A DNA stretch of 64,000 nucleotides from Candidatus Zixiibacteriota bacterium (lineage in GTDB: Bacteria > Zixibacteria > MSB-5A5 > WJJR01), in assembly GCA_040752595.1 (NCBI GenBank), contig JBFMGX010000004.1, forward strand, positions 281,440-345,439, written 5' to 3'. This document shows, in pieces, positions 1-64,000 of this stretch. Each line of letters opens with the position of its first letter. Position 1 is the first letter of the stretch. The position numbers and the translations under genes are program-made. Under the pieces are notes generated by a model. That model worked only from the letters and a program-made list of their open reading frames with translations, made no database searches and was not told the DNA's origin.

Positions 1-3000
1 CCGTCGACGCCGACAACATGGAAGTCGGATTCTTGCGTCATGCTCCCCTCTACCGTGGAGAGGAAGAACTCCCGCATGACCTCGAGTGACTGTTGGGTAT
101 GGTATGACGAACGCCTTGCAATAATCTCCTGGGCATCCTTGACGTCAAACGCGCGCAGCGCGGCCTGGTTGGCGGCGGTGATTCTCATACCGCTGATGCA
201 CGTGGTCAGCGCGTCCGGGTGCCGCTCAAAATGAGCCCGCATGTCCGTGACACCCCGGGCGCGAAGGTCATCGATGAACACCTTGACGGCAGACAGGTTT
301 TCTTCGACCAAACAGAGCGGCGACTCTTCGAACAAGCGCCGGTAGCGACTCTCGCTTTCGCTGAGCCGGATCTCCGCCTGCTGTCGTTCCAGCTCGGCGC
401 CGGCGCGGGCCGCGAAGATGCGCAGCATCGCCTGTACCGGCTCGGGGTTGGCCAACGGATGGCGGTAGAGGACGCCCATCAACCCCAGCGGACGGCCATC
501 AGAGGCGAACAACGGGATGGCAGCATAGGCGTCGACGCCGAGCTCGATGAGGAGATGGTCCTGCGGGAACAACTGCTGGATACCGGTGGAGAATGCCCGC
601 TCACGCTGATTGACGATGCGTTCACAAGGCGTTCCGGCCAGTTCATAGGCGAAGTTGTCCCCCTTCCCGCCTTTGGCGTGAACGGCCACCGTCCGGATCC
701 GCTCCACCGGCCCCGCTTCCAATTCACCGATGAAGGCATAGTCGGCTGCCACGACACGGGCCAGATGATCGACGAGCGAATCGAAGAACGCCGCCCCGCT
801 CTGCGCCGAAACGCCGCGGGCGATGTCTTGCAGGACCTGCTCGACACGTTTGCGCTCCGTGATGTCGCGGGCGAAGGCGCAGTCGTATTCCCTCCCTCCG
901 AACTCGAGGTAGTTGGCGAGGATCTCCACCGGAAATTCGTGCCCGTTCTTCGCGCGGTGCCGGGTCTCGATCGCCCGCGATCCGCTGCGGCGAACGCCGT
1001 CCCAGCATTTCAACCAATCCTCGCGGGGAAGATCAGAATCAATGTCCCAGACGGACATCGAGAGCAACTCCTCGCGCGTGTATCCCAGCTTGTGGCAGGC
1101 GGCCTGATTGACGTTGCAGAATCTGCCATCGGGCTGAATCCAGAAGATCGCGTCCGAGGCACAGTCTACGCCGAACTGCGTCAGGTGCAATGCCTGCTCG
1201 GCCTGCTTCTGGGCGGTGATGTCCTCCTTGACGGCCACGTAATGCGTGATTTGCCCGCTCGGGTCGGTGATCGGTGAAATTGACGCCGATTCCCAGTAGA
1301 GCTCCCCGTTCTTCTTCTTGTTGTGGAACTCTCCCCGCCAGACCTGTCCAGACTTGATCGTTTCCCACATCTGCCGGTACGTGTCCGCAGGGGTTTCTCC
1401 GGACTTGAGGATGCGCGGATTGCGGCCACGGGCCTCATCGGCCGTGTACCCGGTGAGCGCCTCGAACTTGGGATTGACATACTCAATCGATCCCTCTAGA
1501 TCCGTGATCACGACAGAGACAGGACTCTGCTCGACGGCGCGCGAGAGTTTCCGCAACTCCTCCTCGACCCGATGGCGTCCGGTGATGTCGCGGAAGCTCC
1601 AGACCCGTCCGGCGAGATTCCCTTCATGGATCAGAGGACACGAGAAGCGCTCGAACTCCCGTCCGTCTTTGAACGCCAGCGTGTCAGTGTCCTCTTCGCG
1701 GGACTTGTAGAGACGCTGTACCTTGGCGAGAAAGGCCTCCGGAGAGACGAGTTGATCCAGAACAAATTCCAGGAGCTTGGCATCATCCCCGGCCTCCATC
1801 AGTGCCCGGGGGATCCGCCACATCCGCGCAAACCGCTCATTGGCGTGGGTCACCTTGCCGACGGAGTCGACCACGAGGATACCGTCGGCCGTCGATTCGA
1901 GAATCGCCCGGAGGATGCTCTCCCGTTCCTCCAGGGCCCGACGGGCCTGCTGGCGTTCGGTGACATCGGTGCACATGCCGATGTACCCGATGAACTGACC
2001 ATCCGGACCGAACCGCGGCACGCCGCTGTCACGTATCAAACGATACTCGCCATCAGCCCGACGAACCCGGTACTCCATCTCAAAGGGCCGCCAGTGGTCG
2101 AAGGCATCGGCATAGGTCTTGAGCGCCTGTTCATGATCATCCGGATGCAGGGATTCGGTCCACCCGATTCCCACTTCTTGTTCGAATGCGCGCCCAGTGA
2201 AATCGGTCCACGACTTGCTGACGTAACTGCACATCTTGTCGGTGCCGCAGACCCAGATCATGGCCGGGACCGCGTCGGCGATGCTGCGGAAGCGCTCCTC
2301 GCTCTCACGTACGGCCTGCTCGGCGCGCACCCGGTCGGTCGTGTCCATGATGAAGCCTTCGAGGCCCAGCAGTTCCCCCTCGGGGGAGAATATGCCCTGC
2401 CCCTGCTCCCAGACCCATTTCTCGGTCCCCTGTGCGGTGATGATGCGGTACGTGAACTGGAAGCGGACGTGCTTCTGCAGGGCGGCCTGCACCTGCTCCC
2501 AGATCCCGGCACGGTCCTCCGGATGGATGAGTTTGGCATAGGCGATCTTGCGGTTGCCGACGAGGTCCCATGGTTTGTAACCGGTCAACTCGAAGCACCC
2601 GGCGCTGACAAGCTGCATCGTCCAGTGTTCATCGTTGCGGCACCGATAGGCCATTCCCGGGAGATTCCCCATGAGGGCCGACAGGGCGCGCTGACTCTCG
2701 CGCAGGGTCGCTTCATTGCGCTTGGACTCCGTGATATCGCGCACCACGGCCGTGATCAGCCGCTTGGACTTGAGGGGCACGACACTGAGTGTCAACTCCA
2801 ACGGGAATTCCGACCCATCCTTGCGCCGGCAGGTGACTTCCCGTGTCTTCCCGAACAGCGGTGAGTTCGCGTTGCCCAGCAGATCCTTGAGATCTGCCTC
2901 CAGGCGCCCGTGATCGCCGTCGGGGACGAACATCCTGGCATGACGCCCGATGACTTCGGCGGTGTTGTACCCGAAGATCCGCTCGGCCGCGGGATTGAAG

Positions 3001-3434
3001 GTGCGGACGTTGCCGTCTTCTTCGATTGTGACGATCCCCACGGCCGCGGCGTCCACAGTGCCGCGGCGGTACGCCTCGCTGTCGCGCAACCGTGACTCGG
3101 TCTGTCGCCGCTGCGTCCCCAGAATCGCGACGGCCCAGATGACACAGAGCATCACCACCCGTTCGACCAGTTCCTCCGTCAGGTACCAGGATGTGTACGT
3201 GGCGCGAGGGATCAGAACGAACGTCAAGACGCCGCTGATGCTGGCCAGGAGCGCGACATACCAGGCAAGGCGCCGGGAGGGCGCGACTACGGCCAGGATG
3301 ACGGCGGCCGCGTAGGCGATTTCCCAGATGTTGCCGGGTACCGACAGGGCACTCAGCAGCGTCCCGGCAATGATCAGCAATACACAACAGGCCACGATCC
3401 AGCCGCGTCGCAAAGTGCTCTCGTGCGTGTCCAT
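1..3434 (-). CDS. Multi-PAS/GAF membrane sensor protein, 3' part outside window
   Basis: Reading leftward from an ATG at 3434, one open frame of 1144 codons reaches the window edge without a stop. Residues 10-108 are hydrophobic with about four membrane segments. Tandem PAS modules follow, beginning near residues 120, 245, 375, 495, 620, 745 and 1016, with a GAF-like block at about 860-1010. PAS/PAC signatures repeat, for example FNPAAERIFGY, VVRDITESKR, FTGRAFEQEVG, VNPKFEALTGYTADEA and FARDITERKR. Such proteins are normally hybrid sensor histidine kinases or diguanylate cyclases, but no kinase or GGDEF domain is visible, so the output is unknown. It is divergently oriented from ctaB across 505 bases. 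Shine-Dalgarno support for the start is weak (AGGT). Confidence 0.9.
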   Translation of the reverse strand, partial: MDTHESTLRRGWIVACCVLLIIAGTLLSALSVPGNIWEIAYAAAVILAVVAPSRRLAWYVALLASISGVLTFVLIPRATYTSWYLTEELVERVVMLCVIWAVAILGTQRRQTESRLRDSEAYRRGTVDAAAVGIVTIEEDGNVRTFNPAAERIFGYNTAEVIGRHARMFVPDGDHGRLEADLKDLLGNANSPLFGKTREVTCRRKDGSEFPLELTLSVVPLKSKRLITAVVRDITESKRNEATLRESQRALSALMGNLPGMAYRCRNDEHWTMQLVSAGCFELTGYKPWDLVGNRKIAYAKLIHPEDRAGIWEQVQAALQKHVRFQFTYRIITAQGTEKWVWEQGQGIFSPEGELLGLEGFIMDTTDRVRAEQAVRESEERFRSIADAVPAMIWVCGTDKMCSYVSKSWTDFTGRAFEQEVGIGWTESLHPDDHEQALKTYADAFDHWRPFEMEYRVRRADGEYRLIRDSGVPRFGPDGQFIGYIGMCTDVTERQQARRALEERESILRAILESTADGILVVDSVGKVTHANERFARMWRIPRALMEAGDDAKLLEFVLDQLVSPEAFLAKVQRLYKSREEDTDTLAFKDGREFERFSCPLIHEGNLAGRVWSFRDITGRHRVEEELRKLSRAVEQSPVSVVITDLEGSIEYVNPKFEALTGYTADEARGRNPRILKSGETPADTYRQMWETIKSGQVWRGEFHNKKKNGELYWESASISPITDPSGQITHYVAVKEDITAQKQAEQALHLTQFGVDCASDAIFWIQPDGRFCNVNQAACHKLGYTREELLSMSVWDIDSDLPREDWLKCWDGVRRSGSRAIETRHRAKNGHEFPVEILANYLEFGGREYDCAFARDITERKRVEQVLQDIARGVSAQSGAAFFDSLVDHLARVVAADYAFIGELEAGPVERIRTVAVHAKGGKGDNFAYELAGTPCERIVNQRERAFSTGIQQLFPQDHLLIELGVDAYAAIPLFASDGRPLGLMGVLYRHPLANPEPVQAMLRIFAARAGAELERQQAEIRLSESESRYRRLFEESPLCLVEENLSAVKVFIDDLRARGVTDMRAHFERHPDALTTCISGMRITAANQAALRAFDVKDAQEIIARRSSYHTQQSLEVMREFFLSTVEGSMTQESDFHVVGVD

Positions 3435-3939
3435 GGAACCTCGTTGGATAGGTTGTTGATTTATCGGCACAGGACCCGCACGACGGCGGTTCCCTTCGTC
3501 ACAACGCCCCAGCAACGCGGCATGCCGGCATGATGTGGGGTGCGGAACACTCAGTCGGGCCCGTCAAACCAACCGACTATCATCTTCTATCGGCAGACAT
3601 CCCGGCTTGTTGAGGACGGACGCGGCGCCCAGCGAGTGTCCTATCGTGTTGTCGGATGGAATATTACGCGGCACCGAGCGACAACTGGCACACGGCAAGG
3701 ACACGGTCAAGGCGACGAGGCGGGGTCTTGCCTCGATGAGGCCCAAAAGGTGTGCGAGATTGGTCGTTGCAGCCTGCGCGCGACGTCGATTCCCGAACCG
3801 CTTCGTTGCGTCGAGCCATTGAAGAATCTCCTTTCCCCGGCCCTGCTGTTGATCTAACATCCTCTGCTTGCGAGCGTCCACGTTCGCCTCGCGGCTTCCG
3901 GGGTGAGTGTATGGAGCGACTACGATCGTGGGAGTGAAC
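3435..3939. other. Intergenic region between the PAS sensor and ctaB
   Basis: The two flanking genes are transcribed away from each other, so this stretch should hold both promoters. I see no convincing -35/-10 pair, RNA gene or repeat. Short open frames on both strands here lack codon structure and start signals and are not called. Confidence 0.5.
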
Positions 3940-4881
3940 ATGGAATCCGTCCAACGGCTGAGAACCGTTGACGATGGCAGTCGGATGGCGGGTCGCCAGA
4001 GTGGCTCCGCCTGGCGACACTACCTTGCCCTCACCAAGCCGCGCCTGATTTCGCTCGTGCTCGTGACCACCGCCGTTGGCTACGTCATGGGGGCGACAAC
4101 GGCGATTCCGCTCATCGGCCTGCTCCACGTGCTTGTGAGCGTGGCGTTGGTCGCCGCTGGGGGTGGAGCGCTGAACCAGCATAGGGAGCGTGAGTTCGAT
4201 GCCCGTATGCTGCGGACGGCGACACGCCCCTTGCCGATGGGCGTGATGCGGCCCGCACAGGCCTTCTGGTTTGGAATCGGATTGACGGCTCTCGGATTGG
4301 CATACACCGGGGTGGCACTGGGCCTGTTGACCCTGGGCCTGGCGGTGGTCTCCGTCGGTCTTTATCTCCTCGCTTACACGCCGCTGAAACGCACATCTCC
4401 CTTGTGTCCCCTAGTGGGAGCGATCACCGGCGCTCTCCCGCCGGTGATGGGGTGGACGGCGGCCGGAGGACCGTTGGACCTCGGAGCCGCCGCTCTGTTT
4501 GCGATTCTGTACGTGTGGCAGTTGCCGCATTTTCTGGCCATCGCCTGGCTCTATCGCGATGACTATGCCCGGGCGGGATTCGCGATCGCGCGTCTGTCGT
4601 CCGATGGCGGCCGAGGCATCGCTGGCGCCATGCCCTGGCTTGTGGTCTTGTTGACGTTGGCATCGGTGCTGCCGCGAGCGGTGGGACTGACTGGATCCGT
4701 GTATCTGACTGCCGCGGTGGCCATGGGCGTCGTTTACATCGTCGCCGCCCTGTGGCAACCGACGCGTGACGTGACGGTCCGGGCGCGACGGTTGTTCCGG
4801 GTCTCGCTCATCTACCTGCCGGTTCTCTTGCTGGTCATGGCCTGGGATCGCCTTCCGCGCACGCCGTCGACGGGCCCATGA
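3940..4881 (+). CDS. ctaB: Protoheme IX farnesyltransferase (heme O synthase)
   Basis: This is a 313-residue UbiA-family membrane prenyltransferase that attaches farnesyl to heme B to make heme O for terminal oxidases. The first prenyl-diphosphate/Mg site is visible as LNQHREREFDARM followed by RPLP (around residues 78-100), and the second conserved loop as YTPLKRTSPLCPLVGAITG. Eight or nine hydrophobic segments match the family, and the length is usual. The ATG at 3940 is preferred because GGGAG lies about 5 bases upstream; an in-frame GTG at 3907 would add 11 residues. It overlaps the next gene by four bases (ATGA), so the two are translationally coupled. No oxidase subunits are in the window. 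Confidence 0.93.
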   Translation: MESVQRLRTVDDGSRMAGRQSGSAWRHYLALTKPRLISLVLVTTAVGYVMGATTAIPLIGLLHVLVSVALVAAGGGALNQHREREFDARMLRTATRPLPMGVMRPAQAFWFGIGLTALGLAYTGVALGLLTLGLAVVSVGLYLLAYTPLKRTSPLCPLVGAITGALPPVMGWTAAGGPLDLGAAALFAILYVWQLPHFLAIAWLYRDDYARAGFAIARLSSDGGRGIAGAMPWLVVLLTLASVLPRAVGLTGSVYLTAAVAMGVVYIVAALWQPTRDVTVRARRLFRVSLIYLPVLLLVMAWDRLPRTPSTGP

Positions 4882-5303
4882 AGATGACGCTGCTCCCCAG
4901 TCTCAACGCGGTCCTCAATGGGGCATCCGCCGCATTGCTTCTCCTCGGGTATCTCTGCATTCGCAACGGGCAGCGGACCCGGCACCGCGCGTTCATGCTG
5001 GCGGCTCTGGGGTGTTCGCTGCTATTCCTGATCTCCTATCTGACCTACCATAGCCAGACGGGAGTGACACGCTTTGCGGGCACGGGGTGGTCGCGTCCAT
5101 TCTACTTTGCCGTGCTTTGGACGCACACCGTTCTGGCCGTCGTGATCGTTCCCCTCGTCATCATCACGCTGCGACGGGCGTGGCGGGGTGATTACACCCG
5201 CCATAGACCTCTGGCGCGAGTGACACTGCCGTTGTGGCTCTACGTCTCCGTCACGGGCGTGCTGATCTACTTCATGCTGTACCACTGGTTCCCTGGCCGC
5301 TGA
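4878..5303 (+). CDS. DUF420 family membrane protein
   Basis: This 141-residue protein has four hydrophobic segments (about 10-25, 38-55, 78-100 and 113-135). Conserved polar positions typical of DUF420 are present: H39, the YLTYHSQTG loop, the WTHT stretch in the third helix and a C-terminal MLYHWFPGR. DUF420 (YozB/CtaM-like) proteins are commonly encoded beside cytochrome oxidase and heme O synthase genes and are implicated in oxidase maturation. The coupling to ctaB through an ATGA overlap supports that role here. No oxidase structural genes accompany it, so the exact partner is inferred. Confidence 0.85.
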   Translation: MKMTLLPSLNAVLNGASAALLLLGYLCIRNGQRTRHRAFMLAALGCSLLFLISYLTYHSQTGVTRFAGTGWSRPFYFAVLWTHTVLAVVIVPLVIITLRRAWRGDYTRHRPLARVTLPLWLYVSVTGVLIYFMLYHWFPGR

Positions 5304-5578
5304 AGTCACACTGCCTCCGGCGCGGCTGCCGCAACCATGCGGCATCAGTCCGCGCGAAGTCGATGCGCCGGTCGCGGCATTGAGGCAGGGCATCTGACCG
5401 TTGTCGCCAGTCGCCGTTCCCCGGCCGAAGCGAGTCTGAGAAATCTACGCGTGGGAATTGGCCGTACGGTCGCCGACAGCCCTCTGACCGTCGGGCGCAT
5501 ATGGCACGGTGTCGTGCAGGTGCGTGAGGTCATGGGCCATGCCGGAATGGCATGGGCCGGACTTGACCCGCGGTCGTA

Positions 5579-5959
5579 CTACGCGCGCCGGAGTCCGAGG
5601 TGGTTCTCGAATTCGTTTTCGATTTGGACCGGGTTGGGCGCATTGTACAGCACCAGATTGCGCAGGTGATGGAAGCTGTCCAGGTCCATGCCCGTAAATT
5701 CAACGGCCGCCCCGTCCGGCTCGGCGCGTACGATCCGCCCTTCCGTTTCGATCGTCGCCGTGTCCGGGACTCCCAAAAGTGAGAGCCGGACACGGCAGGG
5801 TGACCCCGGGGGCAGAACTGAGGTCCCCTCGACAAAAAGACCCTTGGCGCTGATGTCTCGTGTCGCCTCCGCCACCACGCCGGTGGCGTCGGTCACAATC
5901 TCGGCCGTGCGGCGGAATGGGATCCGGGTGAATTCGCGTTGTTCGAAGTGGATTCGCAT
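5579..5959 (-). CDS. PilZ domain protein (c-di-GMP effector)
   Basis: This 126-residue protein is essentially a single PilZ domain. The two c-di-GMP-binding signatures are present: an arginine-rich element REFTRIPFRR near the N-terminus and DISAKGLFVEG at about residues 35-45, corresponding to the D/N-x-S-x-x-G motif. The start is set at 5959 because a strong GGAGGAGG lies 8 bases upstream; a longer frame to 6106 would run into the preceding gene. It follows the CheR-like gene by 28 bases on the same strand and is probably cotranscribed with it. A role in c-di-GMP control of motility or surface behaviour is inferred from the family; the target is unknown. Confidence 0.9.
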   Translation of the reverse strand: MRIHFEQREFTRIPFRRTAEIVTDATGVVAEATRDISAKGLFVEGTSVLPPGSPCRVRLSLLGVPDTATIETEGRIVRAEPDGAAVEFTGMDLDSFHHLRNLVLYNAPNPVQIENEFENHLGLRRA

Positions 5960-5987
5960 CAGTACGCCTCCTCCTTGGCATTCACAG

Positions 5988-6842
5988 TCAGAATCCGGTC
6001 TCTGTCCGGAGGACCGGAGCATCCATGGTCGCGGGGCGATAGCACCCCGGCGCGTGGCACGAATCCCATCCGCCCCAAGTTCCAAGATCCGCCGGTTTGG
6101 CTTCACTCCCGAGGAGCAGGTAGCCGTCGGGCTCCAAGAGTGCGCGCAGGCGGGACACGATTTCTTGCTGTCTTGCTCTATCGTAGTAGGGAAGGGAATC
6201 GCCCAAGATCACCAGGTCGAAGCGGCCCTCCGGCAGCGGCCCATCGCCCAGACCGAGCGTCCGAAACTCGACCTGTCGGCCCAAGTCGCCGTCGATCTGC
6301 CACTCCATGCCCATAGGACGGAAATGGCGGGCCAGCAACTCGGGCGGCACATGGTCGATGTCGGCCCGGCTGAAGGAACCACTGCGCATCCGTTCCAAGT
6401 GCGCCGCCGACCGGTCGGTGGCAAGGATGGTGATCTTCCACGCGGCCGTGAACGGGAAGTGCTCGCGCATGAGAACGGCGATGCCATGCGGGTTTTGTCC
6501 GCACCCGCAGTCGGCGCACCAGATGCGAAGCGCGGCGCGCTCACGTCGTCGTTCGAGCAGGTCGGGGAAGAGAATGCCGACCAGAAGCGAGCACGACGGC
6601 GAATCAAATCCGAGCACGGGCGAGACGGATGCGATGGCACGGACCGCCCGCGGTCTTAAGGGATCGTCATCGTTGTCGCGCAGCGCCGAAATCAGTCCGG
6701 CGACGGAGGTGATACCCCGTCGCTCGGCCAGGGACGAAAGGCGCGCCTCCACGATCTCCCGGTGCTCCGGTCCGATGACGAGCCCGGACGCCTGCTTGAC
6801 CAAGCCACGGATCGTGTCGAAATCGTGCGCCGTCATCGCCAT
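5988..6842 (-). CDS. Degenerate CheR-type methyltransferase-like protein
   Basis: This 284-residue protein has the length and architecture of CheR chemotaxis methyltransferases. It begins with a small helical domain (FDTIRGLVKQASGLVI ... VEARLSSLAERR) followed by a Rossmann-like region. The signature motifs are changed. The usual TxFFRD element reads SVSPVLGFDSP. The SAM loop, normally GCSTGEEPYS, reads DCGCGQNPHG. The normal CRNVLIYFD reads LGDSLPYYDRARQQ. The C-terminal strand GYLLLGSEA is kept. SAM binding or catalysis may therefore be lost or altered. It has GGGAGG about 9 bases before the ATG and lies 28 bases upstream of the PilZ gene. No chemoreceptor or CheB is nearby. Confidence 0.82.
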   Translation of the reverse strand: MAMTAHDFDTIRGLVKQASGLVIGPEHREIVEARLSSLAERRGITSVAGLISALRDNDDDPLRPRAVRAIASVSPVLGFDSPSCSLLVGILFPDLLERRRERAALRIWCADCGCGQNPHGIAVLMREHFPFTAAWKITILATDRSAAHLERMRSGSFSRADIDHVPPELLARHFRPMGMEWQIDGDLGRQVEFRTLGLGDGPLPEGRFDLVILGDSLPYYDRARQQEIVSRLRALLEPDGYLLLGSEAKPADLGTWGGWDSCHAPGCYRPATMDAPVLRTETGF

Positions 6843-7070
6843 CTCGCGCCACCTCCCCGTTGACGATTCCTGTTACGCCGGACGCCTCATGCGGGTTCGG
6901 AAGATCGTGGGATATTTCTGCGCGCCTTCCGCGACGCGGAAACCTGTGCCCTGAGCTTGTGACGATGGGCACGATCCGGGCCGCATCGTAACCATATTCT
7001 CTATTTCGGAATACGGGCCGTCATCTTGAACCGATGGCGGCATTCTCGATCCCTTCCGTCGCCCGTTCTG

Positions 7071-8624
7071 TCACGGGCAGGGGAGGGCGCAGGGATCGCA
7101 GAAGGGCGTCGCGTCGCCGCGGAAAGCGCGGTTGACCATCCCCACGACGTCTTGCACGGTGGTCACGCAATCGCAGTTGATGTCGCAGCGATCCACGTGC
7201 GGACACCCGGGGTCCGTGATCGGAGCGGCGCCGCGAAACGCGGCACTCACGACGAGGACGACATCACTGACGTTCGGTACCCCGTCACACAGCGGGTCGC
7301 CGTGACAGGGACAGAGGCATGCCGACTCGCAACCGTCCGGAACACCGTTGGAATTCGTGTCGGCGGACACGCCACGGTTGATCTGGCAGGAATCGGCGAT
7401 GTGGTTCGAGTCGCAGTCGGCGAACGCGGCCGGTACGATTTTGTAGGCCTCGCCGTCGAAGTAGTCCAGGATGTACAGCTCGCCGTAGGCATCTTCGCCG
7501 AATGAGGTCACCTGGCTGATGGCCGGAGTCCCGGGCGGGTCCAGCTCGGCGGTGCGATCCTGGAAGTTGGACTTCGTCACGCCGTCGTACTGGAAGCTCC
7601 AGATCGTCCCGGCGCAGTAGTCGGCAAAGACATAGGTTCCCGCCAGTTCCGCGATGGCGCAGCCGCGATACACGTATCCGCCCGTGATCGAACACCCGTC
7701 GCTGTGCGTGTATTCATGGATCGGCAGGGTCAGGCGCGGGGCATTGCACGTGCATCCGGTCATTCCCGTGCATATGGTCCCCTCCATGCAGCGCCAACCG
7801 TAGTTCTCGCCCCCGGCACTCGCGGCGGGCTGGAAGTCGACCTCCTCGCGGGCCGACTGGCCGACGTCGGCGATGTAGAGATTGCCGTTCAGGCGATCGA
7901 AACCGAATCGCCATGGGTTGCGCAGGCCGAACGCCCAGATCTCCGGCAGCGTGTCCACCACCCCGACGTAGGGGTTGTCGACCGGAACATACGGTGCGGC
8001 GATGTCGACATCGAGCCGGAGCAGCTTCCCCAGCAGAGTCCCCGGGTTCTGGCCGTTGCCGATCGTCCCGTGCTGGTCATTGGCGCCGCCGCCATCGCCC
8101 ATCCCGACATAGAGTTTGCCATCGGGACCGAACTGCAAACACCCGCCGTTGTGATTCGACTCCGGCTGGGCGATTGTCTTGAGGATCAGGGCGCCGGCCG
8201 GGTCGGCCGAATCGGGATCGGCGGAGACGCTGTACCGGGCGATCACCGTGCTGCCGCTGTTGTTCGTGTAGTTGACATAGAAATAGCCGTTCTGGGCGTA
8301 CTGGGGGTGGAATGCCAGACCCAGAAGCCCACGTTCGCCACAGCACGATGAGATCGCGCTCACGTCGAGAAAGGCCCCCGAAAGCAAGGCCCCGTCCTTG
8401 ATGATGCGGATCATCCCATCCTGCTCGACCACAAAGAGGCGATGGTAGTCGCCGGGCGGGGCGCACAGATAGACCGGCCGATTGAGGCCGGAGGCGATGC
8501 GGACGGTCGTGACGGCGGCCATCGACGTGGCGGCGAACGCCAGCAGGACCGTGACCCCCGCCAGAATTCCCATGACGTGTCGCACCGATTCAAGCCGTTC
8601 TCTGTGGTTGTCCTTGTCCATCAT
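7071..8624 (-). CDS. Secreted PQQ-type glucose/sorbosone dehydrogenase-like protein with C-terminal dockerin-like tag
   Basis: This 517-residue exported protein has a signal sequence (hydrophobic about 18-36, cleavage near TSMAAV). A six-bladed beta-propeller of the GSDH/Hhip family follows. Diagnostic pieces are GERGLLGLAFHPQY, NHNGGCLQFGPDGKLYVGMG, WAFGLRNPWRFGFDRLNG and ADVGQSAREEVDF. Family members oxidise sugars with PQQ, but many paralogues have unknown substrates. After the propeller come short Asp/Asn-rich calcium-type loops (DCDSNHIADSCQ, DTNSNGVPDGCE). The last 82 residues form the CPCHGDP/NVSDVV/TVQDVV tag shared with three other proteins here. The protein is probably at the cell surface or released. 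Confidence 0.9.
   Translation of the reverse strand: MMDKDNHRERLESVRHVMGILAGVTVLLAFAATSMAAVTTVRIASGLNRPVYLCAPPGDYHRLFVVEQDGMIRIIKDGALLSGAFLDVSAISSCCGERGLLGLAFHPQYAQNGYFYVNYTNNSGSTVIARYSVSADPDSADPAGALILKTIAQPESNHNGGCLQFGPDGKLYVGMGDGGGANDQHGTIGNGQNPGTLLGKLLRLDVDIAAPYVPVDNPYVGVVDTLPEIWAFGLRNPWRFGFDRLNGNLYIADVGQSAREEVDFQPAASAGGENYGWRCMEGTICTGMTGCTCNAPRLTLPIHEYTHSDGCSITGGYVYRGCAIAELAGTYVFADYCAGTIWSFQYDGVTKSNFQDRTAELDPPGTPAISQVTSFGEDAYGELYILDYFDGEAYKIVPAAFADCDSNHIADSCQINRGVSADTNSNGVPDGCESACLCPCHGDPLCDGVPNVSDVVLVVSAAFRGAAPITDPGCPHVDRCDINCDCVTTVQDVVGMVNRAFRGDATPFCDPCALPCP
7074..7319 (-). other. Dockerin-like C-terminal tag, copy 1
   Basis: This 82-residue domain ends the sugar-dehydrogenase-like protein. 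It has two calcium-loop-like half repeats, LCDGVPNVSDVVLVV and CDINCDCVTTVQDVVGMV, each followed by an AFRG element, and a CDPC terminus. The order CPCHGDP - CDG - DVV - AFRG - DPxC - DxNCDxV - DVV - AFRG - CDPC matches the copies at 24592, 29246 and 34717. In this copy the second loop reads DCVTT instead of DGVTT. Confidence 0.85.
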
Positions 8625-8742
8625 TCCCGCCCTGGTTCTGTCCGATTGGTCTCACTCCATGGTCATGACGATGAGAACCACGACTCCGCGGGTGCCGTTC
8701 CCCGCGCCGCCCCACAAACATGACTATTTTTGCCCGCGTTGC

Positions 8743-10233
8743 CTATCCGTCTTGCGGCAGGGGTATCCCATGGCGGGCGGCGAAATCCGTCTTCATATAG
8801 AGGGCGTAGTCGAGGTACCAGAATGGGTTCGGTGATTCCCGGCGTTCGCTTGGCGGGGCGGTGCAGAAGAGCCACAGACGGAATTCTTCCCGGAAGCGGG
8901 GCTGAAGCATCACGATCTTGTCGTAGCCGAAAACCGGCCAGAGCGTGTCCCCGCGTGTGCGGACCGGGGCGATGAAGACGTCGGTCGAGCCGAGGATGAT
9001 GCTGGGGGAGAATCCTTCGTGGGCGATTCGCCGTTCGCAGAGTCCCCACTCGTCGGTGGCCGGAAGGTCGGTCCAGTAGGGGATTCGTCCGGCATCGCCG
9101 AGTGCGATGCGTGGCCTGCCCGGGAGCGACTGCAGCGACTCCGTCACGCACAGTTGGCAATGATGCATGTACTGTTGGGCGTGGTAATTATCGACGACGG
9201 GCGGCCACAATTGCCATGACCAGCCGAGGAGCGCGACGGCGGTCGCCGCCGGGACCCACCGCGCCAGTCGTTCCAGGCGCGTCAGGGCATAGGGCACGGC
9301 GATCACGGCGAGGGGCAGGAAGGCAATCAGGTATCGGTGGAGGAAGTTCATGACCGGATTGACCGGGAGGACAAGAACAGTCTGCGCGACAACCAATACG
9401 AGGGCGGTGGTGGCGGCGGATCGCTCCGGAAACCGGCGCCAGGAGACGATGGCATACCCCCATGCCAACCAGAACGGAGTCGCCCAGATGATCCATTGCA
9501 GCACCTGGCCTTTGGATGGGAAGGCCGTGGAGAACTTGGCGTAGACCGTATTCGGCAGCGGGTAACCATAATAGGCGAGCCGGAATGTGATCAGCCCGGC
9601 CGCCACAACGAGAGCCATCGCCAGGGGAATCCCGTACGTACCGAGGCGGTGCCGGACTGTGAGGCGGCGGTCGGCGATCCAGCCGACGACAATCGGGATC
9701 GGTGCCAGCGCGCTTCCCTCCGGGCGTGTCAGTATCAGGACGGAAACTCCCAGTGCGAGCAGCCAGCGCCGCCGCGACGGCGGTTCAGTCAACGCCAGTA
9801 CGATGAGCGTCAATGCCGTCCCATACAGACCGATCTCCAATCCGCTCACATGCCACATGACCCAGGCCGGATTCAGAGCGACGAGCAGCAGTGGGACCGC
9901 CGCTTGCCACCATCGGAAGCCGGCGGCGATTCGTCGGATCAGCAGTGCCAACAGCCACAGCGTCACGGCACCGAACAGGACGCCCAGGATACGTGCCGTC
10001 AGGTCGATGTCCAGCCCCAAGCGGTGCGCTCCGGCCAGGATCAATACCCACAGCAGGTTCGAGTATCCTTCGACCGGTGGTTCATCCACGTTCCACGTCA
10101 GCCCCGCCCCCTCTGCTAGGTGACGGGCATACCGATAGGAGATGCCCACGTCGTCGATCGTCACGTCACGCAGACAGATCGCCTGTGCGATGAAGACTGT
10201 GATGACGAGGATTGGGGCGGCGAGAGAACGCAT
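8743..10233 (-). CDS. Polytopic membrane protein resembling GT-C glycosyltransferases
   Basis: This is a protein of about 496 residues with a first membrane segment at the N-terminus (MRSLAAPILVITVFIAQAI) and roughly ten more. Directly after the first segment comes an acidic loop, TIDDVGISYRYARHLAEGAG, then EGYSNLLWV, the place and style of the catalytic acidic loop in GT-C polyprenol-sugar transferases (PMT/ArnT-like). A soluble C-terminal part of about 140 residues follows the last helix. The ATG at 10233 has no clear ribosome site. An in-frame GTG at 10338, abutting the stop of the upstream metallo-hydrolase gene, is the alternative start and has GAGG about 11 bases before it. The sugar donor and acceptor cannot be told from sequence. 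Confidence 0.75.
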   Translation of the reverse strand: MRSLAAPILVITVFIAQAICLRDVTIDDVGISYRYARHLAEGAGLTWNVDEPPVEGYSNLLWVLILAGAHRLGLDIDLTARILGVLFGAVTLWLLALLIRRIAAGFRWWQAAVPLLLVALNPAWVMWHVSGLEIGLYGTALTLIVLALTEPPSRRRWLLALGVSVLILTRPEGSALAPIPIVVGWIADRRLTVRHRLGTYGIPLAMALVVAAGLITFRLAYYGYPLPNTVYAKFSTAFPSKGQVLQWIIWATPFWLAWGYAIVSWRRFPERSAATTALVLVVAQTVLVLPVNPVMNFLHRYLIAFLPLAVIAVPYALTRLERLARWVPAATAVALLGWSWQLWPPVVDNYHAQQYMHHCQLCVTESLQSLPGRPRIALGDAGRIPYWTDLPATDEWGLCERRIAHEGFSPSIILGSTDVFIAPVRTRGDTLWPVFGYDKIVMLQPRFREEFRLWLFCTAPPSERRESPNPFWYLDYALYMKTDFAARHGIPLPQDG

Positions 10234-10338
10234 TTTGGGGCAGTCAGTTATGAGCGTCTTCTGATGTATCACTCGATGCCTTGTCACCGACTGGCGGCGG
10301 ATTGTGACTCGACGCGATGGTCCGGCGATCGCGGACAC

Positions 10339-11724
10339 TCACAAGGCGACCTCGTCACCAAGCTCCGGCACTGTCGTCGCGAATCCCCGCTCGTTTGTGA
10401 GGCGCTCGGCCATCGCGATGGCCGCGTGTGGCTCGCCATGAGTCACAAATGTCATGCGGGGCGGATCGGTCAAAGGCGCCAGCCAGCGCATCAACTCGCC
10501 ATAGTCGGCGTGGGCCGACAGGCCGGCAATCTCGACGACATCGGCGTGGATCTCATGCTCGCGGCCATGAAAACGGAGCACGCGTTTTCCGTCCAACAGA
10601 TCGCGCCCCCGTGTCCCGGTGGCCTGGAAACCGGCCAGGGCGATGATCGTCTCGGGGCGCTCCATCCGGTGCATCAGATGATGGAGAATCCGGCCGCCGG
10701 TCAACATCCCCGACCCGGCGATGATGATCCGCGGCCCCGGCAGCGCGTTGAGCGCCTTGGAAGACTCCGGTGTGCGATGGTACGTGATGTACGGGGCGTG
10801 CAGCGCACAGCCGGGGTCGCGGCGGACTCCCGGCCCCAGACGGTGTAGTCGTGGAAAGTCGCAGAAGATCTTCGTGGCATCGATGGCCATCGGGCCATCC
10901 ACGTGGATCGGGAGCTTCGGGATGGCGCCCCGGTCGACGAGTGTGCGCAGGATGAAGACGATCTCCTGGGCGCGTCCGACGGCGAACGCCGGGATCAACA
11001 GCACGCCACCGGTGTCGACGATGCGATGCACCAACGCGGCGACGGTCTCCGCGGGATCACCTTGCTCGTGCCGGCGATCGCCATAGGTCGATTCGCACAC
11101 CAGGTAGTCGCATGACGGCGGCGGCAACGGATCAGGAAGCAGGGGACGGCCATACCGCCCCACATCGCCGCTGAAACACACCACGCGCTCCGCACCGTCG
11201 TCACGCACCGTGACCACAACCGAACCGGCTCCCAGGATGTGCCCCACCAGGTGCAGTCGAAATGAGAACGTGGGTGACAGCCGGACCTGTTGTTCGAACG
11301 TCACAGTTCGAAACAGCCGCAGCACGGCCCGGACATCCTCGACGGTGAACAGGGGGAGGGCGGGCTTGTGGCGCGTCGCCTGCTTCTTGTTGAGGAATCG
11401 CGCATCCTCCTCTTGCAGGTGCGCCGCGTCGTACAGAAGGATCTCAGCGAGGCGCGCGGTCGGTTCCGAGCACCAGACCGGGCCGCGGAACCCCAGGTGA
11501 TACAAGCGCGGCAGATAGGCCGAATGATCGACGTGCGCGTGCGAGAGTATCACCGCGCCGAGAGCCGCCGCGTCGAAACGCGGTCGGTCCCAGTTGCGCA
11601 GCCGCAGTTCCTTGAGACCCTGAAAGACGCCGCAGTCAACCAACAACGATTCGGTGCCGTTGCCGACGAGGTATTTGGACCCGGTGACCGTGCGCGCGGC
11701 GCCATGGAAGGAGAGGGAGATCAT
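10339..11724 (-). CDS. MBL-fold/beta-CASP RNA metallo-hydrolase
   Basis: This 461-residue protein belongs to the CPSF73-like bacterial beta-CASP group. It opens with FHGAARTVTGSKYLV and has the metal motif SHAHVDH near residues 60-66, with a further histidine in HLVGHILGAGSV and an aspartate in CFSGDVGRYG. The beta-CASP region is marked by YGDRRH, IPAFAVGRAQEI and IIIAGSGMLTGGRILHH. The C-terminal metal site is GLSAHADY with THGEP. Such enzymes are zinc-dependent endo- or exoribonucleases acting in the cytoplasm. It is the upstream partner of the membrane protein on the same strand and follows the 53-residue protein gene by 15 bases. Confidence 0.92.
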   Translation of the reverse strand: MISLSFHGAARTVTGSKYLVGNGTESLLVDCGVFQGLKELRLRNWDRPRFDAAALGAVILSHAHVDHSAYLPRLYHLGFRGPVWCSEPTARLAEILLYDAAHLQEEDARFLNKKQATRHKPALPLFTVEDVRAVLRLFRTVTFEQQVRLSPTFSFRLHLVGHILGAGSVVVTVRDDGAERVVCFSGDVGRYGRPLLPDPLPPPSCDYLVCESTYGDRRHEQGDPAETVAALVHRIVDTGGVLLIPAFAVGRAQEIVFILRTLVDRGAIPKLPIHVDGPMAIDATKIFCDFPRLHRLGPGVRRDPGCALHAPYITYHRTPESSKALNALPGPRIIIAGSGMLTGGRILHHLMHRMERPETIIALAGFQATGTRGRDLLDGKRVLRFHGREHEIHADVVEIAGLSAHADYGELMRWLAPLTDPPRMTFVTHGEPHAAIAMAERLTNERGFATTVPELGDEVAL

Positions 11725-11739
11725 CGGGACACTTTGTCG

Positions 11740-11901
11740 CTATCGTCCGAATCCCAATGCGTAGTAGATCACATAGAACCAGCCCAACAGACCGTGGACA
11801 ATCACCCACAGCAGGGAGTGGTTCACGGACCAAGATACGGCCACGGCGATGGCCTGTCCGAGGCCGATCCCGTGCCAGACCGTGTGAACCCGTCGGAACA
11901 T
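11740..11901 (-). CDS. Small membrane protein, 53 residues
   Basis: A short frame runs from ATG at 11901 to TAG at 11740, with purine-rich GGAAGACGAAGG immediately before the start. The product begins MFRRVHTVWHGIGLGQAIAV and ends LLGWFYVIYYALGFGR, with two hydrophobic segments (about 11-24 and 29-49). The HGLLGWFYVIYY pattern recalls short uncharacterised membrane proteins seen in other bacteria, from memory only. It is the first gene ahead of the beta-CASP hydrolase on this strand, 15 bases away. Function unknown. The ribosome site, membrane profile and spacing are the reasons for calling it. Confidence 0.65.
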   Translation of the reverse strand: MFRRVHTVWHGIGLGQAIAVAVSWSVNHSLLWVIVHGLLGWFYVIYYALGFGR

Positions 11902-12281
11902 CCTTCGTCTTCCTTTCTTCTGCTACGCCGGGGGCCGATCTGACTGCCCCGGAGCCGCGTATCGCACCCATTCATGTCCCAGATGTGTGTCGCCGGCGTT
12001 GGTGATCGAGCTCCTCGCCCTTGCTCCACTCGGCGGGGGACTCGAATCGCCCGCAGTGCGCAGGGTGGGTGTTCACGGCCACAATATAGACGCCCGCTGC
12101 CCAATCCAAAACGCCGAACAGCCGTTCAAGCGGGAGTCGTTTCGCGCCCTTCGGATTCGTATCATAGTCAGGACCGGACCGAGGGAGAACGTCACATATG
12201 TCGCAACGACACAGGGATTCTCGAGGTGCCCGGTGCGGCTGATGGACCCGTTTTCGCGGCCGAAGAAAGGGGTGGTTGATC
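11902..12281. other. Intergenic region between the small membrane protein and the cytidylate-kinase-like gene
   Basis: About 380 bases separate divergent genes. A minus-strand open stretch at roughly 11975-12150 reads plausibly (VLDWAAGVYIVAVNTHPAH) but has no usable start before it enters the neighbouring gene region, so it is not called. No repeat, terminator or promoter pair was recognised. Confidence 0.4.
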
Positions 12282-12974
12282 GTGACATCGATCGAAGCGT
12301 TGGTTGACCGGCAGTTGCGACGCCGGGCTCTGCTGGAGCAGGCGAGGGGTGTCCCACCGCACACGGCGACTCCGTCCGGGCCGCTGCGGGTGATCACGGT
12401 CTCGCGCGAGACCGGCTCGGGAGGACGTACCCTGGCCGCTCGCCTGGCGCGCCGCCTGAACTTCGAATTCGTCGACCGCCAGATCCTCGACCTGTTGATC
12501 GAGAACACCGGCGCGCGCGAGCGGCTGATCGCCTCATTGGATGAACGGACGCGCTCGGGGATCGATCTGTGGGTGGAAGGGATTCTCACCGGCCGCTATG
12601 TGGACCGGTCGGAGTATCGCCATTTGCTGGCGCAGACGATCACGACATTGGCCGAACACGGCGACGCCGTCATTCTCGGTCGCGCCGCCAACGTCATTCT
12701 CCGTGGCCGGGGCGGGCTGCATGTTCGGGTCGTCGCGCCACGGGCGCAGCGCATCGATAATCTCGTGGGTCCGGGGCACTTGGTACCAGCGGAGGCCGAA
12801 AAACGCGTGACCCGGATGGACGACGAGCGGCGGCGATTTTATGCACAGGGGTTCGGTGCCGACATCGACAACGCGCGCGACTACCATCTGGTCATCAACA
12901 GTGGGCAAATGCCGCTTGATGCCGCTGAGGCGTTGATCCTGTTGGCATGGGATCGCTATCTCGGCGCTGTTTAG
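12282..12974 (+). CDS. Cytidylate kinase-like family protein
   Basis: This protein of about 230 residues is a P-loop nucleotide kinase of the cytidylate-kinase-like group. The nucleotide-binding loop is SRETGSGGRTLAARLARRL at about residues 40-58, followed by FEFVDRQILDLL, as in Cmk relatives. HGDAVILGRAANVIL and the arginine-rich lid (RVTRMDDERRRFYAQ) are also characteristic. The substrate is not certain; these proteins differ from true Cmk and many are uncharacterised. The GTG at 12282 is chosen because AAGGGGTGG lies just upstream; a TTG at 12276 is also in frame. It stands alone between divergent and convergent neighbours. Confidence 0.82.
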   Translation: MTSIEALVDRQLRRRALLEQARGVPPHTATPSGPLRVITVSRETGSGGRTLAARLARRLNFEFVDRQILDLLIENTGARERLIASLDERTRSGIDLWVEGILTGRYVDRSEYRHLLAQTITTLAEHGDAVILGRAANVILRGRGGLHVRVVAPRAQRIDNLVGPGHLVPAEAEKRVTRMDDERRRFYAQGFGADIDNARDYHLVINSGQMPLDAAEALILLAWDRYLGAV

Positions 12975-13015
12975 GGTGCATCCTCCGGACGCGATATCAG
13001 CGGGTTGAAAACCGG

Positions 13016-13190
13016 CTGTCCGCCAGTCGACGTTTCTGGCGGACAGGAGGCTTTCAGCCCCCTGCGGGCACGGCACGCCGTGCCCCTACGCATTGTGTGG
13101 CTGCGGGCAGGTGCCGTCTGTTTCCTGCGTCGAAGATAGAGAATCCGTGGGCAGGGGGGCTTTCAGCCCTCTGATAGTGGTTACAGAGCA
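13016..13190. repeat. Cluster of palindromic intergenic repeats
   Basis: A perfect 11-bp stem (CTGTCCGCCAG / CTGGCGGACAG) spans 13016-13046. It is followed by GGCTTTCAGCCCCC (13049 onward), a GGGCACGGC/GCCGTGCCC hairpin ending in CCTAC (13065-13088), and a second GGGGGGCTTTCAGCCC element near 13157. The same phrases recur in many other gaps of the window. Confidence 0.8.
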
Positions 13191-13218
13191 CGCACCCTAC
13201 AGCCACCTACATCTGTAA

Positions 13219-15276
13219 TCACGTTCTCGCAGGCGTGGCGGCCTGCGATTCCCGTTTGCCCTCATCGATCAGGCGGCACCCTTCCAGCAGCATCGCTTCG
13301 TTGGGCAAATGGCAGTTGACCTGGGGCATCGTCTCCACCGGGCTAAAGGAGAAGGTGGCGTCCGGCCAAGAGAGGATGTCGTAGACCGCCGACTCACCCG
13401 ATCTGTCCGTCGTCTCGGCGAACTTGATCTGTCCCTGCCACAAAATCACCGTCGCCTGCGTCCGCCCATGGTGCAACTCGATCTTCACTGATCGGCTGCC
13501 GGCGGCGAGAATCTGCACCATATCGATGAAGCTGAGCTGGCCGAGCGTGCCGGTGACCGCTTCACTCTTGTGCTGGACCTGCGGCCGCTTCTGGACAGCG
13601 CGCCGGAGTTTGGCGGAGGCCACACCGGCATCCCATGCGCCACTCCAGACATCTTCATACCCGGCTTCCAACGCGGTCCGGGCCCGGCTGGAATCGAATT
13701 CCTCCATCAAGAGGAAGTTGGCGATTCCGGGGGCGACGTGAGATTGCCAGCGTATCCAGTCGATCGCCCCCGATGCGGCCCAGACGACGGCATCGGGTTT
13801 GCGCCGTTCGGTCAGCGTGCGTGCCTCGGCCGCACCATGGGAGACTACCACACGCCATCCTTCGTTCTCCAGAAGCAGGACGAGGTGTTGCCACTCGACC
13901 GGATGATCGGACACGAGCATGACCTCGGCCGGACCGGGGGGGAGGTACCCTTCCAGCACTTCCTCGCGTACGACGCGAAGCAGCGCCTCCACAGCGAGCG
14001 GATCGTACGTCTTGCCGGATTCCTGGCGAAGCGACTCCGCCAGTGCGCCGGCGGCCTCGATCGTCTTCACCGGATGTTGAGCGCCGGCGGCGAGGAACGA
14101 GCGGATCACGGCGTACACACGCGCCGGGAACGGTGCATCCGGGGCCGATTGCCCCGGTGCCAGCCCGGTCTCGTCGAAACGTCTCTCCGCGGCCTGTATG
14201 ACCTCGACAATGGGATACGGGCAACCGAGCTGCTCCGCCAGGATCGCCTGTTCGTTTGCGGTCGTTGCCCGTGCCGCGAGGAGCGGGGCCAGTTCGCAGG
14301 TCGCCACAAGGGTGTCCGTCTCGTACGGCTGCATCCTCAGGACCCGCGCCATCGCCACGGCACAGCGCGAGGCCGCCCCGTCATCCTGGTTCTTGCCTGG
14401 CCCCGACCAGCGCCGTGCCCACGCGGCCAACCGGAGGTACCCATCGCGCAGCCGTTCATACGACAGCGGTGAGCGCAGCAGGCAGGTGGTCCACGAGGGA
14501 CGGGCGATCAATTGCAGACGCGGCAGGGCGCGTTTCAGGCGGGTCAACGAATCGGGATTGCAGAGCGCATTGTCCTCATCGTAGACCAGATGGTCCCAAT
14601 CTCCCTCTGGGATGCTCCGACCGTCCCAGTTGGACACGACGCACCGTTCGACTTCCAACAGCGACCGCAGCAGCTTGGCGACGAACGGCTGTGAGAGCCA
14701 GAGGAGCACATGGGCAACCGCGTCGGTCGGTGCCGTGGTGTCCAGAGGCGCATCCGTCTTGTTGGCGGTAAACCCGAATTCCAGCGACAGGCCGGTCGGG
14801 CGGGAGGACACCGGCAAACCGGATGCCTCATAACCGCCCCGACGGTAGAACCGATCCCACATCCGCTGCAGGGAGACTTGCGGCGCGGCCACGATGGTCA
14901 GCGTGCGGATATTGGCATGAAAACGGATTTCGTCGGCGGTCACGACGTCCAACGGGTCCACCATCGCCACCCGAAGGGACTTCCCCTCGGGGTCGTATGA
15001 CAGCGGGATCATCGCCTTGGCGCGCGCCCAATTCTCCCGGAACAACGCCAGGGCATCGTCATCGGGCACGGCCGTCGCCGGGTCCCAGATCGGCGTGTCG
15101 TACTGCTCGGCGAGTGCCTCCGCCAGTCGCGTCTCGTTGATGATTCCCAGTTGCACGAGCGCCGATCCCCAGCGAATGCCCGTGCGTTGCTGCTGACGGA
15201 GTCCCTGGAGAATCTGCTTCTCCGTGACCCAGCCACGCCGCAGCAGAATGGCGTCGAGTCGCTCGCCCTTCATCAT
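13219..15276 (-). CDS. MshEN-domain protein with degenerate middle region and C-terminal DUF4388
   Basis: The ATG at 15276 overlaps the pilT stop (ATGA), giving 685 residues. The first 150 or so form a GspE/MshE N-terminal-type domain (LDAILLRRGWVTEKQILQGL, then LVQLGIINETRLAEALAEQY), a fold that can bind c-di-GMP in MshE. The centre is helical, possibly a degenerate HD-type or receiver-like region (VMLVSDHPVEWQHLVLLLEN resembles a receiver strand but lacks the phospho-acceptor pattern). Residues about 575-660 match DUF4388/PATAN (GTLGQLSFIDMVQILAAG). No ATPase motif is present. A regulatory or scaffold role alongside the PilT motor is inferred from the overlap. Confidence 0.8.
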   Translation of the reverse strand: MMKGERLDAILLRRGWVTEKQILQGLRQQQRTGIRWGSALVQLGIINETRLAEALAEQYDTPIWDPATAVPDDDALALFRENWARAKAMIPLSYDPEGKSLRVAMVDPLDVVTADEIRFHANIRTLTIVAAPQVSLQRMWDRFYRRGGYEASGLPVSSRPTGLSLEFGFTANKTDAPLDTTAPTDAVAHVLLWLSQPFVAKLLRSLLEVERCVVSNWDGRSIPEGDWDHLVYDEDNALCNPDSLTRLKRALPRLQLIARPSWTTCLLRSPLSYERLRDGYLRLAAWARRWSGPGKNQDDGAASRCAVAMARVLRMQPYETDTLVATCELAPLLAARATTANEQAILAEQLGCPYPIVEVIQAAERRFDETGLAPGQSAPDAPFPARVYAVIRSFLAAGAQHPVKTIEAAGALAESLRQESGKTYDPLAVEALLRVVREEVLEGYLPPGPAEVMLVSDHPVEWQHLVLLLENEGWRVVVSHGAAEARTLTERRKPDAVVWAASGAIDWIRWQSHVAPGIANFLLMEEFDSSRARTALEAGYEDVWSGAWDAGVASAKLRRAVQKRPQVQHKSEAVTGTLGQLSFIDMVQILAAGSRSVKIELHHGRTQATVILWQGQIKFAETTDRSGESAVYDILSWPDATFSFSPVETMPQVNCHLPNEAMLLEGCRLIDEGKRESQAATPART

Positions 15277-16352
15277 GCGACCGGCTCCGGCTGACGTGTG
15301 GCGAGACTCATCGTGTACAGAGAGGGTGTGGCGGCGGCCGCCAGAGCGGCCTCGGTCGTGATGACGCCTTCGTCGGTCAGTTGTGCCAGGTGATGTTCGA
15401 GTAACTGCATGCCCTCGCGACGTCCGGTCTGGATCGCCGAGATGAGTTGATGTGTCTTCCCTTCCCGGATCATGTTCGCGATCGCGGGGGTGTTGAGCAT
15501 GATCTCCATCGCCGCGATCCGTCCGGTGCCGTCGGCGCGACGCAGCAACTGCTGCGCCAGCACGCCGCGCAGTCCCTCCGAGAGCAGCACCCGGGTCTGG
15601 GCCTGTTGGTCGGCCGGGAAGGCGTCGATGAGCCGATTCACGGTCTGGGCGGCGTTCTTCGTGTGCAGCGTGGCGAAGACACACAGCCCAAGCTCGGCGG
15701 CAGTCAGGGCGAGGTGGATCGTCTCCAGGTCGCGCATTTCACCAACGAGGACGACATTGGGATCTTCACGCAATGAAGCGCGCAACGCGCGGGCGAAATC
15801 GCGTGTATGGCTGCCGACCTGGCGCTGGTTGATCAGGCAGCGCTTGTTGACGTGGACGAATTCCAGCGGATCTTCGAGCGTGATGATGTGCCTGCCTTGC
15901 GTTTCATTGAGGTGATTGATCATCGCCGCCAGGGTCGTCGACTTCCCGGAGTTGGTCGGTCCGGTGACGAGAACAAGACCGCGAGTCGTTTCGGCCAGGC
16001 GCGTGACCACTTCGGGGAATCCCAAGGCGGCCAGCGTCGGCGGCTCCTCCGGAATCAGACGCAGAACCGCCGCCGGTCCGCGATGGTCGCGGAAGACATT
16101 GACGCGAAACCGGGCGTAGCCCGGGATCGTATGCGCCGTGTCCAGGTCCCACTGGCTTTCGAACGATTCGATCTGTTCGCTGGACAGGATCTCATAGACC
16201 AACAACTCGACCTCAGGAGCGGCCAGGGGACGATCATTGGCGGGGACCAGCTCGCCGCGGATGCGGAAGGTCACCGGCGCCGCCGTGACGAGATGCACGT
16301 CGGAGGCATCCAACTCCTTCATGTGCCGGAGAATGTCATCGATCTGCGGCAT
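15273..16352 (-). CDS. pilT: PilT-family pilus retraction ATPase
   Basis: This 359-residue hexameric motor ATPase depolymerises type IV pili at the inner membrane. The N-terminal PAS-like part carries the family hallmark MKELDASDVHLVTAAPVTFRIRG (residues 11-33, motif LxxSDxH). The Walker A is VTGPTNSGKST, the Asp box VLVGEMRDLETIHLALTAAE, and the His box FATLHTKNAAQTVNRLID. The family C-terminal element is GRIAAMEIMLNTPAIANMIREG. AGGAGG sits a few bases before the ATG at 16352. It overlaps the MshEN/DUF4388 gene by four bases. No pilin or assembly ATPase is in the window, so the paralogue (PilT or PilU) is not resolved. Confidence 0.93.
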   Translation of the reverse strand: MPQIDDILRHMKELDASDVHLVTAAPVTFRIRGELVPANDRPLAAPEVELLVYEILSSEQIESFESQWDLDTAHTIPGYARFRVNVFRDHRGPAAVLRLIPEEPPTLAALGFPEVVTRLAETTRGLVLVTGPTNSGKSTTLAAMINHLNETQGRHIITLEDPLEFVHVNKRCLINQRQVGSHTRDFARALRASLREDPNVVLVGEMRDLETIHLALTAAELGLCVFATLHTKNAAQTVNRLIDAFPADQQAQTRVLLSEGLRGVLAQQLLRRADGTGRIAAMEIMLNTPAIANMIREGKTHQLISAIQTGRREGMQLLEHHLAQLTDEGVITTEAALAAAATPSLYTMSLATRQPEPVA

Positions 16353-16498
16353 CGTCCCTCCTGGGGCCAGGGAAGCCCCCATCATCTCCATTTTCGGCTG
16401 TTGGGGGCATGCGGATGAGCGGGGCAGGTTACGACCGAGCCTAGTGCTGAAAGATCGGACAGACGGTGCAGGACATTGCATCTGCTCGGATGCCTGTG

Positions 16499-16592
16499 GA
16501 AAAGCAGATTCCTCGCTACGCTCGGAACGACAGGCTCACGACGGGAACCCGCCATCTTCCTGTCACCCCGAGCGCAGCGAGGGGTCTGCTGT
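16499..16592. repeat. Inverted pair of CCCGAGCG-type repeats
   Basis: Two oppositely oriented copies of an element centred on CCTCGCTACGCTCGG and CCCGAGCGCAGCGAGGG flank a GGCTCACGACGGGAACC spacer in the 480-base gap upstream of lemA. The arms extend through AGCAGATTCC and GGGGTCTGCT. Related elements lie at 37245, 38300, 48580 and 59143. Confidence 0.75.
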
Positions 16593-16835
16593 TCGCGATG
16601 CGCTTTGCTGTCGGTGGTCAATGCACAATCGGGCTCAACTGAGTTTGCCGGTGGCCGCGCCCGGTGAATCGCCCTTGCCCGATGCTCTCAACAGCGGCTT
16701 ATTGCCGTGGCATCGGCGGACATCGACCGGGGGAGCGAAACACATGGAGCGACCGCACGTAATATCACCCTGATTTCCGACGATGACTCATGATATATCC
16801 CATCACGTTCACGTTGGGGAGGGGAAGGAGTCACC

Positions 16836-17405
16836 ATGCTGGGATTCTTCATCTTTCTGGGACTGCTCGTCGTCGTGGCCTTCTGGGTCATCGGCATCTA
16901 CAACGCGCTGGTGCGCCTGCGCGTGCAGTGCGACAATGCCTGGTCCGACATCGACGTGCAGTTGAAGCGGCGCTATGACCTGATCCCGAATGTCGTGGAG
17001 ACGGTCAAGGGGTATGCCACGCACGAGCGCAAGGCGTTCGAGGACGTCATCAACGCCCGGGCCCGTGCCATGTCGGCGCAAGGTCCGGCGGCCAAGGCCG
17101 AGGCGGAGAACATCCTCACGGGCACGCTGAAATCGCTGTTTGCGTTGGCGGAGAACTACCCGCAGCTCCGGGCGATCGAGAGCTTCACCCAATTGCAGTC
17201 CACGCTCTCCGAGATCGAGGAGTTCATCCAAAGCGCGCGCCGGTACTACAACGCGGTCGTCCGCGATCTGAACACGCGGATTGCGATCTTCCCGTCGAAC
17301 ATCATCGCCGGTATGTTCGCCTTCAAACCGCGCGAGTTCTTCGAGCTGGAGACACCGGCCGAGCGGGTGGCGCCGAAGGTCAACTTCGAAACCGAAAAGG
17401 CGTAG
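16836..17405 (+). CDS. lemA: LemA family protein
   Basis: This 189-residue protein has an N-terminal membrane anchor (residues 2-24) followed by the LemA helical bundle. Family signatures are YNALVRLRVQCDNAWSDIDV, QLKRRYDLIPNVVETVKGYA and LQSTLSEIEEFIQSARRYYN, ending with FPSNIIAGMFAF. A GGGGAGGGGAAGGAG tract precedes the ATG. LemA proteins face the periplasm or outside and their molecular function is unsettled. The next gene is a DUF2207 protein, the usual partner arrangement, and the two are probably cotranscribed despite a hairpin repeat between them. Confidence 0.93.
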   Translation: MLGFFIFLGLLVVVAFWVIGIYNALVRLRVQCDNAWSDIDVQLKRRYDLIPNVVETVKGYATHERKAFEDVINARARAMSAQGPAAKAEAENILTGTLKSLFALAENYPQLRAIESFTQLQSTLSEIEEFIQSARRYYNAVVRDLNTRIAIFPSNIIAGMFAFKPREFFELETPAERVAPKVNFETEKA

Positions 17406-17446
17406 CGTCGGAGACACCAGGTGCGGCTGACCGACCGGCATGGAGA

Positions 17447-17521
17447 CGTGTGCCACGGGTCTTCAGACCCGTGTCTTCGACGCGCCCTCGAGATGGGCAC
17501 GGGTCTGAAGACCCGTGGCAC
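17447..17521. repeat. Nested palindromes between lemA and the DUF2207 gene
   Basis: GTGCCACGGGTCTTCAGACC continues to CGTG at 17448-17471, and its reverse-complement arm ends at 17521. Each arm is itself a dyad (CACGGGTCT / AGACCCGTG), so either a long stem or two small hairpins could form. No T-tract follows, so it is not an obvious terminator. Confidence 0.8.
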
Positions 17522-17545
17522 AGGCTATCTGGACAGGGGGTGGCG

Positions 17546-19273
17546 ATGATGCGCAAGCTGATGCTGCCCGCTCTGGTGCTGTGGCTGATCGTGTCACCGG
17601 CGGCCGCCGCGGCGCGCTCGTTAGCGATCGAGCAGTTCTCCGCTCAAGTCGGCGTCCACAGCGACGGCTCGATTGTCGTGAGCGAGACGATCCGTCTGCG
17701 TTTCACCGGCTCGTGGAACGGCATTTATCGGACGATCCCGATCGACTACCGTACGCCGCAGGGCTTCAACTACAACCTGCGATTGCAGGGGATCGAGGTC
17801 ACCGACGAGGCCGGGAATCCGCTCAAGCGCAAGATCGGCCGGCAACGGCACTACCAGGAGATCAAGATCTGGGTGCCGAATGCCGTCAACGCCGTTCGTA
17901 CAGTCGTCGTCCGCTACCGTGTGCCGAACGCTCTACGTTTCTTCGAAGATCACGACGAGTTGTACTGGAACATCACCGGCGACGAGTGGGAAATGCCGAT
18001 CGAGTCGGCGACCGCCGACATTACCCTGCCTGACGGCGCCTCCGGGCTGCGGGCGCTGGCATTCACCGGCTCGCATGGTTCCAAGTCGCAAGACGCCGAA
18101 GTCACGATCAACGGCAATCGCGTGCAACTTCGAATGCTGCGGCCGCTCGCGTTCCGTGAAGGGTTGACCGCCGTGATCGGCTGGGACAAGGGTGTCGTGC
18201 AGCCGCCCGGGGCGACCGCCCGCATCGCCGACTTCGTGCGTGCCAATTGGCTTCTGGTCATCCCGGTGTTCGTCTTCCCCCTGATGTTCCGGATGTGGTC
18301 GAAGCATGGCCGCGACCCGCGCTTGCGCCCGATCGCTGTACGGTATGACCCCCCAGAGGGATTGACACCTGGTGAAGTCGGGACTCTGGCCGACAACTCG
18401 CCGGATATGCGCGACGTCACCGCGACTTTGGTTGATCTGGCCACGCGCGGCTATGTGGCCATTGAAGAGAAAGATGAACCGAAGCTCTTGGGACTAATGT
18501 CCGGCAAGGACTTCTCATTCCAACTCCTCAAGCCGCTGAGGGAGTGGGACGGCTTGGCGCCGCATGAGTACGCTTTGCTTGATGCCATCTTCGACACAGG
18601 TCAACTGACTTTCGTGCCACTCGATGCGCTGAAGAATCGCTTCTACACCAGACTGCCCGGCATCCGGGACCGGCTGTTCTCGCGGCTGATGGATCGGCGC
18701 TACTACCGTTCCCGCCCGGATCGGGTTAAGGCGTCGTACATTGCCGGCGGATTCCTCGCCGGCGGGATCATCGCCGGTGTCGGCATTGTCTTGAGCGATC
18801 AATGGGGGATGGCCCCGGCGGCGGCAGTGGTCGCCGGAGCGTTGACCGCGCTGATCATCGGCGGATTCGGATTGATCATGCCGGCACGCACCGCTCTTGG
18901 GGCGCAGGCCCTCGAAGGCGTGCTCGGCTTCGAGGAGTTTCTGCGGCGGGTAGAAGGTCCTCGTTTCGATCGCAAGGACATGACGCCATCGTTGTTTGAG
19001 AAATACCTCCCGTATGCCATGGCGCTGAGCGTGGAGCACAGTTGGTCGAGCGCCTTCGATGGCATCGCCAAGCAGCCGCCGCAATGGTATCGCGGGGCTG
19101 TCCCCGGCGGAATCTTCCATCCTGCGCTGTTCGCCACCCGGTTGGGGAGCATGTCGCAGCATACGGCCTCGGTTATGACCTCGGCGCCGCGCGCTCGTGC
19201 CGGACGCTCCGGTTTTGGTGGCGGTGGATTCTCCGGAGGCGGCTTCGGCGGCGGCGGGGGACGGGGATTCTAA
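17546..19273 (+). CDS. DUF2207 domain membrane protein with glycine-rich tail
   Basis: This 575-residue protein starts with a signal peptide (LPALVLWLIVSPAAAAARS). The extracytoplasmic DUF2207 domain follows: FSAQVGVHSDGSIVVSETI and GIYRTIPIDYRTPQGFNYN are typical. One membrane helix lies near residues 233-250 and two more near 400-450. The stretch between has the family's cytoplasmic pattern, RPIAVRYDPPEGLTPGEVG and ATLVDLATRGYVAIEEKD. The tail is the low-complexity GGGGFSGGGFGGGGGRGF common in these proteins. GGGGGTGG precedes the ATG pair at 17546/17549. Pairing with LemA is conserved in many bacteria; the function is unknown. Confidence 0.9.
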   Translation: MMRKLMLPALVLWLIVSPAAAAARSLAIEQFSAQVGVHSDGSIVVSETIRLRFTGSWNGIYRTIPIDYRTPQGFNYNLRLQGIEVTDEAGNPLKRKIGRQRHYQEIKIWVPNAVNAVRTVVVRYRVPNALRFFEDHDELYWNITGDEWEMPIESATADITLPDGASGLRALAFTGSHGSKSQDAEVTINGNRVQLRMLRPLAFREGLTAVIGWDKGVVQPPGATARIADFVRANWLLVIPVFVFPLMFRMWSKHGRDPRLRPIAVRYDPPEGLTPGEVGTLADNSPDMRDVTATLVDLATRGYVAIEEKDEPKLLGLMSGKDFSFQLLKPLREWDGLAPHEYALLDAIFDTGQLTFVPLDALKNRFYTRLPGIRDRLFSRLMDRRYYRSRPDRVKASYIAGGFLAGGIIAGVGIVLSDQWGMAPAAAVVAGALTALIIGGFGLIMPARTALGAQALEGVLGFEEFLRRVEGPRFDRKDMTPSLFEKYLPYAMALSVEHSWSSAFDGIAKQPPQWYRGAVPGGIFHPALFATRLGSMSQHTASVMTSAPRARAGRSGFGGGGFSGGGFGGGGGRGF

Positions 19274-19313
19274 TGAGGGCGTGGCCGCAGTTGTACCCGT
19301 GCCAGATGGAGCA

Positions 19314-19485
19314 GGGGCGAGGCGCTGCCTCGCCCTTCGACCCAACGAACAAGGGCGACCCACCGGGTCGCCCCTACAACCGAGGACATGTGCGGGCGTG
19401 GCCGCGATCTGTGATCGCGGTCCCGCGAAGCGGGACAATCACAACGCGCCGCACGCCGCGATCAGAGATCGCGGGCACACACACC
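19314..19485. repeat. Palindromic repeat cluster upstream of convergent glnA
   Basis: GGGGCGAGGCGCTGCCTCGC (19314 onward), then GGGCGACCC/GGGTCGCCC closing with CCTAC (19357-19377), TCCCGCGAAGCGGGA, and CCGCGATCAGAGATCGCGG near 19457-19475. All are perfect or near-perfect dyads; the last also occurs at 38169 and 59327. Confidence 0.8.
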
Positions 19486-19492
19486 TGCCGCC

Positions 19493-20905
19493 TCAGCTAT
19501 CATAGTACATCTCAAACTCGTACGGCGTCGGGCGGCTGCGGATCTGATCGACGTCCTTGCGTTTGAGCGCCACCCAGCTCTCCAACAAGTCCTCGGTGAA
19601 CACGCCGCCGGCCACGAGGTACTTGTGGTCGGCTTCGAGGGCATTGAGTGCCTTATTTAGCGACGTGGGCAGTTGGTGGATGCGCGCCAGCTCGGTGGCG
19701 GGAAACTGTTCGAGACTGCGGTCCAATGGCGATCCGGGATCGAGCTTGCTCTTGATGCCGTCGATTCCCGCCATCAGCATGGCGGCAAAGGCGAGATAGG
19801 GATTCATCGTGCCGTCGGGGGGACGGAACTCCAAGCGCATCTTCTTGGGGTCGCGCTGGTATCCGGGGATGCGCACGCAGGCGGTGCGGTTGCCGACTCC
19901 GTAGGTCCCGGCGACCGGCGCCTCGAAGCCGGGGACCAGGCGCTTGAATGAGTTGGTCGAGGGATTCGTGAACGCCAAAATCGAGTCGGCGTGCGCCAAC
20001 AGACCGCCGATGTAGTGCAGTCCCAAGCGCGACAAGCGGCAGGTTCCCTTGGCATCGTGGAACAATGACCCCTTGCGGTCGGCGAGGTACTGATGCACGT
20101 GCAGGCCGGAGCCCGGTTCATTGAACAGCGGCTTGGGCATGAAAGTCGCCGACTTGCGCACGCGGAAACACTGGTTCTTGATCATGTATTTCACCAGCAT
20201 CGTCTGGTCGGCCGCTTTCAGAAGAGGGGAGAAGTCGATCTCGATCTCATGCTGTCCGGCGCCGCCGACTTCATGGTGATGGTATTTCAGCCCCACGCCG
20301 GCGGCCGCGAGCAATGTCGCAATCTCCGAGCGCAAGTTGAAGGTCCGATCCAGCGGCGGGGCGACGTGATACCCGCGCTTGTAGGGGATCTTGTACGCCA
20401 GCGCCTCCTGATCGACACCGGCGTTCCAGGCCGCCTCGACCGCTTCGAGGCGATAGAAGGCATGCTCCGGGCGCTGGGAGAAATCGACCCGGTCAAAGAC
20501 ATAAAACTCGAATTCCGGCCCCAAGATGGCGCGGGCTCCCTTCACGACCTTGTCGAGATGGCGTTCGGCGTCGTGGGCCACCCGACGGGGATTGCGCGAG
20601 TACGGGGTGGTTTTCTCGCCGGCATCCATGATGTCCCCGACCATCGACAACGTCGGGCGTTCGAAGAACGGGTCCAGAAAGGCAGACTGTGGATCGGGCA
20701 ACAGGATCATGTCGCCGCGCTCAATCGACGCGAAACCGGGCATCGACGAGCCATCCACGCCAACCCCGGCAGTGAACAAGTTGTCGTTCAGAGAGCTCAA
20801 AGGCAGCGTGACATGATGCCAATGCCCCGGCAAATCGCAGAATTTCAGATCGATGAACTCCGCCCGCACATCCTTCGCCATCTTGACCACTGTCTCGGAT
20901 ACCAT
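19493..20905 (-). CDS. glnA: Glutamine synthetase, type I
   Basis: This 470-residue enzyme condenses glutamate and ammonia using ATP. Conserved blocks are GVGVDGSSMPGF, GPEFEFYVFDR, HHEVGGAGQHEIEIDF (ammonia and metal site), NEPGSGLHVHQYL, FTNPSTNSFKRLVPGFEAP and RIPGYQRDPKKMRLEFRPPD. The region that carries the adenylylated tyrosine in GSI-beta enzymes (NLYDLPPEE) reads RSLEQFPATE here, with no tyrosine. The ATG at 20905 has GAGGAG about 9 bases upstream. It is transcribed away from the Cys-rich gene. Regulation by adenylylation is unlikely from the sequence. Confidence 0.94.
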   Translation of the reverse strand: MVSETVVKMAKDVRAEFIDLKFCDLPGHWHHVTLPLSSLNDNLFTAGVGVDGSSMPGFASIERGDMILLPDPQSAFLDPFFERPTLSMVGDIMDAGEKTTPYSRNPRRVAHDAERHLDKVVKGARAILGPEFEFYVFDRVDFSQRPEHAFYRLEAVEAAWNAGVDQEALAYKIPYKRGYHVAPPLDRTFNLRSEIATLLAAAGVGLKYHHHEVGGAGQHEIEIDFSPLLKAADQTMLVKYMIKNQCFRVRKSATFMPKPLFNEPGSGLHVHQYLADRKGSLFHDAKGTCRLSRLGLHYIGGLLAHADSILAFTNPSTNSFKRLVPGFEAPVAGTYGVGNRTACVRIPGYQRDPKKMRLEFRPPDGTMNPYLAFAAMLMAGIDGIKSKLDPGSPLDRSLEQFPATELARIHQLPTSLNKALNALEADHKYLVAGGVFTEDLLESWVALKRKDVDQIRSRPTPYEFEMYYDS

Positions 20906-21090
20906 GATTCCCGTCTCCTCACGACGCATCAACGGGCGCCGTGGTGGCAATATAAGCAGACGGCATCCGCAGGACTTCGGCGGAACTCAGGTCTCGGGGC
21001 CCCTTGACGGCGGCGTCGGCGTCAGAATCGGCTGTCCACGCCTCGCGCGAGGGGGGCGTACGCGCAAACAGGAGCATAACCATCTCGTTT

Positions 21091-21117
21091 TGACAAGATG
21101 AAAAGTACATCTTGACA
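21091..21117. promoter_or_regulatory. Imperfect dyad with two TTGACA boxes upstream of the Cys-rich gene
   Basis: TGACAAGATG (21091-21100) and CATCTTGACA (21108-21117) form an imperfect dyad around AAAAGTA. TTGACA occurs at 21090 and 21112, possibly -35 hexamers, but no good -10 was found. The site lies about 100 bases before the start of the Cys-rich gene and about 185 from that of glnA. It could be an operator. Confidence 0.3.
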
Positions 21118-21219
21118 ACTGTTGTCGGCGAGGTGATCTTTGGAATAGTCCGTGTCGGGGTCAGTGGCAATGTCGGCGGCCCCGGGGTCTTCCAACACTA
21201 CCCACCGAGGAGGTGGTTT

Positions 21220-24200
21220 ATGGTCACCATCCGTGGTGAACCGCGCCGTTCAGCGACGGGGCAAGCGATATCCTGTCTTGGTCCTCCCGCTGTCGTCGCG
21301 GCAGTAATGGTCCTCGTCTGTCTTGCCCTCGCTCCTTTCGGTGCCGCGCGTGCGGCATCCGATCCTCAACCCTCTCCGCTCTTCGCGCGCAGTTTGCAGC
21401 AGTCGATCCAAAAGTTTGACGATCAGGGAGTTGCGGCTCCAGTCGCACGGCCGGCCGGGAACGGTTTGGCCCTTGCGGCACGACCTGCGGGAGCGGATAC
21501 TCTGCCGACGATGGCCGGGTTCCCGACCTGCGCCGGGATGCAGACCTGCCCCGGCACCGCCAGTTGCGGTGGAACATCGACCTGCCCGGGGACGACGACC
21601 TGTGGGCAGACCTGTATGGGAACAGCCACCTGCACTGGCACCGCCACGTGCGGTTTGGCGACCTGCCCCGGGCTGTTCACCTGTGTGGGCTCAGTGACCT
21701 GTACCGGTTCGGGCACATGTGACGCTTCGGCGACCTGCGTCGGCCAGACAACGTGTGGCGGGAGCACCTGCCAGGGGACGTTTACCTGTCCCGGTACACT
21801 CACGTGTCCCGGAACCATGACATGCGACGGGTCCGCGACGTGCGGCTGGTATCCGACCTGCATGGGGTATTCATCGTGTTTGGTCGACTGCAATCCGACG
21901 ATGCAGGGGATGTCCACGTGCCAGGGCTCATCGACTTGTCCCGACGCACCGACTTGCAGCGGCGCTTCGACATGCCAGGGAACATACACATGCATGGGTT
22001 CGGCGACGTGTCCCAGCACGCCCACGTGCCCCGGGCCGGCGACCTGCATTGGCTATGTCACGTGCACACCCGGTCCTACGTGTGATGCCGCGCCGACCTG
22101 CTATGACGTGGTGTGCCGGCCGACCATGCCGGGGATGATGACCTGCCAATACAACTACACTTGCCCGGGGGCGTACACCTGCCCTGGTCAGAGCACATGC
22201 CACGGGACTGAGACCTGTGACGGCCATCTGACCTGTACGTATGGTCCGACCTGTAGCGGGACTGCCGGTCCCACTTGCTCGAGCGAGCCCACCTGCCCCC
22301 ACACTGAGACTTGCTGGGGCCAGGCGACCTGTCAGGGCGCGCCGACGTGTCCCGGATCGGAGACTTCGGCCGGATCGCCCACGTGTATTGGGACCAGTAC
22401 CTGTGAAAGTGGGCCAACGTGCTATGGTTTCCCGACTTGCAATGGCTCACCGACGTGCTTCGTGACGTGTGACATCACCTGTGCGTCGCATGCGACCTGC
22501 GACGGCACGCCGACATGCAGCCCCGGCACAACGTGCATCGACTTCCCGACCTGCTATGGCGAATCGACCTGCGGGACGCCGACCTGTCCCGGTGTGGCCA
22601 CGTGTCCGGGCTACACAACCTGTGCGGGTTCAGAGACGTGCCCTGACATGTCGACCTGCCATGGATACACGACCTGCGACGGGTACCTGACATGTACCAC
22701 AGGCCCAACCTGCGGCGGTGACATCGGTCCGACCTGCGCCGGAGAGGCAACCTGTGAAGGGTCGTTGACCTGCTGGTACACACAGACATGCCATGGATTC
22801 CCGACCTGTCCGGAGTGGCCGACATCACCGGGATATCCCACCTGTGAAGGCTCGTTCACCTGTTACAGTGCGTACACGACATGCGCGGGTCAACCCACAT
22901 GCCAGCCGGCCTTCCCATGCGAGCCGACCATGCCGGGAATCCCGACTTGCGCCGGGTACGAAACCTGCGAAGGCACTTTCACGTGCTTCGGGACCCCCAC
23001 CTGCAAGAACATGTCGACCTGCCCTGGCGCTGAAACCTGCGATGGGACGAGCACCTGCGTCGGCGGCGTGACTTGCATGCACATCGCCACCTGCCCCGAT
23101 CAGCCGACCTGCAAAGGGTACATGACCTGCTACCGCAATATCACCTGCGCCGGCGGGGCCACACCGACCTGCAATCCCGAGCCGACCTGCAGTTGGTCGG
23201 TGACCTGCACCGGCAGCACGACATGTCCTGGTACCGAGACCTGTATTGGTGCCAACACCTGTCCGGGGGCGCCCACTTGCACCGGCACCATGACCTGCTC
23301 ACCCGATGGGTCCACCTGTATGGGGAGCCCGACCTGTGTCGGCAGCACAACGTGTGCCGGCTCAGGAACATGCCCGGGAGCGCCGACGTGCGATCCGATC
23401 GAGACCTGCGACGGCATGGTGACCTGCGCGGGCACGGTGACTTGCGTCGGCGAGATGACCTGTCCCGGTTGGGAGACCTGCCGCGGTACCGTGACTTGCG
23501 ACATCACGTGCGACGGGGCGACGACCTGTCCAGGCACCTCGACCTGTGCGGGTACGGAATCGTGCATCGGAACCACGACCTGTCCCGGCACGAGTACGTG
23601 TCCTGGTGAGTTGACCTGCACCGGGACCGGAACCTGTCCGGGTGATCCGAGTTGCGGCGACGTGACCTGCGCCCCGCAACCGACCTGTGACCAGGATCCG
23701 TCTTGCTGGGGCGGCGCAACCTGCGTCGGCGCCAACACCTGTCCGGGAACAGCCACGTGTGCAGGATTCTCCTGCCCGGGCGGACCGACCTGCACCGGCG
23801 TTTTGACGTGTCCGGGCGGTACGACCTGCGACGGGACCTCGACCTGCAGGGCGGCGGTGACCTGCCCCGGAGCGCCGACATGCTACGGGACCGCAACGTG
23901 TGCCGGCGGACTGACCTGTGAGCAGAATCCCACGTCACCAGGGTATCCGACGTGTGAAGGGTCGACCACTTGCATCCCGGCCATAACATGCGATCCGACG
24001 CCGACATGCAGCCAATTCCCGACGTGCGGCTACTACTACACGTGTCCCGGGTGGATGACCTGTGGAGGACCAGGTACACCGACGTGCGATGGGACGCCAA
24101 CCTGCACTTTTGGTTCGACCTGCCCAGGAACCCCGACATGCATGATGACTGAGACCTGCGTGCAGCCAACATGCCCAGGTGGAATGACCTGTCCGGAGGG

Positions 24201-24885
24201 CACGACCTGTGTCGGCTTCATCACCTGCGAGGGCATGACGACCTGTCACTACACGGCGACCTGCTCCGGTTACTTCACCTGCGAGCAATCTCCGACGTGT
24301 GACGGCTTCCCGACCTGTCCGGGGTCAATGACCTGCATGGGCACGGCGACTTGCGGCGGCGGAGTGACCTGCGACGGGTCCGCAACGTGCGTGGGACCGA
24401 CCTGCGGCGGTGAGGCGACCTGCACCGGCGGGGCCACCTGCAACTACCAGCCGACCTGCTGGAACATCATTACCTGCCCCGGCTGGACAACCTGTCCGGG
24501 GACGGCGACCTGTGCGCCGGAAGCGACCTGTCCGGGGATTCCGACCTGCGGCGGTTACACGACCTGTCTGCCAATGCCGGAGTGCTTCCAGTGCTCGTGC
24601 CCGTGCCACGGCGATCCGGTGTGCGACGGCGTACCCAACGTTCAGGATGTGGTGGCGACGGTCAATGTCGCGTTCCGCGGCGGCGCGCCGACCTACGATC
24701 CGACGTGTGTTCAGGGGAATCCGGCGCAGCGCACCGACCTGAACTGTGACGGGGTCTGCACGGTGCAGGATGTCGTGCGCATGGTCAATGTGGCGTTCCG
24801 GGGTTATGCTCCGGCGACGCAAATCTGCGACCCGTGCGCCTGCAACCCCTACCCGACCAACTGCCCACCTCTGCCGCCTGATTGA
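21220..24885 (+). CDS. Exported giant cysteine-hexad repeat protein with dockerin-like tag
   Basis: This 1221-residue protein starts at 21220, after GAGGAGGTGG. A signal segment (AAVMVLVCLALAPFGAARA) ends near residue 46. A linker of about 50 residues rich in Ala, Pro and Arg follows. From about residue 100 to 1125 the chain is made of short units [T/S]-C-x-G-x-x, for example TCPGTATCxG and TCTGSGTCDAS, with cysteine usually every sixth residue and occasional 4- or 5-residue steps; by length about 170 cysteines are expected. A few units have Ser for Cys (PTSPGYPTCEGS occurs twice). The last 97 residues are the CPCHGDP/DVV tag. Regular Cys spacing of six resembles disulfide-stapled beta-solenoids such as the Tenebrio antifreeze protein, but no function is recognised. 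A strong terminator follows. Confidence 0.9.
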   Translation: MVTIRGEPRRSATGQAISCLGPPAVVAAVMVLVCLALAPFGAARAASDPQPSPLFARSLQQSIQKFDDQGVAAPVARPAGNGLALAARPAGADTLPTMAGFPTCAGMQTCPGTASCGGTSTCPGTTTCGQTCMGTATCTGTATCGLATCPGLFTCVGSVTCTGSGTCDASATCVGQTTCGGSTCQGTFTCPGTLTCPGTMTCDGSATCGWYPTCMGYSSCLVDCNPTMQGMSTCQGSSTCPDAPTCSGASTCQGTYTCMGSATCPSTPTCPGPATCIGYVTCTPGPTCDAAPTCYDVVCRPTMPGMMTCQYNYTCPGAYTCPGQSTCHGTETCDGHLTCTYGPTCSGTAGPTCSSEPTCPHTETCWGQATCQGAPTCPGSETSAGSPTCIGTSTCESGPTCYGFPTCNGSPTCFVTCDITCASHATCDGTPTCSPGTTCIDFPTCYGESTCGTPTCPGVATCPGYTTCAGSETCPDMSTCHGYTTCDGYLTCTTGPTCGGDIGPTCAGEATCEGSLTCWYTQTCHGFPTCPEWPTSPGYPTCEGSFTCYSAYTTCAGQPTCQPAFPCEPTMPGIPTCAGYETCEGTFTCFGTPTCKNMSTCPGAETCDGTSTCVGGVTCMHIATCPDQPTCKGYMTCYRNITCAGGATPTCNPEPTCSWSVTCTGSTTCPGTETCIGANTCPGAPTCTGTMTCSPDGSTCMGSPTCVGSTTCAGSGTCPGAPTCDPIETCDGMVTCAGTVTCVGEMTCPGWETCRGTVTCDITCDGATTCPGTSTCAGTESCIGTTTCPGTSTCPGELTCTGTGTCPGDPSCGDVTCAPQPTCDQDPSCWGGATCVGANTCPGTATCAGFSCPGGPTCTGVLTCPGGTTCDGTSTCRAAVTCPGAPTCYGTATCAGGLTCEQNPTSPGYPTCEGSTTCIPAITCDPTPTCSQFPTCGYYYTCPGWMTCGGPGTPTCDGTPTCTFGSTCPGTPTCMMTETCVQPTCPGGMTCPEGTTCVGFITCEGMTTCHYTATCSGYFTCEQSPTCDGFPTCPGSMTCMGTATCGGGVTCDGSATCVGPTCGGEATCTGGATCNYQPTCWNIITCPGWTTCPGTATCAPEATCPGIPTCGGYTTCLPMPECFQCSCPCHGDPVCDGVPNVQDVVATVNVAFRGGAPTYDPTCVQGNPAQRTDLNCDGVCTVQDVVRMVNVAFRGYAPATQICDPCACNPYPTNCPPLPPD
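21520..24590 (+). repeat. Tandem approximately 18-bp coding repeats (TCxGxx units)
   Basis: The DNA repeats follow ACCTGYnnnGGnnnnnn with silent variation, so units are diverged rather than freshly duplicated. Rarer longer-range echoes exist: PTMPG/PTMQG blocks near 21895, 22122 and 22929, and TC-GPTC-x-GPTC blocks near 22240 and 22700. The repeat leaves long open shadow frames on the opposite strand (QVxVPGQV-like) that are not genes. Confidence 0.9.
24592..24882 (+). other. Dockerin-like C-terminal tag, copy 2
   Basis: This tag ends the Cys-hexad protein. Half repeats are VCDGVPNVQDVVATVNVAF and LNCDGVCTVQDVVRMVNVAF, each followed by RG, then CDPC and a proline-rich end (PTNCPPLPPD). It matches the copies at 7074, 29246 and 34717 although the proteins upstream are unrelated. 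Confidence 0.88.
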
Positions 24886-24908
24886 CCAACTTGGTCGGCC
24901 GAAACACA

Positions 24909-24941
24909 ACGGGGCATCCCAATCGGGATGCCCCGTTCTTC
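24909..24941 (+). terminator. Rho-independent terminator of the Cys-hexad gene
   Basis: A perfect 12-bp stem (ACGGGGCATCCC / GGGATGCCCCGT) with an AATC loop lies 23 bases after the stop codon and is followed by TCTTCT. Confidence 0.85.
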
Positions 24942-24971
24942 TGTGCACACAGTCGACTGTGTTCCATGTGC

Positions 24972-25178
24972 CACTGACCTTGGTCAGTGTCGTCTCCTCC
25001 ATCTGGAGAGCAGGACGATCCGTGCAGGCGATGGCTGCCCGAGCTGGAGCGGTCAGTTCGTCAACGTCGCCACTGACCAAGGTCAGTGGCACACACGCGT
25101 CTGCAACGAACGTGGCACTGACCAAGGTCAGTGGCACACACGCGTCTGCAATGAACGTGCCACTGACCTTGGTCAGTG
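24972..25178. repeat. GACCAAGGTC palindromes with a 45-bp tandem array
   Basis: The 18-bp dyad CACTGACC(TT or AA)GGTCAGTG occurs at 24972, 25071, 25116 and 25161. The last three are spaced exactly 45 bases, with the conserved spacer GCACACACGCGTCTGCAA between them. The AA and TT versions are reverse complements, so the dyad inverts between copies. Related palindromes with a shared core lie at 62628 and near 62700. The array fills the 330-base gap between two convergent genes. Confidence 0.88.
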
Positions 25179-25216
25179 GCACACGTATTTCGGCTCACCC
25201 AACGCCGTCTGAATGA

Positions 25217-27391
<2,175 letters not shown>

Positions 27392-27584
27392 TTTCGGCCT
27401 CCTTTTGGACCAAGAAAGATACAACGCCCCATTCTGCGAGTAAATCCACCGTCCGTTCGCCATGGCCCAGTTTTTTGACACTTTGGCCCCAGGGCAATCC
27501 CTTGTCTGTCGGGGTGGTATTGCCTAACCTGTCGGTTGAAACAGGCGATGACGATCCAGAACGGGAAACCCGAAGGAGACGGCG

Positions 27585-28055
27585 ATGAAAGGCAACGAGC
27601 AGGTGATCAAGACGCTCAACGCCATGCTGGCCGATGAGCTGACTGCGGTCAATCAATACATGGTGCACTCGGAGATGTGCGACAACTGGGGATACGAACG
27701 GCTGCACAAGGCGATCGAGAAGCGGGCGATCGAGGAAATGAAGCACGCGGAACGCTTGATTGCCCGCATTCTGTTCCTGGAAGGCCAGCCGGTGGTCAAC
27801 CGACTCGGAGACATCCGCATTGGCCATGATGTCGAAGCCCAGTTCGTCATCGACCAGCAGTCCGAGACGGGCGCGGTCGCGGCCTATAATGCCGCGATCA
27901 AGCAGGCCGTGGAATTGGGTGACAACGGCAGCCGCGAGTTGCTGGAGTCGATTCTCAAAGACGAAGAGAATCACCTCGACTGGCTGGAAGCTCAATTGGA
28001 TCAAATCCGGCACATGGGTGTCAAGACCTACCTGACGGAACAGGTGGATGAATAG
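27585..28055 (+). CDS. bfr: Bacterioferritin
   Basis: This 156-residue four-helix ferritin stores iron in a 24-mer cage. The ferroxidase ligands are all present: E18, E51, H54, E94, E127 and H130. The heme-ligating methionine M52 is in EEMKHAERLIARILFLEG. The N-terminus KGNEQVIKTLNAMLADELTA is canonical. AAGGAG precedes the start. It is a single gene; no bacterioferritin-associated ferredoxin is adjacent. No recognisable Fur box was found in the 190-base gap shared with the S46 gene. Confidence 0.96.
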   Translation: MKGNEQVIKTLNAMLADELTAVNQYMVHSEMCDNWGYERLHKAIEKRAIEEMKHAERLIARILFLEGQPVVNRLGDIRIGHDVEAQFVIDQQSETGAVAAYNAAIKQAVELGDNGSRELLESILKDEENHLDWLEAQLDQIRHMGVKTYLTEQVDE

Positions 28056-28065
28056 CGAGAGGGAA

Positions 28066-28291
28066 CTGTAGGGGCACAGCGTGCTGTGCCCGAATCGTGT
28101 GTCCCTCGACGATGTTGACGGGCACGGCCCCTCGGCTCCGCTCGGGATCTGCGACACGCCGTGCCTGTACACAGGACATATTCGACGAGGGAATCGCAAA
28201 CAAGGGGCTTCAGCCCCTTGCCGTCCGTGACTGGCACGAATTGAGGACAGGGGGCTTTCAGCCCCCTGATGGTGGGCAAAGCCCGCCTACG
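28066..28291. repeat. Palindromic repeat cluster between bfr and the SDR gene
   Basis: GTAGGGGCACAGCGTGCTGT then GCCC (28068-28091); GGGGCTTCAGCCCC (28203 onward); GGGGGCTTTCAGCCCCC (28243-28260); and GTGGGCAAAGCCCGCC with CTAC (28270-28289). All four are members of families seen in other gaps. Confidence 0.8.
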
Positions 28292-28299
28292 ATCATCAC

Positions 28300-29091
28300 A
28301 TGGACCTCGGACTGAAGGACAAGGTCGCCCTGGTCGCCGCCGCCAGCCGCGGGCTGGGCAAAGCCGTGGCGCTGCAACTGGCCCGCGAAGGCGCGCGGGT
28401 CGCGATCTGTTCCCGCGCACAGAGCGCCATTGATGCCGCGGCGGCGGACATTCGCCATCAGACCGGCGCAGAGGTGATCGGCGTTGCCGCCGATGTCACG
28501 CGGGCCTCCGACGTGCGTGATTTGGCGCGCAAGACCACCGGCGCGTTTGGTGCTATTGACATACTCGTGACCAACGCCGGCGGTCCACCCGCAGGACAGG
28601 CCGCAGAGTTCGACGTCGATGACTACCGCGCGGCGGTGGAACTCAACTTGATGAGCACGATTGCCCTGTGCTATGAGGTTCTGCCGGGACTGAAGGAACG
28701 ACGCTGGGGTCGAATCGTCGCCATCACCTCGGTGGCCGCACGTCAGCCGATTGACCACTTGATCCTCTCCAATACCGCGCGCGCCGGTGTCCTGGGATTC
28801 GTGAAGACGCTGGCGGCGCAGGTCGCTACATCCGGCATCACAGTCAACGCGGTCTGCCCGGGGTACACCGACACCGAACGCATCCAGGAACTGGCGGCGA
28901 TGTTCGCCGCCTCCGGCAAGGGGACGGTCGAGGAGTTCTACCGTCGCATTGAGGTCGAAGTCCCGATGAAACGCATGGGGACCCCGCAGGAGTTTGCCGA
29001 CGCCGTTGCCTTCCTCGCCTCCACACGCGCCTCCTACATCACCGGCGTGGCGCTGCCGATCGATGGCGGGTACGTCAAGGCGCTGTACTGA
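28300..29091 (+). CDS. Atypical short-chain dehydrogenase/reductase family protein
   Basis: This 263-residue Rossmann protein is of FabG-like length. The nucleotide-binding motif is AAASRGLGKAVALQL, with DVT and TNAGGPPAG downstream. The catalytic Ser is present in ITSVAARQPID, but where YxxxK should follow the sequence reads LILSNTARAGVLG, so the catalytic Tyr and Lys are missing. The C-terminus (ITGVALPIDGGYVKAL) is normal. A group of SDR proteins with ILSN in place of YxxxK exists and is often annotated as 3-oxoacyl-ACP reductase; true activity is doubtful. It is preceded by palindromic repeats and stands alone, without fatty-acid genes nearby. Confidence 0.85.
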   Translation: MDLGLKDKVALVAAASRGLGKAVALQLAREGARVAICSRAQSAIDAAAADIRHQTGAEVIGVAADVTRASDVRDLARKTTGAFGAIDILVTNAGGPPAGQAAEFDVDDYRAAVELNLMSTIALCYEVLPGLKERRWGRIVAITSVAARQPIDHLILSNTARAGVLGFVKTLAAQVATSGITVNAVCPGYTDTERIQELAAMFAASGKGTVEEFYRRIEVEVPMKRMGTPQEFADAVAFLASTRASYITGVALPIDGGYVKALY

Positions 29092-29196
29092 GAGCCGTTG
29101 ACGGACGAACGCCCGCTGGCGTACTCCACCAATAGTCGGGAGGGCGAAGCTCCGGCTGAGCCTCTCTCTAATGGAAGGACACAACGGCTTCTTGCG

Positions 29197-29245
29197 GATA
29201 GGGGGCTTTCAGCCCCCTGATGGTGGGTCCAAAGGACCCACCCTA
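29197..29245. repeat. Repeat pair abutting the FG-GAP gene end
   Basis: GGGGGCTTTCAGCCCCC at 29202-29218 is followed by a GTGGGTCC/GGACCCAC hairpin ending with CCTAC. The last bases supply the stop codon of the minus-strand FG-GAP gene. Confidence 0.75.
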
Positions 29246-30467
29246 CGGTGCGCAGGGATTGCAGAACTCCACTGCGGAATTGGCGCCGCTGAAGACCACG
29301 TCGATGACGCTGACCACATCGGACATCGCGGTTACGCCGTCGCAGTCGACATCCGTCCTTGCCCTTGGACAATCCGGATCGGGCGGCAACGCTTCACCCC
29401 GGACCACGACATTCACCACCTGTACGACATCCCGCAGGTCCGAAATGGCGTCACATTGCGGGTCGCCGTGGCAGGGGCAGTGACAGGGGGACGGAGCGCA
29501 GTTGATCAGCACCAAGACATCGTCGCTGTCCCAGTTGGCCACTGCCAAGTCGGCATCGTTGTCCCCGTCCAGATCGGCGCGAAGACTGCGAAGGGCCAGT
29601 CCCCGGTCGGGTAGTTGACTGTAGCCGCACTGTGGCATCCGCGTTGTTCTTCAACACCGAGACGTTGTCGCTGGCCCAATTGGCCACCGCGAGGTCGGCA
29701 TCGTTGTCCCCGTCCAAATCGGCAGCAAAGACAGAGTTCGGGCCGTCCCCGACCGCATAGTTGACTGCCGCCGCAAAAGTCCCATCGCCGTTGTTCATCA
29801 ATACCGAGATCTTGTCGCTGCCGAGAGTTCCCACCGCCAAATCGGGATCATTGTCTCCGTCCAGATCGGCAGCTACGATACAGGTGGCCGAGGAAACGAC
29901 CGCGTATTGTACCGGGGCGGTGAAGGTCCCATTGCCGTTATTCTCCAACACAGAGACGTCCCCGCTGCCATAATCGGCCACTGCCAGATCGGCGTCACCA
30001 TCCCCATCCAGGTCAGATGCGACAATGAAGTAGGGATAGCCGCCGGCCGCATAGTCCACTGCGAGGGCAAAAGTCCCGTCGCCGTAGTTCTTGTACACCC
30101 ATATGCTATTGCCTCCATAGACGGCTACCGCGAGGTCGATGTCCCCGTCGCCGTCCAAGTCCGCGGCGCAGACGGACGAGGGACCATCACCGCTCTGATA
30201 TCTCACTGCTCCAGCAAAGGTTCCATCCCCGTTGTTCTTCAGCACCGCGACAGCGTTGTCCCAGCCGCGGGTGGCCACGGCGAGGTCGGCGTCCCCGTCC
30301 CCGTCGAGATCGGCGGCAACCACTGAGAAGGGGCCACCAGCGGTCGCATAGTCCACTGCCGCGTTGAAGCAGAAATCCTGTGCACCGGCAGTCGTCGGGT
30401 GCATCGTACCGCCGAGCGCAAAAATCAACATCCCCGCCAGCAAGGGCAGGGCCTCGGACCGTCGCAT
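29243..30467 (-). pseudogene. Secreted FG-GAP/VCBS repeat protein with dockerin-like tag, two frameshifts
   Basis: The first frame (from ATG at 30467, after GGAGG) gives a signal peptide and about six repeats of the type VVAADLDGDGDADLAVA and VLKNNGDGTF, as in calcium-binding beta-propeller surface proteins. Near 29634 the frame breaks. The +1 frame then reads NYPTGDWPFAVFA up to about 29585, where the frame must change again to give ADLDGDNDADLAVANW and the C-terminal tag. Adding one base at each point restores a continuous repeat pattern, so two single-base deletions explain the break. This is either sequencing error or a recent pseudogene. The intact protein would have about 407 residues. 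Confidence 0.85.
29246..29485 (-). other. Dockerin-like C-terminal tag, copy 3
   Basis: This 80-residue tag after the FG-GAP repeats has CPCHGDP, QCDAISDLRDVVQVVNVV, TDVDCDGVTAMSDVVSVIDV and a CNPC end. It is more diverged than the other three copies, with AFRG replaced by VVRG and VFSG. Confidence 0.83.
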
Positions 30468-30566
30468 GATCACCTCCAGCCTTGCCGCTTGTGAAAAAGC
30501 GAACTGCCAAAACGCAAGATAATGCCTGGCGGCTGCCCGTCAATCGGAAAGACCAAGATGGACAGA

Positions 30567-30655
30567 GAGGAATGTCTGTCCTCCTATGAATCCGTGTGCC
30601 GTCAGGAGGACAGGCATTCCTGCCTGTCTGGGGCGACCCAACGGGTCGCCCCTAC
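30567..30655. repeat. Inverted repeats downstream of hisS
   Basis: GAATGTCTGTCCTCCT and AGGAGGACAGGCATTC (about 30571-30617) form a 16-bp stem with one mismatch. A GGGGCGACCC/GGGTCGCCCC hairpin closing with CTAC follows and runs up to the hisS stop. Confidence 0.8.
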
Positions 30656-32079
30656 GACTCGGCGAGGTCCTTCAGGATCGACTTCACTTCTGCGATCAGG
30701 TCGGAACGGGGGATCGTTCTTTGGCCGACGCGTTTCTCGACCCACTCCTGGCGGTCTTTGGTCTGCACCTTCTGTGTCTCGATGACCTTCAGGTTCTTGA
30801 TTGAGACCTGGTCGGATGCGAATTCATTCGAGCCGGCAATCACAGCGATCGGAATCTCCAATCGGTCGGCGTACTTGAGTTGCTTGCCGATGGAAGTCGC
30901 CTCACCGGTGTACATCTCAGTATGGATACCGGCTGAACGCAGCTCATGCGCCAGCCGGGCGTAGTCAACAATCCGATCTTTGTCCATCACGGTCACGATG
31001 ACATCCGCGGTCGAGGGGCGCATACGGAAGCCATCGAGACGTTGCACGGCGGCCACCAGCCGGTCGATTCCGATCGAGGCCCCGGTGGCGGGGACAGGCG
31101 TGCCGGTGAAGGCGCCGATCAGCCCATCGTAGCGGCCGCCGCCCATGACGCTGCCAATCCCGGCGGTGCGCGGGTCGGTCAGCACCGCCTCGAACACGGG
31201 GCCGGTGTAGTAGTCGAGTCCCCGTGCAATACTAACGTCAATAGCAGCGTCGTTACGATCAATGCCCAGCGCGTCAAGATACTCATGAATCTCGCGCAGC
31301 TCGCCGATGCCCTCCTCGGCACCGGAGACATTGCGGAAGAGGGCGCCCACGTCGCGCAGAACCTCCGTGCGCAAACCGGCGGGAATGGCGAGAAACGCTT
31401 CGAGCCGATCGATCTGTTTCTTGTCCAGGCCCAGGCCGGGAATCAACGCGCCGGAGTCATCCTTGCGCCCCGGCCCGAGCTCGAGACGCACGGCGTCCCG
31501 TCCCTGTTTCTCGAGTTTGTCGAGCACGCGGAAGACGGCATGCGCCATGCCGGCGGGAATGCCCGCGTACGACAGCAGACTGTTCAGGATCTTGCGATTG
31601 CTGAAACGGATCCGCGAGGCCAGCCCGAGACGTGCAAACGACTCATGGATGGCGGCGATGATCTCGGCGTCGGCGATCATCGCGTCGGTGCCGACGGTGT
31701 CGATGTCGAACTGGATGAACTCACGGAAGCGGCCGGGATCGGGCTTGTCGAATCGCCAGACCGGCTGGATCTGATAGCGCTTGAACGGACGGGGGAGGTC
31801 GACATACTGCGCGACGACACGCGACAGCGGGGCGGTCAGATCGAAGCGCAGGCCGACGCGGTTCCCCTCGGGCTCGTCGAACATGTAGATCTGCTTGCTG
31901 GTCTCCTCGCCATAAGCCAGCAACGTCTCCCTGTATTCCAGCGCCGGCGTCGCCAACGGCGCAAAGCCGTACGACTCATAGACCTCGCGCACCTGCGCGG
32001 TGATCCGTTCCCGCAGCAGCATCTCACCGGGCAGCAGATCGCGAAAACCCTTGAGGAGCTTCGGTTCTACCGGAGGCAT
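30652..32079 (-). CDS. hisS: Histidyl-tRNA synthetase, alpha-proteobacterial-like type
   Basis: This 475-residue class II synthetase charges tRNA-His. Motif 2 reads PVWRFDKPDPGRFREFIQFD followed by IDTVG. The histidine-specific elements are VSIARGLDYYTGPVFE and motif 3 GASIGIDRLV. The C-terminal anticodon-binding domain (ADVIVTVMDKDRIVDYA) ends near residue 440. Motif 2 with PGRFREF-QFDxDTVG resembles the alpha-proteobacterial HisRS type rather than the classical bacterial form (GRYRQFHQ). GGGAG lies 7 bases before the ATG at 32079. The gene is 31 bases downstream of tRNA-His on the same strand, so the pair may be cotranscribed. Confidence 0.93.
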   Translation of the reverse strand: MPPVEPKLLKGFRDLLPGEMLLRERITAQVREVYESYGFAPLATPALEYRETLLAYGEETSKQIYMFDEPEGNRVGLRFDLTAPLSRVVAQYVDLPRPFKRYQIQPVWRFDKPDPGRFREFIQFDIDTVGTDAMIADAEIIAAIHESFARLGLASRIRFSNRKILNSLLSYAGIPAGMAHAVFRVLDKLEKQGRDAVRLELGPGRKDDSGALIPGLGLDKKQIDRLEAFLAIPAGLRTEVLRDVGALFRNVSGAEEGIGELREIHEYLDALGIDRNDAAIDVSIARGLDYYTGPVFEAVLTDPRTAGIGSVMGGGRYDGLIGAFTGTPVPATGASIGIDRLVAAVQRLDGFRMRPSTADVIVTVMDKDRIVDYARLAHELRSAGIHTEMYTGEATSIGKQLKYADRLEIPIAVIAGSNEFASDQVSIKNLKVIETQKVQTKDRQEWVEKRVGQRTIPRSDLIAEVKSILKDLAES

Positions 32080-32110
32080 GCGCATTCTCCCTATTTCGTG
32101 GAAAGAAAGA

Positions 32111-32184
32111 TACCGGCGTCGGGGGTCGAACCCAAGACCTCCTGATCCACAGTCAGGCGCTCTAACCAACTGAGCTACGCCGGC
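32111..32184 (-). tRNA. tRNA-His (anticodon GTG)
   Basis: This 74-nt cloverleaf has acceptor arm GCCGGCG/CGCCGGT, D arm GCTC/GAGC, anticodon stem CCTGA/TCAGG with loop CTGTGGA, and T arm TTGGG/CCCGA with TTCGACC. Base -1 would be T and the discriminator is A73, so the canonical G-1:C73 identity pair is not encoded. CCA is not encoded either. It lies directly upstream of hisS on the same strand. Confidence 0.95.
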
Positions 32185-32199
32185 ACGTTGCCCCGCACG

Positions 32200-32228
32200 A
32201 AGTTATCGGCCGCCGGGAGGGAATGCAA
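32200..32228 (-). promoter_or_regulatory. Possible sigma-70-like promoter for tRNA-His/hisS
   Basis: On the minus strand, TTGCAT (32228-32223) is separated by 17 bases from TAACTT (32205-32200), which ends 15 bases before the tRNA 5' end. The -10 match is weak. Confidence 0.35.
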
Positions 32229-32406
32229 CAGGAAAGCCGGGACGTCATGTGATGGCTTGGCCTCGTGTCCCCGGCGAGAGTGCCATCGGGTGTCCATACA
32301 CGGCGCCACAGATTTTCCGGCGGTTCATCGGACCCTTGGCAGAGTCGTCGTTTGCACCCTATCTTCCCTGCGCCCTGCCATCTCCGACAGGGGAAAGGAG
32401 TCTGCC

Positions 32407-34554
32407 ATGTTGTTGCATTGTGCTTTGAGCGTTCGCCGTGCGTTGCTGGCGGCCGCGATCCTCCTGGCCGTGACCGCGATCACCGCCACGGCAGCCCCGC
32501 CGTCGACCAAGGTCGAACCGGTGGTTGATACACTCCACGGAGTCGTGATCACCGACCCCTATCGCTGGCTCGAAGACCAAAACAGCCCGGCCACGCGCGC
32601 CTGGCTCGACAGCCAGATTGCGTACACGGAGTCGTTCATCCCCAAGTTCGCCTCGCTCGACGCCATCAAGAAGCGCTTCACCGAACTGGTGCGCATCGAC
32701 CGCGTCTCTGCCCCATCTCGTCATGGGAAACGGTACTTCTACGTCCGGCGCAAAGCCGATCAGGAACTGTGGACGACGTGGTGCCGTGAGGGGAAGGATG
32801 GCCCCGAGAAGCTCCTGCTCGATCCCCACACGTTGAGCCAGGACTTTCGGACGAACGCCGCTCTGAGCGATGTCTCGGAGGATGGGATGCTGATGGCGTA
32901 CTCGATCCGTCAGGGGGGACAGGATGAGGAGGAAATCCACTTCCGCAACATCGACACCGGCGAGGAACCCCCCGATGTCTTTCCCGCCAACGTCTATTTC
33001 GGGATGTCGATTGCATTGGACAAGAAGGGTTGCTACTACGCCAAGCGCATCGAGGGCGGCGCCGACCGGGTGTTCTATCACCAATTCGGGACACCGATGG
33101 CCGAGGATCGCCTGGTCTTCGGCGAGGGGTATGGCCCAGAGGAAATCGTCGGCGCCTCGCTCTCCGAGGATCGGCGCACGCTGCAGTTGGCTGTCTACTA
33201 CGGCGCGGGCGGCAGCAAGTGCGAGCTGTTTGTCAAGGATGTGATGAACGACGGCCCGGTGGTTCCCGTGGTGACCGGGATCGATGCGCTCTTCTATGGG
33301 TCCGTCATCGGCGACAAGATCTACATCCAGACCAACCAGGACGCCCCAAACTGGAAGATCATGCAGGCGGACCTGGCAAACCCCGCGCGGGAGACCTGGC
33401 GCACCGTCGTGCCCGAGGCGCAGATGCCGATCGAGGCCATCAGCTATGTCGGCGGGAAGATCTTCGTCAACTACCTGGAGAACGTCGCCAATAAGGTGAA
33501 AATCTTCGGCCCCAACGGCGAGCCGCAGGGCGAGTTGCCGCTTCCCGGCATCGGTTCCGGCGGATCGCTCTACGGACGCTGGGATGACCTGGAAGGGTAC
33601 TACTCTTTCACGACGTACAACATTCCCGGATCGATCTATCACTACGATCTCGCCACCGGCCAAAGCGATGTGTGGTTCAAGCCGGACGTGCCGTTCGATG
33701 GGAGCGGCTTCGAAGTCGAGCAGGTGTGGTACACGTCAAAGGACGGCACTCGTGTCCCGATGTTCCTCGCCCATCGCAAAGGGCTGACAAAGGATGGGAA
33801 CAATCCGGTCTTCCTGACCGGGTATGGCGGATTCAATGCCTCCAGCGGCGCGTATTTCTCACCGGTCTACGCCACTTGGATGGAGGCCGGCGGCATTGTC
33901 GCCGCACCGGCGCTGCGCGGCGGCGGCGAATACGGCGAGAAGTGGCACCAGGAAGGAATGCTCGACAGGAAACAGAACGTCTTCGACGACTTCATCGGCG
34001 CCGGCCAGTGGCTGGTGGACAACAAGTACACCAAGCCGTCGCGTCTGGCGATCAGCGGCGGCAGCAATGGCGGCCTCCTTGTGGGCGCGGTGAGCAACCA
34101 GCGCCCCGATTTGTTCCAGGCCGTGGTCTGCTGGCACCCGCTCTTGGACATGCTGCGCTACCACCGGTCGATGATGGGGCCGTACTGGATTTCCGAATAC
34201 GGTTCCGCCGACTCGGCCCACCAGTTCCCTTATCTGCGCGCCTACTCACCGTATCAAAACGTCAAGACCGGTGTGAAATACCCGGCGTTCTTGTTCATCA
34301 CCGGCGACGGCGACACACGGGTCGATCCGATGCATGCGCGCAAGATGACGGCACTCTTGCAGGCGACCGAAGGGGACAGCACGCCGATTCTGCTCTACTA
34401 TGATCTGAAGTCGGGCCACGTCGGAACCAATCCGGTGAGCAAGACGATCACCGACAACTCGATCCAGCTGGGATACCTGATGTGGCAGCTCGGGATGGAG
34501 TACGCCGGCGGACCAGGCGGGACGACCGAATCGAAGGCGCCCGCGACGGAGTGA
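32407..34554 (+). CDS. Exported prolyl oligopeptidase (S9A)
   Basis: This 715-residue serine peptidase has a signal peptide (LLAAAILLAVTAITATAA). An S9A beta-propeller follows, introduced by the family hallmark DPYRWLEDQNSPATRAWLDS. The C-terminal alpha/beta-hydrolase domain has LRGGGEYGEKWHQEG, the nucleophile S553 in SGGSNGG, D640 in GDGDTRVDPMHA and H671 in KSGHVG. It cleaves after proline in short peptides, probably in the periplasm. AAGGAG precedes the ATG at 32407; the frame upstream of it (from 32188) overlaps tRNA flanking sequence and is discounted. A terminator-like hairpin follows the stop. Confidence 0.94.
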   Translation: MLLHCALSVRRALLAAAILLAVTAITATAAPPSTKVEPVVDTLHGVVITDPYRWLEDQNSPATRAWLDSQIAYTESFIPKFASLDAIKKRFTELVRIDRVSAPSRHGKRYFYVRRKADQELWTTWCREGKDGPEKLLLDPHTLSQDFRTNAALSDVSEDGMLMAYSIRQGGQDEEEIHFRNIDTGEEPPDVFPANVYFGMSIALDKKGCYYAKRIEGGADRVFYHQFGTPMAEDRLVFGEGYGPEEIVGASLSEDRRTLQLAVYYGAGGSKCELFVKDVMNDGPVVPVVTGIDALFYGSVIGDKIYIQTNQDAPNWKIMQADLANPARETWRTVVPEAQMPIEAISYVGGKIFVNYLENVANKVKIFGPNGEPQGELPLPGIGSGGSLYGRWDDLEGYYSFTTYNIPGSIYHYDLATGQSDVWFKPDVPFDGSGFEVEQVWYTSKDGTRVPMFLAHRKGLTKDGNNPVFLTGYGGFNASSGAYFSPVYATWMEAGGIVAAPALRGGGEYGEKWHQEGMLDRKQNVFDDFIGAGQWLVDNKYTKPSRLAISGGSNGGLLVGAVSNQRPDLFQAVVCWHPLLDMLRYHRSMMGPYWISEYGSADSAHQFPYLRAYSPYQNVKTGVKYPAFLFITGDGDTRVDPMHARKMTALLQATEGDSTPILLYYDLKSGHVGTNPVSKTITDNSIQLGYLMWQLGMEYAGGPGGTTESKAPATE

Positions 34555-34559
34555 TGCAA

Positions 34560-34586
34560 ACAGTGGGCGGAGCCCACTGTTCTGTC
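34560..34586 (+). terminator. Hairpin after the prolyl oligopeptidase gene
   Basis: Stem ACAGTGGGC / GCCCACTGT with a GGA loop, followed by TCTGT, lies 5 bases after the stop. It also looks like a GTGGGCGGAGCCCAC member of the dispersed repeats, so terminator function is likely but not certain. Confidence 0.55.
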
Positions 34587-34713
34587 CGGTGCGCATCCCA
34601 ATCCTGTCCCACGTCGGCAGGGCACGTGATCCACGTTTGACCACGGCGATGCGCAGGCGCGCCGCGGGTTGACCCCACGGCGCGCCGTTGCTGTCAATGC
34701 GCCGTCGCGGCGG

Positions 34714-35247
34714 CTATAGCCCGCACGGATCGCAGAATTCGGTCGCCGCGCTGTACCCCCGGAAAGCGACGTTGACAACCTTGACGACATCCTGCACCGT
34801 TGTGACGCCGTCGCAGTTGACATCGGTGCGCTCCTTCGGGCACTGCGGGTCGAACACCGGCGCCGAACCACGGAAGGCGACATTCACCGTTTGCACGACG
34901 TCCTGCACATTCGCCACAGAGTCGCATTGTGGGTCGCCGTGGCAGGGGCAATCGCAGGCACCGCCACCCACTCCGTACCAGAACCCGATCCCAAGGTCGA
35001 AGCTCACGGAATTCGTTTTCCCGGCCGCTGTCTGACCAACGGAAAGACCCAGCGCGTAGCTTGGCGAGACCGTTGTGATCTGGCCGCCATTGTTGATTGA
35101 ATGCCAGTTCAGGTCGAAGTTCGGCGCTTGCGCGGCGGCCGTCACCGGAGGGCCGGGTGTCTCCGCCCCGGTGTATCCCGCCCCGATGGCGACGGACGCC
35201 AGAGCCGCTGCCATGAGGTGCGCTCTCAAGGCACGATTCCGTCTCAT
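34714..35247 (-). CDS. Secreted protein with dockerin-like tag
   Basis: This 177-residue exported protein has a signal segment (LMAAALASVAIGAGYTGAE) and a 55-residue domain with WHSINNGGQITTVSPSYALG and a closing GIGFWYGVGG. That pattern is a familiar short beta module in surface proteins of uncultured FCB bacteria, from memory. The CPCHGDP/DVV tag occupies the last 80 residues. AGGAGG precedes the ATG at 35247. The gene begins one base after the stop of the 499-residue protein gene, so the two form an operon. Function unknown. Confidence 0.85.
   Translation of the reverse strand: MRRNRALRAHLMAAALASVAIGAGYTGAETPGPPVTAAAQAPNFDLNWHSINNGGQITTVSPSYALGLSVGQTAAGKTNSVSFDLGIGFWYGVGGGACDCPCHGDPQCDSVANVQDVVQTVNVAFRGSAPVFDPQCPKERTDVNCDGVTTVQDVVKVVNVAFRGYSAATEFCDPCGL
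34717..34956 (-). other. Dockerin-like C-terminal tag, copy 4
   Basis: This is the cleanest copy: CDCPCHGDPQCDSVANVQDV, VNVAFRG, DPQCPKERTDVNCDGVTTV, QDVVKVVNVAFRG and FCDPC. The two loops DSVANVQDVV and DVNCDGVTTVQDVV have the Asp/Asn spacing of dockerin calcium loops. Confidence 0.88.
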
Positions 35248-35248
35248 G

Positions 35249-36748
35249 TCATCGGCCTCCTTCGCGGTCGGGCCGTGCAGACTCCGCCACGCGCAACCGC
35301 TCCGTCAACGCCTGAAGTTCGGCGCGCAGCGTGGCCAGCTCACGTTCGATTCGCGCCGTATGGAATACCTGCGCTGCGGCCTGCTCGGCAGCGATGTCCT
35401 GGGCGCTCAACCCGGGCGTCGTCACAGCTCCCCTCTTGAACCGGTCCTGTCCCATGGCAGCAACAAGGGGTGGGGGCGCATCACCGTAGGCCGTTGGGAA
35501 GAAAGCCACCGTCAGCTGTCTGTCACGGACCTGAAACGTACCCGTCAATTCCCGGCCCAAGAGATAGAGAGTGGAGAGGCCCTCTCCCACGCTGAAGAGC
35601 CCGTGGACAGTGACCACTTGTTGATACGGCCCGGTCGGTAATGCGGCCTCCATCAAGACCTTGAAGTTCTGGCCTGAGGGGATCGAGCCGGATTGGTTAG
35701 AGACAGCAAACACGGCCTCGTCGAAGACACCGGAGAGATGAGTGATGTCAATCGTAAGCGTGCCGATCACAAGGACGTACCCAGCCGCCGGGGCGGTGAT
35801 GCTGCGAGACAAAAGGGTCTGTACCGTACCGTCCAGATCGATCAATGTTGTGGCATTGTTGTTCGCCACGCCCGGTTCGTCGCGCTCTTCCAAGGCGGAG
35901 ATGGCGTTCTGAGGCAACACAACTCCGTCGTTGCCGGTGATGTCCGCATCCAGGGCAATAGTCGTCGTGCCCTGTGCGTTCCACATATCCAACGTGGCCC
36001 CATCTGTGGTTGATCCGCCTTGGAGTATCATGCCCATGAAGCCGTCCTCCTTGTAGAGCGACAGCCCCCCGCCCGTGAAGGTCGAGGCGTTGAGATGAAC
36101 AGTCCGGGTCCCGTCCTCATCAAAAAGGTCCAGTTCCCCGTAGCCGTCACCACGGAGTCTGACTGTCTGCATGCCGGACTGGTAGAACGTGAGGATGGCG
36201 GCATCGGACAGCGACAGGTCGATCCTTGCGTCAAGTACACCATCACCATTCCGGTCGAAATGGAGACTCCCCCCCACCGTGTCCCCTACTTGGGCCAGGT
36301 ACTCCACTCCCGTCTTGCCATTCAATTGCGCCGCCTCCAAGGCAAACGGGGCCGACGCCAGCTTCACACGAGCGAACGTCTCCGCCATCCCAACCGGCGG
36401 TCTGACGGTGACTTCCAGCCAGCGGGCGGTATCATCGACGAAACGCACCTCCAACGGATGGTCCTTCCCCAAGTAGGCCGTCCACAGCCCATCACTCTGC
36501 AGTGTGATCACATGGTCTTCGGACTCAACCTCAGGCCACACTTTCATACCGCCGACTTCGGCGTTGAAGATGCGGAACTCGAAGGTGTAAGCACCGGGGC
36601 TGATCAGCGCTCCCCCACTGCCGGTCAGCTTGCCCTGGACGGTCACCGTGGTCGGCGCCCCCTGAGGGTCGACGTCAATCGCCCAGCTTGTCGTCGCCAG
36701 CGCCGCCAGCACTGCCGCGAGAGTCAAGACGAGATTCCTTGTAGTCAT
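35249..36748 (-). CDS. Exported structural protein of unknown function
   Basis: This 499-residue protein begins with a signal peptide (LVLTLAAVLAALATTSWAID), then a beta-rich domain starting TTVTVQGKLTGSGGALISPG that recalls carboxypeptidase-like surface modules. The centre has short repeated strands with terms such as VLDARIDLSLSDAA and GYGELDLFDEDGTRTVHL, like fibre or adhesin shafts. The C-terminal 50 residues form a probable coiled coil (RIERELATLRAELQALTERL). No known family is recognised. AAAGGAG precedes the ATG at 36748; a -35/-10 pair lies 200 bases upstream. It is followed one base later by the tagged 177-residue gene, so the products may act together at the surface. Confidence 0.8.
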   Translation of the reverse strand: MTTRNLVLTLAAVLAALATTSWAIDVDPQGAPTTVTVQGKLTGSGGALISPGAYTFEFRIFNAEVGGMKVWPEVESEDHVITLQSDGLWTAYLGKDHPLEVRFVDDTARWLEVTVRPPVGMAETFARVKLASAPFALEAAQLNGKTGVEYLAQVGDTVGGSLHFDRNGDGVLDARIDLSLSDAAILTFYQSGMQTVRLRGDGYGELDLFDEDGTRTVHLNASTFTGGGLSLYKEDGFMGMILQGGSTTDGATLDMWNAQGTTTIALDADITGNDGVVLPQNAISALEERDEPGVANNNATTLIDLDGTVQTLLSRSITAPAAGYVLVIGTLTIDITHLSGVFDEAVFAVSNQSGSIPSGQNFKVLMEAALPTGPYQQVVTVHGLFSVGEGLSTLYLLGRELTGTFQVRDRQLTVAFFPTAYGDAPPPLVAAMGQDRFKRGAVTTPGLSAQDIAAEQAAAQVFHTARIERELATLRAELQALTERLRVAESARPDREGGR

Positions 36749-36954
36749 CGCCCAATCTCCTTTCTGTCGTTGCTTGATGTGTACAGCCGCGGCGCGTGAC
36801 CTGCCCCACGGCCTGTTCATTTCTCCAGGTTGGTACCGCCGCGACCGGGACAACACTCCAGAGCGAAATGGTAACGGGACGGGGCATGGCTACTCCCGGC
36901 ACGTGAAGACGCGCGCTCCGTCCCACCGCCCGGCAGCCCAATCAACCCTTCATC

Positions 36955-36983
36955 GTTCTAATGGAATCCCCCGCGTCTGTCAA
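36955..36983 (-). promoter_or_regulatory. Sigma-70-like promoter for the 499/177-residue protein operon
   Basis: TTGACA (36983-36978), a 17-base spacer and TAGAAC (36960-36955) on the minus strand, about 205 bases before the ATG at 36748. This is the only good promoter match in the 620-base gap. Confidence 0.55.
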
Positions 36984-37244
36984 GGGGGATTGTGATGTCC
37001 GGCAGGTGGGTAGGTATATGAGATAGTTATTGTGTGAATATGGCAGGAGCATGCCCGCTGCGCATCCCGATGCGGCTCGATACCGGCACGACATCGGAGC
37101 CGCGTCTGCGCATGGTGAGTCGCAGCCGCGCGGCACGAGGTCTCCGTTCGTTGCCCAAAAAGGAGTTCCCGCTCTCCTGCGGGAGGGGGAGGGAGGGCAC
37201 GTCCATTAGCAGTTGCTGAAAAAACCCAGGAAATGCGGATTGGT

Positions 37245-37360
37245 CTCACCGTTGTCATCCTGGGCGAAGCGGAGGATCTGCTGTTTCTCTCTATGAAACC
37301 AACAGCAGATTCTTCGCCCCGCCCAACAGCGGCGGGGCTCAGAATGACATGGGTTGGCCT
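37245..37360. repeat. Inverted repeat pair of the CCCGAGCG/CTGGGCGAAGCG family
   Basis: GTCATCCTGGGCGAAGCGGA with GGATCTGCTGTT (37254 onward) is mirrored by AACAGCAGATTCTTCGCCCC and CAGAATGAC (about 37308-37349), with a CCCGCC/GGCGGG hairpin inside the second arm. It is the same family as the elements at 16499 and 59143. Confidence 0.75.
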
Positions 37361-37375
37361 TCTTTGAGCATCCTG

Positions 37376-37851
37376 TTAGAATCTCCAGGCGCCCAATGGT
37401 CGATCGGCCGGATGGCCGGACACCCAACTGAGTAGCCGAGCGATGTCGGCGCTGTCGTTCAGCTCGTCGGCGAACCGCACGATCATGCTGATCGCCGTCA
37501 CGTCAAAGCTCGGGCTGTTGATGCAGGTCCCGTTCCACCAGCTCGGATTCGACGGATCCTGATAGGCAGCGTAGAACTCGTCGCCCGCATACCAATCGCC
37601 GACCGTGTACGCGAACCAACCCTGCCAGTTGCCGTTGCAGAATGTCCCCGGTACAGTCCGGTTCGTTCCGGCATTGACCGTGACCGGCGACCCCGAGGCC
37701 GCTCCACAGACGGTGTGCCCTTGATCTGCGGAGCCCTTCCGGCATCTCCCTTCGGGTACACGCCGTCGGCCGGATCGTAGTCCGTGGCGAACGCCGTCAC
37801 GGTTGAACACAGTGCTGCCAGCACCGCCCCCAGCAGACTGCTCTTTCCCAT
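37376..37851 (-). pseudogene. Small secreted protein gene with a frameshift
   Basis: The frame starting at 37851 gives a signal peptide (MGKSSLLGAVLAALCSTVTA) and about 45 residues ending near GRAPQIKGTP. The continuation lies in another frame, VCGAASGSPVTVNAGTN, followed by CNGNWQGWFAYTVGDWYAGD and a stop at 37376. The switch falls near 37707-37715. The combined product would have about 155 residues; no family is recognised. As with the FG-GAP gene, sequencing error or real inactivation are both possible. Confidence 0.65.
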
Positions 37852-38062
37852 GGCACCGCTCCTCCCGAGGAGAGGTTCATACCGCTTCCATCAGAAGATA
37901 CACCGGGCCGGTGGGAAGTCAATCGATATTGGGAATTTGTGAACGTGCGGTGGAATCCCCACATGCGATTGCCGCGGCGGGCAACACGCACTGTGGGGGC
38001 ACGGCGTGCTTGTCCGCCTCTGGCGGACCGCCCCCGGCATGTTGAGAAACGTCGCTGGTCAT

Positions 38063-38415
38063 GCGACGTAGGGGCGTATTGCAATACGCCCCTACTTGGG
38101 ATCCGCACGCCGTCGTCGTCAAGGGGCTGAAGCCCCTTGTCCTCGGACCGTCGGGATGCGTGATGTTGATCCGCGATCAGAGATCGCGGGCAGACGCAGG
38201 AATCGTCTTATTCGGGCGCGCTCGGTTTCGTAGGGCGGGCACTGCCCGCCATCAGGGGGCTGAAAGCCCCCTGTCCGCGACTCTATCGTGGGCGACACAG
38301 CCCTGTCATCCCGAGCGAAGCGAGGGATCTCTATGGGCAGCCGTCGCGATCACGTCAGATGGCAGTGCCGCCCATGACTCCATCGCAGAGAGATGCTTCG
38401 CTACACTCAGCATGA
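38063..38415. repeat. Dense cluster of palindromic repeats
   Basis: The gap holds GTAGGGGCGTATTGCAATAC closing GCCCCTAC (38069 onward), GGGGCTGAAGCCCC, CCGCGATCAGAGATCGCGG (38169), GTAGGGCGGGCACTGCCCGC (38231), GGGGGCTGAAAGCCCCC (38255), TCATCCCGAGCGAAGCGAGG (38306) and an inverted partner near 38385. Almost every element also occurs elsewhere in the window. No gene is visible from 37852 to 38431. Confidence 0.85.
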
Positions 38416-38431
38416 CAGAGGACCGCGCGTC

Positions 38432-40468
38432 TCATTTCAGCCACCGATCCAGCCAGCCGAGGACGGACTCATGCCAGAGAATCGAATTCTGCGGCTTGAG
38501 CACCCAGTGATTCTCATCGGGGAAGTACAGGAACTTGCTGGGGATATTGCGCCGCTGCAACGCCGTGAAGGTCGAAATTCCCTGCGCGTAGGGGATGCGG
38601 AAGTCATTGCCGCCATGAACCACGAGCATCGGCGTCGTCCAGTACTTGACGTAGTTGATCGGATTCTGCTTCTCGTACCCATCGGGATTATCCCATGGCG
38701 TGCCGTGATGATCCCATTCGGGGAACCACAGTTCTTCCGTGTCGAAGTAGGCGAGACGTTCATCGAGATTCCCATCGTGATTCACCAGACATAGGAATCG
38801 GTCCGGCCAATTGCCGGCGATCCAGTTGACCATGTACCCGCCGAATGAGGCGCCGAGCGCGCCGACCTTATCGCCATCCATCCATTGGTACTTCGCCAAC
38901 GCCGTCGCCAGACCCTCTTGCAGATCGACCAGCGGCTTGCCGCCCCAGTCGCCGCCGATGGCATCGGTGAACGCCTGGCCGTATCCGGTGGAGCCGTGAA
39001 AATCGACAGTCACAACGGCATATCCCGCCCCGGCGTACGCCTGTGGATTCCAGCGATAGTGAAAGTGGTTGTCGAATGATCCCTGCGGGCCGCCATGAAT
39101 AAGGAACGCTACCGGGTACTTCTTGCCCGGCGTGAAATCGACCGGCTTGACGACATAGCCCCACACCGTGTCATCATTCGCTCCGATGAAGTTGAACTGC
39201 TCGAAATCCCCCATCCGCACCGCGGCCAACTTCTCGGCATTGACGCGTGTGATCTGGCGCACATCCTGTCCATCGACGCGCGCAGTGAACAGTTCCACCG
39301 GCAGGTGGTAGTTGTCCAGGCCATACACGAGTCGATTGCCGGCGATGGACGGAGAACTGACTGTGCCGTTGCGGATCACGACCTTCGCCGCGCCGGTGGC
39401 GGCATTGATGGCAAACAACGACGAGTTGCCGATGTGCCCGGCGACCGCAAAGATCGTCTTGCCATCCGGTGACCAGCAGAACGATCCGACCGAACGGTCC
39501 CAATTCGCGGTGAGCGACCGTACAGTTCCCTCCGGCCACTGTCGCAGCATGAGCTTGAAGCAGTCGGCTTCGTAGCCGGGACGCGCCATCGCCAGGTACG
39601 CCAACGTGCGACCATCGGGGGAGAAGAGGGGCTGCGTGTCCCACGCCTTGTTGGCGTCGGTCAGGTTGCGCGGCGCTTGCGAACCATCGACCGGGACATA
39701 GTACAGATCGAAGTTGGTCGACCAGGGTTCCTCCCGACCGGCATCACGGGCGGCGAAGATCAGACCGCGACTGTCAGGCGTGAAGGTGAACTCCTCGGTG
39801 CCGCCGAATGGCTTCGATGGAGCATCGGCATCCATCGCGGGCATGATGTCCTTGGGAGCGCCGCCGTTTGCGGGCATCACGAAGATATGCGAGCGCCGTC
39901 CGTCCTTCCATGTGTCCCAGTGGCGAACGAACAGCCGTTCGAAGATCTGTCCCGAATACTTGCGCGCGGCAATCGCATCGAGCCGCTTCTGCGTGCTGTC
40001 GGGGTCGGAGGCGCCGACAAAGACCTCCAGTGAGAAGGCCAGCCACTTGCCATCGGGCGAGAGGATCAGATTGCCGACATCGAGCGGCAACTTGGTGATC
40101 TGCTCCGCCTCGCCGCCGGTCAGAGGGAGACGCCACACTTGCGCCGATCCGGAGCGGGTCGATAGGAACCAGATGGACTTCCCATCGGGTGACCAACGGG
40201 GATTGAAATCGCCGGCCGGATCGGTGGTCAACTGCCGCAGGTTTGTTCCGTCGACACCGACCAACCACAGATCGGTGCGGCCGCGATTCGCCTCCAAATC
40301 GGTCTTCCGCAACACGAAGACGACTTGCTTCCCGTCCGGCGACACCATCGGCTCTGAGATACGATCCATCGCCACCATGTCGTGTACGGAGAACGGGTGC
40401 GTCTCCACGGCAACCGCAGTCGCCGTCGCGGCCAAGACCAACAACAAGGACAGAGCAACGCGTTTCAT
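38432..40468 (-). CDS. Exported S9 family acylaminoacyl/dipeptidyl peptidase
   Basis: This 678-residue enzyme has a signal peptide (LSLLLVLAATATAVAVETH). A WD/TolB-like propeller with repeated SPDGK units follows (MVSPDGKQVVF, WSPDGKSIWF, LSPDGKWLAF). The catalytic alpha/beta-hydrolase domain has S541 in GASFGGYM, D622 in HGGNDFRIPYA and H654 in DENHWVL. HGGPQGSFDNHFHYRWNPQA is the usual oxyanion region. It releases peptides or acyl-amino acids in the periplasm. AGGAGGG precedes the ATG at 40468. tRNA-Leu lies upstream on the same strand, so the gene may share its transcript. Confidence 0.93.
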   Translation of the reverse strand: MKRVALSLLLVLAATATAVAVETHPFSVHDMVAMDRISEPMVSPDGKQVVFVLRKTDLEANRGRTDLWLVGVDGTNLRQLTTDPAGDFNPRWSPDGKSIWFLSTRSGSAQVWRLPLTGGEAEQITKLPLDVGNLILSPDGKWLAFSLEVFVGASDPDSTQKRLDAIAARKYSGQIFERLFVRHWDTWKDGRRSHIFVMPANGGAPKDIMPAMDADAPSKPFGGTEEFTFTPDSRGLIFAARDAGREEPWSTNFDLYYVPVDGSQAPRNLTDANKAWDTQPLFSPDGRTLAYLAMARPGYEADCFKLMLRQWPEGTVRSLTANWDRSVGSFCWSPDGKTIFAVAGHIGNSSLFAINAATGAAKVVIRNGTVSSPSIAGNRLVYGLDNYHLPVELFTARVDGQDVRQITRVNAEKLAAVRMGDFEQFNFIGANDDTVWGYVVKPVDFTPGKKYPVAFLIHGGPQGSFDNHFHYRWNPQAYAGAGYAVVTVDFHGSTGYGQAFTDAIGGDWGGKPLVDLQEGLATALAKYQWMDGDKVGALGASFGGYMVNWIAGNWPDRFLCLVNHDGNLDERLAYFDTEELWFPEWDHHGTPWDNPDGYEKQNPINYVKYWTTPMLVVHGGNDFRIPYAQGISTFTALQRRNIPSKFLYFPDENHWVLKPQNSILWHESVLGWLDRWLK

Positions 40469-40505
40469 GATTCCCTCCTGAATTGTGGTCATGGTTTTCG
40501 GGGAT

Positions 40506-40594
40506 TGGTGCCGGAGGTCGGAATCGAACCGACACGGGATTTTGGTCCCACCGGATTTTGAGTCCGGCGCGTCTACCAATTCCACCACTCCGGC
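40506..40594 (-). tRNA. tRNA-Leu (anticodon CAA)
   Basis: This 89-nt type II tRNA has acceptor GCCGGAG/CTCCGGC, anticodon stem CCGGA/TCCGG with loop CTCAAAA, a long variable arm (TGGGACCAAAATCCCGTG), T arm GTCGG/CCGAC and an encoded CCA end. Unlike the tRNA-His gene in this window, it has CCA in the DNA. Confidence 0.96.
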
Positions 40595-40644
40595 AGTTGT
40601 GGCGCGGCCACGTCGGGTTGTTCCCGTCATGGCCAGACGAGGCG

Positions 40645-40673
40645 ACAATAACCCGATTGCCGATGTTTGTCAA
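40645..40673 (-). promoter_or_regulatory. Sigma-70-like promoter for tRNA-Leu
   Basis: TTGACA (40673-40668), a 17-base spacer and TATTGT (40650-40645) on the minus strand, 50 bases before the tRNA 5' end. Confidence 0.65.
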
Positions 40674-40718
40674 TCCCGGGAGGGGACAATCCGCTCGGGC
40701 AGACACACGGGTCTGCCC

Positions 40719-42587
40719 CTACGGACGGATTCGTACGGGCTCGTAGGGGCGGCCCCGCGTGGCCGCCATCTCTACTTCGTGAGCAACGGCCGCTGGGAGC
40801 GTCACCGCAAATGTCGAGCCGTCCGGGCCGGTCGATTCGAGCGTCAGCGTGCCGCCGTGGAAGCCGACGATCTTACGCGCCAACGGCAGACCGAGTCCGG
40901 TGCCGCTGTCTTTGGTGGTGAAAAAGGGCTGGAAGATGCGGGCCCGATCCTCCGGTTTGACGCCGGGACCACGGTCGCTCACCGTGATCTGCCAGCGACG
41001 CGATTTCTCATCGCCGCCGGTCTGTTCCAGAGACACGCGGATTTCGCCGTCTGCCGGTGAGGCCTCGGCCGCATTCTGGATCAGGTTCAGCAGCACTTGC
41101 TTCAGCAGCAGGGCATCGCCCAGTACCAGCGCCGCGACGTCAGCGCCGGATTGCCGCATCCGCAACTGTCGGAGTCTCAGACTCGGACCGGCGGCATCGA
41201 TCGCATCCGCGATCACCTGGCGCAGATCGAGGGGACGCCGTTCGGCACGCAAGGGGCGGGCGAAATCCAGAAAGCGGGTCAGCATCTCGGAAGTCTCCTG
41301 CGTCTCCCCGATGATCGCCTCAATCCAATCCCCGGATTTCGCGTCGGCGACCTGAGCATGGCGCAGCAGCTTTCCATACCCGAGAATCGCGGCGATGGCA
41401 TTGCGCAGTTGGTGCGCCAGCCCGGCGGACAACTCACCGAGGTCGGCCAGGCGTTGGTTCTCGGCGACTTCATCCTGCAACCGCTTGATCTCGGTCAGGT
41501 CGGTGAGCAACAGACTCAGGCCGACCACTTCGCCGGTATCGGTGCGAATACAGGACGTATTGATCCCCAGGTACAGCGGATCGCCGTTGGCGCGGTCGAT
41601 ACGCAATTCGTGACGGGAAAAGACACGACCATGCGAGAGGCCCACGCGCAAGAGCTCCACGAGTCCTTCGGAAAGTCCCGACGCCGCATAGGTGCGTCCG
41701 CAGACGGTGGCCGCGGACATGTGCAGGATCTGTTCGGCGGCGCGGTTGAAACGGAGGATCTCACCGTGTCGGTCGAGGATGATCACGCCGGTCGACAGCG
41801 AGCTGAGGATGTAGTCGTTGAATCGCTCCAGACTGCGCGAGCGCCGCTCCGATTGCGCGGCCCGCGATTCGAGGGTCTTGGTTTCCGCCAGGAGGCGACG
41901 GACGAGGATGTCGAAGGTCGCCATGACGTATTCCGGATCCTGATCGACCTGTCCCGGCGCCGAGGGCAGAAGACCGGTATCGACCAGCGCCTTGGCCCGT
42001 TGGCGCATGTCGTGGAACGGTCGCAACACGCTGCGATAGAACAACCAGGTGAAGAAGCCAAAGGCCAGTAGAATGGCGCCGCGTAGCCACAGCTCGCTGT
42101 GCAGTTGCCGACGCAATCCGGCGGCCAGTGGCGCCGCGATCGTGACACGCCCCCGGACCGGCTCGCCCCGGCACGTTGCGACAATGTCCAGGCTGCGGAG
42201 CGGGTCGCCTACTCTCTCTGCACTGGGCGCCACATCGGCGGCGATGATCACAGTGTCCCACGTTGTCCCCGCCGCGTCGTGGGTGTCGCCAACCGAAATC
42301 CATATGCGTGTCAGATGGTGGCTGCGAGCCAGGGTTGTCAAGTCGGACGCATTGTGCCGACACCCGGTGGCCGAGGAGCACAGGCGTCGCAGGTCGGCTC
42401 CGGCGTTTTCCAAACGCGCCGCCAGCAGTTCATCTTCCTGGCGGATCAGCCCGTTCAGGAGCACGAGCGGAGAGATCTGACTGGTTGCAAAGAGGGCGAC
42501 GAGGAAGAAGAACAACCCCTTCAGGTATTGTGAGAAGGGCCGGGATTTCCCGGATCCAGGCATGGTGGGTGACGCGGTTGCCGTCAT
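40719..42587 (-). CDS. PAS-containing sensor histidine kinase
   Basis: This 622-residue membrane kinase has a first helix near residues 25-48, a sensor region of about 120 residues outside, and a second helix near 168-188. A HAMP-like linker follows, then a PAS domain (STGVIILDRHGEILRFNRAA). The dimerisation/phospho-acceptor helix is ELSAGLAHQLRNAIAAILGY; HQLRN replaces the common HEIRN but keeps the His. The ATPase has LLNLIQNAAEA (N box), DRGPGVKPE (G1) and GTGLGLPLARKIV (G2). No response regulator is adjacent. The final 14 or so residues (ATRGRPYEPVRIRP) are encoded inside a dispersed GTAGGGGCGG palindrome, which suggests the original end was replaced or extended by a repeat. Confidence 0.92.
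   Translation of the reverse strand: MTATASPTMPGSGKSRPFSQYLKGLFFFLVALFATSQISPLVLLNGLIRQEDELLAARLENAGADLRRLCSSATGCRHNASDLTTLARSHHLTRIWISVGDTHDAAGTTWDTVIIAADVAPSAERVGDPLRSLDIVATCRGEPVRGRVTIAAPLAAGLRRQLHSELWLRGAILLAFGFFTWLFYRSVLRPFHDMRQRAKALVDTGLLPSAPGQVDQDPEYVMATFDILVRRLLAETKTLESRAAQSERRSRSLERFNDYILSSLSTGVIILDRHGEILRFNRAAEQILHMSAATVCGRTYAASGLSEGLVELLRVGLSHGRVFSRHELRIDRANGDPLYLGINTSCIRTDTGEVVGLSLLLTDLTEIKRLQDEVAENQRLADLGELSAGLAHQLRNAIAAILGYGKLLRHAQVADAKSGDWIEAIIGETQETSEMLTRFLDFARPLRAERRPLDLRQVIADAIDAAGPSLRLRQLRMRQSGADVAALVLGDALLLKQVLLNLIQNAAEASPADGEIRVSLEQTGGDEKSRRWQITVSDRGPGVKPEDRARIFQPFFTTKDSGTGLGLPLARKIVGFHGGTLTLESTGPDGSTFAVTLPAAVAHEVEMAATRGRPYEPVRIRP
40733..40770. repeat. CTAC-anchored palindrome inside the 3' end of the kinase gene
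   Basis: GTAGGGGCGGCCCCGCGTGG followed by CCGCC is a member of the dispersed hairpin family; here it is part of the histidine kinase coding sequence. A partner (GGGCAGAC/GTCTGCCC ending CCTAC) lies just downstream of the gene near 40697-40722. Confidence 0.75.
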
Positions 42588-42646
42588 GTCGGACTGCCCG
42601 CTAAGTGATTGCGCACCGCAGGAGCGATTCCACTACCTTATCGGCA

Positions 42647-43297
42647 ATGGCGCCACTCGTCCTGATAGGGATCCGGCCCCGGCGGAAGTGGAGGTGGGCG
42701 ACGAGAGCAACATCACTGGTCGCCGTACTCCTCCTGGTCTCTTGTCAGCGACAGATTCCCGGTGAATGGGCGCGTGTCATCGCGGTCCGTGACGGCGACA
42801 CGATCGAGCTCGATGACGGCCGCATCGTGCGCTACATCGGCCTCGACACGCCCGAGCGGGGCCGCCCCGGCAGCGATTCGGCCACTGCGCTGAACGACCG
42901 TCTGGTGATGGGGAAGAGGGTTCGCCTGGAATTCGGCGGGGAACAGACAGACCGCTATGGGCGAACGTTGGCCTTCGTCTACTGCAATGAACGGATGGTC
43001 AACCGCGAGATCGTGCGCGTCGGATGGGCGTGGTGCTACTTCTATCCGGACAATTTGCAGCACGCTCCGGAGCTGGTCCGCGATCTGCGGGAGGCGATGT
43101 CGGCGCGCCGCGGCCTTTGGCGCGAAACGTCAGTGGAGACTGCCGACGAATACATCGCGTCGTTCGCCGGCTTTCGCTTTCACCGCCCGGACTGTTCGAG
43201 CGTCCAGGGTATCAAGCGCCCAGACGAGGTGCGCTTCACGGCGCGCGACTCGGCGTTCTTTGACGGCTACTCCCCGTGTGAGCGGTGCGAACCGTAG
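42647..43297 (+). CDS. SNase-like (thermonuclease) lipoprotein with Cys-rich C-terminal motif
   Basis: This 216-residue predicted lipoprotein has a positively charged start and a lipobox LLLVSC near residue 33. The staphylococcal-nuclease fold is shown by VIAVRDGDTIELDDGRIVRY, IGLDTPERG (catalytic Arg/Glu pair) and TDRYGRTLAFVY (second Arg). A 40-residue tail carries HRPDCSS and GYSPCERCEP, a His/Cys arrangement like the Ada-type metal site found after some SNase and MBL proteins. The start is uncertain: the ATG at 42647 has only weak ribosome-site support and a GTG at 42605 is in frame. It is divergent from the histidine kinase. Confidence 0.88.
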   Translation: MAPLVLIGIRPRRKWRWATRATSLVAVLLLVSCQRQIPGEWARVIAVRDGDTIELDDGRIVRYIGLDTPERGRPGSDSATALNDRLVMGKRVRLEFGGEQTDRYGRTLAFVYCNERMVNREIVRVGWAWCYFYPDNLQHAPELVRDLREAMSARRGLWRETSVETADEYIASFAGFRFHRPDCSSVQGIKRPDEVRFTARDSAFFDGYSPCERCEP

Positions 43298-43391
43298 TAT
43301 TGCCATGTTTGCTGCGAGCAAAGACGGCCCACGCGCACCGAGGATTGTCGCGATGCAGGATTCGCCTGTCGAGTGGGGCACCGCGTATTTG

Positions 43392-43421
43392 GTAGGGGCA
43401 CGGCGTGCCGTGCCCGCATGT
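43392..43421. repeat. CTAC-anchored palindrome
   Basis: GTAGGGGCACGGCGTGCCGT then GCCC, one of the dispersed hairpins, between two convergent genes. Confidence 0.75.
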
Positions 43422-43428
43422 GACCCGC

Positions 43429-44199
43429 TCACATGCTGTGCGGAATCAGGAAGATCACCAACATCAACGCCGCAGCGACAATCACAGCGACCCTTCGTCT
43501 CGGGTGTTTGCGGACGCGCAGCCAGGCAAACAGCCAGATGAGAAGGGCGATCGCCGTCTTGTTGTCTGTCAAGTCAGTGCCGACCGGCCAGCCGGTCCAC
43601 CAGAGATGGAAGGCGTAATATGTGACCAGCGCACCCAAGGCGATCCCACCGATAAAGAGGGTCACGACGGTCCAGGACGCCAGCGTCGGGCCACGCCTCC
43701 CCCCGGTGAGGGTCTCCAGCCCGGCCCGGGTGGAGAACAGCATCGCGGCAAACATGAAGACGATGTGTGGGATCAGTGCGGCGCGCGGCGTGTACCCCTT
43801 GAAACGAATCTTCAGTAAGTCTTTCGTGATCAGAACCGGTGAAGAGCCGCGCACGACGAGATAGACCTGGCACGGCATGACCTTCAAGGGCTCCTGGCCG
43901 GGGAGCTCCGCCACCAGCGTGTCGCCGTGACGGAGCATCGCCGTCTGCCGCCACGCGCCGGGGTAATCCTGGAAGGCGAACTTCACGAATCCGAAAACCA
44001 GCGTGTCCGGGGCGATGACCGAGATGCGCGCCTTGCCGCTCCCCTCATGACTGCGCGGCAGCTTGTAATGAATCTCTCTCCCGTTGAGTGTCACAGTCCC
44101 GGTCAACGGCCACGTCGGCCCGGTGGCGCGCTGGTAGTATGCCGAGGCAAGGGTGATGATCAGGGCGAGGAGCCACAGCAGAAGGGGGCGTGTCTTCAT
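43429..44199 (-). CDS. Membrane protein of unknown function
   Basis: This 256-residue protein has an N-terminal helix (LLLWLLALIITLASAYY), an extracytoplasmic beta-rich part of about 115 residues (GTVTLNGREIHYKLPRSHEG ... VYLVVRGSSPVLI), then four helices from about residue 140 to the end. A run of basic residues (RVRKHPRRRVAV) precedes the last helix. No family is recognised. AGGAG lies about 11 bases before the ATG. It is divergent from the rib operon, whose riboswitch begins 174 bases away. Confidence 0.75.
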   Translation of the reverse strand: MKTRPLLLWLLALIITLASAYYQRATGPTWPLTGTVTLNGREIHYKLPRSHEGSGKARISVIAPDTLVFGFVKFAFQDYPGAWRQTAMLRHGDTLVAELPGQEPLKVMPCQVYLVVRGSSPVLITKDLLKIRFKGYTPRAALIPHIVFMFAAMLFSTRAGLETLTGGRRGPTLASWTVVTLFIGGIALGALVTYYAFHLWWTGWPVGTDLTDNKTAIALLIWLFAWLRVRKHPRRRVAVIVAAALMLVIFLIPHSM

Positions 44200-44333
44200 C
44201 GTGTCGTCGATCTCCTGATGGTGTCGTCAGTGGATGGAGGCTTGGGTTCTCATTAGCCGTTGAACAAGACCGATAATATCACATTCAGGACCACACCGGC
44301 CTGACAAAAACGGCCCCACGGGAGTGAATCGCC

Positions 44334-44363
44334 TTGACGGTTCCTGTGCACACAACGTACATA
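44334..44363 (+). promoter_or_regulatory. Probable promoter of the rib operon
   Basis: TTGACG at 44334-44339 and TACATA at 44358-44363 are 18 bases apart, placing transcription start around 44369, just before the FMN aptamer. Confidence 0.45.
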
Positions 44364-44372
44364 CAGATGCCA

Positions 44373-44505
44373 TAGGGCCTTCGGGGCGAGGCGCAATTCC
44401 TCGACCGGCGGTCAGAGCCCGCGACCCATCGCCCAACGAAAACGCGATGGCTGAGCCGGTGGAACTCCGGCGCCGACGGTACAGTCCGGATGGGAGAAGG
44501 CACCC
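44373..44505 (+). promoter_or_regulatory. FMN riboswitch (RFN element)
   Basis: The conserved RFN core is present in order: GCCTTCGGGGCGAGGCGCAA, TTCCTCGACCGGCGGTCAGA, GCCCGCGACC, then CCGGTGGAACTCCGGCGCCG, ACGGTACAGTCCGGATGGGA and GAAGGC, with P1 formed by GCCTT and AAGGC. It lies 177 bases upstream of ribD. FMN binding should shut down expression of the riboflavin genes through the terminator at 44582; a GTTCAAT/ATTGAAC pairing just upstream of that terminator is a candidate switch element. Confidence 0.93.
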
Positions 44506-44581
44506 AAGATGGCATCGTGCCGTACATGGCATGAGGCCGTCCAAGTCGCAGCCGTTCAATGGCTTGGCTTTAGCAATTGAA

Positions 44582-44629
44582 CCTGCGCTTCACCCCGAAG
44601 TTCTTATGTGAAGCGCGGGTTTTCATTTT
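44582..44629 (+). terminator. Riboswitch expression-platform terminator
   Basis: Stem CCTGCGCTTCAC / GTGAAGCGCGGG (one wobble) with a 14-base loop, followed by TTTTCATTTT. It sits between the aptamer and the ribD start. Confidence 0.8.
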
Positions 44630-44681
44630 GGGATGCAGCGGTCAGATGTGAGACCGCCATGGGGCGGGAATAAGAATCAAC

Positions 44682-45890
44682 ATGGATCAGACAGCGATAG
44701 ACCAGCAGTGGATGGCACAAGCGATTGCCCTCGCCGAAAAGGGCGCGGGGCGGACCAGCCCGAATCCGATCGTCGGCGCCTTGGTTGTCAAGAATGGCGT
44801 CGAGATCGGGCGCGGTTATCATCATCGCGCTGGTGGTCCCCACGCCGAGATGCTCGCATTGAAACAGGCCGGTGCGGCCGCATCGGGGGCAACTCTGTAT
44901 GTCAGTCTTGAGCCATGCAGCCATTGGGGGAAGACCCCGCCGTGCGTGGATGCGATTCTGGGGGCGGGGATTGCGACCGTCGTCTGCGCCATGGAGGACC
45001 CCAACCCGCAGGTGAGCGGCGCCGGGATCCGCCATCTGCGCGCCAATGGCGTCGGGGTGCGCACCGGCGTCCTGCAACGCGAGGCGATGCGTCAGAATGA
45101 AGCGCACATCAAGTTCATGGTCACCGGCCGTCCTCTGATCGTTGTGAAGATCGCGCAGACGCTCGACGGCAAAATCGCCACGACAAACGGCGGCGGTGAG
45201 ATGATCACCGGCGCCGCGGCGCGCCGGTTTGTTCACGCGCTGCGGGCCCGCTACGACGCCGTGCTGGTCGGCAAGAATACGGTCCTCAAGGACGACCCGC
45301 AGTTGACCGTGCGCACCGTGCGGGGACGTGATCCGCTCCGCCTCGTGCTCGACTCGTGGGGAAAGCTGCCGTCTACCATGCGCCTCTTTTCTCAGAATGA
45401 GGATCGCCGGACGGTTCGCATCGGCCTGTCGATCGGAAGGCGTCCCGTCACCGCGCCGCACCCGGATTGCTTCGATTGGTATGTCGAGCCGGACGATCGC
45501 CATCAAGTCAGTCTCCAGGAAGTCCTCGACCGTGCCGCCAAGAGCAACATCACCAGCATCCTGGTCGAGGGCGGCGGCGAGGTCTTCGGTTCGTTCTTCC
45601 GCGAGCGTCTGGTCGACAAGGTGCACCTGATCATATCGATGCGCTTCTTGGGCGCCGGGGTCGATGCCCTCGGACGGTGGAAGGCGCCATCGCTCCCTGA
45701 GGCCGTGCGACTGGTCGATTCGGAAGTGTGCTGGCTTGGGCACGATCTCCTCATCACCGGATATCCCGACTATGAGCCGCAGGAGACGGCCGAGCCCGAA
45801 GTCGCGGCCGAGTCAAGTGATGAACCCACCGATGAGGACGACACCGAAGCCGGTTCTCTGATTGAGCAAACCAATGTCGAAGACCGCTGA
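44682..45890 (+). CDS. ribD: Riboflavin biosynthesis bifunctional deaminase/reductase
   Basis: This 402-residue enzyme carries out the second and third steps of riboflavin synthesis. The N-terminal deaminase has the zinc site HAE (54-56), C79 in SLEPCSHWG and C88 in TPPC, with TSPNPIVGALVV before it. The reductase half starts near residue 150 (RPLIVVKIAQTLDGKIATTN) and has GAAARRFVHALRARYDAVLV, KDDPQLTVR and ILVEGGGEVFGSFF. The acidic tail of about 30 residues (EVAAESSDEPTDEDDTEA) exceeds the usual family end. It is the first gene after the FMN riboswitch. Confidence 0.96.
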   Translation: MDQTAIDQQWMAQAIALAEKGAGRTSPNPIVGALVVKNGVEIGRGYHHRAGGPHAEMLALKQAGAAASGATLYVSLEPCSHWGKTPPCVDAILGAGIATVVCAMEDPNPQVSGAGIRHLRANGVGVRTGVLQREAMRQNEAHIKFMVTGRPLIVVKIAQTLDGKIATTNGGGEMITGAAARRFVHALRARYDAVLVGKNTVLKDDPQLTVRTVRGRDPLRLVLDSWGKLPSTMRLFSQNEDRRTVRIGLSIGRRPVTAPHPDCFDWYVEPDDRHQVSLQEVLDRAAKSNITSILVEGGGEVFGSFFRERLVDKVHLIISMRFLGAGVDALGRWKAPSLPEAVRLVDSEVCWLGHDLLITGYPDYEPQETAEPEVAAESSDEPTDEDDTEAGSLIEQTNVEDR

Positions 45891-45900
45891 TTCGACGAGA

Positions 45901-45928
45901 TGTAGGGGCGGCTCGCGAGCCGCCCGCT
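45901..45928. repeat. CTAC-anchored palindrome between ribD and ribE
   Basis: GTAGGGGCGGCTCGCGAGCC then GCCC: a perfect hairpin lying inside the rib operon, immediately before the ribE start region. Confidence 0.8.
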
Positions 45929-45938
45929 GGACAATGAC

Positions 45939-46565
45939 ATGTTCACCGGCTTGATATCCGAGATCGGCACTGTCACGCGCCTGCGTCGTGTCCCGGCCGG
46001 TCTGAGTTGGGCGATTGCCGCTGAGCAGACGGCCGCGCAATTGCGCGTCGGCGATTCTGTGAACATCAGCGGTGCCTGCCAGACCGTGGAGTCGATCCGC
46101 GCCGGAGAGTTCACCGGGACAGCGATTCCCGAGACGTTGAGCGTCACGAATTTCGCGCAATGGCGCGTCGGCCGACGTGTGAATCTCGAACCGGCGTTGC
46201 GCGCCGATGGACGGCTGGGCGGCCATCTCGTGAGTGGGCATGTCGACTGTGTCGGGCGTGTCGGCGCGGTGCGCCGCGATGTTCATGGGTCCCATCTCGG
46301 AATCGCCATCCATCCGCGCTTCGATCCGTGGATCGTTCCCAAGGGTTCGGTCGCCTTGGATGGCGTCAGTCTGACGATCGCATCCGTTTACCCCGGATCG
46401 TTCACGGTGGCACTGATCCCGGAGACGTTGACACACACGACCTTCGGATCCCTGCACGTCGGCGATGCCGTCAATGTCGAGTTCGACCAGTTGGTCAAAG
46501 CCGCTGTGTCTCGACGGAACCGCTCTCAGATCGATGCGGCGATGCTGGCACGCGCCGGGTGGTGA
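45939..46565 (+). CDS. ribE: Riboflavin synthase, alpha subunit
   Basis: This 208-residue enzyme dismutates two 6,7-dimethyl-8-ribityllumazines. It contains the two lumazine-binding barrels of the family: the first begins MFTGLISEIGTV and includes VGDSVNISGACQTV; the second has GGHLVSGHVDCVGRV and KGSVALDGVSLTIA. TLTHTTFGSLHVGDAVNVEF is the typical end. The ribosome site is poor because a palindromic repeat sits directly upstream, so translation may depend on readthrough coupling. It ends 34 bases before ribBA. Confidence 0.95.
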   Translation: MFTGLISEIGTVTRLRRVPAGLSWAIAAEQTAAQLRVGDSVNISGACQTVESIRAGEFTGTAIPETLSVTNFAQWRVGRRVNLEPALRADGRLGGHLVSGHVDCVGRVGAVRRDVHGSHLGIAIHPRFDPWIVPKGSVALDGVSLTIASVYPGSFTVALIPETLTHTTFGSLHVGDAVNVEFDQLVKAAVSRRNRSQIDAAMLARAGW

Positions 46566-46599
46566 GACTTGTGCGACATGCGTATCTGTGGAGGATGCG

Positions 46600-47856
46600 A
46601 TGAATGATAGACTGACGCTCGTGCATGGTGGGTCCGACGGTAACGGTGCCATCCGCCTTGATACTATTGAGTCCGGGATCGCGGCGATCGCCGCCGGGCG
46701 GATCGTGATCGTCGCCGACGATGAGAACCGGGAGAACGAGGGGGACCTGGTGATGGCAGCGCAGCATGCCACGTCGGAGGCGGTCAACCTGTTGGTCACG
46801 CATGGACGAGGGCTGGTCTGTGTCGCGCTCGATTCGGCGCGATTGGCGGCACTTGATCTGCATCCCATGGTCGCCAACAACACCGCCAAGATGCAGACGG
46901 CGTTCCTGGAATCGGTCGATGCCGTGGAGGGGACGACCACCGGCATCTCGGCCGCGGATCGTGCGCGCACGATTCAGGCGCTGGTCGATCCGCGCACACG
47001 TCCGCACGATCTGGCCCGTCCCGGTCACGTCTTTCCGTTGGCGGCGCGTGACGGCGGTGTGCTGGCGCGCGCGGGACACACCGAAGCCGCCGTGGATCTC
47101 GCCCGCTTGGCCGGTCTGATGCCGGCCGGTGTCGTTTGCGAGGTGATGGACGATGACGGCACCATGGCACGGCTGCCCAAGTTGCGTCTTTTGGCCGATC
47201 GCCTCGGGATTCCCCTCATCTCAATCGCCGATCTGATCGCCTACAGGCGTCGCACCGAGAAACTGATCCGCCGGGTTGAAGAAGTCGATCTGCCCAGCCG
47301 CAACGGGCACTTCCGTCTGCACCTCTACGAGTCGACCGTCGACGGCGATCATCATATTGCCATGGTGCGCGGCGATGTCGCGGGGCGTGAGAATGTGCTG
47401 GTGCGCGTGCATTCCCAATGCCTGACGGGCGACGTCTTCGGCTCCGAGCGCTGCGATTGCGGGGCGCAACTGGTGGCGGCGTTGCGGATGATCGACGACG
47501 CCGGGTGTGGCGTCTTTCTCTATATGCGCCAAGAGGGACGCGGCATTGGTCTGGCCAACAAGATGCATGCCTACCATCTGCAGGAGAAGGGACTCGACAC
47601 GGTGGAAGCCAACATCCGTCTCGGCTTCCCGCCCGATCTCCGCGACTACGGCATCGGGGCGCAGATCCTCCGTGATCTGGGCCTGTCGACGATTCGTCTG
47701 TTGACCAACAATCCGCGCAAGCTCGTCGGTCTGTCCGGGTATGGATTGACGATCGTCGAACGGGTACCGATCGAGGTGCACGCCTCCGAGCGCAACCGCC
47801 GGTACCTGACCACGAAGCGGGACAAGCTAGGGCATTTGCTGGGAGCGTTGGATTGA
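46600..47856 (+). CDS. ribBA: Bifunctional DHBP synthase / GTP cyclohydrolase II
   Basis: This 418-residue fusion makes both precursors of riboflavin. The N-terminal RibB domain has VADDENRENEGDLVMAAQ (acidic metal loop), TGISAADRARTIQ and HTEAAVDLARLAG. The RibA domain (from about residue 215) has the zinc ligands in LTGDVFGSERCDCGAQLV, GRGIGLANKMHAYHLQ and LTNNPRKLVGLSGYGL. GGAGG is 5 bases before the ATG at 46600. A further upstream frame overlaps ribE and is discounted. All key residues appear intact in both halves, so both activities are expected. Confidence 0.96.
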   Translation: MNDRLTLVHGGSDGNGAIRLDTIESGIAAIAAGRIVIVADDENRENEGDLVMAAQHATSEAVNLLVTHGRGLVCVALDSARLAALDLHPMVANNTAKMQTAFLESVDAVEGTTTGISAADRARTIQALVDPRTRPHDLARPGHVFPLAARDGGVLARAGHTEAAVDLARLAGLMPAGVVCEVMDDDGTMARLPKLRLLADRLGIPLISIADLIAYRRRTEKLIRRVEEVDLPSRNGHFRLHLYESTVDGDHHIAMVRGDVAGRENVLVRVHSQCLTGDVFGSERCDCGAQLVAALRMIDDAGCGVFLYMRQEGRGIGLANKMHAYHLQEKGLDTVEANIRLGFPPDLRDYGIGAQILRDLGLSTIRLLTNNPRKLVGLSGYGLTIVERVPIEVHASERNRRYLTTKRDKLGHLLGALD

Positions 47857-47896
47857 CCACTGGCGTGAAAATGTGTGACCATCGCCGGATTCATCC

Positions 47897-47957
47897 GTAG
47901 GGGCGACCCTGTGTGGTCGCCCGCCCTGGGCAGCCACGCAGGGCTGCCCCTACAGGT
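47897..47957. repeat. Two CTAC-anchored palindromes between ribBA and ribH
   Basis: GTAGGGGCGACC/GGTCGCCC and, in the opposite direction, GGGCAGCC/GGCTGCCCCTAC, with different arm sequences. They lie within the rib operon. Confidence 0.8.
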
Positions 47958-47981
47958 ATTCACGCGATCAGGAGAAACGAC

Positions 47982-48446
47982 ATGCCGACCATGATCGAAG
48001 GCCAACTCAATGCGACAGGGATGAAGTTCGCCCTCGTCGTCTCGCGGTTCAACCACTTCATCACCGACCGACTGGTCGAGGGGTGCACCGATGCACTGGT
48101 GCGCCATGGCGCCGCCGACAACGATCTGACGATCGTGCGCGTGCCGGGCTCCTTCGAGCTGCCTCCGGTCGCCAATCGTCTGGCGAAGAGCAACCGGTTC
48201 GATGCGGTGATCGCGCTCGGCGCGGTCATTCGCGGCGACACGCCGCACTTCGACTACATCGCCGCCGAGGTCACCAAGGGGATCGCCCAAGCGGGGATGC
48301 AGAATGACGCCCCGGTCATCTACAGCGTGATCACCACCGACACGCTCGAGCAGGCGATTGAACGCGCTGGAACCAAGGCCGGAAACAAGGGCGCCGACGC
48401 CGCCCTCACAGCCATCGAATTGGCCGACCTGCGCCGAAGGATGTAG
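47982..48446 (+). CDS. ribH: 6,7-dimethyl-8-ribityllumazine synthase
   Basis: This 154-residue enzyme makes the lumazine substrate of RibE. Conserved parts are [19 protein letters not shown] (substrate pocket), [17 protein letters not shown], and [17 protein letters not shown] containing the catalytic His. [16 protein letters not shown] is the usual C-terminus. AGGAG precedes the ATG at 47982. It is fourth of the rib genes and is followed by nusB, an order common in bacteria, with a repeat cluster in between. Confidence 0.96.
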
Positions 48447-48612
48447 GGGCGAGACGCTGCCTCGCCCTTGGGCGACCCAAAGGTCTGTAGGGGCGCATCG
48501 CGATGCGCCCGGTTATCCTGGAGAGGACGGGCGGTTCACGAACCGCTCCTACAAGAACATGTACGGCTGTGCAGGGCACGGCGTGTCGGAGACCCCGAGC
48601 GAAGCCGAGAGT
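48445..48612. repeat. Repeat cluster between ribH and nusB
   Basis: GTAGGGGCGAG/CTCGCCC touches the ribH stop (48445 onward), then GTAGGGGCGCATCGCGATGC with GCCC (48487), GGGCGGTTCACGAACCGCTC with CTAC (48529), and a CCCCGAGCGAAGCCGAG element (48594). Confidence 0.8.
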
Positions 48613-48712
48613 CCGTGCCCGACCACGCCCGGCGAATTCCGTTTACCTCCTCGCGTTGGGCCGTTACATTCCCGGCATTCCCATGGGCGGGAAAGAAGGG
48701 GATTGTTGCACT

Positions 48713-49159
48713 GTGACGCGGCGCCGACAGGGAAGAGAATTGGTTCTGGGTTGTCTGTATGCCCACTTTGCCACCGGACAGGAGCCCACGGCCGTGTTCG
48801 ACGGGCAGGCCGGGCGCGTCACCTACGACAAGAAGACGCTCACATACGCGCGCAAGATCTTTTCGCAGGCGTTGGCCGACTCCGAGCGCATCGACCGCGC
48901 GATTCGCGATGCCGCGGCGCATTGGGACTTTGGCCGCATCGGCTCGATCGAGAAGAACATCCTGCGCGCGGCGATTGCCGAATTGTGGTTTTGCCCTGAG
49001 ACGCCGGCCCGTGTGATCATCGACGAGGCGGTGGATCTGGCCAAGCAGTATGCCGGGGCTGAAGCCGGGTCGTTCGTCAACGGCGTCCTCGATCGCGTGT
49101 ACAAACTGACGGAACAGGCGGGAGAACAACCCCCATCCACCCAGACGGGGCATTCGTGA
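48713..49159 (+). CDS. nusB: Transcription antitermination factor NusB
   Basis: This protein of about 148 residues has the all-helical NusB fold. It opens TRRRQGRELVLGCLYAHFAT and has the C-terminal signature TPARVIIDEAVDLAKQYAGA, then GSFVNGVLDRVY. It binds boxA RNA with NusE. The GTG at 48713 gives a typical length; an ATG at 48683 would add ten atypical residues. The stop overlaps the next start (GTGA), so the downstream DUF2723 gene is translationally coupled. The position after ribH is a common bacterial arrangement. Confidence 0.9.
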   Translation: MTRRRQGRELVLGCLYAHFATGQEPTAVFDGQAGRVTYDKKTLTYARKIFSQALADSERIDRAIRDAAAHWDFGRIGSIEKNILRAAIAELWFCPETPARVIIDEAVDLAKQYAGAEAGSFVNGVLDRVYKLTEQAGEQPPSTQTGHS

Positions 49160-51840
49160 GCACTGGTGTGACGGAAGCGCCACAAGCCACCCGCGCGCGC
49201 AACTTTCTGGCGCGCACATTTCCCGATCCGGTGATCGGCATCCTCGGCGGTGTCGTCTTCCTGTTCTCGGCAGGGGTGTATATGGCGACGGTCTCGCGCA
49301 CAGTGTCGTTTTGGGACTGTGGCGAGTTCATCGCCTGTTCCTACATTCTCGGGATTCCCCACCCGCCGGGGACGCCGCTGTTCATGCTGATCGGACGGGT
49401 CTTCTCCTGCCTGCCGATGGCCGGCGACATCTCCCATCGCATCAACTTGCTCTCGTCCTTCTCCAGCGCGCTGGCGGCGACGCTGGCATTCTTCATCCTG
49501 GCGCGGTTGATCACTCTTGGGTACTCCGAGCGCTATCCCGATCCGACGCTGGGGTTGGTGGCGCGCCTGTCGGTCTATGCCGGATCGTTGTGCGGGGCGT
49601 TGTTCTTCGCCTTCTCGAGCACGAATTGGTCAAACTCGGTCGAGGCCGAGGTGTACGGCCTGGCGATGTTCCTGATGATGCTCTTGCTATGGCTGGCGCT
49701 GATCTGGGTCGCGCAGCGTGACAACCCCGCCAGCGACCGTTATCTTGTCGCCCTATCTCTGATCGCGTTTCTGTCGATCGGTGTGCACCTGACCGTATTC
49801 CTGGTGATGCCGCCGATCTTCCTGATGGTCGTCTGGCTCTCGGAGCGGCTACGCCGCGATTGGCGCTTCTGGCTGGCCTCTGCCGCGCTGATGCTGGTCG
49901 CCTGGGAGGTGTCCCCGTTTCTCTGGGCCGTGGCGGCGCTGATCGTCTTGACCGGCAGCATCGCCGCCGGGAGACGCTGGGGGATCATCGGTTGGGTATG
50001 GACGGTCTTCGCTTGGGGGACGGGTCTGGTCTGGACCATGGTCCGCGGAGAGCCGTGGCCGGTCTTCCTCACGGCATTAGTCTGGGCGCTCGGTGTGGTG
50101 CCCTGGGTCATGGCCAGTGCGCGCTGGCGGCTGGCGTTCGCGATCCTTGTGGCCGCATATCTCGGATACTCGGTGCAGTTGTACATCCCCATTCGCGCCG
50201 CTCAAAAACCCGCGATCAATCAGAACAGCCCGACCACTTGGGATTCGTTCCGTGGCTTCCTGGAACGGAAGCAGTACGGCGCCGACTCGATGTTCAAGCG
50301 CGCGCTAACACGGCGCGGCGCCTGGGCCAATCAACTGGGGCAGCATGAGCGCATGGGATTTTGGGGGTTCTTCGACCAGCAATACGGGTTCAATGATCGC
50401 GCCTTCCCACCTCTGTTTCTGCTGGGCGTGGTCGGACTCTATCAGTTGACGCGCCGACGACGCGTGCTCGGTCTCCTGTTCATTGTGTTGCTGTTGGTGA
50501 CCTCGCTGGGTCTGGTCTGGTACATGAATTTTGCCGATGGGACGAAGTACAACCCGGCCACGCAGGACGCGTACCTGGAGGTGCGCGACCGCGACTATTT
50601 CTTCACGCCGGCGTTCATCCTCTTTGCCATGGCGATGGGGTTGGGCGGGGCGGCGATCGTACGCTGGTTGGCGGGCGGGGCGCGTCTGTGGCCGGTCATC
50701 GGCGCCGTGATCGTGGCGCTCCTGCCTCTGCGGGCGCTGGAGGCCAACTGTTTTGTCAATGACCGTTCGAACAACTACATCGCCTATGATTATGCTTATA
50801 ACCTGCTGATGTCCGCCGATCCCTCCGCCGTGTATTTCACCAACGGCGACAATGACACGTTCCCACTGTGGTGTCTGCAGGAGGTGTACGGGGTCCGGAA
50901 GGACGTGCGCATCGCCAATCTGAGTCTGCTCAACACGAACTGGTACATCAAGCAATTGAAGAACGAGCACGGGATTCCGATGGATCTGACCGATTCCGAG
51001 ATCGACCGGCTCGAACACTACCGGACTCCCGACGGCAAGGTGCATCGCGTTCAGGATCAGTTGACCGACGTCATCCTGTCCTCCAATCGCGGCCGCGCCC
51101 CCATCAACTTCGCCTCGACCGTGAGCGCCGCCGCCCGCAAGTTCCAGGGAGAGCCGCTCGATCGCCACCTCGTGATGACCGGAATGGCCTACCGTCTTGT
51201 GTCCGAAGAAGGGGAGGGGATGGTCGATCTCGATGTGACCCTCGACCGGCTCGATCACGTCTTCCTCTATCGCGGGATCAATGATCCGGCCGTTTACAGG
51301 GACTTCAACGCGCGCCGCATGCTGGCGAATTACGCCGGCGGATTCTTCGCTGCCACCGACTCCCTGCGTCGAGCCGGTCGGTCCGAGGAGGCGGCACGCC
51401 TGATGCGACGATACCTGGAGCTCTTTCCCGACAAATGGGAGCCCTACGTCTATTTGTCGCAACTCTACACGGACATGAATCGGCCGGATGAGTTGGAGAC
51501 GCTTCTCGCGCGGGTCGGCGGATTGACCGACGAGCCGGAACGCGCCTATGTGAACATCGGCTACTCCTTCAGCCGCCTGGGGAACAAGGCCCGCGCCGAA
51601 CAGATCCTGCGCGGCATGCTGGCGCGCTGGCCCGCCTCGGAATCGGCGTTCAAGGCCCTCGTGCGCATCTACTATGACGCCGGCCAACGCGACTCACTCC
51701 TCGCGCTGGTGCAGAGATGGGTGAAGGACAATCCGCGTGACGATCAGGGGCGGAAGTTGCTCGAACAGGTCCGCACGTTGCCGGCCGACACGACCGCAGC
51801 CGGGGCCGGCCATCGGGACACGGCGGCGCAGGGACAATGA
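49156..51840 (+). CDS. DUF2723 polytopic membrane protein with C-terminal TPR-like region
   Basis: This 894-residue protein has about a dozen helices in the first 550 residues. The DUF2723 hallmark is SFWDCGEFIACSYILGIPHP directly after the first helix, the GT-C-type acidic loop, followed by PGTPLFMLIGRVF. Eukaryotic TMEM260, an O-mannosyltransferase, belongs to this family, so a lipid-linked glycosyl transfer is plausible. A soluble part follows with YFTNGDNDTFPLWCLQEVYG and YNPATQDAYLEVRDRDYFFT, then TPR-like helices (about 740-880). It overlaps nusB by four bases and leads a cluster of glycosylation genes. Confidence 0.88.
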   Translation: MSTGVTEAPQATRARNFLARTFPDPVIGILGGVVFLFSAGVYMATVSRTVSFWDCGEFIACSYILGIPHPPGTPLFMLIGRVFSCLPMAGDISHRINLLSSFSSALAATLAFFILARLITLGYSERYPDPTLGLVARLSVYAGSLCGALFFAFSSTNWSNSVEAEVYGLAMFLMMLLLWLALIWVAQRDNPASDRYLVALSLIAFLSIGVHLTVFLVMPPIFLMVVWLSERLRRDWRFWLASAALMLVAWEVSPFLWAVAALIVLTGSIAAGRRWGIIGWVWTVFAWGTGLVWTMVRGEPWPVFLTALVWALGVVPWVMASARWRLAFAILVAAYLGYSVQLYIPIRAAQKPAINQNSPTTWDSFRGFLERKQYGADSMFKRALTRRGAWANQLGQHERMGFWGFFDQQYGFNDRAFPPLFLLGVVGLYQLTRRRRVLGLLFIVLLLVTSLGLVWYMNFADGTKYNPATQDAYLEVRDRDYFFTPAFILFAMAMGLGGAAIVRWLAGGARLWPVIGAVIVALLPLRALEANCFVNDRSNNYIAYDYAYNLLMSADPSAVYFTNGDNDTFPLWCLQEVYGVRKDVRIANLSLLNTNWYIKQLKNEHGIPMDLTDSEIDRLEHYRTPDGKVHRVQDQLTDVILSSNRGRAPINFASTVSAAARKFQGEPLDRHLVMTGMAYRLVSEEGEGMVDLDVTLDRLDHVFLYRGINDPAVYRDFNARRMLANYAGGFFAATDSLRRAGRSEEAARLMRRYLELFPDKWEPYVYLSQLYTDMNRPDELETLLARVGGLTDEPERAYVNIGYSFSRLGNKARAEQILRGMLARWPASESAFKALVRIYYDAGQRDSLLALVQRWVKDNPRDDQGRKLLEQVRTLPADTTAAGAGHRDTAAQGQ

Positions 51841-51875
51841 CGGCGGGACCACAAACCATGGCTGGGTGACGCTCG

Positions 51876-53090
51876 GTGCGGATACTGGCGATCAACTGGC
51901 AGGACCGCAAGCACCCGCTGGCCGGGGGGGCCGAGGTGCATCTCCACGAGATCCTCTCGCGCCTCGGCGCGTTGGGGCACGACATCACGCTTCTCTGCTC
52001 GCGGTTCCCCGGAGGACCTTCGACGGATGAATATGATCATCTTCAGGTTGTCCGACGGGGAGGACGCGACACCTTCAACTGGGGCGTGCGTCGCTGGAGT
52101 CGTGCGCTTCTACGGGCACAGCGGTACGATGTGGTCATTGATGACATCAATAAGATCCCCTTCTATACGCCGCGGTATTCTCCGGTGCCGGTCCTGGGGA
52201 TCATCCACCACCTCTTCGGCAGTGCGATCTTCCGCCAGATCAATCCGTTGGCCGCCGGTTATGTCTACGTGATGGAGTCGCTGGTCCCGCGCGTCTACCG
52301 GGGCACGCCGCTGATGGTGGTCTCCGAAAGCACGCGTGATGATCTGGTGCGGCGGGGGATGGATGCGGCGCGGATCGCGGTCATCCACAACGGCATCGAT
52401 CTGGGGCGGTACGGTCCCGATGCGGCGGTGACGAAATCCGACACGCCGTTGATCGCCTATTTGGGCCGCTTGAAAAAGTACAAGTCCATCGAGCATCTCT
52501 TCATGGCGCTGGGGCGCCTTGTGGGGGAGTTTCCCCGCGTGGCGGTCAAGATCGTGGGCGCCGGCGATGATGAACCCCGTCTGCGTCGCCGCGCGGCCTT
52601 GTCGGGGGTGGCCGACCGCGTGGAGTTCACCGGCTTCGCCGATTTCGAGCGCAAGATCGAGATTCTCCGCCGCGCTTGGGTCGTCGTTTGTCCATCCCTC
52701 AAAGAAGGGTGGGGGCTGACGAATATCGAGGCGAACGCCTGCGGCACGCCGGTGGTGTGCGCCGACGTTCCCGGCTTGCGCGACTCCGCCCGCGAGGGCG
52801 AGACCGGCCTGTTGTATCCCTATGGCGACATCGCGGCATTGGCGGACCGTCTGGGCCGGCTCCTGCGCGATCAGACGCTTCGCACCCGCCTCGGCCAGGG
52901 GGGGCTGGCGTGGGCGCGCTCGTTCAGTTGGGAGGAGGCCGCCCGACGGACCGAAGTGATCTTGGAGCGCGTGACCAACGGCGACACGCGGATCGGCATC
53001 AGTACGGCATCGATGACAAAGGGGGAGCAGGCGCCCCGATCGACGCCTCGGCCACGGGCATCGGCGCGCCGGGGGACCGATGCGTCGTAA
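51876..53090 (+). CDS. Glycosyltransferase family 4 protein
   Basis: This 404-residue GT-B fold enzyme uses an activated sugar in the cytoplasm. N-terminal RILAINWQDRKHPLAGGAEV includes the GGAE loop common in GT4. The C-terminal half has LIAYLGRLKKYKSIEHLFMA and the nucleotide-sugar motif PSLKEGWGLTNIEANACGTP (E-x7-E). The last 35 residues (about 370-404) are low-complexity and basic. It starts at GTG 51876, 36 bases after the DUF2723 stop, and overlaps the next gene by 11 bases. It probably builds the glycan used by the membrane partners; sugar unknown. Confidence 0.92.
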   Translation: MRILAINWQDRKHPLAGGAEVHLHEILSRLGALGHDITLLCSRFPGGPSTDEYDHLQVVRRGGRDTFNWGVRRWSRALLRAQRYDVVIDDINKIPFYTPRYSPVPVLGIIHHLFGSAIFRQINPLAAGYVYVMESLVPRVYRGTPLMVVSESTRDDLVRRGMDAARIAVIHNGIDLGRYGPDAAVTKSDTPLIAYLGRLKKYKSIEHLFMALGRLVGEFPRVAVKIVGAGDDEPRLRRRAALSGVADRVEFTGFADFERKIEILRRAWVVVCPSLKEGWGLTNIEANACGTPVVCADVPGLRDSAREGETGLLYPYGDIAALADRLGRLLRDQTLRTRLGQGGLAWARSFSWEEAARRTEVILERVTNGDTRIGISTASMTKGEQAPRSTPRPRASARRGTDAS

Positions 53091-54108
53091 GGCCATCATC
53101 GGCACGCTCATCAGCGTGATCTTCCTGTATTTGGCCTTTCGCAAGGTCGACTATGGCGACTTGTGGCGCGCCTTGCAGGGCGTACGCTGGGTCTATCTGA
53201 TTCCCAACATCGTCCTGGTCGTCGCCGTGATGTGGCTGCGCGCCTGGCGCTGGCAGCTCATCCTGCGCCCCGTCGGTGACGTTTCTTACAATCGGGTCTT
53301 CTCCGCCACCATGATCGGTTTTATGGTGAATAATGTCCTGCCGGCACGGCTGGGTGAGATCGCCCGCGCCGTGTCCCTGGGATTGAAGACCGGCCTGTCG
53401 CGTTCGGCAACGCTCGCCACGATCATCGTCGAGCGGATCTACGATTCCTTCACGCTCCTGTTGTTCCTGTGGCTGGTGTTTGCCTTCTCGCGCATCTCCG
53501 AGTTGACCGAGGTCGAGCGCATCCGTGACGTCGGCTGGATATTCCTGGCCGTCAATGTCGCCCTCCTGGTCTTCCTCATCCTATTGCAGGTGCGCAATGC
53601 CGGCGTCGTGCGCTGGATGCGCAGGATCAGCGGGATCTTCTCGGTGCGGATACAGCAGATCGCCGGGGAGATCGTCGAGAAATTCGCCCGCGGTCTGACG
53701 ATGCACCACAACATGCCGACCACCGTCGGCGTGGTCGTCCTCTCGCTGGTCATTTGGTTCATACTCGGCATCTCGAACTACTTCGTCTTCCTGGCCTTCG
53801 GGTTCGACCATCTGCCGATCGAGGCCTCCTTTGTGGTGCTCGTGGTTGTGTCGCTGTTGATCTCGGTCCCGAACTCCCCCGGCTTCGTCGGCGTCTTTCA
53901 TTGGGGCGTGCAGATTTCGTTGCAGATCTACGGCATCCAAAAAAGCGAGGCCCTGGCCGTCGCGCTGGTCCTGCATGCGGCGCAGTATCTCCCGATCACG
54001 CTCATGGGATTGTACTACCTGCGCAAGGAGCACCTGCGCCTGTCGACAGTACGCGGGACGGAGCCGGAACCGGCAGACACGACCAAGTCAGGAGCGCAGG
54101 GCTCCTGA
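53080..54108 (+). CDS. UPF0104/lysylphosphatidylglycerol synthetase-type transmembrane protein
   Basis: This 342-residue membrane protein has about eight helices. The family signature appears as LRAWRWQLILRPVG, FMVNNVLPARLGEIARAVSL (N-x-PxRxGE), ATIIVERIYDSF and the late SVPNSPGFVGVFHWG. Members are proposed flippases or lack the catalytic domain of MprF; in glycan clusters they often accompany glycosyltransferases. It overlaps the GT4 gene by 11 bases and so belongs to the same transcript. The last 20 residues, ending DTTKSGAQGS, are unstructured. Confidence 0.88.
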   Translation: MRRKAIIGTLISVIFLYLAFRKVDYGDLWRALQGVRWVYLIPNIVLVVAVMWLRAWRWQLILRPVGDVSYNRVFSATMIGFMVNNVLPARLGEIARAVSLGLKTGLSRSATLATIIVERIYDSFTLLLFLWLVFAFSRISELTEVERIRDVGWIFLAVNVALLVFLILLQVRNAGVVRWMRRISGIFSVRIQQIAGEIVEKFARGLTMHHNMPTTVGVVVLSLVIWFILGISNYFVFLAFGFDHLPIEASFVVLVVVSLLISVPNSPGFVGVFHWGVQISLQIYGIQKSEALAVALVLHAAQYLPITLMGLYYLRKEHLRLSTVRGTEPEPADTTKSGAQGS

Positions 54109-54121
54109 CCTACGCCCTGGG

Positions 54122-54180
54122 ATTGTAGGGTGCGTGCGGAGCACGCACCGTCAGGGGGCTGAAAGCCCCCTGTCCGCGAT
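54122..54180. repeat. Two palindromic repeats in the glycosylation cluster
   Basis: GTAGGGTGCGTGCGGAGCAC with GCACC (54125 onward), then GGGGGCTGAAAGCCCCC (54154-54170), in the 87-base gap between two same-strand genes. Confidence 0.8.
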
Positions 54181-54195
54181 GTCTGGCTCACGAAC

Positions 54196-56400
54196 ATGAC
54201 CCGATTCTGGACCTGGACACGTCGGCATCCGGCGGCGGCGATCTTCACCGTTGCGCTGCTGGTCCGCTTGATCTATCTGGCGGCCATACCTCAGCCGCCG
54301 GTCGCCTTCGATGCGCGTCGCTATGTAGCCGTTGGGCTGGCCGCGCCGCTGGCGGTGACGAATCCCGGTCTGTGGACCGATTCCACGGCGCGCGACGCCG
54401 TGCAATTCCCACTGCTGCTCTCCGACCTCGTCCGCGATGAGGATGTGCTGTGGTTCCCATACACGATCCCCAGCTACCGGGAGGCACTCGACGACCTCTT
54501 CTTCACCGGGCCGGTCTATCCGGCGTTCCTCGGGGCGGTCTTCCGCATTGCGCCGGCGTGGGACTTCTGGGTCGTCCGGTTGCTTCAGGCGCTCATCGAT
54601 TCGCTCAGCGCCGTCATGATCCTCGTGTTGATGCGCCGATTGATCTCTCCGGTCGGCGGGGTCATAGCGGCTTGCGTCTGGTGTCTTTATGGGCCGGCGC
54701 TGTACAAGATCGGCGAGCTCAACACGGAGGCCTTGTCCGTCTGCCTTGGGCTGGCGATTCTCTTGGCCCTGGTCCGCGCCTTCGACAGCCGGGGGTGGGG
54801 CTGGCTGTGGATCGTCGGTCTGCTTTGCGGATTGTTGGCGCTGACCAAGGCGTCGGCCACCGTGCTCATCGTGCCTCTGGCGGCTGCCTGGATCTGGGCT
54901 TCGCGACGGGACCTCCGCCGGGGGCTGTCAGGCGCGGCGATCATGCTGGTCGCCATGGCGGTGCTGATGATCCCCTGGGTGCTCGCCGTGTACTGGCGCT
55001 ATGGCGTCTTCGCGGTGCGCGACCCCTCATACGGCGGCGCAAACTTCCGTCAGGCCAACATCCTCCAATCCGAGGGATACAACCTCGATCAAGCCCCGCG
55101 CGATTTCTGGACCTATCCGGTGTGGCGCGAAATGAAACGCCACCCAGGACAATACGCGCTGCTCTATCTGCAGAAGTTCGACCGCATGTGGCTCCTCCCC
55201 TCCGATGACTTCCGTCGCGGTTTTCCATTGGGGCACACCGGCACATTGTGGCTGCAACGCGCGTTGGTGGCGCTGGCGCTGGTGGGGTTTTTCCTTTGGC
55301 CGACACGGGCCGGTCCTGTCGCCTGGTTGCCGGTGTCGTTTGTCTTGTATTTCGCCGCATTGCACGAGGTGATGCATGTCGTCTCGCGCTACAACATGGT
55401 GGCGATGCCGGTCGTGGCCGGCGCGGCCGCTCTCGGGGGGCAGTGGCTTGTGACGGCAGATCGTCGCGGCTGGCTGGTGCGCGCTGCGAGAATCCTCGTC
55501 ACGATGATCGCGGTCCCCGTCGCGTTGAGTCTTCTGAGACCGACAACGTGGCTCTTGTTGCCGGGTCTCTCTTGGCAGACGGCAACCGTGCTCTTCTGGG
55601 CCACCGGTGCAACCATCATCGGTGTGGCTGCCTGGTGGGTGACGGGAGTGCCCGAGGCGGACAAGTGGCTGCGCCGACGGGTCGCCGGCGGCGCCGGGTC
55701 GATTCTCATTCTCGCGTTCCTCGGGTTGGCGATTCCCCGCGAGGGTCACGCCGACTGGTCCATTCACTTGGATCGCCCGGACCTACAGGTGCGTCGATCG
55801 ATCACGATCCCCGCACAGATCGTGCGTGACTCGGTCGAGATGGGGGTCGTCCTCGTCGATGTCCTGCCCGATCGCGGCCAGGACTGCGGGATCATCCTCG
55901 GCATCGGAGCCCGGGAGGCGGTCTATTCCGCCCAGGAACTGATGAGTGAGGAGACGTTCTACTCCAAGGCGAGCTACAGAGTGTTTCTGAGCGAGTATGG
56001 TGAGCAGGTCACCGACGTGCGCCGCTGGACAATGACGAAACTCGATTCGGCGATGCTCGACTCGCTCTTGGCCGAACAGCGGGTGACGATTACCGTCGCG
56101 GTCGACTCCGATGTCACGCGACCCGGAGGGCTGCGGGTGTATGGCGACCTACCGGTGGCGGACCAGGCGCATTGGTCCGGGCCCGGCATCGAAATGACCA
56201 CGTTGGAACGATACTATGAGGCCGGCGACCCACGGGTCTGGACCGAACAACCGCTCGACTTCACGACCGCCACGAGTGAACTGGTCCGCGATGGCTTGGC
56301 CCGCATCGACGACTTGTCAACTTCTTGGGGGCGTCAAGTGGGGCAATACCGTCTTTTCTTTGCACTCTTGATGTGGGATGGACGCTGGCGCTACTTTTGA
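54196..56400 (+). CDS. ArnT/PMT-like membrane glycosyltransferase
   Basis: This 734-residue protein has about 11 helices in the first 530 residues. The first loop contains FDARRYVAVGLA, placing acidic residues as in GT-C enzymes (ArnT/PMT_2 family). A short luminal stretch near residue 75 (LVRDEDVLWFPYTIPSYREA) is also acidic. The C-terminal 200 residues are soluble and beta-rich (DWSIHLDRPDLQVRRSITIP) and end at WRYF. ArnT-like enzymes move a sugar from a polyprenyl carrier to a surface acceptor. It lies in the same orientation as the DUF2723, GT4 and flippase-like genes. Confidence 0.82.
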   Translation: MTRFWTWTRRHPAAAIFTVALLVRLIYLAAIPQPPVAFDARRYVAVGLAAPLAVTNPGLWTDSTARDAVQFPLLLSDLVRDEDVLWFPYTIPSYREALDDLFFTGPVYPAFLGAVFRIAPAWDFWVVRLLQALIDSLSAVMILVLMRRLISPVGGVIAACVWCLYGPALYKIGELNTEALSVCLGLAILLALVRAFDSRGWGWLWIVGLLCGLLALTKASATVLIVPLAAAWIWASRRDLRRGLSGAAIMLVAMAVLMIPWVLAVYWRYGVFAVRDPSYGGANFRQANILQSEGYNLDQAPRDFWTYPVWREMKRHPGQYALLYLQKFDRMWLLPSDDFRRGFPLGHTGTLWLQRALVALALVGFFLWPTRAGPVAWLPVSFVLYFAALHEVMHVVSRYNMVAMPVVAGAAALGGQWLVTADRRGWLVRAARILVTMIAVPVALSLLRPTTWLLLPGLSWQTATVLFWATGATIIGVAAWWVTGVPEADKWLRRRVAGGAGSILILAFLGLAIPREGHADWSIHLDRPDLQVRRSITIPAQIVRDSVEMGVVLVDVLPDRGQDCGIILGIGAREAVYSAQELMSEETFYSKASYRVFLSEYGEQVTDVRRWTMTKLDSAMLDSLLAEQRVTITVAVDSDVTRPGGLRVYGDLPVADQAHWSGPGIEMTTLERYYEAGDPRVWTEQPLDFTTATSELVRDGLARIDDLSTSWGRQVGQYRLFFALLMWDGRWRYF

Positions 56401-56422
56401 TCCGGGGGAGGAGAGGTGCATC

Positions 56423-57445
56423 GTGACCAGGGACAGTAGACTCCAGATCGGCGTTATCGGGGCGGGGTATTGGGGGCCGAATCTCGTCCGCAATTTCTCG
56501 CTCGTGTCCGGGGCCGTCGTGACCGGTGTTGCCGACACCCAGCAGAAACGGCTCGACTTTATCGGCGCGCGCCATCCCGCCGTGCGCTTGTATCGCGATC
56601 CCCTGGCGTTGATCGGCGCGGCGGACACCGACGCCGTGGTCATCTCCACGCCGGTTGAGACGCATTTTGGATTGGCCCGGGCCGCGCTCGAAGCGGGAAA
56701 ACACGTCCTGCTCGAAAAGCCGATGTGCGCCTCCACGGCGCAGTGCGATCAACTGCTGGCTCTGGCCAAGGCACGACGACTCGTTCTGATGGTTGATCAC
56801 ACCTTCCTCTACACTGGCGCGGTGCGCAAGATCCGCGAATTGATCGTCACCGGGGAGTTGGGCGAAATCCTCTACTTCGACTCCGTGCGCGTCAACCTCG
56901 GTCTCTTTCAACATGACGTCAACGTCATCTGGGACCTGGCGCCGCACGATGTCTCGATCATGGACGCGGTGATCGCCGCCCCCGCCAAGGGCGTCTCGGC
57001 GATCGGCCGCTCCCACTTCGGGACCACCGTCGAGAACATCGCCTACCTGACCGTGACCTTCGACAACGCCGCCATCGCGCATTTCCATGTCAACTGGCTG
57101 GCGCCGGTGAAGGTCCGCATGACGCTGATCGGCGGCTCGAAGAAGATGATCGTTTACGATGATACCGAGCCGTCGGAGAAGGTGAAGGTCTACGACAAGG
57201 GCGTGGTGGTCACCTCCGACGTCGAGGAAGTCCGCCGCACGCTGGTGCAGTATCGCACCGGCGACATGTACGCGCCGCGTCTGGATGGCACGGAGGCGCT
57301 GTACCTGATTGCCGAGGAGTTCGTCGCCGCCGTGCGCGATGGCCGCAAGCCATTGACCGACGGCGAGTCGGGTCGCCGCGTCGTCAGCATTCTCGAAGCC
57401 GCCGACAAATCGCTGGCCTCGGGCGGGCAGTTGGTGCCGCTGTAG
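56423..57445 (+). CDS. Gfo/Idh/MocA family sugar oxidoreductase
   Basis: This 340-residue NAD(P)-dependent dehydrogenase has the nucleotide motif IGVIGAGYWGPNLVRNF, then AVVISTPVETHFGLARAALE and the family EKP motif in VLLEKPMCAS. The C-terminal beta-sheet domain (FDSVRVNLGLFQHDVNVIWD) is in line with the WlbA-like sugar-nucleotide 3-dehydrogenases or inositol dehydrogenases. GGAGGAGAGG precedes the GTG start at 56423. It closes the glycosylation cluster and likely modifies a sugar nucleotide used by the transferases. Confidence 0.9.
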   Translation: MTRDSRLQIGVIGAGYWGPNLVRNFSLVSGAVVTGVADTQQKRLDFIGARHPAVRLYRDPLALIGAADTDAVVISTPVETHFGLARAALEAGKHVLLEKPMCASTAQCDQLLALAKARRLVLMVDHTFLYTGAVRKIRELIVTGELGEILYFDSVRVNLGLFQHDVNVIWDLAPHDVSIMDAVIAAPAKGVSAIGRSHFGTTVENIAYLTVTFDNAAIAHFHVNWLAPVKVRMTLIGGSKKMIVYDDTEPSEKVKVYDKGVVVTSDVEEVRRTLVQYRTGDMYAPRLDGTEALYLIAEEFVAAVRDGRKPLTDGESGRRVVSILEAADKSLASGGQLVPL

Positions 57446-57451
57446 ACTGCA

Positions 57452-57513
57452 TGGTGGGCGGAGCCCACCCTACGTCTCTATCACTCGCTTTCGTAGGGTG
57501 GGCTCTGCCCACC
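57452..57513. repeat. Inverted GTGGGC palindromes
   Basis: GTGGGCGGAGCCCACCCTAC at 57453-57472 and, inverted, GTAGGGTGGGCTCTGCCCAC at 57494-57513, separated by a 21-base spacer. Confidence 0.8.
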
Positions 57514-57655
57514 GACCACGCTTGTGCACACCGTATTCCCGGTCTATCCCCCCATCCTCAACATCCACGCGTCCGGTTTCCACAACTTCCCCACACGGCG
57601 TCAAAGTGATTGATCTACGCTGTGTCACCGCGTAACAGAGTCCGGGAGATCATGT

Positions 57656-59092
57656 GTGAGCATGGCGACCAGGGCGCCCGATAGCGTTGGTACCGATCTG
57701 AGCCGTCACCTGCCGCCGCAGGCGGTCGAGGTCGAGATGGCGGTTCTGGGCGCCATGATGCGCGACCCGGAGGCGGTCAGTCAGGTCGTGGAAGTACTCC
57801 GGCCGGACGATTTCTATCGTCCGGCGCACCGCAAGATCTTCACCGCGGTCCTGTCGCTGTTCGACCGTGCCGAGCCGGTCGACCTGGCGACCGTGGCGGG
57901 CGAATTGGATCGTTCCGGTGAGTTGGAGAAATGCGGCGGGCGTGCCGCGCTACTGGACATCGCGGAATCGGTGTTCACGTCGGCTCACGCGGCGGCCCAC
58001 GCCCGTATCGTGCAGGACAAATCGGTCCTGCGCCGCCTGATCGCGGCGTCGCAGCGTATCGCCGATTCCAGCTACAATGCCCCCGGCGACGTCGGCGATC
58101 TCCTCGATGAAGCCGAGGGACTGATCTTCGCCATCTCCGAGGCGCGTTCCCAACAGGACTTCGTCCGGCTCGAAGACCTTCTACCGCATACGTTCGAGCA
58201 GATCGAGAAGTACCGTGAACGCGGCGGCGGCCTCACCGGACTGCCAACGGGATTCGAGGATCTCGACTCGCTGACTGCCGGTCTGCACGGTTCCGATCTC
58301 ATCATTCTGGCCGGGCGGCCCTCGATGGGCAAGACCGCGCTGGCGCTGAACATTGTGGAACACCTGGCGCTGGAACAAAGCAAACCGTGCGCTGTCTTCT
58401 CGCTGGAAATGTCCAAGGAGCAGGTCGCCGAGCGGATGCTCTCCTCCACGGCGCGGATCAATGCGCATCACATGCGCACGGGACGGTTGCGCAAGGAGGA
58501 CTTCGTGCGGCTCGGCAACGCCGCCGATCGCCTGTCGGGTGCCAAGGTGTTCATCGACGACTCCGCCGCCATTGGCGTGCTGGAATTGCGCGCCAAGGCG
58601 CGGCGATTGAAGGCGCAGCATGATATCGCCCTCGTGGTCGTCGATTACATGCAAATGATGCACGGCCCGCGCAACGCCGAGAACCGCCAGCAGGAGATCG
58701 CGATGATTTCCCGCTCGCTGAAGTCGCTCGCCAAGGAATTGAAGGTCCCGGTTCTGGCGCTGTCGCAGTTGTCGCGGCAGGTTGAGCAACGCGGCGGTGA
58801 GCGGCGGCCACAGTTGGCGGATCTGCGTGAGTCCGGCGCCATCGAGCAGGACGCCGATGTCGTCATGTTTGTCTATCGCCCCGGCGCCTATGGCATCGAA
58901 ACCGACAAGAAGGGAAACCCGACCGAGAACCTCGCCGAGATCATTGTCGGCAAGCAACGCAATGGTCCGACCGGCGAGGTGCGGCTCACCTTCCTGCGCG
59001 AATTCGCCCGTTTCGAGAATCGCGCCGACACGCGCTATACGGGCGCCCCGCCGTCCGGTCCTCCATCTGGAGAGGACGAGACGCCATTCTGA
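57656..59092 (+). CDS. dnaB: Replicative DNA helicase
   Basis: This 478-residue hexameric helicase unwinds the replication fork. The N-terminal domain begins PPQAVEVEMAVLGAMMRDPE. The RecA-like domain has Walker A LAGRPSMGKTALALN, Walker B region ALVVVDYMQMM, and LALSQLSRQVEQRGG (H3/H4 region), with RQQEIAMISRSLKSLAKEL. The end ENRADTRYTG continues to an acidic tail, EDETPF. No intein is present. GGGAG supports the GTG at 57656; an ATG lies two codons later. Confidence 0.96.
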   Translation: MSMATRAPDSVGTDLSRHLPPQAVEVEMAVLGAMMRDPEAVSQVVEVLRPDDFYRPAHRKIFTAVLSLFDRAEPVDLATVAGELDRSGELEKCGGRAALLDIAESVFTSAHAAAHARIVQDKSVLRRLIAASQRIADSSYNAPGDVGDLLDEAEGLIFAISEARSQQDFVRLEDLLPHTFEQIEKYRERGGGLTGLPTGFEDLDSLTAGLHGSDLIILAGRPSMGKTALALNIVEHLALEQSKPCAVFSLEMSKEQVAERMLSSTARINAHHMRTGRLRKEDFVRLGNAADRLSGAKVFIDDSAAIGVLELRAKARRLKAQHDIALVVVDYMQMMHGPRNAENRQQEIAMISRSLKSLAKELKVPVLALSQLSRQVEQRGGERRPQLADLRESGAIEQDADVVMFVYRPGAYGIETDKKGNPTENLAEIIVGKQRNGPTGEVRLTFLREFARFENRADTRYTGAPPSGPPSGEDETPF

Positions 59093-59142
59093 TGCCCTGG
59101 GGTTGATCGGGGCGGGTCTGAGTCCGTCCTCTTGTCTGTTTG

Positions 59143-59352
59143 CATCCCGAACGAAGTGAGGGATCTGCTGTTGTTCTTGTGATCGCAGACAAAGCGGACC
59201 CCTCGCTTCGCCCGGGGTGACAGTGATATGCGTCTCCTTCCATAGGGTGGATTTTCCATAGTACAAGGCACGGCCCGCCAGAGGCGGACAAGCACGCCGT
59301 GCCCCTTCAGATTCCTCGGATGCGTGCCCGCGATCTCTGATCGCGGACGATG
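59143..59352. repeat. Palindromic repeat cluster between dnaB and mlaE
   Basis: CCCGAACGAAGTGAGGGATC (59147) is mirrored by GACCCCTCGCTTCGCCCGGG (59198), forming a long inverted pair. Then GGCACGG...CCGTGCCCC with GCCAGAGGC inside (59268-59302) and CCGCGATCTCTGATCGCGG (59327). Nothing else is seen in this 312-base gap. Confidence 0.8.
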
Positions 59353-59404
59353 AACCGACGCCAAACCGATTGCCCTTCCCGGCAGAGCCGCCGATACTTG
59401 ATCT

Positions 59405-60181
59405 ATGCGCGCTTTCGTCATCGGTGTCGGACGCTGGTTGGTCGGCGCCCTGGTCTATGTCGGGGGTGTCGTGAACATGGCCGTTCGCCTGGTGGCCGTC
59501 CTACCGCGCATTTTTCGCTCCTTCCGGCTGATTGTGGCACAGATGCTCGCCATGGGCGTGCGCTCGCTGCCTTTGGTGATCCTGATTTCGGTGTTCACCG
59601 GTGCGGTGTCGACCTGGCAGGCGGCCTATCAGTTCCAGGACTATGTTCCCATGCGCTATCTCGGCGGTGCGGTCGGCAAGGCCATCCTGATCGAGCTCGG
59701 TCCCGTCTTGACGGCGTTGGTGATGGCGGGACGGGTCGGCGCCGCCATTGCCGCCGAGTTGGGGACGATGCGGGTGACCGAACAGATCGATGCCCTGGAA
59801 GTCATGGGGATCGATCCGGTGCGCTACCTTGTCCTGCCGCGCGTCGCCTCGGGGATCGTGATGCTCCCGGTCCTCGTTCTCTTTGCCAATTGCATCGCGC
59901 TGATGGGAGCGCTCGTGGTCGCCGTGGTCTTTGTCGACCTGTCGGGCGAGGTTTTTCTCAACGGCTTCAAGCTCCTGTTCCGTTCCAAGGATCTCTGGGC
60001 CGGTCTGATCAAGGCCGGGATGTTCGGTTTGATCATCGCCCTGATCGGCTGCTATCAGGGTTTCACAACAAAAGGCGGCGCCGAAGGTGTCGGACGCTCC
60101 ACGACCGGCGCGGTCGTGGTGGCCTCGGTGCTGATACTGATTTCGGATTACTTGATTGCGACGTTCTTGTTTCAGATATGA
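59405..60181 (+). CDS. mlaE: MlaE-family ABC transporter permease
   Basis: This 258-residue inner-membrane permease belongs to the Mla lipid-transport complex. It shows five to six helices and the family signatures SLPLVILISVFTGAVSTWQA, GPVLTALVMAGRVGAAIAAE and GTMRVTEQIDALEVMGIDPV. The C-terminal GCYQGFTTKGGAEGVGRSTT is also typical. With MlaF it handles phospholipid transport between inner and outer membranes. MlaF follows after 166 bases of repeats. No MCE-domain substrate binder (MlaD) is in the window. Confidence 0.95.
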   Translation: MRAFVIGVGRWLVGALVYVGGVVNMAVRLVAVLPRIFRSFRLIVAQMLAMGVRSLPLVILISVFTGAVSTWQAAYQFQDYVPMRYLGGAVGKAILIELGPVLTALVMAGRVGAAIAAELGTMRVTEQIDALEVMGIDPVRYLVLPRVASGIVMLPVLVLFANCIALMGALVVAVVFVDLSGEVFLNGFKLLFRSKDLWAGLIKAGMFGLIIALIGCYQGFTTKGGAEGVGRSTTGAVVVASVLILISDYLIATFLFQI

Positions 60182-60236
60182 GAGTGAGTGGTGGCGAGCC
60201 GCTATGGAATGGACTGGATGATGGCATGCTTTCAGT

Positions 60237-60321
60237 ATCCCCCCCTGTGATCCCCCCGTCAACGGGGGGATGACTTTGCTCCCTCCCCGCCGGCGGGGAG
60301 GGTCGGGGTGGGGGATATTCC
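60237..60321. repeat. GC-rich palindromes between mlaE and mlaF
   Basis: ATCCCCCCGTCAACGGGGGG followed by AT (60249 onward) and CTCCCCGCCGGCGGGGAG (60282-60299), with CCCTCC/GGGTCGGGG flanks. Confidence 0.75.
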
Positions 60322-60347
60322 GTTGATCCCCGTCCGGTGCTTCGACA

Positions 60348-61094
60348 ATGATCCAGATCCGTGGCCTCACAAAATCGTTCGGTCGGCATCGTGTTCTCGA
60401 TGCGGTCGATCTCGATGTCGCGCGCGGGGAGACTCTCGTCGTCATCGGACGGTCGGGATGCGGCAAGAGCATCCTGCTCAAGCACGTGGCCGGATTGATG
60501 ACACCCGATGCGGGCACGGTGGCCATTGACGGTCAGCGGCTGGATCGCCTTGATCGCGGCGGTCTGCTGAAGCTGAGGCTGCGGATGGGGTTTCTGTTTC
60601 AATCCGGCGCGCTCTTCGATTCGCTGACCGTGGCGCAGAATGTCGGTCTGGGGTTGACCGAGAACAGCGAGCTTCCCGCCTCAGAGGTCGGTCGCATCGT
60701 CGCCGAGCGGCTCGAATGGGTCGGTTTGGCCGGATTGGGAGATCAATATCCCTCGGAATTCTCCGGTGGGATGCGCAAACGCGCCGCGCTGGCGCGGGCG
60801 ATCGCCATGGACCCCGAGATTGTCCTCTATGATGAACCGACCACCGGTCTTGATCCGGTCACGGCGGAGGGAATCAACGATCTGATCGTGACACTGCGCG
60901 AGCACCTACGCGCCACCGCGATCGCGGTCACGCACGACATGAACTCCGCGTTCAAGATCGGCGACCGGATCGCCATGCTGCATGATGGCCGCATCGTCTT
61001 CTCCGGTTCGGTCGAAGCGGCGCGCGCATCGGATGATCCCCTGTTGCGCCAATTCGTCACCGGCGGCACCGAAGGGCCGCTGGTGGCGTTGTAA
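60348..61094 (+). CDS. mlaF: MlaF-family ABC transporter ATPase
   Basis: This 248-residue ATPase energises MlaE. Walker A is VIGRSGCGKSILLKHVAGL, the Q loop lies in MGFLFQSGALFDSLTV, the signature is FSGGMRKRAALARAIA, Walker B is PEIVLYDEPTTGLDP, and the H loop is VTHD. MRKR after the signature is typical of the Mla group. The gene begins at ATG 60348 and is preceded by palindromic repeats with no strong ribosome site. All ATPase residues are intact. Confidence 0.95.
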   Translation: MIQIRGLTKSFGRHRVLDAVDLDVARGETLVVIGRSGCGKSILLKHVAGLMTPDAGTVAIDGQRLDRLDRGGLLKLRLRMGFLFQSGALFDSLTVAQNVGLGLTENSELPASEVGRIVAERLEWVGLAGLGDQYPSEFSGGMRKRAALARAIAMDPEIVLYDEPTTGLDPVTAEGINDLIVTLREHLRATAIAVTHDMNSAFKIGDRIAMLHDGRIVFSGSVEAARASDDPLLRQFVTGGTEGPLVAL

Positions 61095-61121
61095 CCCGCA
61101 AATCCGTATCATTCCACCACC

Positions 61122-61152
61122 GGTAGGGGCGGTTGGCGAACCGCCCGCGAGC
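61122..61152. repeat. CTAC-type palindrome before radA
   Basis: GTAGGGGCGGTTGGCGAACC then GCCC lies a few bases before the radA start and may affect its translation. Confidence 0.75.
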
Positions 61153-61158
61153 GTGTCG

Positions 61159-62535
61159 ATGAAATCCGCCGCCACCAAGACCTTCTATGCCTGCTCCGGG
61201 TGCGGTTCGGTCTTTGCCCGCTGGCAGGGACAGTGCCCTGAATGTGGGGCTTGGGATACCCTCCATGAAGAGAGAGAGACCGGCCGAACCGGCGCCGTTC
61301 GCAGCAAAGGGACATCGAAAGCGCCGCAGACCAGCGCACTGGCCGATGTTCCGGCCGATACGGTGGGCGTCATCGCCAGCGGCATCGGTGAATTCGACAA
61401 TGTCCTCGGCGGCGGCGCGGTTCCGGGGTCGACAGTCTTGGTCGGCGGCGAGCCGGGCATCGGTAAGTCGACGCTGCTGCTTCAGGTGGCGGCGCGGATG
61501 GCGCAGCGCGGCATCGCCACGCTCTATGTCTCCGGTGAGGAATCGGCGGCGCAGATCAAGGGACGCGCCGATCGGCTGGGGCTGTGTTCCGATCTTCATC
61601 TTCTGATCGAGACCGACTTGGCGGCGATCCTGGCCGCTCTCGATCACGCGCCGGAGAAGTTCGGCGCCGTCATCATCGATTCGATCCAGACGACATTTGA
61701 CCGGCAATGGCAGAGCCCGCCCGGGACTGTCTCGCAGGTGCGGGAATGTGCGGCGGCGATCTCGGAATGGGCGCGACGGGCCCAGGCGGCGGCGTTTCTC
61801 GTTGGGCATGTCACCAAGGACGGTTTCATCGCCGGGCCAAAGGTGTTGGAGCATCTGGTCGACACGGTCCTGCAATTCGAAGGGGACCGACGGCAATGGA
61901 TCAGGATTCTTCGCTGTCTCAAGAATCGCTATGGCTCGACGCACGAGGTCGGCCTGTTCGAGATGGCCGAGACCGGCCTTTCGGAAGTCATCGATCCCTC
62001 CGGTCATTTCCTCCCCAGTGGTCTGGGGGCGGTTCCGGCACCGGGCACCGCGGTCGCGGTTGCCATCGAGGGGCGACGTCCCCTCTTATTGGAAGTGCAG
62101 GCATTGGTCGGGCAGGGGACCGGCGGCAATGTGCCGCAGCGTGTGGTCTCCGGCTTGGACCCGCGCCGCGCCGCCATCCTGATCGCGATCCTGCACAATG
62201 TCGCCGGGCTGCCGTTGTCGGGACGCGATGTCTATCTCAACATCACCGGCGGGTACGCCACCGATGAGCCCGCCGTCGATCTGGCGGGCGCGGTCGCCAT
62301 CGCGTCCTCGGCGCGGAAGCAGGCGGCGCCCGGATACACCGTCTTCATTGGTGAAGTCGGTCTGGGCGGCGAGATTCGCGGCGTCCCCCAACTTAAGAAA
62401 CGTCTGATCGAAGCGGAGAAGATCGGCTGCCGCACGGCCGTGGTTCCGGCGGCCAACAGCCGCGAGCTGGCCTATGGGGGAGAATTGGAGCTGCAACCGG
62501 TCTTCCGTCTCGCGCAGGCGCTGGAGGTGCTCTGA
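61159..62535 (+). CDS. radA: DNA repair protein RadA
   Basis: This 458-residue protein has the N-terminal zinc finger CSGCGSVFARWQGQCPEC (residues 10-27). The RecA-like ATPase has Walker A VGGEPGIGKSTLLLQ, Walker B region FGAVIIDSIQT and the RadA-specific KNRYG (KNRFG variant). The C-terminal Lon-like domain has GLGGEIRGVPQLKKRLIEAE. It acts as a branch-migration helicase in recombination. The ATG at 61159 is just after a palindromic repeat with little ribosome-site sequence. The longer frame upstream overlaps mlaF and is discounted. Confidence 0.95.
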   Translation: MKSAATKTFYACSGCGSVFARWQGQCPECGAWDTLHEERETGRTGAVRSKGTSKAPQTSALADVPADTVGVIASGIGEFDNVLGGGAVPGSTVLVGGEPGIGKSTLLLQVAARMAQRGIATLYVSGEESAAQIKGRADRLGLCSDLHLLIETDLAAILAALDHAPEKFGAVIIDSIQTTFDRQWQSPPGTVSQVRECAAAISEWARRAQAAAFLVGHVTKDGFIAGPKVLEHLVDTVLQFEGDRRQWIRILRCLKNRYGSTHEVGLFEMAETGLSEVIDPSGHFLPSGLGAVPAPGTAVAVAIEGRRPLLLEVQALVGQGTGGNVPQRVVSGLDPRRAAILIAILHNVAGLPLSGRDVYLNITGGYATDEPAVDLAGAVAIASSARKQAAPGYTVFIGEVGLGGEIRGVPQLKKRLIEAEKIGCRTAVVPAANSRELAYGGELELQPVFRLAQALEVL

Positions 62536-62554
62536 GCACACTGGCGAGGGACAA

Positions 62555-63872
<1,318 letters not shown>

Positions 63873-63927
63873 CGATGCGAGCTCTTACGATTCTGCCCGG
63901 ACCGGGGCGCAAGGAGGATGCGTGAAC

Positions 63928-64000
63928 ATGTTCTGGCCGGCGATGGCACCGCCCCCTTCGGGGGAAGGTTCGTCGCCCAACCCGATTTTGACGTTCCTGC
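63928..64000 (+). CDS. yajC: Preprotein translocase subunit YajC, N-terminal fragment
   Basis: The first 24 codons read MFWPAMAPPPSGEGSSPNPI and then LTFL before the window ends. A short Pro/Gly-rich start followed by NPIxxFL is the usual YajC beginning. AGGAGG lies about 10 bases upstream; a GTG two codons earlier is also possible. The tgt-yajC order supports the call; secD would be expected next. Confidence 0.75.
   Translation, partial: MFWPAMAPPPSGEGSSPNPILTFL

Follow-up and report, generated by a model that had tools for sequence, protein, structure and literature searches.

A cysteine-hexad array protein from Zixiibacteriota: an undescribed surface-protein family with a possible disulfide-locked rod

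The antifreeze protein (AFP) of the insect Tenebrio molitor is a right-handed beta-helix with a 12-residue coil, TCTxSxNCxxAx, in which cysteines are spaced six residues apart, and hyperactive insect AFPs have ranks of TxT as their key motif (PMC8038014). Fungal ice-nucleating solenoids also carry disulfides, as caps at the ends only (PMC13288671), and a knotted solenoid family reported in 2026, mostly from Caulobacteraceae, has cysteine pairs without disulfides (PMC13123833). We rejected this last family as the identity of the protein described below on account of those two properties.

The protein is coded within a window of 64,000 nucleotides (the whole stretch of DNA analysed) from a Candidatus Zixiibacteriota bacterium; all features given here lie on the forward strand. 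A reading frame open from 21112 to 24885 has its likely start at an ATG at 21220, 3' of a Shine-Dalgarno-like GAGGAGGTGG (21207..21216), giving a gene for 1,221 amino acids plus stop (21220..24885); 3' of the stop codon lies a perfect 13-bp hairpin (inverted repeat I7, 24908..24937), a probable terminator. The translation opens with what reads as a signal peptide (21220..21354), comprising a basic start, the hydrophobic core VVAAVMVLVCLALAPF and an AxA-type end before ASDPQ. The same layout is seen in family members, and it supports the claim of an earlier note, made from the sequence alone, that the protein is exported. Behind it come the N-terminal motif SDPQPSPLFARSLQQSIQKF (21358..21417), an Ala/Pro-rich linker without cysteine (21418..21525), an array of T-C-x-G-x-x hexads (21526..24567) delimited by counts of Cys-Cys gaps and by a family profile (A2), and finally a dockerin-like double motif (GDPVCDGVPNVQDVVATVNVAFRGG ... 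TDLNCDGVCTVQDVVRMVNVAFRGY; 24592..24882), identified by alignment and profiles, with cysteines on its flanks.

Across the whole protein there are 180 cysteines, and the gap from one to the next is six in 142 of 179 cases; 2,000 residue shuffles of the whole protein gave a mean of 11.9 such gaps and a maximum of 26. Within the array (residues 103-1116, 166 cysteines) the figure is 140 of 165, the other gaps being 5 (eight cases), 4 (five), 8 (four), 10 and 12 (three each) and 7 (two), with no gap of 2 or 3 (CxC, CxxC) among the 165. The cysteine about every six residues over roughly 1000 residues reported earlier is thus borne out, as is the unit [T/S]-C-x-G-x-x: in the array and its surroundings the residue before cysteine is threonine in 157 of 170 cases and serine in 7, while glycine stands at +2 in 109 of 170, or about two-thirds. 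Interruptions of the six-residue spacing are few, often occurring as compensating pairs, and serine stands in for some cysteines with the register kept (TSPGYPTC). At the DNA level repeats are weak, Tandem Repeats Finder detecting four short 18-bp patches in the array and no more, so the hexad pattern is kept at the protein level. Silent variation between units, likewise claimed before, is evident from the mixture of threonine and glycine codons across hexads and from synonymous cysteine codons in relatives.

In composition the array is 16% cysteine, 23% threonine, 15% glycine and 10% proline, with few hydrophobic residues and a marked acidity (Lys+Arg 6 against Asp+Glu 59 in 1,012 residues). 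So few hydrophobics beside so much cysteine would fit a chain in which disulfides do the work of a hydrophobic core, and, since the protein is exported and has no other core, the array cysteines are presumably paired in disulfides. A search of the order to which the home genome belongs found no VKOR homologue, and VKOR was accordingly rejected as the disulfide oxidant for this order. Alternatively, 166 cysteines and a net negative charge in one exported chain might point to free thiols that bind metal or store reducing power, much like a metallothionein at the surface. We regard this as improbable: metal clusters use CxC and CxxC, which are absent from the window array and account for 1 and 11 gaps respectively (12 in all) of about 2,470 in 26 family proteins, while chelation gives no reason for the T-C-x-G rule and the in-register swaps of cysteine for serine likewise argue against it.

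Searching the whole window protein against Pfam and NCBIfam matched no family, in agreement with the earlier note, which had recognised none, and we found no description of such arrays in the literature covered, from which subscription journals and preprints were largely absent. Absent from the libraries searched, this is an undescribed surface-protein family. The home genome (2.94 Mb in 50 contigs) carries six array genes in all, the five besides that of the window being on contigs 47 (two), 15, 36 and 38. In a set of 38 genomes comprising the home genome and its relatives, arrays are present in all nine members of one Zixiibacteriota order and in none of the 29 other genomes of the class; extending the search with profile A2 to 133 genomes of the phylum gave matches in the same nine and in none of the 124 outside the order. 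Members of the family are about 400 to 1,500 residues long, with up to 230 cysteines. Conservation of the spacing among homologues, on which the earlier note had made its reading depend, is pronounced, with 2,093 of about 2,470 gaps in the 26 proteins equal to six. A gene of the DUF4350/ABC-auxiliary kind adjoins arrays in both the home genome (G000) and a relative (G005); we do not take this as functional.

Further afield, scanning genome contigs for six T-C steps with a degenerate DNA pattern gave mostly microsatellite-like low-complexity matches, and the true arrays among the matches listed were three loci (L063, L132 and L088). The contig carrying L063 bears the label Candidatus Zixiibacteriota. 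The same pattern gave only low-complexity repeats in IMG/VR, back-translated window peptides scanned against genome contigs gave no match, and a plasmid search gave two, both weak.

Sequence comparison indicates that the array cysteines are under purifying selection. The contrast of synonymous with nonsynonymous change that had been proposed as a check gave, for an ortholog pair that is 88% identical (L033/L045), a dN/dS of 0.055 in the array against 0.078 elsewhere, ratios that are rough because dS is near saturation in all pairs compared. In the array of this pair cysteine is kept at 27 of 27 positions, at 8 of them through another codon. Four paralogous or distant pairs kept 96 of 100, 122 of 124, 96 of 99 and 115 of 119 aligned cysteines; cleaner evidence comes from the orthologs, since repeat alignment favours Cys-Cys matches when the proteins compared are distant.

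A second hallmark of the family is the sequence [SAED]DPxPSPL[FY]xxSLxxS[IVL]xx[FL], which stands right behind the signal peptide in nearly all complete members, with the core S-P-L-[FY]-x-x-S-L-x-x-[ST] at the mature N-terminus. Built from this piece alone, a profile of 30 columns (A1) has six matches in the home genome, all of them array genes, and none off the array genes, despite about 70 other proteins there with a similar dockerin-like tag at the C-terminus; across the phylum its matches are confined to the same nine genomes. AlphaFold2 predicts the motif as a helix spanning residues 7-22 of the mature chain, with a moderate pLDDT of about 67, and by hydrophobic moment this helix would be amphipathic, a result that is not significant for the Bacillota copy described below taken alone. 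Being so tightly bound to one repeat, the motif probably serves that repeat, whether by capping it, by binding a chaperone or by directing its sorting.

The Bacillota copy is that of L088, from a metagenome-assembled genome labelled Bacillota and the single independent array among the pattern matches listed. Its protein of 483 residues consists of a signal peptide, YSPLFDASLQSTLREF, a Cys-Gly run that includes 16 regular T-C hexads, and SLH domains (E = 2.1e-20). With a motif profile built without L088, this sequence still ranked first of 19,710 ORFs, at an E of 0.051 in that collection, a modest value by itself. Since the motif occupies the same position on an array protein that is independent of the others, homology, or else convergence under a shared constraint, is likely. 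Of 398 genomes from the phylum of L088 and 112 from its order, no other has the motif. What the motif does can be tested directly, since it accompanies the array in both phyla while the anchors differ.

That a short motif, predicted to be helical, is found on array genes and nothing else, together with the adjacency of threonine and cysteine in nearly all units, could also suggest a maturation system, in which the motif is a recognition leader and the array is modified, for instance by thioether bonds formed from T-C pairs. The position of the motif behind a Sec signal peptide makes cytoplasmic leader-guided enzymes unlikely, and no such enzyme is among the flanking genes of several loci (DUF4350, ABC, sulfatase-like, DUF1028, Lon and GyrB), those near L088 being housekeeping-like in appearance. 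We therefore give this explanation little credence.

Attachment to the surface appears to be achieved in several ways: most family arrays carry dockerin-like pairs, L043 has Por_Secre_tail/FlgD_ig and L088 has SLH domains. Like the paralogues, the N-terminal motif and the Bacillota copy, this exchange of anchors goes beyond what the earlier note had noticed. The tag of the window protein had previously been called dockerin-like, and this proves right in kind, as alignment of family tags (A6) resolves it into a duplicated EF-hand-like motif at the protein end. Its own sequence falls below the cut-off of Pfam PF00404, matching no family; Dockerin_1 (PF00404) is matched at E <= 0.01 by 9 of 18 family tags, and a profile from the family alignment finds solved dockerins in the PDB (best E = 2.6e-6). 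Cohesins (PF00963), the candidate partners, are present in all nine genomes of the order, the home genome having three over the cut-off, and in 87 of 98 genomes of the class. Given this class-wide presence, cohesins did not arrive with the arrays, and we rejected a cohesin gain specific to the order. All six cohesin proteins that we read, from four genomes of the order, have type IX tails of the QNYPNPFN...KKM type, and SprA, the type IX translocon, is present in 34 of 36 relatives. From these tails and the presence of SprA, the likely route to surface display runs through cohesins fixed there by type IX tails, with the window protein predicted to bind cohesin through its tag. If so, a non-cellulosome lineage is using a cohesin-dockerin system for the display of structural proteins.

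What can be said of the fold? AlphaFold2 produced no confident structure, with a mean pLDDT of 34.6 for a 102-residue piece of the array and 36.3 for the N-terminal 214 residues; the alignments, made from window and contig-scan sequences, were shallow in both cases (12 and 5 rows), and at that depth the result speaks neither for nor against a coil. Similarity at the lag of two hexads (12 residues) is not raised, and at this lag the correlation is even negative for glycine at hexad position 4 and for small residues at position 5; hexad parity between interruptions gives no sign of 12-residue coils either. A lag of four hexads (24 residues) is raised in some family proteins, and this looks like a duplication history of 24-residue blocks. 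The earlier note's comparison with the Tenebrio AFP stands as regards six-residue cysteine spacing; the 12-residue unit was not recovered, nor was significant similarity, the best phmmer match of the window protein in the PDB being 1ezg, the Tenebrio AFP, at E = 1.3. The figure of about 80 coils given with that comparison is arithmetic on an assumed 12-residue coil (166/2 = 83) rather than an observation. As a hypothesis the solenoid is still a good one. By analogy, the shared spacing and the non-significant rank of 1ezg could be read as signs of an ice-binding protein of the Tenebrio kind. This is very improbable, in that TCT occurs in only 11 of the 158 TC steps of the window protein, threonine follows cysteine in 5% of family hexads, and the TxT ranks of hyperactive insect AFPs are absent.

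A more serious alternative is a cross-linked matrix of flexible chains, many of them joined through their cysteines into a network round the cell resembling keratin or egg-shell. The hexad would then set the distance between cross-links and would not be the unit of a fold. The lack of a predicted fold is in keeping with this, as are interchangeable hexads without parity, several paralogues per genome and an acidic low-complexity composition. However, exact six-residue spacing over about 2,100 gaps in 26 proteins and a low dN/dS suggest a tighter geometry than a random network needs, and the rarity of interruptions, with their frequent compensation, points the same way. We consider such a matrix possible though doubtful.

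Taken together, these observations make a disulfide-locked surface rod or matrix the most likely state of the array, the mechanism being our inference. In its specific form, that the window protein is a structural protein of the cell surface forming a disulfide-locked rod with anchors and a helix as set out here, we hold the proposal with about even confidence. The protein would be exported by the Sec pathway, retaining the short amphipathic helix (SPLFxxSLxxS) at its mature end, and its dockerin-like pair would bind cohesins themselves anchored via the type IX secretion system. After export the cysteines would oxidise to disulfides, putatively within the chain, and these bonds would covalently lock the array, which has no normal globular hydrophobic core, into a long rod that serves as a stiff spacer or coat fibre; stacking of the hexads might make it a beta-solenoid. 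Only tentatively do we suggest that this is a new fold, a disulfide-cored solenoid of equal six-residue units, nucleated by the SPLFxxSLxxS helix and with an anchor that varies by lineage. The cysteines available to such a solenoid number about 170 here and over 220 in one relative. If this is true, few covalently locked protein rods would be longer, and the two phyla would fasten theirs by different anchors. A real rod of any kind would be a covalently stapled bacterial fibre far longer than any insect antifreeze solenoid and a ready scaffold for protein materials, and would show how a single exported chain forms some 80 disulfides correctly. Whatever the fold, the proteins make up a large family, as yet unnamed, that can be diagnosed by a 20-residue signature at the N-terminus.

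Among known systems, dockerin type I shares with the window tag a C-terminal duplicated D-x-N-x-D-G ... D(V/I) motif and cohesins in the same genomes, but the window copy, below the Pfam cut-off, is without part of the first calcium-loop pattern, has extra flanking cysteines and belongs to non-cellulosomal cargo. Proteins with type IX tails (PF18962) or SLH domains (PF00395) do the same job of surface attachment, and these modules occur on L043 and L088; the anchor alone is in common, the cysteine array being foreign to those families. As for the array, short C-x5-C runs with glycine are found in scytovirin (2JMV/2QSK; E = 0.001 for the array profile against solved structures), DUF7640 (E = 0.016) and the tektin-5 tail (E = 0.04), matches that are weak, driven by composition and limited to short runs. 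Hexapeptide (left-handed beta-helix) and pentapeptide repeats resemble it in their short equal units, long arrays and stacking of coils, whereas the window array has no repeated hydrophobic core residue and a cysteine in every unit; Pfam Hexapep matched neither the whole protein nor pieces of the array. The AFP of T. molitor (1EZG) shares a cysteine every six residues, threonine before one of its two cysteines, little hydrophobic core and export. In contrast to it, the window protein has hexads that are all alike (T-C-x-G-x-x), is some ten times longer, seldom uses TCT, and is bacterial and surface-anchored.

The 24-residue (four-hexad) super-period is clear in the arrays of two loci, L031 and L035, with elevated similarity between units that stand 4 or 8 hexads apart. 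In one array subgroup (L030, L033:2182-6105, L041, L042 and L045), the repeats follow a conserved non-repeat domain, CFxSMGMFLMSANPxD..., and are shorter and less regular. At L032, L046, L047 and L048, the pattern C-[IV]-YEL-x-C ... L-x-x-G-x-R marks a small Cys domain on the N-terminal side of short arrays. The array at L034:3669-10213 exceeds 2,100 residues and is apparently interrupted at 8078-8162 by a frame shift, which appears to be either a broken gene or an assembly error. Array clusters from two genera (L029:723-3134 and L033:15762-18260) adjoin the same neighbour, a DUF4350/ABC-auxiliary (GldG-like) gene.

A perfect palindrome, CACTGACC(AA/TT)GGTCAGTG, occurs four times at 24967-25183, between the array gene of the window and a convergent peptidase gene; three of the copies are spaced in 45-bp steps, and none was seen at the other loci examined.

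Each of the six cohesin proteins examined (L345, L346, L347, L348, L349 and L350, taken from four of the order's genomes) has a type IX secretion tail at its C-terminus, and this connects presumed cohesin-dockerin display to type IX secretion. C-terminal dockerin-like tags occur on about 70 proteins (about 70 places) in the 2.9 Mb home genome, several of them inside the window (for example near 7080, 29250 and 34711, minus strand), as against only three cohesin matches. This putative dockerin set is non-cellulosomal and unusually large.

Follow-up and report, generated by a model that had tools for sequence, protein, structure and literature searches.

A Linked tRNA-His/HisRS Pair with G1-U72 and A73 in a Zixibacteria Genome: Probable Horizontal Acquisition and Displacement of the Resident Pair

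Introduction

A tRNA-His gene and the neighbouring hisS gene, contained in a 64,000-nucleotide stretch (the window) of the genome of a Candidatus Zixiibacteriota bacterium (GCA_040752595.1, here G000), very probably represent a linked, G-1-independent tRNA-His/HisRS pair, which would have been acquired horizontally and would have displaced the resident pair. The recognition chemistry is already known from Caulobacter, where the identity of the pair depends on A73, U72 and the anticodon (PMC9976931) and where the pair is orthogonal to that of E. coli (PMC3875453). For another alphaproteobacterium, G1:U72 and A73 were described as the critical elements (PMC7590224). The distribution of the pair, its linkage and its replacement within a genus appear to be new. 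The part of the literature that was accessible contained no reports from bacteria outside the Alphaproteobacteria, although an earlier mention elsewhere is possible; likewise, it yielded no reports of frequent linkage, within-genus replacement, the clade-specific insert or the extra tRNA states described below.

The tRNA-His Gene and the Adjacent hisS Gene

The tRNA-His(GTG) gene is located on the minus strand at 32111–32184 (ARAGORN span 32109–32185), with G1 at 32184 and A73 at 32111 according to the cloverleaf geometry. Its acceptor stem, GCCGGCG/CGCCGGT, contains seven pairs, the last of which is a G1-U72 wobble; A73 is followed by encoded TCT, and CCA is not encoded. An earlier note on this DNA had described T at position −1 (32185) and A as the discriminator, and both ARAGORN and the geometry confirmed this, i.e., T-1 and A73 are found in place of the canonical G-1:C73. 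The U72 opposite G1, present together with A73, had not been mentioned in that note; the G1-U72 pair is a key determinant in the Caulobacter system. Taken alone, the encoded −1 base is weak evidence, since several sampled alphaproteobacterial tRNA-His genes of the U72/A73 type encode G at this position. Minimum-energy folding of the transcript did not yield a cloverleaf, which was derived from ARAGORN and alignment; unmodified tRNA transcripts commonly miss the cloverleaf in such folding. A second tRNA-His was not found in the genome, as judged by a pattern search and by two emptied syntenic sites (see below).

The hisS gene is located on the same strand at 30652–32085 and encodes 477 amino acids from the ATG at 32085 (PF13393 and PF03129). 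Homologues begin at the ATG at 32079; counted from there, the spacer to A73 (32080–32110, minus strand) measures 31 bases, in agreement with the distance and the common strand reported previously. The protein scored 371 bits against TIGR00442 (cut-off 286.75) and is the product of the sole full-length hisS in the genome, two other weak TIGR00442 matches being profile fragments. Its catalytic and HGTP anticodon-binding domains are normal, the AlphaFold2 model had a mean pLDDT of 88.8, and the best PDB matches were the human and the Elizabethkingia HisRS (6NHI).

Motif 2, with the loop for the tRNA acceptor end (RFDKPDPGRFREFIQFDIDTVG, amino acids 111–132; 31690–31755, minus strand), is of the PGR type, as had been noticed before, and the enzyme has neither a Q118-type motif 2 nor a place in the classical clade. 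Residues D116 and P117 align with Q118 and K119 of the E. coli enzyme; the site of the Gln which contacts C73 is occupied by Asp116 in the window and, within the U72/A73 clade, mostly by G, also by D, N, E or A. A C-terminal insert (DRQEWVEKRVGQRTIPRS, amino acids 444–461; 30703–30756, minus strand), which is typical of the U72/A73 clade, was modelled as a short helix plus a strand; the confidence of the model is lower near residues 441–450.

A search for a second hisS or a Thg1-like protein, which had been proposed as a check, detected neither in the genome; the PF04446 profile for Thg1 gave no match here and did match in a control genome. Eukaryotic-type histidine identity combines A73 with a G-1 added by Thg1, the enzyme not found in G000. 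A perfect inverted repeat, GGGCGACCC-RNN-GGGTCGCCC, is present directly after the hisS stop codon (30631–30651) and again at 19353–19373, which exceeds shuffle expectation; it may be a shared hairpin element or a terminator.

Types of HisRS and tRNA-His

Both tRNA-His and HisRS were read in relatives from the class (up to 58) and, in addition, in sampled Alphaproteobacteria, Planctomycetes and Coatesbacteria. This survey, which the earlier note had recommended for relatives, showed that the tRNA state tracks the HisRS type: in the sampled Zixibacteria, Coatesbacteria, Planctomycetes and Alphaproteobacteria, the type of tRNA-His was predicted by the type of HisRS, and only five changes among five tRNA states were required on the HisRS tree. 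Counted as genome handles (with one genome represented twice), G-1 G1:C72 C73 was found in 65, T-1 G1:U72 A73, the commonest encoded −1 state among U72/A73 genes, in 39, and encoded G-1 with G1:U72 A73 in 7; C-1 G1:C72 A73 (Phycisphaerae and a planctomycete) and G-1 C1:G72 C73 (Planctomycetes) were found in five each. The combination G-1 G1:U72 U73 was present in two distinct genomes of family f2, and there were a few other states besides.

The loop of HisRS paired with U72/A73 tRNAs reads in nearly all cases KP-x-(P or L)-GR, followed by REF-x-QFD-x-D; in enzymes paired with G-1:C73, of classical and eukaryote-like (QCD) types alike, the loop mostly starts with Q. A Gln of the motif-2 loop contacts G-1:C73, and Gly is found there in alphaproteobacteria (PMC3937112). 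Motif 2 alone was rejected as a sufficient predictor of identity, since REF-Q-D-D-G is common to the whole eukaryote-like HisRS superclade, and since a planctomycete (G236; L193) pairs a PGR loop with a G-1:C73 tRNA; the HisRS of this planctomycete is without the C-terminal insert.

Several further combinations were observed. Two genomes of the window's order (G007 and G008; L086:2158 and L087:2325) possess a tRNA-His with encoded G-1, G1:U72, U73 and encoded CCA, together with a HisRS of the U72/A73 clade; two G-U pairs would be possible at the end of this tRNA, and no description of a U73 discriminator for tRNA-His was found in the literature searched. The C-1 G1:C72 A73 tRNA-His (L011, L013, L014, L129, L132) is accompanied by a HisRS with the motif-2 loop DNPYEKRGR, which is two residues longer and resembles the eukaryotic DNPAMTRGR; C1:G72 with G-1:C73 (L252–L256, five Planctomycetes) goes with the loop ESPA(R/K)GRFREFWQ. 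The alphaproteobacterium G161 contains two full-length HisRS genes (C51:219903-221354 and C24:209589-211025; 45% and 42%, respectively, to the window enzyme).

In those Zixibacteria for which both genes could be placed, hisS was immediately preceded by tRNA-His, in the same orientation, in 10 of the 22 non-canonical genomes, from five families, and in none of the 24 canonical ones (Fisher p 1.6e-4, from a hand tally which counts genomes as independent despite their kinship). Similar linkage was seen in Coatesbacteria, several Planctomycetes and one Pelagibacterales MAG. Linkage is frequent and not required, since the pair is unlinked in the whole Zixibacteria family f8, in most sampled alphaproteobacteria and in G007 of the window's order, whose tRNA has U73.

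Phylogeny of HisRS

The enzymes paired with U72/A73, C72/A73 and U72/U73 tRNAs formed one clade (FastTree support 1.0), and the same non-C73 clade was obtained with an SH-aLRT of 100 when the motif-2 loop was masked. An insert of 18–20 residues before the last helix was present in all HisRS of this clade that were displayed, in degenerate form in the Pelagibacterales enzyme, and absent from every C73-type HisRS displayed. The HisRS phylogeny had been set beforehand as the refuting test; it placed the window enzyme in a clade with the alphaproteobacterial enzymes and not with the classical ones, which, including those of its congeners, lie on the opposite side of the longest internal branch.

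Within the clade, the window HisRS groups with those of G047, G007, the Coatesbacteria genome G058, UBA9088 and two other MAGs. Its nearest relatives belong to Zixibacteria, Coatesbacteria and unclassified MAGs (57–67% identity), and alphaproteobacterial HisRS are about 40–45% identical to it; the term "alpha-proteobacterial-type", used in the earlier note, is therefore apt for the kind of enzyme and does not apply to its source. The alphaproteobacterial enzymes themselves nest within the non-C73 clade, among HisRS of planctomycetes, Zixibacteria and Coatesbacteria. A tree constrained to join them to human HARS is worse by 74 log units and was rejected (AU p 4e-6), and so was a tree with the non-canonical Zixibacteria HisRS constrained to be monophyletic, which is worse by 410 log units (AU p 1.9e-5); the former test is less secure than the latter, since the human branch is long and the trees were "quick". 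A HisRS of the window's close clade was also encountered on a very short contig titled Nitrospira sp. (L008; SBAY01000079.1, 3485 bp), which probably reflects misbinning rather than evidence for Nitrospirota.

Comparison with Known Systems

The alphaproteobacterial pair (Rhodobacteraceae, Rhizobiales, Caulobacterales and most SAR11, e.g., Caulobacter crescentus) shares G1-U72, A73 and the lack of G-1:C73 with the window pair, and its HisRS shares the PGR motif-2 loop, the C-terminal insert and the clade. In contrast, the window genes are linked, being 31 bases apart, Asp116 is found where the alphaproteobacterial enzymes have Gly, and the window kind occurs outside the Alphaproteobacteria, sporadically and within one genus. 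The canonical E. coli type has a class II HisRS, the HGTP anticodon-binding domain and the GUG anticodon in common with the window pair, but differs by G-1:C73, G1:C72, a Q118-containing motif 2 and the absence of the C-terminal insert, with the deepest branch of the tree between the two. Human HARS and Elizabethkingia 6NHI, the nearest solved structures, belong to the same broad HisRS superclade and fold, and A73 is present in eukaryotic tRNA-His, too; human HARS and the Bacteroidetes-like enzymes differ in having no insert, and 6NHI-type loops read QKGR. A transfer from eukaryotes was considered unsupported in a previous study, which suggested convergence (PMC5370408).

Replacement of the Pair within the Genus

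The genome of the window was compared with those of two congeners (G001, G002) and four confamilials (G003–G006). All six carry a classical HisRS, and their tRNA-His has G-1:C73 in every genome where it was found. The order M48/TolB-like gene, hisS, aspS is conserved in all six, with PhoH next after aspS where the contig extends. In G000, hisS is missing from this site: about 0.5 kb separates the M48/TolB gene from aspS, whose identity to the G001 aspS is 81%. A tRNA array Pro(TGG)-Arg(TCT)-His(GTG) is situated beside rdgB in G001, G002 and G004; at this site in G000, which shares its contig with the window, only Pro and Arg are present, with conserved flanks. Judged by gene order, the ancestral histidine pair was lost and a linked foreign one took its place, since both old loci survive, each minus its histidine part only. 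A search for a relic of a canonical tRNA upstream of LemA (window 16301–16900) gave nothing above shuffles.

The window tRNA-His is identical in 73 of 75 positions to that of G047, from another family, although the latter comes from a contig of 4 kb in a MAG that is 79% complete; misbinning is possible there, which makes its host unsure. Identity is 89% to the tRNA-His of Coatesbacteria G058 and 65–68% to those of the window's own family. Orthologues at 75% of the prolyl oligopeptidase beside the pair were confined to another genus, where the surroundings differ, which leaves no counterpart of the insertion point for comparison. No mobile-element genes were detected among the neighbouring proteins scanned. 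A foreign base composition of hisS was not seen; it is native-like, so that a transfer would be without trace there. The proposal of a co-inherited, possibly transferred identity system gained support from the linkage in several phyla and the near-identical tRNA in another family; transfer is also backed by the loss of both ancestral parts at syntenic sites and by the rejection of a single Zixibacteria clade.

Alternative Explanations and Proposed Mechanism

The order's other sampled family (G007, G008) also has a U72-type tRNA-His and a HisRS of the clade, as would be expected if the ancestor of the order had possessed the U72/A73 pair, which was kept here, while the other family members regained a classical pair. 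Such vertical inheritance is distinctly improbable: the six other members of the family share the hisS-aspS synteny, and a single clade unites their classical enzymes; G000 keeps both loci minus their histidine parts, which suggests former presence; and the HisRS of G007 and G008 are not sisters in the trees, their tRNAs having U73. A change of the identity rules of the resident canonical pair in place, with a convergent resemblance to alphaproteobacteria, would have a parallel in the convergence of A73 between alphaproteobacteria and eukaryotes suggested earlier (PMC5370408), but the deepest split of the tree separates the window HisRS from that of its congeners, the clade-specific insert is common to the window enzyme and those of other phyla, and the resident loci were emptied rather than altered; this possibility appears exceedingly remote.

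The G000 genome is a draft of 50 contigs, and binning or assembly could in principle have brought in the pair from another organism. Misbinning is, however, very unlikely, since one contig of 514 kb (C4) carries the new pair and the emptied array, as well as family-syntenic genes; moreover, the genome (2.94 Mb) has a completeness rating of 100%, a contamination of 0.45% and no other hisS. A different question is whether U-1 stays on the mature tRNA, facing A73, and is tolerated by a HisRS of relaxed specificity, which would accept N-1 and would not be truly G-1-independent. That T-1 facing A73 is the commonest arrangement in U72/A73 tRNA-His, and that an eighth pair would be possible, speaks for this; on the other hand, G, C and A at −1 are also encoded with U72/A73, which indicates that this base is not strictly constrained, and the −1 residue was reported to be absent in the alphaproteobacterial system (PMC6471195). 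We regard retention of U-1 as unlikely.

For the preferred reading, a horizontally acquired and G-1-independent pair, the observations comprise the sequences, their covariation, the phylogeny, the linkage and the absence of the resident parts from their syntenic sites; the recognition chemistry, the donor, the succession of events and a transfer in a single piece of DNA are what we infer. By analogy, the window pair would follow the Caulobacter-type recognition rule, since it belongs to the same clade and has the same tRNA features. HisRS would recognise the G1-U72 wobble, A73 and the GUG anticodon, and not G-1:C73; RNase P would cleave the tRNA-His precursor at +1, the 3' end would be finished by the CCA-adding enzyme, and addition of G-1 would be unneeded. 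A linked pair, once arrived, would be functional immediately and would cause no mischarging in the presence of the resident one; since the two would be nearly orthogonal, they could have coexisted. Subsequently, either pair could be lost; here, the resident classical hisS (by aspS) and the G-1:C73 tRNA-His would have been deleted.

Conclusions

It seems rather likely that histidine identity in bacteria consists of transferable orthogonal pairs, with a linked U72/A73 pair which crosses phyla and can displace the canonical one; the alphaproteobacterial system would then be one offshoot of a bacterial pool, neither a single invention within the class nor a eukaryotic gift. The data suggest that an entire tRNA identity system can pass between bacterial phyla as a unit. 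At least four phyla contain the U72/A73 system, which switches inside a single genus; it is therefore transferable and weaker as a phylogenetic marker, and it has bacterial relatives. The genomes of this genus offer a clean natural before/after comparison of tRNA identity replacement, and the many HisRS/tRNA-His pairs, including those with U73, with C72/A73 and with C1:G72 and C73, should be useful in studies of tRNA recognition and of orthogonal pairs.
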